A DNA stretch of 36,753 bases, from assembly GCA_026995935.1 (NCBI GenBank), contig JALWNK010000057.1:1-36753 (forward strand). Reading direction: 5' to 3'. The position numbers and the translations under genes were made by a program. This DNA comes from Deltaproteobacteria bacterium. Lineage in GTDB: Bacteria; Desulfobacterota; Dissulfuribacteria; Dissulfuribacterales; QOAL01. This document shows, piece after piece, positions 1-36,753 of this stretch (the first letter of the stretch is position 1; every line of letters starts with the position of its first letter). The notes below the pieces were generated by a model that was not told where the DNA came from, searched no databases, and worked only from the letters and a program-made list of their open reading frames with translations.

Positions 1-1
1 T

Positions 2-898
2 CCCTCATACAGAAAGACCTTTGTTTACGGAAACGTGCTCTTTGAGCGGGGTAATGAGGGAAACAGCCAGATAGTCCACTACGGGGGCGACTCCGGGGAG
101 CTATCAAGGTACCGGAAGGGCACACTCTACTTCTACAACAATACGGTGGTATCCAAAAGGACCTCAAATACCACCATTTTCAGGCTATCAAGCCAGGACG
201 AAACCTGCATTGCCACCAATAATATCTTCTTCGTTACTGCCCCGGGAGGCCATCTTGCCATTTCAAACAGGGACGGGACCGTAAGGCTAAAGAACAACTG
301 GCTAAAGGCAGGCTGGGTGAAAAGCCACGAGGGCTCAGGCTTTTCAGGAGAAATCGTGAATCTTGGCGGAAATATTTCAGGAAACGCTCCGGGCTTTGTG
401 GGCCTTTCGTCAATGGATCTAGGGCTCACCCTGGGCTCTTCATGCGTAAATGCAGGAACTGCCAATATTCCAGGAGCCTCCCCTGACCATCCAGTGAATT
501 TTCAGTACAGGAAACACCAGGCAGCCGAACCAAGGCCCAAGGCGGGAGCAATGGATATCGGGGCATTTGAGAGGGCTCAGGTCCAGTCAAACAGGAATCC
601 TGTTATAAACTCCTTTACTGCTGTCCCTGTTACAGTCAGCAACCCTGGCATTTTCATACAGTTTTCCGCACAGGCAAGCGACCCTGACGGAGACAACCTC
701 CTTTACAAGATTGAATTCGGGGATGGCACAGTCGATTTCAAGAAAAGCCCTGGCCACAGGTACTGGAAAAAGGGGCAATACCATGTGGTGCTCACAGTCT
801 CTGATGGAAAAGGGGGAGAGGCAAAAAGGGCACTTGATGTAACAGTAAACGACAAGCCCCCAAGTGCGCCCAAAAAGCTTTCGGGGAAAAAGCAATAG
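2..898 (+). CDS. Secreted parallel beta-helix protein with C-terminal PKD domain (5' end outside window)
   Basis: The reading frame is open to the window edge, so only the C-terminal 298 residues are seen; a GTG at 35 is not needed as a start. The first part has the short repeated strand-turn pattern of right-handed parallel beta-helix proteins (runs such as GTLYFYNNTVVSKR and CIATNNIFFV) and ends in a DIGAFE motif common at the end of polysaccharide-lyase-like helices. The last ~90 residues form a PKD domain (NPVINSF, DPDGD, FGDGT, GQYHVVLTVSDGKGG). PKD domains usually mediate carbohydrate or protein contacts outside the cell. Substrate unknown; a polysaccharide-active or surface role is inferred. 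A second beta-helix protein lies at 22154-23455. Confidence 0.75.
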   Translation, partial: PSYRKTFVYGNVLFERGNEGNSQIVHYGGDSGELSRYRKGTLYFYNNTVVSKRTSNTTIFRLSSQDETCIATNNIFFVTAPGGHLAISNRDGTVRLKNNWLKAGWVKSHEGSGFSGEIVNLGGNISGNAPGFVGLSSMDLGLTLGSSCVNAGTANIPGASPDHPVNFQYRKHQAAEPRPKAGAMDIGAFERAQVQSNRNPVINSFTAVPVTVSNPGIFIQFSAQASDPDGDNLLYKIEFGDGTVDFKKSPGHRYWKKGQYHVVLTVSDGKGGEAKRALDVTVNDKPPSAPKKLSGKKQ

Positions 899-903
899 AA
901 TGA

Positions 904-927
904 AAGGGCCGGCCTTCAAAGGCCCTT
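904..927 (+). terminator. Weak hairpin after the beta-helix/PKD gene
   Basis: A perfect 7-bp inverted repeat, AAGGGCC at 904-910 and GGCCCTT at 921-927 with a 10-nt loop, starts 5 nt after the stop codon. There is no T-tract, so it is either a poor intrinsic terminator or an mRNA end-protecting hairpin. Confidence 0.35.
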
Positions 928-946
928 CTGAAATGTGTGCCTTGTT

Positions 947-1270
947 ATGGGGCCGAAGTTGCTGTTAGGTTTCGAAGTGACTGACAGGACAAAGAAAATT
1001 GCCATGGCCTACGGATCATGGGTCACGGTATTTTTTCTTATCGCTCTTTATGGGGCCTTGTTTTCTGGCCACGGGGAATACGGGGTGTCCGCACACTTGT
1101 GGTTAACAATTACTGGTATGCCGTTTTCTTTTATTTCCTGGATCGCGCCACATGGTACAGTTCTGGGTGTCGTCGTTGCAGGTGTTGCTGGAATTATTCA
1201 GTGGTGCGCTATCTCCGAATTCTGGGCATGGTGTGACAAAAGAAAAGGTGACGGAGAAATTCAACCCTAA
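947..1270 (+). CDS. Small membrane protein, probable gene-cassette cargo
   Basis: 107 residues from ATG 947 (a GTG at 935 would add four). Three hydrophobic stretches are visible: GSWVTVFFLIALYGALF, LWLTITGMPFSFISWIA and GTVLGVVVAGVAGIIQWCAI, followed by a charged tail (CDKRKGDGE). I do not recognise a family. The start codon lies just inside a GTTATGG sequence and the stop codon overlaps the left end of an attC-like site, the arrangement typical of promoterless integron cassettes that often carry small membrane proteins. No good ribosome binding site is seen, also common for cassettes. Function unknown. Confidence 0.5.
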   Translation: MGPKLLLGFEVTDRTKKIAMAYGSWVTVFFLIALYGALFSGHGEYGVSAHLWLTITGMPFSFISWIAPHGTVLGVVVAGVAGIIQWCAISEFWAWCDKRKGDGEIQP

Positions 1271-1330
1271 CAAGGTAATATTACTCGGACGCTCTGTTTC
1301 ACTGCGCGCCGTTGAATTGCGCCGTTAACG
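1265..1330 (+). other. attC-like integron recombination site (degenerate)
   Basis: The site begins CCCTAACAAGG (1265-1275, R''-like) and ends GCCGTTAACG (1321-1330, R'-like, GTT at 1324-1326). Between them CGGACGC (1286-1292) can pair with GCGCGCCG (1304-1311) with the extra bases typical of attC stems. Core spacing of about 55 nt fits short attC sites. The outer boxes deviate from RYYYAAC and GTTRRRY, so it may be a relic or a chance resemblance. Confidence 0.35.
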
Positions 1331-1357
1331 CCAGTTTCTTGCCAAAAAAATAATTTT

Positions 1358-1383
1358 GACCTAAAATATATTAGGTCTTTTTT
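1358..1383 (+). terminator. Rho-independent terminator
   Basis: GACCTAA (1358-1364), 6-nt loop AATATA, TTAGGTC (1371-1377), then six T. It insulates the secreted-protein gene at 1459 from upstream transcription. A-rich bases on the left side could let it work on the minus strand too. Confidence 0.75.
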
Positions 1384-1458
1384 GTTGTCACGTGGAACCA
1401 TTGGCGTTTTGTGTCCAAAGATGGCCCTTTCTTGCGGCCAGTTTTTAAAGGAGGAGAC

Positions 1459-2817
1459 ATGCAAAGGCTGACAGGTTCACTCTTGGTTTTCTTGTTTGTA
1501 GTGGTTTCAAGTGTCCAGGCAGCCGTGCCAACCAGTGATAACTGGGATGACGGAAAGCTTCACAACTGGAGACGCAATACCGCCTGGACCGAGGTTTCGG
1601 TTGCTTCCAGTGGAGGTCATCCAGGGGGATACCTTCTTTCAGCGAGTAATCCAGAAGGAAACCCGTCCCGCACAATCGGAGCAGCAACAGAAGAAGACAG
1701 ATACACAGGCAATTATACTGCGGCAAAAATAGGAAGGGTGGCCTTTGACCTCAATCTGCTCTCAGGCAGTTTTGAGTGGATTTGGCTTCGTTTGAGGTAC
1801 CATGATTCTACCTATAACGGATGGTATTACCCGCTTCCAATAAAGAAGATGCCTTATGGCAGATGGCTCCATTACGAGGTGGTTTTTGATCCCAACTGGA
1901 GCGATGCCCAGGCCAAGGCCGCAGGTTGGAAGCAGGAATCAAATAGCGCCTCCTTTCGTGATACCATGTCCGATGTCTATACCCTGGAGATTCGTCTCTT
2001 TTCCATGGATGTAAACAGCACCAAACTGGGCATAGACAACTTCGCTATTTTCTCCTCAGGCTCAAATGCCACCGCTACACCCAAGGGCGGTTCAACAGAG
2101 ATTCAGGAGAAATTCACGGGTTGGTGGTACAACAAAAACGAGCAAGGTACAGGCCTTGCCCTTGAGATACAGGGCAAGAGGCTCTTTGCCGCATGGTTCA
2201 TTTTTGATGAAGAGGGCAGAACCAGCTGGTACACCACCGGTGGCAATATGACCAGTGACACCACCTACCAGGGCGATGTCTTTAAGTGGGAAGGGTGGCC
2301 ATGGGGTCAGGCCTATCAGCAACCGGTAAGGGAGAAAGTGGGAACGACCACTTTGAACCTGAACCAGGGTGCAGAGGACACGGTGACTTACACCGGAATC
2401 AGTGACAACGTAACAGAATCCAAGACGTTGACCTCGTTCATGGCCGATTTTGCACCAGGCGACAAGGATCCAAGAAACCTGACAGGCTGGTGGTATGACC
2501 CCAATTACGAAGGCATGGGCTTCTTTATTGATGCAAGAGGCGGAAAGATGGCGATGGTCTGGTACAACTACCGAAACGATAAAAGTTCAAGGTGGTGGAC
2601 CTCAAGCGGTCCCTTTTCAAGCAATGCAACCACATATACAGGTACTCTGGATGGCTGGAAAAACGGTCAATGTTTTGCGTGTCCCTACCAGCAGCCTGAG
2701 CTTGTGGAGGGTGAAGGTGGAAATATTACAATGGAGTTTATTGATTCAGCCCATGCAACCATTGCTGTGAATGGAACCACGCTTAATATAGAAAGATTCA
2801 ACATTCCGGCCTTTTGA
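1459..2817 (+). CDS. Secreted protein with jelly-roll-like domain and two GWWY repeats
   Basis: Start ATG 1459 is chosen because AAAGGAGGAGA ends 3 nt upstream and the product then opens with a clean signal peptide (MQRLTGSLLVFLFVVVSSVQA). An upstream in-frame GTG at 1411 would bury it. 452 residues. The first ~190 mature residues look like a lectin/jelly-roll sandwich ending GIDNFAIF. Then come two tandem repeats of ~70-100 residues, each opening GWWY(N/D)xN(E/Y)xGxG, with a middle WxxF/Y...W block and ending in YQQP. Probably surface or extracellular binding; no catalytic motif recognised. Its last 25 codons recur, diverged, at 3975-4049, so a second copy once existed here. Confidence 0.75.
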   Translation: MQRLTGSLLVFLFVVVSSVQAAVPTSDNWDDGKLHNWRRNTAWTEVSVASSGGHPGGYLLSASNPEGNPSRTIGAATEEDRYTGNYTAAKIGRVAFDLNLLSGSFEWIWLRLRYHDSTYNGWYYPLPIKKMPYGRWLHYEVVFDPNWSDAQAKAAGWKQESNSASFRDTMSDVYTLEIRLFSMDVNSTKLGIDNFAIFSSGSNATATPKGGSTEIQEKFTGWWYNKNEQGTGLALEIQGKRLFAAWFIFDEEGRTSWYTTGGNMTSDTTYQGDVFKWEGWPWGQAYQQPVREKVGTTTLNLNQGAEDTVTYTGISDNVTESKTLTSFMADFAPGDKDPRNLTGWWYDPNYEGMGFFIDARGGKMAMVWYNYRNDKSSRWWTSSGPFSSNATTYTGTLDGWKNGQCFACPYQQPELVEGEGGNITMEFIDSAHATIAVNGTTLNIERFNIPAF

Positions 2818-2944
2818 TAAGGGGGTTCAATAGAAGAGCCTGCTTATCCAGACCGAGCCGAGTATCCCTGCCGCATCTGCAAGAAGTGCGGCGCTCAAGG
2901 CGTTTCTTGTCTCCCTTATGCCAACGGAGCCAAAGTAGACGGCA
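2807..2944. repeat. 138-bp direct repeat, copy A (3'-end duplication scar)
   Basis: Matches 4039-4176 at a constant offset of 1232 with two mismatches that I count by eye, both near the middle-right (GTTTCTTG versus GTGCCTTG). It contains the last codons and stop of the secreted-protein gene and, on the minus strand, the last ~39 codons of the SpmAB-type gene. Confidence 0.9.
2827..2944 (-). pseudogene. Orphan 3' fragment of the spmAB-like gene
   Basis: On the minus strand this piece encodes the same C-terminus as the intact gene at 4059-5366 (ending LLADAAGILGSVWISRLFY and stop). It is cut off at 2944, where homology ends. It has no start or upstream part, so it is a dead fragment carried by the duplication. 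Confidence 0.8.
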
Positions 2945-3151
2945 GAACGTGACTGTTGGTCTCTTTAGAGCCCTGGATTACAGGTGCTGTACTGTATATC
3001 AACCGGAATAGCGTGTTTTTTTTCAGTGTTTTTTGGCAAGTCTCCCACCACTTTAGGGCGACAATTTAGAGAGGCTATTTTTAAATGCATTGAAAAATTC
3101 AGGTTTTCGGGCCTCCTGCCGATATATCAGTAAAATAAAAAAGGAGGCCTT

Positions 3152-3724
3152 ATGAACTACTACAAGCCAAAGAGCATCTATGGAATCGCAGTATTTTTTG
3201 TATTAATCTGTTCTTCTATTCTAACTACGGGTGATTCTTATGCCGGGTGGATTTCAAAGGGTGTCAACTTCGTTTCAAACATAAAATCAGCGCATGGTCC
3301 ATCTCATTCACATTCTGGTTATGTCTCCAATCGGGGCCCCGGATCAAATGACGGTAGAGTTCAAAAGGCCCATCAGGATCATCCAGAACTTGCCAAAAAG
3401 GTCGATGCTGTAATGGAAAAGCTCACTGCGCTCCATGACGAGGTGAAGTCAGCAAATTGCAGAACATGCAACAATACAGCAGGTACCCTCGCCAATGCAA
3501 AGGCCGAGGTCTTTTCCATATACCGGACCCTTGCAGGGGAGGTGCCCTATAATGAAAAAGACAAGGTGGAAAGGATTTTCAAATATTTTAGCAAGAACTT
3601 TGACGATAGGCTTAAATGGGGATTCCAGCAAAATGCCCAAGGCCAGAAGTGGTTAAAACGCTGGCAGGATATAAAGGCAGAGTTTAACTCCCTTAAGCCT
3701 GAAATATTGAAAGTAGCGAAATAA
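3152..3724 (+). CDS. Secreted hypothetical protein
   Basis: 190 residues; a strong AAAAAGGAGG site sits a few nt before ATG 3152. Residues 1-31 form a signal peptide (IYGIAVFFVLICSSILTTGDSYAG). The mature protein is hydrophilic and helical, with a His/Ser-rich N-terminal stretch (GPSHSHSGY) and one CRTC pair near residue 103 that is not followed by His, so it is not a c-type heme site and more likely a disulfide or redox pair. Family not recognised. It stands alone between the two repeat copies and has its own strong terminator. Confidence 0.6.
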   Translation: MNYYKPKSIYGIAVFFVLICSSILTTGDSYAGWISKGVNFVSNIKSAHGPSHSHSGYVSNRGPGSNDGRVQKAHQDHPELAKKVDAVMEKLTALHDEVKSANCRTCNNTAGTLANAKAEVFSIYRTLAGEVPYNEKDKVERIFKYFSKNFDDRLKWGFQQNAQGQKWLKRWQDIKAEFNSLKPEILKVAK

Positions 3725-3769
3725 CAAAAAGAACCAGTACTACATTGGAAAGCATGTCAAATTCCTGTG

Positions 3770-3793
3770 GGGGGCATAAGCCCCCTTTTTTTT
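3770..3793 (+). terminator. Strong rho-independent terminator
   Basis: GGGGGC, loop ATAA, GCCCCC, then eight T (3786-3793), 45 nt after the stop of the secreted hypothetical gene. Confidence 0.9.
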
Positions 3794-3974
3794 ATGGGCA
3801 CACTAATGAATTTCAGTTCCCTCACTTTGACTTTACCTTGGGTCTAGGCGTCAGGTATCGGTTGTTCTTGTCCTTGGCCGCAAATATTTTTTTGAGTAAT
3901 TCAGTCCGTCTGCGCCTCTTCATTTAATAAGGCAGGCAGGAGAATTTTTAACCAGACCCCAACATCACATCCAC
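3794..3974. other. Spacer with a possible short minus-strand ORF
   Basis: No convincing gene. On the minus strand 3923-3822 could encode 33 very basic residues (starts MKRRRRTELLKKIFAAKDK), but there is no ribosome binding site and no recognised family. It may be a decayed fragment left by the rearrangement that made the flanking repeats. Confidence 0.25.
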
Positions 3975-4049
3975 GATTCAGCCCATGCAACCTCTACTTT
4001 GAACGAAACCACGTTTCAGATAGAGAAATTCAATATCTCGGCCTTTTGA
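3975..4049 (+). pseudogene. Remnant 3' end of a second GWWY-repeat protein gene
   Basis: Reads DSAHATSTLNETTFQIEKF plus NISAF and stop, clearly related to the intact gene's DSAHATIAVNGTTLNIERF plus NIPAF, but no upstream coding part is present. It runs directly into repeat copy B. The coding tail is much more diverged than the repeat behind it. Confidence 0.75.
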
Positions 4050-4176
4050 TAAGGGGGTTCAATAGAAGAGCCTGCTTATCCAGACCGAGCCGAGTATCCC
4101 TGCCGCATCTGCAAGAAGTGCGGCGCTCAAGGCGTGCCTTGTCTCCCTTATGCCAACGGAGCCAAAGTAGACGGCA
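4039..4176. repeat. 138-bp direct repeat, copy B
   Basis: Partner of 2807-2944. This copy includes the genuine 3' end of the spmAB-like gene on the minus strand and so marks the ancestral locus. Confidence 0.9.
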
Positions 4177-5366
4177 AGCACGTAAAAGGTGGTTTCTGTG
4201 GAGCCTTGCATTACGGAGACCACGAAAGAGAGGAAGCTGTCCGGGTTTTTTGAGACGATTTCAGACATGATTCCAAAGGCCCCGCTTCCTGAAAGGGGCC
4301 GCATGAGAGCCATGGCCAGGGCCTCTGGGGGCATGCCTATAACCCCGACAACAGGTGAAAGCGCACCTATTATCATGTCCATGGCCCCGCTGGCCCTGAG
4401 CATGCCTATGGCCACAAAGATTGCAACCATAAAGGGAATGATTTTTATGGCAGTGTCAAAGCCCTCTCTTGCGCCAACGGTCAGGCTCTCATAGACCTTA
4501 ACTCCCCTGAGATACCCGTAAACAAGGAAAAAACAGATGAGAACGGGAATGAGCCAGCCTGAAAGGTGTCCAATGGTGTCAACGGACAAGGTCATTGTTC
4601 CCCCTGTCTTGAAAAGGCGCAAAAGTGTTGCAGCCAAGAATGCGAAAACGGCTATGGCCACAAGGACTTTCCCTGCCCGTGAGCATGAAGGGGTTCGGCA
4701 TGATGCCTCCCTCTCCTCGTCCTGTTTTCCTGTGATGGTCTTTGAAACCTCCGCCTCTGAAAGACCTTCTTCCAGGCCTCTTTTTTCAAACCACTTTGCG
4801 GCAGCTATTGCCACTGCAGTAGAAAGCATGGTTGCAAGAATGGTTGGAAGCAGTATGGCAGCAGGCCGCTGGGCCCCTGCTGCCGCCCTTACCGTTATCA
4901 CGCCAAGGGGAAGCAGGGTGACATTTGAGGTATTTATTGCCAGAAACAGGCACATGGCGTTTGTGGCAACACCCTTTCGGGAGGAGAGCCTGTTAAGCTC
5001 CTTCATGGCCTTTATGCCCATGGGAGTGGCAGCATTTCCAAGACCCAGGGCATTGGCGGACATGTTCATTATCATGGCGGACATGGCAGGATGATCGGGT
5101 GGAACCTGTGGAAAGAGCCTGACCATTACAGGGCGTATGAACCTGGCTATGGCCCTTAGCATTCCGCCATCTTCTGCCACCTTCATAAGTCCCAGCCACA
5201 GGGCCATGGGGCCAATGAGGTTGATTGCAAGGGTAACAGCGGCCTTTGCAGAATCAAAGGAGGCCTTGGTGACTGCGTCCATCTTTCCTGTATAGGCTGC
5301 CGTGATGGTTGCAACAAGGATCATTCCCAGCCAGATACCATTTATGGCAGCAGGTTTCTCGTTCAT
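4059..5366 (-). CDS. Fused SpmA-SpmB spore-maturation-type membrane protein
   Basis: 435 residues, multi-pass. The N-terminal half matches SpmA-type proteins (GPMALWLGLMKVAEDGG, ANALGLGNAATPMGIKAM, AINTSNVTLLPLGVI) and the C-terminal half SpmB (GFDTAIKIIPFMVAIFVAIGMLRASGAMD, GSGAFGIM, MQGSTETTFYVLAVYFGSVG). Both halves are of the nucleoside-recognition/gate type (PF07670). In Bacillus the two are separate genes needed for spore-core dehydration; fused versions are common in non-sporulating Gram-negatives, where the transported solute is unknown. AGGAAGGAG precedes the ATG. Divergent from the ferredoxin/cytochrome genes and convergent with 3152-3724. Confidence 0.88.
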   Translation of the reverse strand: MNEKPAAINGIWLGMILVATITAAYTGKMDAVTKASFDSAKAAVTLAINLIGPMALWLGLMKVAEDGGMLRAIARFIRPVMVRLFPQVPPDHPAMSAMIMNMSANALGLGNAATPMGIKAMKELNRLSSRKGVATNAMCLFLAINTSNVTLLPLGVITVRAAAGAQRPAAILLPTILATMLSTAVAIAAAKWFEKRGLEEGLSEAEVSKTITGKQDEEREASCRTPSCSRAGKVLVAIAVFAFLAATLLRLFKTGGTMTLSVDTIGHLSGWLIPVLICFFLVYGYLRGVKVYESLTVGAREGFDTAIKIIPFMVAIFVAIGMLRASGAMDMIIGALSPVVGVIGMPPEALAMALMRPLSGSGAFGIMSEIVSKNPDSFLSFVVSVMQGSTETTFYVLAVYFGSVGIRETRHALSAALLADAAGILGSVWISRLFY

Positions 5367-5389
5367 GGTCTCCTTCCTAAACAGAGATG

Positions 5390-5403
5390 TTGACCTAAGT
5401 CAA
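5390..5403. promoter_or_regulatory. FNR/CRP-family-like palindrome in the divergent promoter region
   Basis: TTGACCTAAGTCAA is a perfect TTGAC-N4-GTCAA palindrome, close to the FNR consensus TTGAT-N4-ATCAA. It lies 24 nt from the spmAB start and 69 nt from the ferredoxin start, so it could serve either gene set. Assignment to a specific regulator (FNR, HcpR and others) is inference. Confidence 0.45.
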
Positions 5404-5433
5404 TGATGGAAGTGAAATAGTGTATATTTTAGA

Positions 5434-5447
5434 TTGATTTAGTCCAA
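5434..5447. promoter_or_regulatory. Second, degenerate FNR-like box
   Basis: TTGATTTAGTCCAA has one consensus half (TTGAT) and one weak half, 25 nt before the ferredoxin start. It strengthens the case for anaerobic control of the ferredoxin/cytochrome genes but is weak alone. Confidence 0.3.
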
Positions 5448-5471
5448 TTCCAAAAAGGAAGGTCAAAAACC

Positions 5472-6215
5472 ATGAAGATAATGCGAAAGATCATACAAAT
5501 AGATGAGGAGCTCTGTAATGGCTGCGGACAATGCGTCCCTGCCTGTGAAGAGGGGGCCATAGAGATAGTAAACGGCAAGGCAAGGCTTGTTGCAGAAAAG
5601 TACTGTGATGGTCTCGGGGCCTGTCTCGGAGAGTGCCCAACAGGGGCGCTAAAGATAGTTGAGCGAGAGGCAGAGGATTTTGATGAGGAGGCAGTTCATG
5701 AGTATCTTTCAAGGAAAAAGGCAGAAAAGGCCCAGCCAGTTGTCCGGGCTTGCCCGTCCTCAAAGGTCATGAATCTTGGGCCTTCAACCTGTGAATGTGC
5801 CAACAGGCCCGATTTTCTAAAGGAAAAAGAGTCCCTTCTCGGCCACTGGCCCATACAGATTCGCCTGATCCCTCCCCATGCCCCCTTTCTTAAAGACGGG
5901 GACCTTCTCGTGGTTGCTGACTGCGCGGCCGTTGCCTGTCCAGATTTTCATGAGAGGTTTGTCGGGGGCAAGATCATCCTCATGGGTTGTCCCAAGTTTG
6001 ATGATCAGCAGGAATATGTTGAAAAATTCAAGGAAATATTTATAAAAAATAATATATCATCTCTTTCAACAGTGATAATGGAGGTGCCTTGCTGCTCCAC
6101 AATGCTTGGGATATTGAAGCGCGCGCTCAGGGAGGCGGGCAAGGATCACGCTATAAACTACACGGTTGTCGGCATCAAAGGACCAATCCTGAAGGAAGGG
6201 GTCGAAAGACATTGA
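5472..6215 (+). CDS. 4Fe-4S ferredoxin-type protein
   Basis: 247 residues. AAGGAAGG lies 9 nt before ATG 5472; ATG 5481 is an alternative. Two cluster motifs occupy residues ~15-60: CNGCGQC..C and a second with spacing CDGLGACLGEC. Downstream is a separate ~150-residue Cys-containing domain (ACPSS, STCEC, VADCAAVACPDF, MGCPKFDD, EVPCCS) without a heme motif; such proteins occur widely in strict anaerobes as soluble electron carriers or maturation factors of uncertain role. No signal peptide, so cytoplasmic. It is followed after 96 nt by the octaheme cytochrome, but the two are in different compartments, so direct electron exchange is unlikely. Confidence 0.8.
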   Translation: MKIMRKIIQIDEELCNGCGQCVPACEEGAIEIVNGKARLVAEKYCDGLGACLGECPTGALKIVEREAEDFDEEAVHEYLSRKKAEKAQPVVRACPSSKVMNLGPSTCECANRPDFLKEKESLLGHWPIQIRLIPPHAPFLKDGDLLVVADCAAVACPDFHERFVGGKIILMGCPKFDDQQEYVEKFKEIFIKNNISSLSTVIMEVPCCSTMLGILKRALREAGKDHAINYTVVGIKGPILKEGVERH

Positions 6216-6311
6216 AGTGATTTTTTCATCTGAGGACGGGAACACAATTTACTTTTGAATAATATTAAATTAAAATTTAACAAACCAAAAAAGGAGAAAG
6301 GAGAAGGAGCA

Positions 6312-7616
6312 ATGAAGAAGAGTTTTTGCTATGCAAGTTCAGTTGCGGTCTTCTTTGTTGTCAGTCTCTTTGCAGGCACCCTTTACGCCGGAAATGCCTG
6401 TATTGACTGTCACAAGAAGATTTCCCCTGGACAGGTGAAGGACTGGTCTGTCAGCAAGCACGCTGAAAATGACGTTACCTGTGATGTTTGTCATGGGAGC
6501 GCCCACAAAAGTGCAAAGGACGTGGACAAGGCTGTGCTGCCCGATGAGCATAAGTGTGCCGAGTGCCACGAGGAACAGTTCAACTCCTTCAAGAAGGGAA
6601 AGCACCAGTTTGGATGGACCTCTATGAACGCCCTGCCCATAACCCATGTTGAGCCTGACGAGCTCATGGAAGGCGGAAAGGGTTGCGGCGGCTGCCACAA
6701 CATGGGAATCAAGACCGAGGCACAGAAGAAGGAGCAGCATACCAAGGGTTACCGTTACCAGAACAACTCCTGCGACGAGTGCCACACACGCCATTCCTTC
6801 TCAAAGAAGGAGGCCCAGAACCCCAGGGCATGCCAGCAGTGCCACATGGGTTACGACCATCCCCAGTGGGAGATGTGGTCCCATTCAAAGCATGGAGAGC
6901 GTTACTTTGCTAAGGTACAGGGTGATCTTCCAAAGGATGCCCAGGCCCCCACTTGTCAGTTCTGCCACCTGCCAAATGGAACCCATGAGAACAGGACAGC
7001 CTGGGGATTTCTCGGGGTACGCCTGCCCATTGAGGACAAGGAGTGGGCAAACGCACAGCTTGCGCTTCTCAAGGCACTTGGCGTGATAAACCCTGAGACA
7101 GGAAAGCCAACTGCACGCCTTGACGCTGTAAAGGCCGTTCAGCTGGCAAGGCTTGATCAGAAGTCCTGGGAGACCGAAAGGGAAAAGATGATTAAAAGGT
7201 GCACCACATGCCACTCTGAAAAGTATGTACGCGCTCAGTTGGAGATGGGTGATGAGATGATCAAGAAGACCACCATCCTTCTTGCAGAGGGCATTAATAT
7301 TGTGGCAGACCTCTACAAGGATGGAATTCTCAAAAAACGCGCAAGCCAGCCCTTTGCATATCCTGATTTCCTCTACTTTATGAGGACGGATTATTCAAAG
7401 GCGGGAAGCGACAGCTACAAGAACATGGACAAGAATGTCGCTTACATCGAGCAGGTCCTGTTCCAGATGTACATGAAGCACAGGATGCGCGCATATCAGG
7501 GATTTTTCCACGTAAATCCAGACTATGCCTACTGGTACGGCTGGGCCCAGATGACCAAGGACCTTGGCGAGATCAGGGAGCTTGCCAACCAGATGAGGGC
7601 AAACCACAAGAAGTAG
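6312..7616 (+). CDS. Periplasmic octaheme cytochrome c, hydroxylamine-oxidoreductase family
   Basis: Start ATG 6312 follows AAAGGAGAAGGAG and gives a signal peptide (residues 1-26, ending TLYAG); earlier in-frame codons from 6255 are not needed. 434 residues with exactly eight CXXCH motifs: 30-34, 57-61, 82-86, 125-129, 154-158, 174-178, 215-219 and 297-301. The count, the spacing with a long heme-free stretch before heme 8, and the helical Tyr/Trp-rich C-terminus match the HAO/octaheme family. By family order the fourth heme (CGGCH) would be catalytic. Anaerobe homologues usually reduce nitrite or hydroxylamine. I cannot decide by eye whether the HAO cross-linking Tyr is present. No membrane quinol-oxidising partner is adjacent. 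Confidence 0.85.
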   Translation: MKKSFCYASSVAVFFVVSLFAGTLYAGNACIDCHKKISPGQVKDWSVSKHAENDVTCDVCHGSAHKSAKDVDKAVLPDEHKCAECHEEQFNSFKKGKHQFGWTSMNALPITHVEPDELMEGGKGCGGCHNMGIKTEAQKKEQHTKGYRYQNNSCDECHTRHSFSKKEAQNPRACQQCHMGYDHPQWEMWSHSKHGERYFAKVQGDLPKDAQAPTCQFCHLPNGTHENRTAWGFLGVRLPIEDKEWANAQLALLKALGVINPETGKPTARLDAVKAVQLARLDQKSWETEREKMIKRCTTCHSEKYVRAQLEMGDEMIKKTTILLAEGINIVADLYKDGILKKRASQPFAYPDFLYFMRTDYSKAGSDSYKNMDKNVAYIEQVLFQMYMKHRMRAYQGFFHVNPDYAYWYGWAQMTKDLGEIRELANQMRANHKK

Positions 7617-7643
7617 CCGGCATCGGCTAAAATGGATATGATG

Positions 7644-7670
7644 AAAGGGGCCTGACGGCCCCTTTTCTTT
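7644..7670 (+). terminator. Rho-independent terminator after the octaheme cytochrome
   Basis: AAAGGGGCC (7644-7652), loop TGAC, GGCCCCTTT (7657-7665), then a T-rich run TCTTT. Confidence 0.9.
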
Positions 7671-7780
7671 TGTTTCCCCTTGTTTCCCCTTCCTCTTCTT
7701 GCCAATGTGTCAACGGCCACCTAATATAGTGCGGTCTTAACACGCTGTTATTTTGCGTACCCAGGCAGGCATAATTTCAT

Positions 7781-8728
7781 ATGACCCTTCTCTTCTCCTT
7801 TATAAAACTCCTCTTAGGCTTTGTGCTGCTTATTGGCGGGGCCGAGCTTTTGACACACCACTGCATCGCTCTTGCAAGGCGTCTGGGAGTAAGGCCCATC
7901 ATAATAGGCCTTACCGTTGTTGCGTTTGGTACGTCAGCCCCTGAGTTTTTCGTAACGGTGATGGCAAACGTGCGTGGCCAGGCGGATCTTGCAGTTGGAA
8001 ACATCATCGGCAGCAACATTGCAAACATCGGGCTGATTCTCGGAATAGCTGCCATGATAAGGCCCTTTGAAGTTCCAAGAAGGATTGCAAGGGTGGAGCT
8101 CCCTTTTTTGGTTCTTTCGGTTATCCTAATAGGCCTAGCTGCCTGGCAGGGGGAACTTACAAGGGCGGCCGCCCTGATACTTTTGGCATCCTTTGTGGCC
8201 TATCTCTATTTCCTTGTGAACAAAAGGAGCTCCTACACCCTGGCATCCGAAGCATTGGAGACAGAGGAGCAGGGGCCTCCCAGGTACCTTTTAAGGACGA
8301 GCCTGATACTTCTAAGTTTTTCAGGCCTTGTTGGAGGCTCTCATCTGCTTATTGAAGGGGCGGCATCCGTTGCCCGGTATTTCAACTGTCCAGAGCTCAT
8401 AATAGGCTTGAGCCTCACTGCTGTGGGTACCTCGCTTCCTGAGCTTGCAAGCACCATCTCGGCACTTAGAAGGAGGGAGGCAGGGCTCATAATAGGAAAC
8501 GTACTTGGTAGTAACTTTGCCAACAGCTGCGGCATCCTTGGCTCAGCTGCCCTCATCAAGCCGTTGGCAATAAATCCACATGTGCTGCTAACGGATTTTC
8601 CTGCCATGGCCGCCTTTAGCCTCGTTTTGATTCCAATATTCCGGGACGGACGCATATCCAGGATGGAGGGGACCATGCTTCTTGGGGCATATCTAGCCTA
8701 TGTTTCCATTATCTATTTGAAAATCTGA
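7781..8728 (+). CDS. Calcium/sodium:proton antiporter, CaCA family (YrbG-like)
   Basis: 315 residues, about ten membrane segments. Both alpha repeats of the cation/Ca2+ exchanger family are intact: GTSAPEF with GNIIGSNIANIGLILG in the first half and GTSLPELAST with GNVLGSNFANSCGILG in the second; the paired Glu residues bind the cation. Exchange of Ca2+ or Na+ for H+ or Na+ across the inner membrane is known for the family; the ion is not predictable here. Monocistronic, between a terminator and a leader hairpin. Confidence 0.92.
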   Translation: MTLLFSFIKLLLGFVLLIGGAELLTHHCIALARRLGVRPIIIGLTVVAFGTSAPEFFVTVMANVRGQADLAVGNIIGSNIANIGLILGIAAMIRPFEVPRRIARVELPFLVLSVILIGLAAWQGELTRAAALILLASFVAYLYFLVNKRSSYTLASEALETEEQGPPRYLLRTSLILLSFSGLVGGSHLLIEGAASVARYFNCPELIIGLSLTAVGTSLPELASTISALRRREAGLIIGNVLGSNFANSCGILGSAALIKPLAINPHVLLTDFPAMAAFSLVLIPIFRDGRISRMEGTMLLGAYLAYVSIIYLKI

Positions 8729-8804
8729 AAAAACCCATTATAAATCCCTATTTAAATATTACTGTTTTAGATACTACTGTGGCCATATTGTGATTTTCGT
8801 TCAT

Positions 8805-8828
8805 CTTTTTCGGAGGGGAGCCGAAAAG
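8805..8828 (+). promoter_or_regulatory. Leader hairpin presenting a Shine-Dalgarno-like loop
   Basis: CTTTTTCGG (8805-8813) pairs with CCGAAAAG (8821-8828), one bulged T. The loop is AGGGGAG, purine-rich like a ribosome binding site. It sits 50 nt upstream of the fadL-type start used here and 5 nt before an in-frame upstream ATG at 8834. It could modulate translation or mRNA stability. Confidence 0.35.
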
Positions 8829-8878
8829 AGTCTATGAGGAAAGTCAAAATTATGACAGTCCAAAGGGAGGGACAAGCC

Positions 8879-10096
8879 ATGCAAAAGAAACTCGTTTCTA
8901 CTTTAATCCTGTTCATTGCCATATTTGCGTTTTGCAGCGGAAACGTTTTTGCTGCCGGTTTTCAGCTCTTTAACGAGATATCCGCTAGGACTGCGGGCCT
9001 TGGTGCCGCAATGACAGCCAGGACGGACGTGGTTGAAAGTGCCTGGTTCAACCCGGCTGTCTCAGCCATGCTGGATGGTCCAAAGTTCATGACAGGTATG
9101 GCAGCCGTAATTCCGCAGATGAAACTTGACTCTGACAATGGCCATTGGGACATGAAGGACAAGGTCTATCCCCTTCCCCACGTTTACGGCGCCATGCCCC
9201 TTGGGGACAAGTTCGGGCTTTCCATGGCCATAAACGTTCCATACGGCCTGACCACCGAGTGGCATAATAACTGGCCAGGGAAATTTTATGCCGTTTACAC
9301 GGAGCTTCGCTGCCTTTTCATCTCTCCTGCCATTGCCATAAAGCCTCTTGACTGGATATCCTTTTCGGCAGGGCCAAACTTCGTGTATGCCACTGCTGAC
9401 ATGAGAAAGGCAGTTACTCCCCGTGTTCCCGGGCTCAAGACCAACATGAAAGGAGAGGACTGGGCCTACGGATATACCGTTTCCATGATTGCAAAACCCA
9501 TCAAAGACTGGAGCTTTGGTGTCACCTATCACTCCCAGGTGGATATTGGGCTCAGGGGCACTGCACGTTACACCATGGCGCTGCCACCTTTTCAAAAGTC
9601 TGATATGTGGCTGGATGTAAGCCTGCCCAGAACCGTTTCCCTCGGTGTTGCCACAACCGCCATAAAGAATTTTACGTTTTCCATGGACATAGTATGGACA
9701 GACTGGTCCTCCTATGAAAGTCTGGACTTTGTTTACGAAAAGGCACCTGGTACAGCAAAACCAGGCGTGGTAAGAATTCCAAGAAACTGGGAAGATGCCT
9801 GGGCCTTCAAGTTTGGGGCAGAGTACACATACAACCAGATGTGGCAGTTCAGGGTGGCCTATGCATACGATAAGTCGCCAATCAAGAACAAGTACAGGGA
9901 GCCGACCCTTCCCACCAACGATCGTCACGTGTTCAGCGTGGGGCTCGGCTGGAACTACAAGCACATGGGTATAGATGCCTCCTACACCTATGTTCTGGTG
10001 GAAAACGGGGGGACCTCCCCAATGACCCCTACCCTTGACGGCACCTACAAGGGACAGGCCCACGTCATCGGCACATCCTTTAGATGGAGCTTTTAG
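8879..10096 (+). CDS. FadL/OmpP1/TodX-type outer-membrane hydrophobic-compound transporter
   Basis: 405 residues from ATG 8879, preceded by GGGAGGGA and followed at once by a signal peptide (KKLVSTLILFIAIFAF...FAAG). An in-frame ATG at 8834 would add 15 residues. The mature protein starts GFQLFNEISARTAGLGAAMTA and has the FadL hallmark AWFNPAV about 40 residues later, then amphipathic beta strands ending in an aromatic GTSFRWSF, the C-terminal Phe expected for BAM-assembled barrels. FadL proteins take up long-chain fatty acids or aromatic hydrocarbons by lateral diffusion. The stop overlaps the next gene, an acyl-CoA synthetase, which supports a fatty-acid uptake and activation unit. Confidence 0.92.
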   Translation: MQKKLVSTLILFIAIFAFCSGNVFAAGFQLFNEISARTAGLGAAMTARTDVVESAWFNPAVSAMLDGPKFMTGMAAVIPQMKLDSDNGHWDMKDKVYPLPHVYGAMPLGDKFGLSMAINVPYGLTTEWHNNWPGKFYAVYTELRCLFISPAIAIKPLDWISFSAGPNFVYATADMRKAVTPRVPGLKTNMKGEDWAYGYTVSMIAKPIKDWSFGVTYHSQVDIGLRGTARYTMALPPFQKSDMWLDVSLPRTVSLGVATTAIKNFTFSMDIVWTDWSSYESLDFVYEKAPGTAKPGVVRIPRNWEDAWAFKFGAEYTYNQMWQFRVAYAYDKSPIKNKYREPTLPTNDRHVFSVGLGWNYKHMGIDASYTYVLVENGGTSPMTPTLDGTYKGQAHVIGTSFRWSF

Positions 10097-11829
10097 AGGA
10101 AGCAAGAAAAAGGGGGCTTCCCCTCACAATACCTCAAATGGTTGAAAGGTCGGCTGGCCTTTACAGTGGCCGGCCGGCCCTGACCGCCCGGGAAAAAGAT
10201 GGCGACAGGACCATCTCCTACAAAGAACTCCTTGAGGAGGTCGAGGCAATAGCCAGAGGTCTTTTATCCTTGGGCTTGAAAAAGGGAGACCGGGTGGCAA
10301 TTCTCGGCCCAAACTCCCCTGAATGGGCCAAGGTATATCTGGCCTGTGGCTTTGCGGGCTGCATCAATGTACCAATAGACTCTCTCCTTAGTGACAACGA
10401 GAAGCAGCAGCTTATAGCAAAGGCGGATGTCAAGGCGGCCTTTGTGGCCCCAAGGTTCCTGGACGTCATGCAGGACCTTCCAAGGGGTTTTCCAAGCCCG
10501 AAGTTCATAATATCCCTTGAGTGGCCTTCAGTGGATCGTGGGCCTGATGTCATGTCCATGGACGAGCTGATGGCCAGGGCAGGGGAACTTAAAAGACAGG
10601 AATTGCCCAGGGTATCGAGAGAGGACATCGCCGCAATAATCTTCACCTCTGGAACCACTGGCGTTCCAAAGGGGGTGATGCTCACCCACTGGAACATCGT
10701 CTCCGATTGCATGGCCTGCTCCATGGCGGTGGACATTGGCCAGGAGCGGTTCCTATCCGTCCTGCCCATGCACCACACCTTTGAATGCACCGCAGGCTTT
10801 CTCTTGCCCATTTACTGCGGATGCCACATCACCTATGCCAGAAGCCTGAAATCAAGATACATAATGGAGGATCTTCGTTCTTGCAGGGCAACGGTGATGC
10901 TTGGCGTGCCCCTTCTCTTTCAGAAGATGAAGGAGGGCATAGAGCGGGCCGTTGAGAAGGCGCCTACTGCCAGGAGGCTCATGTTCAAGACCCTGTGGAA
11001 GATGGTTATTGCGGCAGAACGAGCAGGGAACCCCCATCTTGGCAAGGTACTTTTCAGGTCCTTAAGAAAGAAGGCAGGCCTTGACACCATAAGGTACTTT
11101 GTCTCTGGCGGCGCTGCCCTTCCTTCCTTCATACCCACCTTTTTCAGAAGGCTTGGGCTTGACATCATACAGGGTTATGGGCTTACGGAATCAAGCCCTG
11201 TCCTTACCATTAATCCGCTTGATAAGCCGAAAAATGAAAGCGTTGGACCACCCCTTCCCGGAACGGAGGTTAAGGTTGTTAACGCAGACAGCCAGGGGGT
11301 TGGGGAGCTGGCCTTTCGGGGCCCAATGATCATGAAGGGCTACGTCAATGACCCGGAGGCCACAAGACAGGTGCTTGACGAGGAAGGCTGGCTGTATACA
11401 GGGGATCTTGGCCTTGTTGATGAGGAAGGGTATGTGCACATCTGCGGAAGGGCAAAGAATGTAATAGTCACCTCTGCTGGGAAAAACGTCTATCCTGAGG
11501 AGATAGAGGCCCTTTTGAACAGGAGCGACATCATCCTTGAATCCATGGTTTATGGAAAGCAGGTGGAAAGCGGCGGCGAAGAGGTGTGGGCTGTCATAGT
11601 GCCTGATTTTGAGGTCCTTGCACAAAGGGGCAAGAAGGCCCTTGATGACAAGGTCCTTGCCACCATGGTGGACAGGGAGGTGCGGGAAGTAAACAGGCTT
11701 CTTGCCCCGTACAAGCGCATAAAGTCCTTTCACATAATCAACGAGGAGCTTCCAAAGACCTCTACAAAGAAGATAAAACGGCATCTTTTCAACCTGCAGA
11801 TCCTCAATAAGAAACCTCCAAAGAGATAG
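10084..11829 (+). CDS. Long-chain acyl-CoA synthetase (AMP-forming)
   Basis: 581 residues. ANL-superfamily motifs: P-loop FTSGTTGVPKGV at 187-198, GYGLTESSP, YTGDLG, and near the C-terminus GRAKNVIVTSAGKNVYPEEIE with the hinge and the PKTSTKKIKR catalytic-Lys region. Activates fatty acids to acyl-CoA through an acyl-adenylate. Start ATG 10084 lies inside the end of the FadL gene (13-nt overlap), implying coupled translation; ATG 10138 is a shorter alternative without a better ribosome site. Very probably co-transcribed with the FadL porin, playing the FadD role (vectorial acylation). Chain-length preference is not predictable. Confidence 0.9.
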   Translation: MELLEEARKRGLPLTIPQMVERSAGLYSGRPALTAREKDGDRTISYKELLEEVEAIARGLLSLGLKKGDRVAILGPNSPEWAKVYLACGFAGCINVPIDSLLSDNEKQQLIAKADVKAAFVAPRFLDVMQDLPRGFPSPKFIISLEWPSVDRGPDVMSMDELMARAGELKRQELPRVSREDIAAIIFTSGTTGVPKGVMLTHWNIVSDCMACSMAVDIGQERFLSVLPMHHTFECTAGFLLPIYCGCHITYARSLKSRYIMEDLRSCRATVMLGVPLLFQKMKEGIERAVEKAPTARRLMFKTLWKMVIAAERAGNPHLGKVLFRSLRKKAGLDTIRYFVSGGAALPSFIPTFFRRLGLDIIQGYGLTESSPVLTINPLDKPKNESVGPPLPGTEVKVVNADSQGVGELAFRGPMIMKGYVNDPEATRQVLDEEGWLYTGDLGLVDEEGYVHICGRAKNVIVTSAGKNVYPEEIEALLNRSDIILESMVYGKQVESGGEEVWAVIVPDFEVLAQRGKKALDDKVLATMVDREVREVNRLLAPYKRIKSFHIINEELPKTSTKKIKRHLFNLQILNKKPPKR

Positions 11830-11843
11830 ACTCGAAGAACAAC

Positions 11844-13580
11844 TTGGACGTTAAAGACCTGCTCAAAGATCTCAATCCCAGGCAAAGGGAGGCGACCACC
11901 GCACTGGGAAGCCACCTGCTCATTGTGGCAGGGCCTGGAACCGGAAAGACAAGGGTCCTAACTTCCAGAATAATCTATCTCATGGAACAGGGTGCTGCCC
12001 CGGAGGAGATTCTTGCTGTCACCTTCACCAACAAGGCTGCCAAAGAGATAAGGCAGAGGCTTCGTTCAGCGGCTGGCGGCAGGCTGCCCCAGGTCGCCAC
12101 CTTCCATTCCTGGGCATATCACCTCATCTCAAAAACCCTGGGTGAGGGTGCGTACGTCCTTGGCGAGGCTGAACAGCTTGAAATTATAAGGGAGGCAAGA
12201 GCCAATGCAGACATCAAGAAAAGGCCAAAGGAGCTCTATGACAGGCTCGTTTTCCTAAAACAAGAGCCTGATTTTGACACGAGCCTGGAAGATGAGGAAT
12301 TTCGCCGCTTCTGGGATGAGTACCACAGGCTCCTTGGGGAATACGGGGTTTGGGACTACGATGATCTTCTCATAAAGGCCCTTGCCATCTTGAAAAAGGG
12401 GCAGAGGCCACCTCTTCGCCACGTCCTTGTGGATGAGTTTCAGGACGTAAACAGGCTTCAGTACGCCATCTTAGAAATTCTTGGAAGCTTCTGCCACTTG
12501 ACTGCCATAGGGGATAAGAACCAGTCCATCTACGGATTCAGGGGGGCAGACCCTGCCTTGATCAAAAGGTTTAAAAGGGAATTTTCCCCTGTAAAGACGG
12601 TTGAGCTTCTTGACGCCTACAGGTGCCCCCAGGGGATTCTTGATGCAGCGGCTGCGCTTCTTGGCGAAAAACGCCCCCTTGTCTCAAAAAGTTCCAAAAG
12701 GGCAGAAATCGTCTTTGGTGTCTTTGAAAACGAGGAGAAGGAGGCCTCCTGGATTGCGCACCAGATAGATAGGATTTCAGGGGGCATGAGCTTTGAAAGC
12801 TTTAACGTCTCAGGCCATGACGGCCTTGAGCAAAGAAGCCTCTCGGATGTATGCATCCTTTACCGGACAAGGTCCATGTCCCGGAAGATCGAGGCGGCCC
12901 TTACAAGATGCGGCATTCCCTTTCATACCCCCATAAGGACCAACAGAAAGACCAAGGAGATACTTACTGCCTTTCATCACCTCCTGGAATTTTCAAGGGG
13001 AAGGGCAAGGAGATTTCACCTCAGCAGGCTTAAAGTGGCAGAGGAGGAGGCAAAGAACCTTTCTGGCCTGCTTGAAGCCTTAATCAAAGGTCGGGGGGAG
13101 GGGCATGAGTTTTTTAAGGGCCTTGAAAAACCACTTGGGGTTGAGGTTACAGAAGAGGAAAAGTCCTTGATTTTGCAGCACCTTGGGCTTTTTGACAGGA
13201 AGGAGCCTGCCTCCCTGGTTTTTAAGGAGGAACAGGACGAGCTTGACTTTTCAGTTGAGGCGGTGACCCTCATGACCCTTCATGCCTCAAAGGGCCTTGA
13301 GTTTCCAGTGGTCTTTCTTGCAGGCATTGACAATAAAATAGTTCCGTGGAAGGAAAGTGACGAGGAAGAGGAAAGAAGGCTCCTTTACGTTGGCATGACA
13401 AGGAGCTCTGAGAGCCTTTTCATCACCTCTTCAAGGCGAAGGCGTCTTTACGGAAGGATGATAAAAACAGGCCCTTCCCCTTTCCTCAAGGGCCTTGAGG
13501 GGTTATTTACCCCTGCGCAGAGGTCCTCAAAAAGGCCAAGGAAAAGGAGTATGAAAAAGAAACAAAAGAGTCTCTTTTGA
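11844..13580 (+). CDS. UvrD/Rep-family superfamily I DNA helicase, compact
   Basis: 578 residues from a TTG start 14 nt after the previous stop; no ATG is available before the conserved N-terminus (LNPRQREA, Q-motif). Motifs in order: Walker A GPGTGKT at 30-37, FTNKAAKEI, Walker B VDEFQD at 196-201, IGDKNQSIYGFRGA, LMTLHASKGLEFPVVFLAG, EEERRLLYVGMTRS. ATP-driven 3'-5' ssDNA translocase used in repair or restart. Shorter than UvrD/PcrA (~720), mostly through short 1B/2B regions, and it ends in a Lys/Arg-rich tail (KRPRKRSMKKKQKS). Which repair role it has is not clear; the gatCA neighbourhood does not help. Confidence 0.88.
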   Translation: MDVKDLLKDLNPRQREATTALGSHLLIVAGPGTGKTRVLTSRIIYLMEQGAAPEEILAVTFTNKAAKEIRQRLRSAAGGRLPQVATFHSWAYHLISKTLGEGAYVLGEAEQLEIIREARANADIKKRPKELYDRLVFLKQEPDFDTSLEDEEFRRFWDEYHRLLGEYGVWDYDDLLIKALAILKKGQRPPLRHVLVDEFQDVNRLQYAILEILGSFCHLTAIGDKNQSIYGFRGADPALIKRFKREFSPVKTVELLDAYRCPQGILDAAAALLGEKRPLVSKSSKRAEIVFGVFENEEKEASWIAHQIDRISGGMSFESFNVSGHDGLEQRSLSDVCILYRTRSMSRKIEAALTRCGIPFHTPIRTNRKTKEILTAFHHLLEFSRGRARRFHLSRLKVAEEEAKNLSGLLEALIKGRGEGHEFFKGLEKPLGVEVTEEEKSLILQHLGLFDRKEPASLVFKEEQDELDFSVEAVTLMTLHASKGLEFPVVFLAGIDNKIVPWKESDEEEERRLLYVGMTRSSESLFITSSRRRRLYGRMIKTGPSPFLKGLEGLFTPAQRSSKRPRKRSMKKKQKSLF

Positions 13581-13619
13581 CTTTCTTGCCTTTTGGCCTT
13601 TTTTTGTGTTGTCTAACGG

Positions 13620-13625
13620 TATAAT
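13620..13625 (+). promoter_or_regulatory. Possible -10 element before gatC
   Basis: A perfect TATAAT lies 35 nt before the gatC start. No convincing -35 hexamer is found 16-18 nt upstream, so this is only a candidate. Confidence 0.25.
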
Positions 13626-13659
13626 TTTAATGACAAAATGAGTCACCAGGAGCAGACAC

Positions 13660-13947
13660 ATGGCAGAGATCACCATAAAGGAAGTTGAACATGTGGCAGA
13701 GCTTGCCCGACTGAGATTTTCGCCCCAGGAACTCGAGGAGTTTACAAGCCAGCTCGATGCCATCCTCAAGTTTGTTGGCAAGCTTGAGTCCCTTGATACA
13801 GAGGGAGTTGAACCCACCTACAGGGCCATAGAGATCGTCAATTGCTTCAGGGAAGATGAGGTGAAGCCGTCACTTCCTATTGAGAAGGTAACGGCCAATG
13901 CCCCTGAAAGCGAGGAAGGGGCCTTTGTGGTGCCGCGCATAATTTAG
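13660..13947 (+). CDS. gatC: Aspartyl/glutamyl-tRNA amidotransferase subunit C
   Basis: 95 residues, the usual GatC length, with the family pattern [15 protein letters not shown] at the N-terminus and [17 protein letters not shown] in the middle, ending in VPRII. It wraps around GatA and stabilises the GatCAB complex that converts Glu-tRNA(Gln) and Asp-tRNA(Asn) to the amide forms. CAGGAG lies 8 nt before the ATG. gatA follows after 35 nt; gatB is not in the window. Confidence 0.95.
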
Positions 13948-13982
13948 GCGAAGGCCTTGCCAGGCCAAATCAGGAGAAAATC

Positions 13983-15446
13983 ATGGCTGAAGTTTTGGAT
14001 CTGACCATATCAGAACTTAGGGAACTTCTGGATAGTGGCGATATCTCCGCCCAGGAGCTTACAGGCCTCTATCTTGAACGAATTGCATCTGTTGATGAAA
14101 AGGTCAAGGCCTACGTCACAATTACAGAGAAGGAGGCACGTGACCAGGCAAGGGAGGCGGACAGGAAGATAAAAGAGGGAAGCGCTTCCCCTCTTACAGG
14201 AATTCCTTTGGGAATAAAGGATGTCATCTGTACCGAGGGCATACCAACCACCTGTTCCTCGAAGATGCTCAAGGATTTTCGCCCGCCCTTTAATGCAACC
14301 GTGATGGAAAAACTTGAGGCCCAGTGTGCGGTCATGCTGGGCAAGCTCAACATGGACGAGTTTGCCATGGGTTCATCCACTGAAAACTCAGCCTTTTTTT
14401 CCACCAGGAACCCCTGGGACCTGGAGCGGATTCCAGGAGGCTCAAGCGGCGGTTCCGCTGCAGCGGTTGCTGCCCGCATGTGCGTAGCCTCCCTGGGCTC
14501 TGATACCGGTGGCTCCATCCGCCAGCCAGCCTCCCACTGTGGAGTGGTTGGGCTCAAGCCAACCTACGGGCTTGTCTCACGTTTCGGCCTGGTTGCCTTT
14601 GCCTCATCCCTTGACCAGATAGGCCCTCTTACCCGCTCGGTTGAGGATGCTGCCATCCTTCTTGAGGCCATTGCAGGCCATGATGAGAGGGATTCCACAA
14701 GCCTTCCAAGGCCTGTTCCAAGACTGCGCAAGTCCTGCCAGGAGGGGCTTAAGGGCATAAGGGTAGGCATCCCCAAGGAGTACTTCATAGAAGGAGTCCA
14801 GGAAAAGGTGGTTTCTGAAATAAAAAAGGGACTTAAGGCCATGGAAGAGATGGGCGCAGAACTTGTTGACATCTCCCTTCCCCATACCGAGTATGCCATC
14901 GCCACCTACTACATAATCGCAACCGCCGAGGCCTCCTCCAACCTTTCAAGGTACGACGGAGTTAAATATGGCTTCAGGGCGGAAAATTATTCCAACCTCA
15001 TGGAGATGTACAAGGAAACAAGGGCCCAGGGCTTTGGCCCCGAGGTCAAAAGAAGGATAATGCTTGGGACCTACTGCCTGTCTGCCGGTTACTATGACGC
15101 CTTTTACAAGAAGGCCTCCCAGGTGCGCACCCTGATAATAGAGGATTTCAAGAAGGCATTTGGAAAATGCGACGTGATTGCCTCCCCTGTTGCGCCCACG
15201 ACGGCCTTTAAAATAGGGGAAAAGGTCCATGACCCCCTGCAGATGTACCTTTCAGACATATTTACCATCCCGGTGAACCTTGCAGGCATCCCGGGCATGT
15301 CTGTGCCGTGCGGGTTTGACAGAAAGGGGTTGCCAGTGGGCCTCCAACTTATGGCAGGGCATTTGCAAGAAGAAATCCTGTTCAGGGCCGCCTACAACCT
15401 TGAAAGGGGGCTTGGCCTTGAAAGGAAATGGCCCAGCTTGAATTGA
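13983..15446 (+). CDS. gatA: Glutamyl-tRNA(Gln) amidotransferase subunit A
   Basis: 487 residues, normal length. Amidase-signature enzyme with the Ser-cisSer-Lys triad placed as in known GatA: Lys79 (GIPLGIKD), Ser154 (GGSSGGSAA) and Ser178 ([12 protein letters not shown]). It hydrolyses glutamine and passes ammonia to GatB. Preceded by AGGAGAAAATC and ATG. Its presence implies the indirect route for Gln-tRNA and/or Asn-tRNA synthesis. Confidence 0.97.
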
Positions 15447-15456
15447 AGGTGCAGAA

Positions 15457-15798
15457 GTGCAAAGAATACCAATAAAGCTTGCAAAGGCGGGGATGGTCCT
15501 TGCCAAGGACGCGGTTACCCCTGAGGGGCAGGTGCTTTGCGGGGCAGGAACAAAGCTTAGCGAGGAGCTCATTGCAAGGCTCAGGAAGCAGGGCGTGTTG
15601 GTACTCAGCGTTAAGGGGCGCCCGGTAAAGCAGCCTGGCGAAAAGTCCCTGTCCGAAAGGCTTAAGGCCCTTGATGAACGGTTTTCAAGGGTGAAAAAGG
15701 ACCCGGTGCTAAGGGCCCTTGAGCACCTTATAGGTGAATTCTGGATAGTTGAGGAAAAGGGAGAGGAATTTCTGGAAAAGCTCAAGGCATCGAAGTAA
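15457..15798 (+). CDS. Small protein upstream of an HDOD gene
   Basis: 113 residues from GTG 15457, 10 nt after gatA. The N-terminal ~60 residues (IKLAKAGMVLAKDAVTPEGQVLCGAGTKLSEELIARLRKQGV) resemble the beta-rich segment often found before HD-GYP domains; the rest is charged and helical. The HDOD gene begins at the base after its stop, so they are translationally coupled and probably act together in signalling. No catalytic motif. Confidence 0.65.
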   Translation: MQRIPIKLAKAGMVLAKDAVTPEGQVLCGAGTKLSEELIARLRKQGVLVLSVKGRPVKQPGEKSLSERLKALDERFSRVKKDPVLRALEHLIGEFWIVEEKGEEFLEKLKASK

Positions 15799-16644
15799 AT
15801 GGACACGGCCGAACTGAAAAAGAGACTTAACGATATCCAGTCCCTGCCAACCCTTCCGCCCATAGTTTCAAAGCTCAATGAAATGGTGGCGGATGAGGAT
15901 ATTACCGCCGTAAAACTGGGAAAGGTCATTGAAAAGGATCAGGTCCTTACGAGCAAGCTTCTTAAGATGGTAAACTCTTCCTTTTTTGGCTTTCCCCAGC
16001 GGATCAGCACGGTCTCAAACGCCATTGTGCTCCTGGGCTTTAACGTCATAAAGACCCTCATTGTCACCTCATCCATATTTGAGGTCATGCAGGCATCGGA
16101 TGTGGGACTTTTTGAACATTCCCTTGGCTGCGCCACTGCCTGCGGAATAATTGCAAAGATGCGCCAGATCAAGAACCCAGAGGAGGTTTCTACAGCCGGC
16201 CTCATCCACGACCTTGGAAAGATCGTGCTCCGCTCTGAGCTTCCAGATGAATATGAGGCCATAGTAAGGGAGGCCCAGGAAAGAGGGCTATACATGAGGC
16301 AGGTTGAAAAGGAGCGTCTCGGTGTGGGACATGGCGAGATAGGGGGCATGCTGGCAAGGCAGTGGAACCTTCCTGAAAGGCTGGTCTTTCCCATAGAGTT
16401 TCACCACAGGCCAGAACTTTCACCTGAATTCAAGGAGATTGCAGCCATTGTCCACTTTTCCGACATCCTCATAAGGGCTGTTGGATTCGGGTACGGTGGA
16501 GATCCCTGGGTGCCAGGCCTTGATCATGCAGCCTGGGAGCGAATCAAGCTTTCAAAGAGCCAGATGCGGGAGGTTATTGCAGAGCTTGATGAAAAGCTCG
16601 TAGAGCTCCAGGACTTTACCCTGGAGATAAAGGTGGAAGGGTAA
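15799..16644 (+). CDS. HDOD-domain signalling protein
   Basis: 281 residues; ATG abuts the previous stop. HDOD features: IQSLPTLPPIVSKLNEM at the N-terminus, EKDQVLTSKLLKMVNSSFFGF, VSNAIVLLGFNVIKTLIV, and HDLGK near residue 140 followed by EFHHRP. HDOD proteins are HD-superfamily members usually lacking phosphohydrolase activity and act as scaffolds in regulation. Here it lies directly before a GGDEF gene. Confidence 0.88.
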   Translation: MDTAELKKRLNDIQSLPTLPPIVSKLNEMVADEDITAVKLGKVIEKDQVLTSKLLKMVNSSFFGFPQRISTVSNAIVLLGFNVIKTLIVTSSIFEVMQASDVGLFEHSLGCATACGIIAKMRQIKNPEEVSTAGLIHDLGKIVLRSELPDEYEAIVREAQERGLYMRQVEKERLGVGHGEIGGMLARQWNLPERLVFPIEFHHRPELSPEFKEIAAIVHFSDILIRAVGFGYGGDPWVPGLDHAAWERIKLSKSQMREVIAELDEKLVELQDFTLEIKVEG

Positions 16645-16660
16645 AGGCAGGAAATAATTA

Positions 16661-17602
16661 ATGGCAAGGATTGCCCTTGTGACATCAGATGCCTTTAGCA
16701 GGCAGGATGAGAGGCTCTGTCTTGAGGCCAAGGGCCATGTTGTAAGCTTCAAAAAGGACGTGGCCAAGGCCCTTGAGGCCATCCTTTCCGATCCTCCGGA
16801 CCTGCTGGTCATAGAAAAGGGGCTAGAGCGCAATCTGGACAGGGAGGTGATATCCACCCTCAAGAACAACCTTCAGCTTGCCCTCATGCCAATATTGCTG
16901 GTGGTGTCCGAGAGGGATATTGCAACGGGCCTTGACTGGGATTCTTATCAGGTGGACGATATCGTCTCCAACCAGGCGACCGTTGAGGAGCTTTTGACCC
17001 GCATCGAGCTTTCCCTTTCCCGTTCCCACAGGGTTGCCGACAACAATCCCCTTACAAAGCTTCCGGGAAACTCATCCATCCTCAAGAGCATTCAGAACAT
17101 GCTGGATCAGGGACAGGGCCATGCCGTCTGTTACGTGGACATAGACAACTTCAAGCCCTATAACGACAAGTATGGGTTTTCCAGGGGAGATGAGGTCATA
17201 AGGATGGTGGGAAGGATACTGGTGAACGTGGTGCAGGAGCACTGCGGAAACGAGGGCTTTGTGGGTCACGTTGGCGGAGACGATTTCGTATTTCACGTTC
17301 CCAAGGAGGAGGCAGAACCGGTCTGCCAGGACGTAATAAGGAGCTTTTCCGCCCTCATTCCCCTCTTTCTCGACGAGGAGGACCTTGAAAGGGGCTATTT
17401 CACCTCCAAGGACAGGCAGGGGAACACAAAGACCTTTCCCCTTACCTCCCTTTCCATTGCGGTAGTTCCCTGCGAGAAGGGAAGATATTCCCACTACGGC
17501 GAGGTGGCAGCAACTGCCGCAAGGCTCAAGAAGAAGGTCAAGGCCCTTGAAGGGAGCAACTACTTCATAGACAGAAGGGGCGCATCCTCCGAGAAGTCGT
17601 GA
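16661..17602 (+). CDS. Receiver-like plus GGDEF protein (probable diguanylate cyclase)
   Basis: 313 residues. Residues 1-120 resemble a response-regulator receiver fold, but the phospho-acceptor position appears to be Glu52 (DLLVIEKG) instead of Asp, suggesting a phosphorylation-independent or locked state. Residues 128-305 are a GGDEF domain: NPLTKLPGN, CYVDIDNFKPYNDKYGF, GGDDF at 205-209. The GGDDF variant keeps the metal and GTP residues, so cyclic-di-GMP synthesis is possible. No RxxD product-inhibition site is seen upstream of GGDDF. The last four bases (GTGA) overlap the next start. Confidence 0.85.
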   Translation: MARIALVTSDAFSRQDERLCLEAKGHVVSFKKDVAKALEAILSDPPDLLVIEKGLERNLDREVISTLKNNLQLALMPILLVVSERDIATGLDWDSYQVDDIVSNQATVEELLTRIELSLSRSHRVADNNPLTKLPGNSSILKSIQNMLDQGQGHAVCYVDIDNFKPYNDKYGFSRGDEVIRMVGRILVNVVQEHCGNEGFVGHVGGDDFVFHVPKEEAEPVCQDVIRSFSALIPLFLDEEDLERGYFTSKDRQGNTKTFPLTSLSIAVVPCEKGRYSHYGEVAATAARLKKKVKALEGSNYFIDRRGASSEKS

Positions 17603-18867
17603 GGTTCCTTCTTATAAACCCGTGGATAGCAGATTTTGCTGCCTATAACTTCTGGGTAAGGCCCCTTGGGCTTTACCAGCTTGCCAAGTGGCTGGACGGC
17701 CTTGGCGCAGAGCTGACACTTCTTGACTGTCTGTCTCCCTTTCCTGCCCCTGGAAAGTTCAAGAGAAAACCCGTTTCTCTTCCCATAAGGGAAAAACTTC
17801 CCATAAAGAGGGGCTTTGCAAGATACGGCATAGGCCTCCAGGAGTTCAGGGCAAGGCTCAAGGCAGCCGCCCCCTTTGATGCGGTCTTTGTAACCTCTGT
17901 AATGTCCTACTGGTACCCGGGGGTAAAATGGGTGGTAGAGGAGATAAGGCGGCAGGCAGGCAATGTGCCCATAATCCTTGGCGGAATATACGCCACCTTG
18001 TGGAAGGAGCACGCCCAAAGGAGCCTGGATGTGGATTTTGTGTGTGCAGGGCCCCTTGAAGGAAACAAGGAGCGCATAAGGAAATTTTTGGGCCTTGGAG
18101 AGATAAAAAGACCAGAGAGACCCTGGTTCAGGCTTGGTTTCTGGGACGGGGCAGGTTACGGGGCCGTAAGAACCGCAACTGGCTGTCCTTTCAGGTGCAC
18201 GTACTGCGCCTCACGTCTTGTAAGCGGCCCTTTCATGCCACAGAAAAGGGAAGAGGTGCTCGAGGAGATAGTCTTTTTGTGGAAAAGCGGGGCAAGGCAG
18301 GTGGCCTTTTACGATGATGCCCTCCTTGTTGATTTTTCAAAAAGGCTTGGCCCCTTGCTGGAGGAGTTGGAGGGGCTTGGGGTGGATGTTTGGTTTCATA
18401 CTCCAAATGGTCTTCACGCCAGGTTTCTGGACTTTAATGTTGCAAGACGCCTTGTAAGCTCTGGCTTTAAAAGCGTGCGTTTAAGCCTTGAAACCGTAGA
18501 CAGGAACAGGCAAGAAAGCACGGGAGGCAAGGTTACAAGCATGGACCTTGAAAGGGCCATAGGAAATCTCCTTGAGGCGGGAATGAAAAGAAAGTCCATT
18601 GGGGTATATCTCCTTGTTGGCCTTCCAGGCCAGGACATTGACGAGGTGGAAGAATCCGTAAGATATGTCAAGGGCCTAGGCGTCAGGCCCTATCTTGCAG
18701 AGTTTTCCCCCATTCCGGGGACAGTGGAATGGCAAAGGCTTAAGGAGAAGGGGATGGTTTCTGATGCCATGGACCCCATCCTCACTAACAACACCACCTT
18801 TTTCCGTCTCTTTTCCGGCTACGATATGGAAAGGTTCCGGGCGCTTAAGCGGTTTGCAGCCTCGTAG
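17599..18867 (+). CDS. B12-binding-type radical SAM protein
   Basis: 422 residues from GTG 17599 (4-nt overlap with the GGDEF gene). The N-terminal ~165 residues look like a cobalamin-binding-type Rossmann domain (FLLINPW, IILGGIYATL, VDFVCAGP) but the DxHxxG cobalamin His motif is not seen. The radical SAM core has C196-x3-C200-x2-C203 (TGCPFRCTYC), followed by FYDDALLVD, SLETVDRNRQ and LVGLPGQ. Family members methylate or rearrange unactivated carbons; substrate not predictable. The 3' end overlaps the convergent kinase gene by 49 nt. Confidence 0.87.
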   Translation: MRFLLINPWIADFAAYNFWVRPLGLYQLAKWLDGLGAELTLLDCLSPFPAPGKFKRKPVSLPIREKLPIKRGFARYGIGLQEFRARLKAAAPFDAVFVTSVMSYWYPGVKWVVEEIRRQAGNVPIILGGIYATLWKEHAQRSLDVDFVCAGPLEGNKERIRKFLGLGEIKRPERPWFRLGFWDGAGYGAVRTATGCPFRCTYCASRLVSGPFMPQKREEVLEEIVFLWKSGARQVAFYDDALLVDFSKRLGPLLEELEGLGVDVWFHTPNGLHARFLDFNVARRLVSSGFKSVRLSLETVDRNRQESTGGKVTSMDLERAIGNLLEAGMKRKSIGVYLLVGLPGQDIDEVEESVRYVKGLGVRPYLAEFSPIPGTVEWQRLKEKGMVSDAMDPILTNNTTFFRLFSGYDMERFRALKRFAAS

Positions 18868-20489
18868 CCCGTAAGGCCCCCTTCTGCGGGCAGCTCGTTT
18901 TCGTTTTCGCCAGCGGGCAGGGTGATGAGAAAGCTTGTGCCCTTTTCAGGTGCGGAATCCACATTGATTTTGCCCCCAAACTCAGTCACTATCCTGTGAA
19001 CAATGGAAAGCCCGAGCCCAGTTCCCTCGGCCTTGGTGGTGAAAAAGGGGTTGAATATCTTTTTGAGACTCTCCTTGGTTATTCCAGAGCCGTTGTCCCT
19101 GATCTCTATGCAGACGTCTTTCCCCTCTTTCCACGCACTGATGGTTATCTTTCCGCCTTTTTGGGGGAGGGCCTGGAAGGCATTAAGGAGGATATTGATC
19201 ATAACCTGCCTCAGCATGTCACCGTCTGCCTGGATTTCAAGTTCCTCAGGGATGTCTATCTCAACGTCTGCCTGTTTGAGCTTTTTGCGTTGTCTTAGAA
19301 GTATGAGGGCTGCAGAGATCTCGGCCTTCAGCCTGATTCGCTGTGGCAGCTTCCTTTCCGGTCTGCCGTATAGGAGAAATGAGTGGGTAAGATCGCTAAG
19401 CCTCGCTGCCTCTTTTTCAATAATGGAAAGAAGCCTTTGGCCCTCAGGCATTACAAGTCCGCTCTGGTTCAGGAATTCTGCTGCCCCGGAAATGGATGCA
19501 AGGGGGTTTCTTATCTCATGGGCAAGGCCTGCAGCCATCTCCCCAAGTGCAGCGAGCCTGTCGATGAGTTTAAGCCGCTCCTCCTGGGCCTTTACTTCTG
19601 TAATGTCCTGAAATATAAGCCCGTGTCCCAGTACCCCGCCCTGGTTATCCCTAATCTGAAAGCAAGAGATTCCAAGAATTGCCTTGCCGCCTTCTGTCTC
19701 TATCTCGATTTCCTTTCTCTTGTCTGCCCCAAATTCCTCGTAACAGGTTGCAAGGAGTTTTTCCGTGCCGGGAAGGACCTCTTCTATGGACTTGCCATAG
19801 GAGTTGAGCACGAGTTTTCCAAGTATCTGCTGGGCAGCGATGTTGTAGTACAAGACGGACCCGTTTACGTCCACAGTGATAAGACCAGACTTAAGGCTGT
19901 TGGCAAGGTGCTTTTGTATCTCTTCAAGGAGATGCACGTCTTCAGCCGTGGCCTGCAGCTTGTCTTCTGCTGTCTTGAGTCTTTTGGACAGATAAAGGGC
20001 CAGGAGGGCCACGGTGTTGAAGGCGCCCATGTTTAGAAAGAATGTAAAGGCGGCCTCTTCCATGCCGGTGACATGGTTACTTGTCAGTATGCACACAAGG
20101 GCATAGAAAAGGGTGCTAAGAAGGGCTGAAAGCGCCCCCATCCTGCCTGGACCAAGGAGACAGGAAGTAATGATGGCTATGGAATAGAGAAAGGTGATAC
20201 GGCTGTCAATGCCTCCTGTAAGGTAGACGGCAAGGCTTGCAAGGAGAACGTCCGAAACCGTCTGGAAGCTTTTTAAAGAGTCTGACAGCCCCCTTTTCTG
20301 AAACCAGTAGATCCATACGAGGGTCAGAAGAAAGGCGCAGCCAAGGAGCAAAGAAAGGTAGTTTGTCTGCACCGAGGCGGAAAAGGAGCTTGGGAAAAAG
20401 GCTGCCGCAGCCACAAGCAGCGCAAAGATGAGCAGTCGTCCCGCCGTTACCGACAGGAATAGTCTGGTTTGGTCTTCAAAGTTCATCAT
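18819..20489 (-). CDS. Membrane sensor histidine kinase, PilS/NtrB-like
   Basis: 556 residues. Six hydrophobic segments in residues 1-170 with an ...YLTGGIDSRITFLYSIAIITS pattern typical of PilS. Then a coiled linker, a PAS domain (~200-310, NSLKSGLITVDVNGSVLYYN), HisKA H-box AAGLAHEIRNPLASISG, and HATPase with N-box (MINILLNAFQALP), G1 DNGSG and G2 GTGLGLSIV. It would phosphorylate the response regulator encoded immediately upstream (0-nt gap). The C-terminal tail overlaps the convergent radical SAM gene. Confidence 0.9.
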   Translation of the reverse strand: MMNFEDQTRLFLSVTAGRLLIFALLVAAAAFFPSSFSASVQTNYLSLLLGCAFLLTLVWIYWFQKRGLSDSLKSFQTVSDVLLASLAVYLTGGIDSRITFLYSIAIITSCLLGPGRMGALSALLSTLFYALVCILTSNHVTGMEEAAFTFFLNMGAFNTVALLALYLSKRLKTAEDKLQATAEDVHLLEEIQKHLANSLKSGLITVDVNGSVLYYNIAAQQILGKLVLNSYGKSIEEVLPGTEKLLATCYEEFGADKRKEIEIETEGGKAILGISCFQIRDNQGGVLGHGLIFQDITEVKAQEERLKLIDRLAALGEMAAGLAHEIRNPLASISGAAEFLNQSGLVMPEGQRLLSIIEKEAARLSDLTHSFLLYGRPERKLPQRIRLKAEISAALILLRQRKKLKQADVEIDIPEELEIQADGDMLRQVMINILLNAFQALPQKGGKITISAWKEGKDVCIEIRDNGSGITKESLKKIFNPFFTTKAEGTGLGLSIVHRIVTEFGGKINVDSAPEKGTSFLITLPAGENENELPAEGGLTGYEAANRLSARNLSIS

Positions 20490-21929
20490 TTACCCTAGAT
20501 CGTATTTGGAAAGCCTGTACCTGAATGAGCGAAAGTTTACCCCCAGAAGGTCTGCTGCCTCCTTTTTCTTCCCTCCAGTCCGGTCCAGGGCCTGTAAAAG
20601 CAGTCGTTTTTCGATTTCAGCAAGGTAGGCGTCAAGGTCAAGGCCCTCTTCTGGAAGCTCGCACTTCTCCATCAGCGTCTGGCTGCCTTCCTGGTCTTCA
20701 AACTCCTCCTTGTGCTTGCACCTTGCCAGGTAAAGGCTTTCAGGAAGCACCAGGCTCGAAGTTGAAAGGGCGATACTCCTTTCAATTATGTTTTCAAGCT
20801 CCCTGACGTTTCCTGGAAAGGGGTATTCCATGAGGGCCTTCAGGGCAAAGCTGGATATGCCCTGGACCTGTTTCCCATGAAGTTTTGCGTACTTGTCCAG
20901 GAAATACTGCACAAGAAGCGGGATGTCTTCCTTCCTTTCCCTTAAGGGCGGGATCCTGATGTGTATTACATTGAGCCTGTAGTACAGGTCCTCCCTAAAG
21001 TTTCCCTCCATTACCTCCTTCTCGAGGTTCCTGTTTGTGGCGGCAATTATGCGGCAGTCCACATCCACTGGAGTTGTTCCGCCCACGGGAGTTAAGGACC
21101 TTTGCTGCACCACCCTCAGAAGTTTTACCTGGAGCGTGAGGGGAAGCTCACCGATCTCGTCAAGAAAGATGCTCCCGCCGTTTGCCAGGGCAAACAGCCC
21201 CAGCTTGTCCCTGTCTGCACCTGTAAAGGCCCCCTTTTTGTGGCCAAAGAGCTCGCTTTCCAGGAGATTTTCCGGAATACCTCCGCAGTTGACCACAACA
21301 AAGGGCTTGTCCTTCCTGTCGCTGAGATTGTGCAAGGCCCTTGCCACAAGTTCTTTCCCTGTTCCGCTTTCTCCTGTAATCAGAACCGAGGAGGGGCTTG
21401 AGGCCACCCTTTGCACCAGCTGGAATATCTTCAGCATGGACGGGCTGCTTGCCACCATGTTGTCCAGCCTGTAAATGCGTTTCTTGGTGTCAACGGCCTT
21501 TATGGCAGTGTCCTGCCTGGAAGAAAGGGCGTTTTCTATTACTTCCCTGAGCTCTTCTATCTTGAAGGGCTTTGTAAGGTAATCCCATGCCCCCTCCTTC
21601 ATGGCGTCTACTGCGGCATCAAGGGAGGCAAAGGCGGTTATGAGCACCACAGGAAGGCCCGCATCCAGGGTCTTTAGCTGCCTCAAAAGCTCTACCCCAT
21701 CCATACCGGGCATGCGGACATCCGTTATTACAAGGTCATAGGAATCTTTCTTCACCTTTTCCAGGGCCTCATCTGCGGTTTCCGCAGAGTCAACCCTGTA
21801 TCCTTCCTTGGCAAGGAATATTTCCAGGAACTCCCTGAGACTCGAATCATCATCAACAATGAGCAGTTTCGGCCTTGATGGCAGGTTCCCAGAGTCCAGT
21901 TTTTCAGTGGTGGCTGCACCAGTAAGCAT
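20490..21929 (-). CDS. Sigma-54-dependent response regulator, PilR/NtrC-like
   Basis: 479 residues; AAGGAGG precedes the ATG. Receiver domain (residues ~22-135) with VDDDSS and acceptor Asp in DLVITDVRMPGMDG. AAA+ domain with Walker A GESGTGKE, GAFTGA (the sigma-54 contact loop), and FREDLYYRLNV. C-terminal Fis-type helix-turn-helix (GGKKKEAADLLGVNFRSFRYRLSKY). Activates sigma-54 promoters when phosphorylated. With the downstream kinase it resembles PilR-PilS, but no pilin gene is present, so the regulon is unknown. Confidence 0.93.
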   Translation of the reverse strand: MLTGAATTEKLDSGNLPSRPKLLIVDDDSSLREFLEIFLAKEGYRVDSAETADEALEKVKKDSYDLVITDVRMPGMDGVELLRQLKTLDAGLPVVLITAFASLDAAVDAMKEGAWDYLTKPFKIEELREVIENALSSRQDTAIKAVDTKKRIYRLDNMVASSPSMLKIFQLVQRVASSPSSVLITGESGTGKELVARALHNLSDRKDKPFVVVNCGGIPENLLESELFGHKKGAFTGADRDKLGLFALANGGSIFLDEIGELPLTLQVKLLRVVQQRSLTPVGGTTPVDVDCRIIAATNRNLEKEVMEGNFREDLYYRLNVIHIRIPPLRERKEDIPLLVQYFLDKYAKLHGKQVQGISSFALKALMEYPFPGNVRELENIIERSIALSTSSLVLPESLYLARCKHKEEFEDQEGSQTLMEKCELPEEGLDLDAYLAEIEKRLLLQALDRTGGKKKEAADLLGVNFRSFRYRLSKYDLG

Positions 21930-22153
21930 TATCCCTCCTTGAAAAAAAAGGGGCAGTATAAATGGATGAGCTCCATTTCTTGTCTTGTTATCGGCATCTG
22001 GGCGTCAAAAATTGACAAAATGATGACACTTTTTGTTGGCTAGATTTCCAAGACACCGAACCTACCCTTTTTGGCAGCACGGATTTTGCAATAATTGAGT
22101 CAATAAAGACCAGTTAATGGTCCAACCTTTCATCCTGCAAGGAGAGTCTTTTC

Positions 22154-23455
22154 ATGGATAATGGGAAATCATCCTGCATCTTTGCGCTCGTTCTCTTTGT
22201 TTTTCTCATGGCTTATGCGCCCTTTTGGGGTATTGCAGGGGCCACAGGGGTGATGCCTGCCCCAAATCCGCCTCCTTCCAAGGTTAAAGGTTTTTCTGCA
22301 ACCCTTTTCAAGCACAAAATTTTTTACGTTTCAGTGTCTGGAAATGACGACAACAAGGGAACCCTAAAAAGCCCATTCAGGACCCTGAAGCGCGCCCTTT
22401 ACGAGGTCTCTCCCGGGGACATTGTCCTTATAAGAAAGGGCGTATATGACATTGACGTTGAAGTAAACGTGTCTGGAAGCCCAGGGCATCTGGTAATAAT
22501 CGAGGCATATCCTGGGGAGCAGGTTGTCTTTGACGGAAGCAGCTACGATCCAAGCGTGTCCGTAAAGTTTCGCATAACCGGTTCGTGGCTCGTAATCCGG
22601 AACCTTGAAGTCAGAAACGGGTCGTCAGACGGTGTTCTCTTGACAGAGGGGGCTGGCCACAACATACTTGAAAACCTTAAGGTCCATGACAATTACTTTG
22701 CGGGGATAGAGCTTGAAAACGGCGCCCACCACAACATAATAAGAAACTGCGACTCCTACAGAAACTTCGATTACGGCCCATCCAAGGGGGAGCATGCAGA
22801 CGGCTTTGGCGCAAAGTTTTCCGTTGGCCCTGGAAACGTGTTCACCGGGTGCCGGGCCTGGAACAACTCAGATGACGGCTTTGACCTTTGGGAAGCCGGC
22901 GCACCTGTAACCATAGAGTACTGCTGGGCATGGGAGAACGGCTTTGACATCTGGGGCGTGGGAGACGCCTTTCAGGGGGATGGAAACGGTTTCAAGCTCG
23001 GGCCAGGCTCACCCGTGATCCATCACTGTATGTCATGGCATAACGCCAGGCGCGGCTTTGACTACAATGACGCAACCGAGGCGATCCGCGCCTATAACAA
23101 TACCTCCTATAAAAACCAGCTTCACGGCTTCAAGTTCGCCCTTGGCCCCCATGTACTCAGAAACAATCTGTCGTTCATGGACGCTGAGAACTACATAGGC
23201 CCAAAGGTGGATGATGCATACAATTCATGGAACACTCCTCCTGGCATCACTGTAAGCATAAAAGATTTTCTGAGCCTTGATGACACCAAGGCACGCGGGC
23301 CAAGAAAAAATGGCGGAGGCCTTCCAGAAACCGAGTTTTTGAGGCTTTCTCCTTCCTCTTTCTTGATTGATGCAGGCGTAGACGTAGGGCTTCCCTTTTA
23401 CGGCAAAAGCCCGGATATCGGCGCCAGGGAATCTCTCTATCAACGCATTCCCTGA
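22154..23455 (+). CDS. Secreted right-handed beta-helix protein, PL9 pectate-lyase-like
   Basis: 433 residues; AAGGAGAG about 7 nt before ATG 22154; signal peptide/anchor in residues 1-30. The start of the helix, FYVSVSGNDDNKGTLKSPF plus RTLKRAL, is the DUF1565 motif. Helical turns include HNILENLKVHDNYFAGIEL. The stretch around EHADGFGAKFSVGPGN, followed by CRAWNNSDDGFDLW, matches the active-site region of family 9 polysaccharide lyases, including the Lys in GAK. It ends GKSPDIGAR. Probable extracellular polysaccharide lyase or binding protein; true substrate unknown. It is the second beta-helix protein in the window. Confidence 0.8.
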   Translation: MDNGKSSCIFALVLFVFLMAYAPFWGIAGATGVMPAPNPPPSKVKGFSATLFKHKIFYVSVSGNDDNKGTLKSPFRTLKRALYEVSPGDIVLIRKGVYDIDVEVNVSGSPGHLVIIEAYPGEQVVFDGSSYDPSVSVKFRITGSWLVIRNLEVRNGSSDGVLLTEGAGHNILENLKVHDNYFAGIELENGAHHNIIRNCDSYRNFDYGPSKGEHADGFGAKFSVGPGNVFTGCRAWNNSDDGFDLWEAGAPVTIEYCWAWENGFDIWGVGDAFQGDGNGFKLGPGSPVIHHCMSWHNARRGFDYNDATEAIRAYNNTSYKNQLHGFKFALGPHVLRNNLSFMDAENYIGPKVDDAYNSWNTPPGITVSIKDFLSLDDTKARGPRKNGGGLPETEFLRLSPSSFLIDAGVDVGLPFYGKSPDIGARESLYQRIP

Positions 23456-23514
23456 TTAAATCAGCCTTTAACGGCCTCTTGTCTTAAAAGAAAAAGAAGG
23501 TGCAAACAGGCGGC

Positions 23515-23545
23515 TTAAGTGAATAGTCATGACAATGTCACTTAA
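23515..23545. repeat. Inverted repeat with internal palindrome
   Basis: TTAAGTGA (23515-23522) and TCACTTAA (23538-23545) surround GTCATGAC (23526-23533). On the minus strand GTTAAGT here matches the GTTRRRY integron core downstream of the antitoxin gene. It may be a recombination-site remnant or an operator; no clear terminator T-tract. Confidence 0.4.
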
Positions 23546-23583
23546 CCTGTGGGGATAGCGTCCAGGGCTTGCAGCCTAGGAGC

Positions 23584-23778
23584 TCAGAGGTCTGACATCC
23601 TTCGTCTAAAGGTACCCAATTGTTCGGTGTTAATTTCTGGATTTAAATATTCAATTTTACCGTCTTTCCAAATTGGTATCTTTAAATTTTTCCTTTTTGC
23701 TTCAGCTATAGCTTTCTGTACTGCTCTGCTAAGTGCCTTTAGACCCATTGTTGCATAATCTTGATTCTGTTTCCCCAT
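23584..23778 (-). CDS. Small antitoxin-like partner of the zeta toxin
   Basis: 64 residues from ATG 23778, preceded by GAGGTGATAAT; a longer frame to 23829 lies inside the toxin gene and lacks a site. Sequence opens MGKQNQDYATMGLKALSRAV and has IPIWKDGKIEYLNP. It follows the toxin gene by 4 nt. No family recognised with certainty; role inferred from gene pairing. Confidence 0.6.
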   Translation of the reverse strand: MGKQNQDYATMGLKALSRAVQKAIAEAKRKNLKIPIWKDGKIEYLNPEINTEQLGTFRRRMSDL

Positions 23779-23782
23779 ATTA

Positions 23783-24297
23783 TCACCTCGACCGATCAAT
23801 AATCGATGGTTTGTCAGTAGAAGTATCAAAAACTATCCATTCATCTGCCAATTGTTTGTATATTTCTTGGAAGTTAATCCAACTTCTTTCAAAACGACGC
23901 TTGATATCCCTTACAGGTACGTTATGGCCCCCTTTAGAAACACGTAGCTTCACACGCTCTATAGCTAAATCTACCGAAGCCAATTTCAAGAAATATATGA
24001 TGACTTTATAACCTTTCGTCTTCATCTCATTAATCTTTTTGATATAGATCCTTCCCGATAATGTTGTTTCAAACGCAAATGACTCCCCTTTCTGAATATA
24101 ATGATCTATCTGTTCAAGCATCAACTTGCCAGCTCTTATCGCCACTCCTTCTGGATGAAATGGAGCCAATCCAGCTGCTATCAAGTCGGCATTTATGAAA
24201 TTGAGGCATTCTGCTTCAACTGGAAGAAATTCTTCTGCGAATGTTGTTTTACCAGCTCCATTTGGACCAGCTATATATTATAGCATACTTTTGTCAT
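23783..24297 (-). pseudogene. Zeta-toxin family P-loop kinase, frameshifted near its start
   Basis: The body reads AGPNGAGKTTFAEEFLP (Walker A), FINADLIAAGLAPF, SFAFETTLSGR, KGYKVIIYFLKL, VPVRDIKRRFERSW, WIVFDTSTDKP, matching zeta-type kinases, which phosphorylate UDP-GlcNAc-type or related substrates in known members. The natural start appears to be ATG 24297 (MTKVCY), but between it and GPNGAGKT the AT-rich tract 24272-24282 shifts the frame and a stop follows. In the Walker A frame a stop lies two codons upstream with no start codon after it. The gene as read cannot make an intact toxin unless slippage occurs or the read has an error. Confidence 0.75.
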
Positions 24298-24315
24298 CTA
24301 TCTTATTTCGATACA

Positions 24316-24381
24316 CCGAACGACAAAGCTCACTGGCGCCAATGGAGCGCAGCGGAATAGCGGTCAGGTGCAATGAATTGT
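24316..24381 (-). other. attC-like site, main part, interrupted by a group II intron
   Basis: Minus strand. Begins ACAATTCATTGCACC next to the intron and ends GTCGTTCGG (core GTT at 24321-24319). The arms GCACCTGACCGC and GCGCCAGTGAGC can pair imperfectly, as in attC stems. The other core half (GGAATTA) lies across the intron at 24963-24969. The rejoined sequence reads GGAATTAACAATTCATTG, with the TAACAATTC start typical of attC. The zeta-toxin gene starts ~20 nt past the core GTT, so toxin and antitoxin look like cassette cargo. Confidence 0.55.
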
Positions 24382-24962
24382 GTACGCCCGTCATGGGCAT
24401 GAACTTATGAGGTAAAAGTCCTCTGTAGCTGAACCACTGATAGATACTATCTGTCATAAACTACTAGCCGACGGCAAGCACCGTCGCGTCTGCTATGGAG
24501 TCTCAGGAGGGCATTGCCGTGAGGTGATGTCTGACACACGGCCAAGCGCCTGCGTTGCGCGAGTTGGATGAATTACTATGGCCTCTCCCAGCACTACAGG
24601 CCCATTCCAGGAATAGACCAGTGGATAAGGCGGCGGTTGAGGATGTGCTTCTGGAAGCAGTGGCGCAGGCCCCGTGCCCGCATCCGGAACCTGTTGCAAC
24701 TTGGGGCCTCAAAGCTCCATGCAATAAGGACTGGTCTCAGCAGCAAGGGATACTGGCATCTGTCCAGGACCCTTGCCACTCAGTCCGGAATGACCAACCA
24801 ATGGCTCAAGGAACTTGGCCTGGTGTCTGTCCGGGATATCTGGATCAAGGTGCAAGGATACGCAACAACTGAACCTGCTCCGTCGTAATGAACCGCTCAG
24901 TGCGGACCCGCACGCTGGGTGGTGTGGGGAGGGCGGGGGAGAACCTCTGCCTTTACCCGATT
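24382..24962 (+). mobile_element. Collapsed group II intron (group IIC-attC type inferred)
   Basis: About 160 nt of 5' ribozyme sequence (from GTACGCCCGTCATGGGC) is fused near 24535-24540 to the last part of the intron maturase, then to a 3' end with domain V/VI-like folding (from GAACCGCTCAGTGCGGACCC, ending CTTTACCCGATT). Most of domain I to IV and the reverse transcriptase are deleted, so it cannot move or self-splice. Boundaries are set by the exon junction TTGT / TAATTCC, which restores an attC-like site. Group IIC-attC introns are known to insert in the bottom strand of attC at TTGT/T. Confidence 0.7.
24541..24888 (+). pseudogene. C-terminal fragment of group II intron reverse transcriptase/maturase
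   Basis: About 115 residues, open from just after a stop at 24532. Contains WMNYYGLSQHYRPIPGIDQW, WIRRRLRMCFWKQW, RIRNLLQLGASKLHAIRTGL and MTNQWLKELGLVSVRDIWI, the maturase (GIIM) end of group II intron proteins. The reverse-transcriptase domain is missing. Confidence 0.88.
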
Positions 24963-25068
24963 TAATTCCAAGCCGTTCCTCGTAAAAGTCTTCAATTAAT
25001 GGCCTGAAGTCCATTTCATCTATCCAGGCATTAAAACAAAAATCATCCCAAAGGTCCGCATCTTTCAT
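24963..25068 (-). pseudogene. Small ORF of the neighbouring cassette, cut by the intron
   Basis: Starts ATG 25068 and reads MKDADLWDDFCFNAWIDEMD, then FRPLIEDFYEERLGI, before meeting the intron 3' end. Without the intron the frame would continue through the attC-like site. Its ATG overlaps the TGA of another short frame ending at 25065 (last residues LNRGVLRDYACANDK), an ATGA coupling often seen in two-gene toxin-antitoxin cassettes. Family not recognised. Confidence 0.4.
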
Positions 25069-25490
25069 TTATCATTGGCACAAGCATAATCCCTTAAAAC
25101 ACCACGATTGAGACGCTGACCTTTCAATGTGTGAAAAACTATTATGCATAGGCTCCGGGCCAGTATTCCTGCGGTTTAAGACCTTATTTTAGGCCCTTAT
25201 AAATTTGTCCCGCAGTGCCGCAGTGCCAGGCATTTGAAGTACCATAGTACCATTCCTTGTTCCTACAATCTGTGAGCTCCATTATCCAGGATAATAACTG
25301 TTGAAAAAACCCGGCGATTCCGCTTGGGTGCAGAAAAATCTATTTTTTTCCTTGAACAATAAAAAAACTCGTTTAGTACCAATTTTGGGTATGTGATGTA
25401 GTCGTGATTGTATTTCATTTAGAAATATAAAAAAATATGTCGTTAAACAGGAATAAATTCTTTTTAGCGGCGCTTTAAACAAAAAATACC
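25069..25490. other. Non-coding region upstream of the CRISPR-Cas operon
   Basis: The first ~80 nt carry a minus-strand tail of a decayed short ORF. The rest is AT-rich with small repeats (GCCGCAGTGCCGCAGTGCC at about 25213-25231, AGTACCATAGTACCAT after it) and long A/T runs close to cas6. No CRISPR repeats are present. The cas operon promoter must lie here, but I see no well-spaced -35/-10 pair. Confidence 0.5.
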
Positions 25491-26462
25491 TTGGAAAATT
25501 TCACCCTTTCACGTTTTTCTTTTGTCTTAAAGGCGGATTCTGATATTCAGTTACCCGTCTATAAAGGCTCCACCCTCCGCGGTGGTTTTGGCCATGCCTT
25601 CCGGCGTGCCTGCTGCACGGTCAGAAAAAAGAATTGTGCAGACTGCATTTTTAAAAATCAATGCGCCTATTCTTGGGTTTTCGAAACCCCTGTTCCTGAT
25701 GGTGCAGAAATGTTGAGAAAATATACCTCTGCGCCTCATCCATTTGTTCTGGAGCCTCCTGACGAAGAACGCCGCACGTATCAACCTGGTGACATCCTAA
25801 GTTTCAGGCTGGTTTTAATAGGAAGGGCCACGGATTATTTGCCCTATTTTATCTACTCATTTCACCAGCTTGGGAAAATAGGCATTGGAAAAGACAGGGG
25901 GAAATTCGAAATTGAACAGGTTATTCAGGAAGATATACCAGCGCGTGAAAGTTTGAAAGGCAGGGTGGTTTTCGAATCAGGGGAAAAGACCCTGTTTGCC
26001 ACAACCCCACCCAAGGCCTGGAAAGAGATTGTAGAATCAGATGTCCCTGCCAGAATACGCATCCGTTTCCTTACGCCTACCCGGATCAAGTATAAGGGGC
26101 ATCTTACCAAGGACTTGGAATTTCACGTCCTATTCAGAAGCATGCTTCGCCGAATCTCTCTTCTTTCATACTTTCACTGCGGCCAAAGGCTGGATGATTC
26201 CCGATTCAGGCAGCTTATTGACAGGGCCAGGGAGATAACCATCCAGGACCAGGCACTCCACTGGTACGACTGGAACAGGTGGTCAAACCGCCAGGGCACA
26301 AGGATGAAGATGGGGGGATTCATGGGGGAAATCACCTATGAAGGGGATTTTGAGCCCTTCTGGCCATACATCCGGCTAGGGGAGTATGTGCATGTAGGAA
26401 AGGGGAGCAGTTTCGGGTTGGGTAGGTATGAGGTGGTTAATGAAAAAAGGATGGAATCATGA
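25491..26462 (+). CDS. cas6: CRISPR pre-crRNA processing endoribonuclease Cas6
   Basis: 323 residues from a TTG start with no evident ribosome site; no earlier start in frame fits. RAMP-fold protein of the Cas6 DUF2276 type: VYKGSTLRGGFGHAFRRACC, a Cys block NCADCIFKNQC, GDILSFRLVLIGRA, FHQLGKIGIGKDRG, FLTPTRIKYKGHL, and a C-terminal Gly-rich loop HVGKGSSFGLGRYEV. It would cut the repeat RNA to give crRNAs for the Cmr complex. Stop overlaps cmr1 by 4 nt. Confidence 0.88.
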   Translation: MENFTLSRFSFVLKADSDIQLPVYKGSTLRGGFGHAFRRACCTVRKKNCADCIFKNQCAYSWVFETPVPDGAEMLRKYTSAPHPFVLEPPDEERRTYQPGDILSFRLVLIGRATDYLPYFIYSFHQLGKIGIGKDRGKFEIEQVIQEDIPARESLKGRVVFESGEKTLFATTPPKAWKEIVESDVPARIRIRFLTPTRIKYKGHLTKDLEFHVLFRSMLRRISLLSYFHCGQRLDDSRFRQLIDRAREITIQDQALHWYDWNRWSNRQGTRMKMGGFMGEITYEGDFEPFWPYIRLGEYVHVGKGSSFGLGRYEVVNEKRMES

Positions 26463-27772
26463 GAAAAATTGAATCATGTCCTGTAATAGAAAGCACAAAT
26501 CCATTAACAGGCTATGTGGAAAGGTGTTTTGAGGTAGAATTTATAACTCCTCTTTATGGGGGTGGTGTCGAAGCAGGGCTATGTGACACGACTTCTCCAA
26601 TAAGGGCGCCAGCAATAAGAGGACATCTTCGCTTCTGGTGGAGAGCCACCAGAGGGGCCTCTTTTCCTGACGGCAAGACCCTTAAAGAGAATGAAGATAA
26701 GATATGGGGTTCAACTGAACTACCCAGCCCTGTACAAATAAAAATTGGCCAAGTAGAAGGGAGAAAACGGTATAGGACTTACAATGCAGATAACTGTTAT
26801 GGTTTTTCTAGATATGGAGCTGAAGCCTATGCTCTATTTCCTGCTCAGCAAAATGAAACACCAAAATTAATAAAAGAGGGATTAACCTTTACGTTCCTTA
26901 TTAAATGGCCATCTGACAAAGACCTTGAAAAAGATGTTTATGCAGCCGTATGGGCCTGGCTTAATTTTGGAGGCATAGGGGCAAGAACCAGACGCGGATT
27001 AGGAGCACTTTTTGCCAAAAAGGTCCCTGATGATATTTCCAGGGATTTTTGTCCCCAGAATATTGAAAACTTTGGGAATTGGTTAAAGGCTAATTTGAAA
27101 AAGTTTGACATTTCAAATGATAGCCCTCTAGGAGCCTGGCCTGTCATGCCTGATGCTTTTTATATCTTGCCGGATATTAATGATGCTCTTTCAGCCTGGA
27201 AAGTTGCACTTGCTTGTCTGAAGCGTTTCAGGCAGGGGGAAAAAATCGGAAGAGATCTTGGACGCGGAAAAAGGCCTGGACGATCTCGCTGGCCAGAGGC
27301 TGAATCCATAAGGGAATTAGCCATGGAACAAAATAGCAAACGTAATAGAAATGATTTGAGGCTAAAAGCAAAAGATTCCCGAATACCAACAAAATATTTT
27401 CCCAGGGCCGAATTTGGCTTGCCAATAATTTTTGAAATAAGGAACGAAAATCTTAAGCCCACATTAATTCCCGGCAATAACCACGAACGTATGGCAAGCC
27501 CCCTTGTTTTGCGTCCTTTGCGTTTTTCAGATGGAAGCCATGCAGCGCTGATATACCTTTTCAAAACACCGCCCATAAGAGAGGCCCTTTTAAAACCAGG
27601 GGAGAAAGATTTATTAAGAGATGAATTGCCGATTGGAGAAGATCAAATTCGTTCCAGCGAATTAAACAAATATCAGGATTCTCCCATGAGTAGTAGCACC
27701 AATACTGGATCTGCCCTTGAGGCATTTCAGGCTTTTATTCTCAAACATAACTTTCAAAAGGTGAGCATATGA
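26459..27772 (+). CDS. cmr1: Type III-B RAMP protein Cmr1
   Basis: 437 residues. Cmr1 signatures: VEFITPLYGGGVEAG at the N-terminus, IRAPAIRGHLRFWWRATRG, GGIGARTRRGLGAL, and a second RAMP half with FGLPIIFEI and MASPLVLRP. Cas7-family subunit capping the 3' end of the crRNA/target in Cmr complexes. 4-nt overlaps on both sides. The region is visibly more AT-rich than the core genes at 7-18 kb. Confidence 0.92.
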   Translation: MRKIESCPVIESTNPLTGYVERCFEVEFITPLYGGGVEAGLCDTTSPIRAPAIRGHLRFWWRATRGASFPDGKTLKENEDKIWGSTELPSPVQIKIGQVEGRKRYRTYNADNCYGFSRYGAEAYALFPAQQNETPKLIKEGLTFTFLIKWPSDKDLEKDVYAAVWAWLNFGGIGARTRRGLGALFAKKVPDDISRDFCPQNIENFGNWLKANLKKFDISNDSPLGAWPVMPDAFYILPDINDALSAWKVALACLKRFRQGEKIGRDLGRGKRPGRSRWPEAESIRELAMEQNSKRNRNDLRLKAKDSRIPTKYFPRAEFGLPIIFEIRNENLKPTLIPGNNHERMASPLVLRPLRFSDGSHAALIYLFKTPPIREALLKPGEKDLLRDELPIGEDQIRSSELNKYQDSPMSSSTNTGSALEAFQAFILKHNFQKVSI

Positions 27773-29607
27773 GAAAGTGGCTACTTCTAATAACTGTTGG
27801 ACCTGTTCAGGATTTTATTGCCGCAGCAAGGCGGACCAGAGATCTCTGGTTTGGCTCATATTTGTTATCAGAAATAAGCAAGGCAGTCGCTAAGAGCATT
27901 TCCGATAATGTTGGTTCAGAAAACCTGATTTTCCCTGCTCCAGAAAAGATTTCAGCCTTGCAACCTGACAGTGACTTAAAAGTAGGAAATGTAATATTTA
28001 CGCAGTTGCCAGAAGATGCTGATCCAAGACAGATAATTGCTGATGCCAAGGAAGCTGCAAATAGTCAATGGAAGGAGTTTGCTGAAAGGGTATTTGTTGA
28101 TGCGAGGGAATATATAGACGAAGAAGTTTGGAACAATCAGATTGACGATGTAGTGGAATTTTATGCTGCATGGGCCGTTTATGATAGCGAAGATAAATAC
28201 AAGGAGATGAGAGGCCGTGTAATGCAAATTCTGGCGGCAAGAAAGTCGTGTCGCAATTTCAAACAGGATATGTACAGCACTAACAGGCCAAAATCCTCCC
28301 TTGATGGAGCTAGAGATTCGGTATTGCTTAAATTAAAGGAAAGAAAAAGCCTTAAAAAACGACAAAAGAACATTTTTATTGCTGAAGGTGAACAGCTTGA
28401 TGCAGTCGGATTGGTAAAACGAATTGGAGGTGGAATAAAAAGTTATCCCTCTACATGTCGTGTTGCAGCAGATACATGGATCAGGGCGGCCACCTCTTGC
28501 ATGGGGGCTCATGTAAAGCTTGGAGCCCTAAAAGAAATAGCTAAGGCCAATGATATTCCCAAGTTGAATACTAATCGCTGGCCCCAATATGAAAATTTTC
28601 CTTTTGATGCCACGATACTATTCCCAACTCGCTATAAAGACTATTATCGAGAAACAGGCATCAATTTTTCCGAATATTCAGGTATCGAAAGTCATATAGA
28701 AGAAATAAAAAATTATTTAGGAAATAAGTATCCTACGCCATATTTTGCTGTTTTATTGGCTGATGGAGATCACATGGGAAAAGCAATTTCCCATTTAGGG
28801 TCTTCCTTTCTACATAAAAATTTTTCCCAAATGCTCTCACGTTTTGCCCGTAGCACTAAAGACATTATAGCAACCTATAATGGCTGTTTGGTTTATTCGG
28901 GTGGAGATGATGTCTTGGCCTTTTTGCCATTGGATAAGGTATTGGGCTGTGCCAAAGAGCTGCATCATACATTTTGTACCTTTATGAACGACTTTGGAAG
29001 CCAAGATGACGTTCACGAAATTCAAAATACCACCCTTTCAGTGGGAATTTCTATTGGCCATTTTATTGAACCATTAGAAGACTTGCTGTCATGGGCAAGG
29101 CTTGCTGAACAAGATGCCAAAAAACCTGACAGAAATGGGCTGGCGATCCATTGGCATTCCAGAAGCGGCGCTTCCGTTGGCGTGAGAGCCCGCTGGGATA
29201 CCGGTTTTTACAAACGTCTCGATAGATGGATAGAAGCGTTTCAAAAAGGAATCATACCAAGCCGCATAATTTATGAATTACGTGACATTGCGGCAGAGTA
29301 TCAAGCATGGCCGGAAGGCCAAGAGACTTTAGAAGCTATAGCTCATGATTTGATTCGATTGCTTAAAAGGAAGAGGCAGAAAAAAACAGAAGGAACAGTT
29401 GACTGGAATTCTTTAGCAAACGAGATAGCAGCATGTCTGGATGCTGCCCCATCGCCCGCTCAAGAAGCCCCTATTTATGTACCTTCTATATTGAATCTTT
29501 CCAACGAGTGGTGGATTTCATCTCAATTTGCCAGGGCAACGGGACTTAGATGCCGGGAAGATGAAATACAGATAAAAGATGAGGAAAACAAAAATGGTAC
29601 GACTTGA
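27769..29607 (+). CDS. cmr2: Cmr2/Cas10 large subunit, HD-less, GGDD present
   Basis: 612 residues. It starts directly with VGPVQDFIAAARRTRDLWFGS, the segment that follows the HD domain in longer Cmr2 proteins, so the DNase HD domain is absent. Palm domains: DGD at 332-334 (LLADGDHMGK) and GGDD at 378-381 (VYSGGDDVLAFLPL). GGDD is the catalytic site for cyclic oligoadenylate synthesis in Cas10. So the complex is predicted to signal but not cut DNA through an HD site. This fits with the CARF proteins encoded downstream. Confidence 0.95.
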   Translation: MRKWLLLITVGPVQDFIAAARRTRDLWFGSYLLSEISKAVAKSISDNVGSENLIFPAPEKISALQPDSDLKVGNVIFTQLPEDADPRQIIADAKEAANSQWKEFAERVFVDAREYIDEEVWNNQIDDVVEFYAAWAVYDSEDKYKEMRGRVMQILAARKSCRNFKQDMYSTNRPKSSLDGARDSVLLKLKERKSLKKRQKNIFIAEGEQLDAVGLVKRIGGGIKSYPSTCRVAADTWIRAATSCMGAHVKLGALKEIAKANDIPKLNTNRWPQYENFPFDATILFPTRYKDYYRETGINFSEYSGIESHIEEIKNYLGNKYPTPYFAVLLADGDHMGKAISHLGSSFLHKNFSQMLSRFARSTKDIIATYNGCLVYSGGDDVLAFLPLDKVLGCAKELHHTFCTFMNDFGSQDDVHEIQNTTLSVGISIGHFIEPLEDLLSWARLAEQDAKKPDRNGLAIHWHSRSGASVGVRARWDTGFYKRLDRWIEAFQKGIIPSRIIYELRDIAAEYQAWPEGQETLEAIAHDLIRLLKRKRQKKTEGTVDWNSLANEIAACLDAAPSPAQEAPIYVPSILNLSNEWWISSQFARATGLRCREDEIQIKDEENKNGTT

Positions 29608-30748
29608 GATTATACCTCATGGACCTGTGATAGCCAGGGATGGACGCCCTTTTGGCAGTGGCCAATCACGCAGGATGCGTTGTTTGGAATGGATATATCC
29701 CTCAATGCTTGCCGGATCATTCAGGACATCTATAGGCAAGATGATTTCAGGCGGATCATTTGACGCTGATACAGTGAACAAACTGAAATCAATAGAGATA
29801 CGAGGCCCATTCCTTGAGCATCAAAACGAGCCTTACTTTTCTGCTCCAAGGGATATTGTTCTTGACCAGGACAATAAAGTGTTTGTTAAAAGGCCTGTTG
29901 AGTTAGGAGAGGGCGAAGGTTGTGACCTCCCTGCTTCCGGGTTGTTGCCAACCATGTTATTTCCTGAACCTGATGAAAGCTTTAAACCAAAGGCTGCCCC
30001 CATTTTTTGGTCACTAAAAAATATTGGAGCATGGTTAACAGAGCCGTCAGGAGAATCCTTTACCATGCCTGAAACATTTTCCCCTGATTCAGGTTTTGTG
30101 GAAACCATTGAACATGAGACGAGAACGCACATAAAAGTAGATCATAAATTGGGAGCCGTTAATCCGGATGAAGGCATGCTTTTCATGACGGACGGCCTAT
30201 GCATACCTCATGACATGAAGATCACAGCATTAGTGTCCTGTCCTACTGAATCAAACAGAATTCAAGAAATTTTAGATAAAATGGATATGCTTCATCCTCT
30301 TGGCGGCGAACGCAGACTGGGCTGCTGGCAAACGTCTTCTGCATCAATATATAAGTGCCCTGGTAACATAAAAGAAATATTCAAAAATGGCCCGAAGTTT
30401 GTTCGAATGATTTTGGCAACACCGGCAATTTTCTCAAATGGTTGGTATCCCGGATGGTTGAACGAAGACCTGATAGGATCACCGCCTGAAACTTCAATAG
30501 AGGTAAAACTAGTTGGCGTTTGTGTGGATCGTTGGAAACCTGTTTCTGGCTGGAGCCTGGAAAAAGGGAAGGTCGGTCCAAAACCAATACGCAGACTTGT
30601 CCCCGCCGGCAGTGTTTATTTCTTTGAAATGCTGAAAGGCAACACCTCTGAATTTGAGGGCAGATGGCTTCAATCTGTGTCCGATATGGAGCAAGACAGG
30701 AGAGATGGTTTCGGACTGGCCCTTTGGGGAATATGGGCAAAAGATTAA
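29594..30748 (+). CDS. cmr3: Type III-B RAMP protein Cmr3
   Basis: 384 residues from ATG 29594, chosen because GAGGA lies 9 nt upstream; ATG 29579 would add five residues. Opening LEIIPHGPVIARDGRPFGSG and WIYPSMLAGSFRTSIGK is diagnostic of Cmr3 (Cas5 family), as is HPLGGERRLGCW. Binds the 5' tag of the crRNA next to Cmr2. Overlaps cmr2 by 14 nt. Confidence 0.93.
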   Translation: MVRLEIIPHGPVIARDGRPFGSGQSRRMRCLEWIYPSMLAGSFRTSIGKMISGGSFDADTVNKLKSIEIRGPFLEHQNEPYFSAPRDIVLDQDNKVFVKRPVELGEGEGCDLPASGLLPTMLFPEPDESFKPKAAPIFWSLKNIGAWLTEPSGESFTMPETFSPDSGFVETIEHETRTHIKVDHKLGAVNPDEGMLFMTDGLCIPHDMKITALVSCPTESNRIQEILDKMDMLHPLGGERRLGCWQTSSASIYKCPGNIKEIFKNGPKFVRMILATPAIFSNGWYPGWLNEDLIGSPPETSIEVKLVGVCVDRWKPVSGWSLEKGKVGPKPIRRLVPAGSVYFFEMLKGNTSEFEGRWLQSVSDMEQDRRDGFGLALWGIWAKD

Positions 30749-30771
30749 TCAACTGATTGGGAGGAAAAATA

Positions 30772-31686
30772 ATGGCAAATGAAACGGTTTTATTTTTTAT
30801 TCATGCCCTTACGCCGCTTCATGTTGGTGCTGGGCGCGGTGTCAGGTTCATAGATTTACCAGTTATCAGAGAAAAAATTACTGGCTGGCCTATAGTGCCA
30901 GGCTCGGCCATAAAAGGAGTTCTGGCAGATTATTATCATGCCACGGATGCTCAACGGGAGACAAACGATAAATTGAGGTCTGCTTTTGGCATTGCAGACA
31001 AAGGCACTGTTGACGGGGGAATGCCGAATGCAGGCTCTCTGGTCTTTACTGATGCCCACCTAATTTGCTTGCCGGTAAGGAGCCTTTACGGCACCTTTGC
31101 CTGGATTACCTCCTCTATGGCACTAAAACGTTTCATGCGTGATCTTGAATCGGCTGGCAAAGCAGACGGCTTATCTGTGCCAGAGAATCCCTCTGAAGAC
31201 ATTCTGCTCATCCCAAGTGATACTGATTCGCTTCTTTGCCGAGAAGACAGAGTATTTTTAGAAGATTACGATTTTGGTTACCAAGAGGATGACTCAACCA
31301 AAAATCTGGCAGAAAAAATGGCAAATTTTCTTTATGGCGATGCCTCGGAATGGAAGCAGGAATTTATAAAGCGTTTTGCCGTTGTTCCAAATGAGGCCTT
31401 TGACTTTTTTTCTGAAATGGGCACAGAGGTCAGGGCCAGAATAAGAATAGAGGAACAAACCAAGACAGTGAAGGAAGGGGCGTTATGGTATGAGGAATAT
31501 TTGCCAGCAGAAAGCGTTCTTGCCGGCCTAATATGGTGTGATCGGATTTATGGAAGCAGTACTTTGTCGGCAACGGACCTTACTGGAGAATATTGTCAAG
31601 GCGAGCTTCATCTGCAAATGGGCGGTAATGCCACTATTGGTAAAGGGCAAGTACGCATGCTTTTTCACCAAGGAGGTGAATCATGA
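30772..31686 (+). CDS. cmr4: Type III-B backbone RNase Cmr4
   Basis: 304 residues from ATG 30772 with GGGAGG 8 nt before; a TTG at 30757 is not needed. Cas7-family: TPLHVGAGRGVRFIDLPV, with Asp28 at the position of the target-RNA-cutting Asp of known Cmr4, then WPIVPGSAIKGVLAD, AGSLVFTDAHL and GGNATIGKGQVRM. Forms the filament that cuts target RNA at 6-nt intervals. Confidence 0.95.
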   Translation: MANETVLFFIHALTPLHVGAGRGVRFIDLPVIREKITGWPIVPGSAIKGVLADYYHATDAQRETNDKLRSAFGIADKGTVDGGMPNAGSLVFTDAHLICLPVRSLYGTFAWITSSMALKRFMRDLESAGKADGLSVPENPSEDILLIPSDTDSLLCREDRVFLEDYDFGYQEDDSTKNLAEKMANFLYGDASEWKQEFIKRFAVVPNEAFDFFSEMGTEVRARIRIEEQTKTVKEGALWYEEYLPAESVLAGLIWCDRIYGSSTLSATDLTGEYCQGELHLQMGGNATIGKGQVRMLFHQGGES

Positions 31687-32048
31687 CATCTAGAGACAGC
31701 CAGAGGGCGCAAAGGGCATACCAGCGGGTGAACAAGCGTATCGAGCATGAACAGGCAGACAAATATAAATCATTCGCCCTAAGTTTTCCCGCTCTTGTAC
31801 ATTCTTGCGGCCTTGCACAGGCCCTTGCTTATGCTCAGGCAAAGAGTCTCGGCGAATTTCAGGATGATTTGGCCTTTGTGATAAACGGAAACGGCAGCAG
31901 TTTTAAGACGTTAGCGCAACAATCAAGAGAAGCGGATTTATCAGATTATAGGCGCTTGACGTATGAAGTGATTAGCGGAGCTTCCTGGATAAAACGATAT
32001 GTAGAGGCATTGTTTAAAGATTCCGACGGGGAGAATTCAGATGAATGA
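31683..32048 (+). CDS. cmr5: Type III-B small subunit Cmr5
   Basis: 121 residues, all helical: RAQRAYQRVNKRI, YKSFALSFPALVHSCGLAQ, ALAYAQAK, YRRLTYEVISGASWIKRYVEAL. This is the Cmr5 pattern and length. Lines the target-RNA side of the Cmr filament. Overlaps cmr4 by 4 nt and cmr6 by 8 nt. Confidence 0.93.
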   Translation: MTSRDSQRAQRAYQRVNKRIEHEQADKYKSFALSFPALVHSCGLAQALAYAQAKSLGEFQDDLAFVINGNGSSFKTLAQQSREADLSDYRRLTYEVISGASWIKRYVEALFKDSDGENSDE

Positions 32049-33081
32049 TCAGGCATGTCGCAATGTTGTCAATTCTGTCAATATTCATAAGGCCAATAAC
32101 GCGGGGCTGATTTTAGATCGTTATTTAAAAACAAGATATAAAAGTGAAGATCATCCCTCTGAGCGAGTTCAATTATTTAAAGCGGCAATTGCTGCCTGCG
32201 CTTCTTCAAGAGAACTATATACTCTGGCATTTAAGCGCATGGAAGAGGAACTAAAAAGAAAGCCAGCTCATAAAATTCGCTATTTAAAAAGTTATGGCAG
32301 AATTATTGTTGGTTTGTCAACAAGCAGCGCTTTGGAAACAGGAATTACTTTGCACCATATTTATGGAGTACCTACAATTCCGGCAAGTGCCATTAAAGGA
32401 TTAACAAATCACTACTGCAATTCCGTTTGGGGCAGTAAAGACGATAAATTTAAGACGGGACAAAAATACCATAAGACTATTTTTGGCAATAACGATGATT
32501 CAGGCCATATCATATTTTATGATGCATGGCTGCTCCCCAAATCAATTCAAGAGAATAGCAGTTTAATTTTGGATGTAATGACTCCGCATCATCAGGATTA
32601 TTATAAAGAGGTCCCGGATAGTGCTCCTACTGATTTTGATAAGCCCAATCCCATTACTTTTCTCTCTTTAGGCGGAACATTTCTTTTTTGCGTAGGCTGC
32701 GATGTTCCTGATGACGAAGGAGAAAAATGGGCCTCACTTTGTATGGATTTAATATCCGATGCCTTAAAATACTGGGGAATAGGAGGCAAGACAAGTGCGG
32801 GATACGGGACATTTGAACCAGATAAAAAGACAGAGGATCAAAAACGAATAGAACAGTTGTCTCCTGAAGAGAGGATTAGAGAAAAAGTTCAGAAAATGGA
32901 CTTAAAGCAGATAAAAAAGGCTTTTGGAAGAAACTGGAACAAGACCCAAAAAAGAGAAGATTTTGAAACTTTCAAACAAGCAGCGAAAGAAATTCATGGG
33001 GAAGAGATAAAAGCCCTGTTGGAAAAGTCAAACGATAAAAAAGAGAAAAAAATATTAAGGAGAATTTTGGATGCCAATTAA
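32041..33081 (+). CDS. cmr6: Type III-B RAMP protein Cmr6 with charged C-terminal extension
   Basis: 346 residues. Cmr6 hallmarks: NAGLILDRYL, VGLSTSSALETGITLHHIYG, VPTIPASAIKGLTNHYC, GHIIFYDAWLLP, DVMTPHHQDYY, GGKTSAGYGTFEP. After the usual end at about residue 264, about 80 highly charged helical residues follow (EDQKRIEQLSPEERIREKV... to KKEKKILRRIL), which are not part of the RAMP core. Overlaps the next gene by 11 nt. Confidence 0.93.
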   Translation: MNDQACRNVVNSVNIHKANNAGLILDRYLKTRYKSEDHPSERVQLFKAAIAACASSRELYTLAFKRMEEELKRKPAHKIRYLKSYGRIIVGLSTSSALETGITLHHIYGVPTIPASAIKGLTNHYCNSVWGSKDDKFKTGQKYHKTIFGNNDDSGHIIFYDAWLLPKSIQENSSLILDVMTPHHQDYYKEVPDSAPTDFDKPNPITFLSLGGTFLFCVGCDVPDDEGEKWASLCMDLISDALKYWGIGGKTSAGYGTFEPDKKTEDQKRIEQLSPEERIREKVQKMDLKQIKKAFGRNWNKTQKREDFETFKQAAKEIHGEEIKALLEKSNDKKEKKILRRILDAN

Positions 33082-33673
33082 TTTTAACATGAATATAAAC
33101 CCATTAGATTTATTAAAATTTTTCAAAGAATGCTGGGGTCAATCGATCAATCCAAGACAGATTAACCCTGTTCTAGAGACCATGAAACGATGTAAGGGGT
33201 TGATTGCCTTTGTCAGTGCAGGTTCTGGAGCATCATCTGCCAAAGAGGCCATCAATTTTCATAAACATGGCCCAGATAACCTAAGTGGACCCATGTTGCA
33301 CCATATATGGCTTTTATATTCGCCATTAAGTCAAAGTGGCGCTGAAGAACTTAAGGATTATGCTGAAAAAAGGAATATTAAATGCAGTAAAAAAAAGTTG
33401 GATATTACAGATGATGTACACAATATAAAACGCATCAAAGACCAATTGGATAAAGTTGCAGATGAAGCTATAGAAGAAGGAATGAGATATGAAGATATTG
33501 CAATTGATTTGACAGGAGGATCTAAAGTAGTAAGTCTTGGCTTTTTTCTATCTGCATTAATCTATGGCTTTAAGTTGCAAATCATGATTCCAAATGAAAT
33601 TGATGAAAATGGGCGCGCAGTTCCTGACGCAGGATCAAAGCCATTTTCCATAGAATTGCGATGTAATAAGTAA
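33071..33673 (+). CDS. CARF-only protein (cyclic-oligoadenylate sensor or ring nuclease candidate)
   Basis: 200 residues. A single CARF-like Rossmann domain: beta strand and loop GLIAFVSAGSGASSAKEAI at 43-61, and the second ligand loop DLTGGSKVVSLGFFLSAL at 146-163, the D-x-T-G-G-x-K pattern of Csm6/Csx1-type CARF domains. There is no HEPN, PD-(D/E)xK, TIR, protease or membrane segment. So it may degrade cyclic oligoadenylate, or bind it and partner another protein. It overlaps cmr6, making it the seventh gene of the coupled cmr unit. Ring-nuclease activity cannot be read from sequence alone. Confidence 0.8.
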   Translation: MPINFNMNINPLDLLKFFKECWGQSINPRQINPVLETMKRCKGLIAFVSAGSGASSAKEAINFHKHGPDNLSGPMLHHIWLLYSPLSQSGAEELKDYAEKRNIKCSKKKLDITDDVHNIKRIKDQLDKVADEAIEEGMRYEDIAIDLTGGSKVVSLGFFLSALIYGFKLQIMIPNEIDENGRAVPDAGSKPFSIELRCNK

Positions 33674-33702
33674 AAGTTGACAATTGGCCTCCTCAATAAG
33701 AC

Positions 33703-33939
33703 ATGCCAATTTTTGAGTTCATCTTCCAGACCTTTTTAGGCGAAGTCATAGTTGTCATCGCCGGTTTTATTTTAATCAAAGCCATCTTGGAAAAAGAGAT
33801 ATCAGGCATTTTGGTGGCTGGCGCATACTGGTCAGGAACAAGAGCACAGAACTGGTTAACCGGCCCATCAGAGTCAGGAAAACAAAAGAAATACTTGATG
33901 ATTCGGCAGACCTTCTTCCCCTGGGATGGGCAATGTTGA
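33703..33939 (+). CDS. 78-residue membrane protein in the type III-B locus
   Basis: Starts ATG 33703, 29 nt after the CARF-only gene; no strong ribosome site. One clear membrane helix at residues ~10-28 (TFLGEVIVVIAGFILIKAI) and a second weaker hydrophobic stretch at 34-46 (SGILVAGAYWSG), then a polar tail ending MIRQTFFPWDGQC. It is in the same frame as the next gene, 24 nt downstream. Parts of it (LVAGAYWSG...WLTG, RQTFF) resemble the start of that protein (LVALSASWAG...WFSG, RQTFF). Unknown family; a partner or truncated duplicate of the membrane module is inferred. Confidence 0.55.
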   Translation: MPIFEFIFQTFLGEVIVVIAGFILIKAILEKEISGILVAGAYWSGTRAQNWLTGPSESGKQKKYLMIRQTFFPWDGQC

Positions 33940-33963
33940 AATTTGGTTGAATGATGAAAAACT

Positions 33964-34866
33964 ATGACCAAGCTTCTAAAATTGAAAATGGCCGAATTAG
34001 GCCCCTGGTTTAATGCTGCACTGGTAGCCCTTAGCGCAAGTTGGGCAGGTAATGCCACTATGGAAACCATGAATGTGTGGTTTTCCGGCACAATAGGAGT
34101 CATTTCTTGGCCTAGATGTTTTTACGTTTCAGCGTTTATGATTTCCGTAGCATTGCTTTATCGGCAACGTCAAACATTTTTTAGACCTCGGACTAGATAT
34201 ATTGGTGCTGACATCCCCAAGCGCAGGAAACATCTGATCCTGTTTCTTTCAAATCTCGATACCAAAAGGCTGGATTTTAATGATAACAATGGTGTGCCGG
34301 AAGAATTAACGCTTACTGGTAAATTGGATGATGACATAGAGGAGATGGTACGCCTAAAAACCAGGAAGGGAAAGCCCGTGCGTTGGATATGGGAAATGCC
34401 CCTCAGGGCTATCAGACACCATCTCGGCAAGCTGGAAGGTGTAACCATTATTTGTTCCAGGGAATCCATAGAACAAGTGAACTGGTTTTTGAATATCTGC
34501 AACCGATATGAAACCCTGAAAAAGGTAAAGTTTTACGTCTTGAAAAACAAAGGTTGTAGGCGGCCAGCGTTACTTGATGGCTCTAGTGAGACTTTTTCCC
34601 CGGATTGTGGTTGGGATTTTGAGAGTTTCGATGAGTTGTCAGAAGCTGTGTGGTCATTGATCCGTATTTTAAAAAAGAGAGGGTTAAAGGAAAATGAAAT
34701 CATGATTGATTTCACCGGCGGTCAAAAAGTCACAAGTGTTGTGGCTGCTGCAACAACTTTTAACCGGAAAATCAAGGCCCAATACGTTTCAACAAATCCC
34801 GAATGGGAAGTTAGAGGTTATGATGTGATAATGGCGGCCTCAAGCACAAAAGAATTAGGATTGTGA
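33964..34866 (+). CDS. Membrane-anchored CARF protein (TM-CARF), putative cOA-responsive membrane effector
   Basis: 300 residues. Residues ~14-30 (PWFNAALVALSASWAGN) and ~43-66 (TIGVISWP...SAFMISVALLY) are hydrophobic, then a basic linker (RQRQTFFRPRTR). From residue 89 a CARF domain: strand HLILFLSNLDTKR at 90-102, and DFTGGQKVTSVVAAATTF at 249-266, the second ligand loop. No nuclease motif. CARF proteins with membrane helices (Cam1 and Csx23 types) are known type III effectors that act on the membrane after binding cyclic oligoadenylate. I cannot say whether this is one of those families. With the 78-residue protein it may form a two-gene effector. Confidence 0.8.
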   Translation: MTKLLKLKMAELGPWFNAALVALSASWAGNATMETMNVWFSGTIGVISWPRCFYVSAFMISVALLYRQRQTFFRPRTRYIGADIPKRRKHLILFLSNLDTKRLDFNDNNGVPEELTLTGKLDDDIEEMVRLKTRKGKPVRWIWEMPLRAIRHHLGKLEGVTIICSRESIEQVNWFLNICNRYETLKKVKFYVLKNKGCRRPALLDGSSETFSPDCGWDFESFDELSEAVWSLIRILKKRGLKENEIMIDFTGGQKVTSVVAAATTFNRKIKAQYVSTNPEWEVRGYDVIMAASSTKELGL

Positions 34867-34914
34867 GCCTCTTGATTTGGGCTCCCTGGAGTCTATTTTG
34901 TCCGCAGTCTTGTG

Positions 34915-35046
34915 ATGACACCCTTCGACAGGCCGAAAAAGAAAAAGAAGCTCCTCTATTATCCCCCGCCACTGGACATGAACGTGTATATGCTCCAGAA
35001 GCATCTCACCACGAAGCACACGAAGAGCACGAAGAATGAAATTTGA
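34915..35046 (+). CDS. Possible 43-residue basic ORF
   Basis: Reads MTPFDRPKKKKKLLYYPPPL, then DMNVYMLQKH, before running into the first CACGAAG repeat and stopping just after the GxxExxY start. No ribosome binding site. It may be the tail of a gene truncated by the repeat-bounded insertion, or spurious. Confidence 0.2.
   Translation: MTPFDRPKKKKKLLYYPPPLDMNVYMLQKHLTTKHTKSTKNEI
35006..35036 (+). repeat. CACGAAG repeat, copy 1
   Basis: TCACCACGAAGCACACGAAG with one further CACGAAG unit; three ~9-10-nt periods. It runs directly into the ATG of the GxxExxY gene. Confidence 0.85.
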
Positions 35047-35407
35047 CCAGTTGTCCAATCAGGTTATCGGCTGTGCATTAGAGGTCCACAGGTATTTAGG
35101 GCCCGGCTTGCTTGAGTCAACGTATGAACAGTGTCTTGCCCATGAATTGAAGATTGTGGGCATACCTTTTGAATTGCAGTATCCAATTCCCGTAGAATAC
35201 AAAGGCATCAAACTCAACTGTGGTTACCGTATCGATATGCTGATAGATAATGCCATTGTTGTGGAACTTAAAAGCGTGGAGAAGATATTGCCGATTCATC
35301 AGGCACAACTGCTGACCTACATGAAACTTTCTAATGTATCAATTGGCTTGTTGATTAATTTCAACGTGGAATTGCTCAAAAACGGGATCAGGCGTATGGT
35401 TTTATGA
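35036..35407 (+). CDS. GxxExxY protein (PDDEXK-like)
   Basis: 123 residues. Recognised from VIGCALEVHRYLGPGLLESTYEQCL (Gly-x-x-Glu-x-x-Tyr), VEYKGIKLNCGYRIDMLID and VELKSVEKILPIHQAQLLTYMKL. The D...ELK arrangement resembles the active site of PD-(D/E)xK nucleases. Function unknown. Family members are often found as isolated genes beside CACGAAG-rich repeats, as here, suggesting a small mobile or repeat-associated unit. It is flanked by inverted copies and separates the effector genes from cas1, so it probably inserted into the cas locus. Confidence 0.85.
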   Translation: MKFDQLSNQVIGCALEVHRYLGPGLLESTYEQCLAHELKIVGIPFELQYPIPVEYKGIKLNCGYRIDMLIDNAIVVELKSVEKILPIHQAQLLTYMKLSNVSIGLLINFNVELLKNGIRRMVL

Positions 35408-35409
35408 TT

Positions 35410-35440
35410 TTCTTCGTGTTCTTCGTGCCCTTCGTGGTGA
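35410..35440 (-). repeat. CACGAAG repeat, copy 2 (inverted)
   Basis: TTCTTCGTGTTCTTCGTGCC plus CTTCGTGGTGA is the reverse complement of copy 1 with few changes; it starts 3 nt after the GxxExxY stop. Confidence 0.85.
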
Positions 35441-35535
35441 TATTCTACGCAATGTTGCAAGTAGCAGAACAATCTGAATACTATGCATTGGAGAAGCACA
35501 GACCACATTCTAACTTGATTTAATAAACTTTTTTC

Positions 35536-35566
35536 TCACCACGAAGCACACGAAGGACACGAAGAG
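35536..35566 (+). repeat. CACGAAG repeat, copy 3
   Basis: TCACCACGAAGCACACGAAG plus GACACGAAGAG, same strand as copy 1, 11 nt before the cas1 start. Confidence 0.85.
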
Positions 35567-35577
35567 TAAAAATTGAC

Positions 35578-36576
35578 ATGGCCAACCTGTATATCACAGA
35601 GCAGCAGTCAATTCTTCGGAAAACCGGGGACCGTCTTCTGGTTGAAAAGGACGATAAAATCATCCTTGATGTCCAGTGCCACAAGATTGAGGCGGTGCTG
35701 ATTTTTGGCAATGTCCAGTTCACTACCCAGGCGGTACACGAACTTTTTCAACATGGCATTGAAATGGCCATATTTACGAGACGGGGCCGCCTGGTGGGGC
35801 AGATCACTTCGCCTGTAACCAAGAACATCGAACTTCGCCTTGCCCAGTTCAGGCGTTTCGATGATCCTGCCTTTAGGCTGAAAATTGCTCAAAATGTCAT
35901 ATCAGGAAAACTGAAAAACTGCCTGGCCCTGATGAAGGGCTTCAGCGCCAATCACCCGGAGATCAACATCAGGGAACAGATTAAGGCCCTGAAATCATAC
36001 TCCGACTCCGTTCCCAACACTCAATCCATTGAGGGGCTTCTTGGCATTGAGGGCAATGCGGCAAGGATTTATTTCAATGCAATGGGCAGCATGGTGCTAA
36101 AGAACTTTGTTTTTCCTGGAAGGAGAAAGCGCCCGCCTCCTGATCCTGTAAATGCCCTCCTTTCCTTCGTCTATACCATGATATTTAACGAAATTTCATC
36201 CCTTCTGGATGGCATGGGTTTTGATCCATACCTTGGCTACCTGCACAAGCCTGATTACGGCAGGCCTTCCCTTGCCTGCGATCTTATCGAGGAATTCAGG
36301 CCTTTTGCAGGCGACAGGCTTGTATTAAACCTTGTAAACAACCAGGTACTAACTCCTGATCATTTTCATTCGCATTCCAGAGGCAAGGGCGTATATCTCA
36401 CACGGGAGGGAATGAAAAAGTTCTTCAGGGAGTACGAAAGGTTTCATGCAAGGCAATTCAAGCATCCAGAGACAGGTGAAAACGTTACACTTCGCCGCTG
36501 TTACCGTATCCAGGCTGAAAAGATGGCGCGATCCATAAAAGACGGGGCCCCGTACCGCCCCATGATGATTCCTTGA
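35578..36576 (+). CDS. cas1: CRISPR integrase Cas1
   Basis: 332 residues. N-terminal beta domain (LYITEQQSILRKTGDRLLVE) and helical catalytic domain with Glu158 (LLGIEGNAARIYF), His223 (YLGYLHKPDYGRPSLACDL) and acidic residues 235-239 (DLIEEF), the metal-binding set of Cas1. It would integrate new spacers with Cas2. Start ATG 35578 follows repeat copy 3 without a strong ribosome site, so its original leader may have been altered by the repeat. Confidence 0.95.
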   Translation: MANLYITEQQSILRKTGDRLLVEKDDKIILDVQCHKIEAVLIFGNVQFTTQAVHELFQHGIEMAIFTRRGRLVGQITSPVTKNIELRLAQFRRFDDPAFRLKIAQNVISGKLKNCLALMKGFSANHPEINIREQIKALKSYSDSVPNTQSIEGLLGIEGNAARIYFNAMGSMVLKNFVFPGRRKRPPPDPVNALLSFVYTMIFNEISSLLDGMGFDPYLGYLHKPDYGRPSLACDLIEEFRPFAGDRLVLNLVNNQVLTPDHFHSHSRGKGVYLTREGMKKFFREYERFHARQFKHPETGENVTLRRCYRIQAEKMARSIKDGAPYRPMMIP

Positions 36577-36598
36577 TCGTGGCAACCGGAAGGTAAAA

Positions 36599-36626
36599 AT
36601 GCACTACATAATTTCATACGACATCC
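36599..36626 (+). pseudogene. cas2: cas2, truncated after nine codons by an insertion element
   Basis: 23 nt after cas1, with GGAAGG in front, ATG 36599 opens MHYIISYDI, the typical Cas2 first strand with its catalytic Asp. The next bases are the left end of an insertion sequence, and the frame stops shortly after. The rest of cas2 may lie beyond the element, outside the window. Confidence 0.75.
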
Positions 36627-36753
36627 TGAGGTGGTCCCCTTTTTTCGACAAGTAGTATTGTTCGCTTTCGCTGTATGAAGTAACAAGAAAACAGTGAAAG
36701 GAGAAAAGCAAATGGCAAAGAAAAAGTACAGTTCAAAGTTCAAGGCCAAGGTA
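36627..36753 (+). mobile_element. IS3-family-like insertion sequence, left end (continues past window)
   Basis: The left end TGAGGTGGTCCCCTTTTTTC is a 5'-TG start followed by a G/C-rich tip like many IS3-family terminal repeats. An 85-nt leader precedes the first transposase frame. The right end and target duplication are outside the window, so family and boundaries are tentative. Confidence 0.65.
36712..36753 (+). CDS. IS3-type transposase OrfA, N-terminal fragment (cut by window end)
   Basis: AAAGGAG is followed 8 nt later by ATG 36712. The 14 residues seen, MAKKKYSSKFKAKV, match the opening of IS3/IS911-type OrfA proteins (K-K-x-Y-S-x-x-F-K-A-K-V), which carry a helix-turn-helix for terminal-repeat binding. 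Confidence 0.7.
   Translation, partial: MAKKKYSSKFKAKV

Follow-up and report, generated by a model that had tools for sequence, protein, structure and literature searches.

An element assignable to the IS3 family interrupts the cas2 gene of a type III-B CRISPR-Cas locus in the draft genome G000 (2.59 Mb, 79 contigs), with the two parts of the gene lying at the ends of contig C57, which in its entirety is the 36,753-nt window analyzed here, and of contig C55. Very probably, the insertion is recent, and the locus has kept interference and lost its own Cas1-Cas2 integrase for new spacers; the type III CRISPR system of this bacterium would normally need cas2 for storing new memories of invaders.

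On C57, an intact cas1 (35578-36576, forward strand; 332 aa, PF01867 with E = 2.3e-97) is followed by an ATG at position 36599 that starts the peptide MHYIISYDI (36599-36625). The exact break comes after codon 9 plus one base, leaving a cas2 5´ fragment (36599-36626, forward strand, including the first base of codon 10) that is identical to the start of an uninterrupted cas2 in a related genome (locus L011 of G016), where the same nine codons continue as Cas2. A complete cas2 adjoins cas1 in 17 other related loci; this start is common to 17 complete Cas2 proteins beside related cas1 genes, with Y7 and D8 invariant. A chance open reading frame start is ruled out by the exact L011 match together with the 17 homologues, and the original prediction, which had described a cas2 interrupted by an insertion sequence after nine codons beside an intact cas1 and had allowed that the short frame might prove unrelated to Cas2, was borne out.

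The element begins at position 36627 (TGAGGTGGTCCCC...), and 127 bp of its left end, with the terminal repeat TGAGGTGGTCCCCTTTTTTCGACAA, extend to the end of C57 (36627-36753, forward strand), the last part being the start of orfA (MAKKKYSSKFKAKV..., 36712-36753, forward strand), which is cut by the contig end. Its continuation was found on C55. Reading towards the array, this contig carries 126 bp of the right end of the element, comprising the C-terminus of an IS3-type OrfB (HQSLSYKTPDEVYDFACAA followed by a stop codon) and the element end (...ACCACTTCA), then the sequence TCC and the remaining 82 cas2 codons (CAAACGACAGG...), which are in frame to the stop codon without an internal stop, and finally a leader and an array. 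The trinucleotide TCC also precedes the element on C57 (36624-36626, forward strand) and constitutes a 3-bp target duplication, and when the C57 and C55 flanks are joined at a single TCC, a seamless 91-aa Cas2 results. Read together as in L011, the two fragments give the N-terminal strand with the conserved Y-D pair followed by the ferredoxin-like core expected of Cas2 (PF09827), while the C55 3´ fragment alone aligns to positions 10-72 only of the Cas2 profile. We inferred the join from three features, namely the duplication, the continuous reading frame and the allele of the relative; no contig spans it, and ~1 kb in the centre of the element is unassembled. The presence of 126-127 bp of the element on each contig probably reflects a break of the assembly graph at k=127, due to additional element copies present in the sample. 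The right end, a duplication of 3-4 bp, the remaining codons and an array past the element were all anticipated by the original prediction, and directly after the element we found only the N-terminally truncated remainder rather than the intact cas2 that would have spoken against an interruption.

Several features assign the element to the IS3 family, in agreement with the IS3-like left end and OrfA start originally proposed. The left end was matched at 97% identity in the sister genomes G004 and G007. The complete copy in G004 (L087, on contig C129) is 1,266 bp long, has its own 3-bp AAC duplication and encodes an OrfB with HTH_21 and rve (DDE) domains, whereas the element in cas2 is itself assembled only at the OrfA start and the OrfB end. 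A homologous complete OrfA of 92 aa (L085, genome G022) has an HTH_Tnp_1 domain. The end repeats on C57 and C55 start with TG and are inverted repeats of each other over a 25-bp alignment, for which none of 5000 shuffles was as good, and both TCC at the cas2 site and AAC in G004 fall within the 3- to 5-bp duplications typical of the family. One left end of the element was found in G000, along with a 31-bp fragment on contig C51 (20477-20507; around 1500-1535 of L010), a solo right end of the same IS kind with the remainder of the element absent.

The uninterrupted cas2 in G016, a member of the same family as G000 and of a different genus, is identical to the joined C57-C55 flanks at 127 of 127 bases. 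Because the flanks match so exactly while the cas1 DNA differs at ~5% of positions (945 of 999 identical; Cas1 proteins 95% identical), the insertion is, judged from these identities, young relative either to the divergence of cas1 from that of G016 or to the time at which the module was transferred. The G016 contig stops exactly 127 bp past the cas2 ATG, which suggests that another, uninterrupted allele with different upstream sequence is present in the G016 sample. The III-B repeat of C55 was looked for in G016 and no assembled copy was found there. We also observed that the cas1-cas2 module (35462-36626 of the window, compared with L096 on G016:C141) shows 94% DNA identity across the two genera, with the high-identity stretch starting just upstream of a "tctcaccacgaagcacacgaag" repeat, and that the Cmr neighbours in G016 share only ~27-30% protein identity with the Cmr proteins of the window. 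These comparisons suggest an exchange of the adaptation module between different effector modules. Among other relatives, L074, L078, L080 and L081 (genomes G001, G007, G024 and G009) have two adjacent, differing cas2-like genes after cas1, and in G001 and on G007:C11 the cas1 open frame of ~680-690 codons has the size of an RT-Cas1 fusion.

Targeted searches of G000 for cas2, carried out with the PF09827 profile and with Cas2 of the window's own kind, both led to the same three places: the C55 remainder, a pseudogene on C16 and an intact gene on C56. The assembly contains two cas1 genes only. The original prediction had made the loss of spacer acquisition depend on there being no other cas2, and this proviso held in part: an intact cas2 does exist, but as part of a complete type I-C system on C56 (cas3, cas5c, cas8c, cas7, cas4, cas1c, cas2) with an unrelated repeat, and it is the sole intact cas2 of the assembly. 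No intact cas2 of the III-B kind was found in the G000 assembly beyond the C55 remainder and the C16 pseudogene, such that an intact Cas1 and an intact Cas2 of one type, as in a functional adaptation module, do not occur together for III-B; cas1 is intact and both cas2 copies are broken.

The array on C55 begins after a 215-bp leader that follows the cas2 stop codon and consists of eight identical 37-bp repeats and seven spacers. Six further copies of this repeat are present on C16 behind the second cas2 copy, with one spacer occurring twice within a duplicated repeat unit. The C16 cas2 has lost its first codons and carries TAG in place of the invariant Gln30. Because this truncated gene comes directly after the cas1 leader and the first few cas1 codons, cas1 and the start of cas2 look to have been deleted from C16, possibly by microhomology; at the junction (C16 about 15550-16510; 1440-2400 of L005), the first codons of cas1 are joined at GACATGGCC to approximately codon 10 of cas2. 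The C16 gene was also considered as the missing half of the C57 cas2 and ruled out, given cas1's own leader upstream, the TAG codon and only ~82% DNA identity to the C55 block. Elsewhere on C55 (about 34680-34790; 4681-4791 of L006), a single III-B repeat that carries one mismatch, together with a copy of the array trailer, lies 2.35 kb from the main array and was apparently left over from an earlier array. Directly past the main array (1-500 of L004, minus strand), we read from the sequence a VapB/AbrB-like ORF followed by a PIN-like (VapC) start.

Upstream on C57, the type III-B effector and accessory genes occupy 25491-34866 on the forward strand with all frames open: cas6 (25491-26462; Pfam CRISPR_Cas6), cmr1 (26459-27772), cas10/cmr2 (27769-29607; Cmr2_N and Cas10-Cmr2_palm2, GGDD present), cmr3 (29579-30748; Cas_Cmr3), cmr4 (30757-31686), cmr5 (31683-32048; Cas_Cmr5) and cmr6 (32041-33081), followed by two CARF-like genes, the first (33071-33673) with a weak CARF call and the second (33964-34866) recognized solely from a DFTGGQKV motif. 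The combination of Cas10/Cmr2 with Cmr1 and Cmr3-6, identified by Pfam, defines the locus as III-B, with Cmr1, Cmr4 and Cmr6 named from RAMP matches and gene order. Judged by its gene content, the effector looks intact. Between the CARF-like genes and cas1, a gene for a GxxExxY protein (TIGR04256; 35036-35407) is flanked by copies of a "caccacgaagcacacgaag" repeat.

We propose that a ~1.27 kb IS3-family element transposed recently into codon 10 of the III-B cas2, duplicating TCC, and that the assembly then broke inside the element, which would place the cas2 halves at the ends of C57 and C55 and the array on C55. Such an insertion would part cas1 from the rest of cas2 and take away the first strand of Cas2 with the invariant Asp8. 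Processing of crRNA and interference from existing spacers would continue, while the integrase for new spacers would be lost. Interference from stored spacers should persist because the III-B effector gene set is present with open frames. Loss of III-B spacer acquisition is most likely, since the insertion removes the first strand and Asp8 and the sole other III-B-type cas2 is a pseudogene. Two caveats apply: an ATG contributed by the element lies in frame with the cas2 remainder, and in principle the I-C integrase might work in trans.

If the intact I-C Cas1-Cas2, with Cas4, from the complete system on C56 served the III-B arrays in trans, these arrays would still gain spacers. Cross-type acquisition in trans has been demonstrated between two other systems, even though their repeats differed (PMC8092290). 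Here, however, the III-B repeat (37 bp, GTTCCAAACC...) and the I-C repeat (32 bp, GTCGCCCCCC...) differ completely and the Cas1 proteins of the two systems share only 36% identity, and we consider such help unlikely. A second way in which acquisition might survive is through a re-started Cas2. From the ATG in the right end of the element on C55, a 102-aa protein without Asp8 is predicted, in which the first nine residues are replaced by 20 ending in KIGYHFI. The frame is open (MAEANIKLTKSCTKIGYHFI-PNDRRR...), the chimera scores 70.6 bits against the Cas2 model, its AlphaFold model matches Cas2 structures and has a strand at residues 11-18 in the position of strand 1, and a promoter-like site (9 of 12 positions) lies just upstream. 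The promoter scan of the element right end, however, gave two matches against 1.4 expected, no more than chance, and a match in frame is expected by chance in one case in three. The alignment to the Cas2 model starts only at position 10, and D8 is lost, whereas Y7 and D8 are invariant in the 17 relatives. AlphaFold confidence was 66.9 for the chimera, whereas an intact relative modeled from a near-identical alignment reached 81.7; for the first strand, the values were 59-75 and 89, respectively. A re-started Cas2 that still works with Cas1 therefore appears quite improbable, and it is slightly harder still to accept that the element provided not only a new start codon but also a substitute for the first strand, such that the modeled chimera without Asp8 would still build a Cas1-Cas2 integrase. 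Least credible is an artefact, with the IS end misjoined to cas2 or C55 binned from another organism: both contigs do end 126-127 bp into the element, as expected of a k=127 assembly graph, and no further full left end of the element was found in the bin, but a misjoin would not account for the matching 3-bp duplication, for terminal repeats that pair with each other or for a seamless in-frame Cas2 identical to the natural allele of a relative.

Under the preferred reading, a recent insertion that very probably cost the III-B locus its integrase, the locus cleanly illustrates a CRISPR system that is apparently unable to learn while its interference genes are intact, and the natural uninterrupted allele is available from a relative. 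The insertion on C57 and C55 and the broken copy on C16 suggest two independent losses of one cas2 type beside a complete I-C system, and the lineage could be used to ask whether III-B arrays accept help in trans.

Apart from its CRISPR context, this is an ordinary IS insertion. In OrfA with HTH_Tnp_1, OrfB with HTH_21 and rve, TGA-type ends and a 3-bp duplication, the element resembles other IS3-family insertion sequences and, at the family level, shows no essential difference from them. The locus resembles other type III-B (Cmr) systems with a cas1-cas2 pair of their own in its complete Cmr effector, its Cas6, its CARF-like genes and cas1, and the array that comes after cas2. It departs from them in that cas2 is interrupted and that the second copy of cas2 plus array, on C16, is likewise broken. 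Many cas genes are known to have been hit naturally by IS elements: one survey lists 163 cases involving 20 IS families and 57 genera, and its main text names no type III case (PMC10359306). The cas2 insertion is another such case: as in those described there, an insertion sequence flanked by a target duplication lies within a cas gene whose locus is otherwise complete. It differs from the survey cases in that the cas2 of a III-B locus was hit, with the expected loss being that of new-spacer acquisition and not of interference (PMC10359306).
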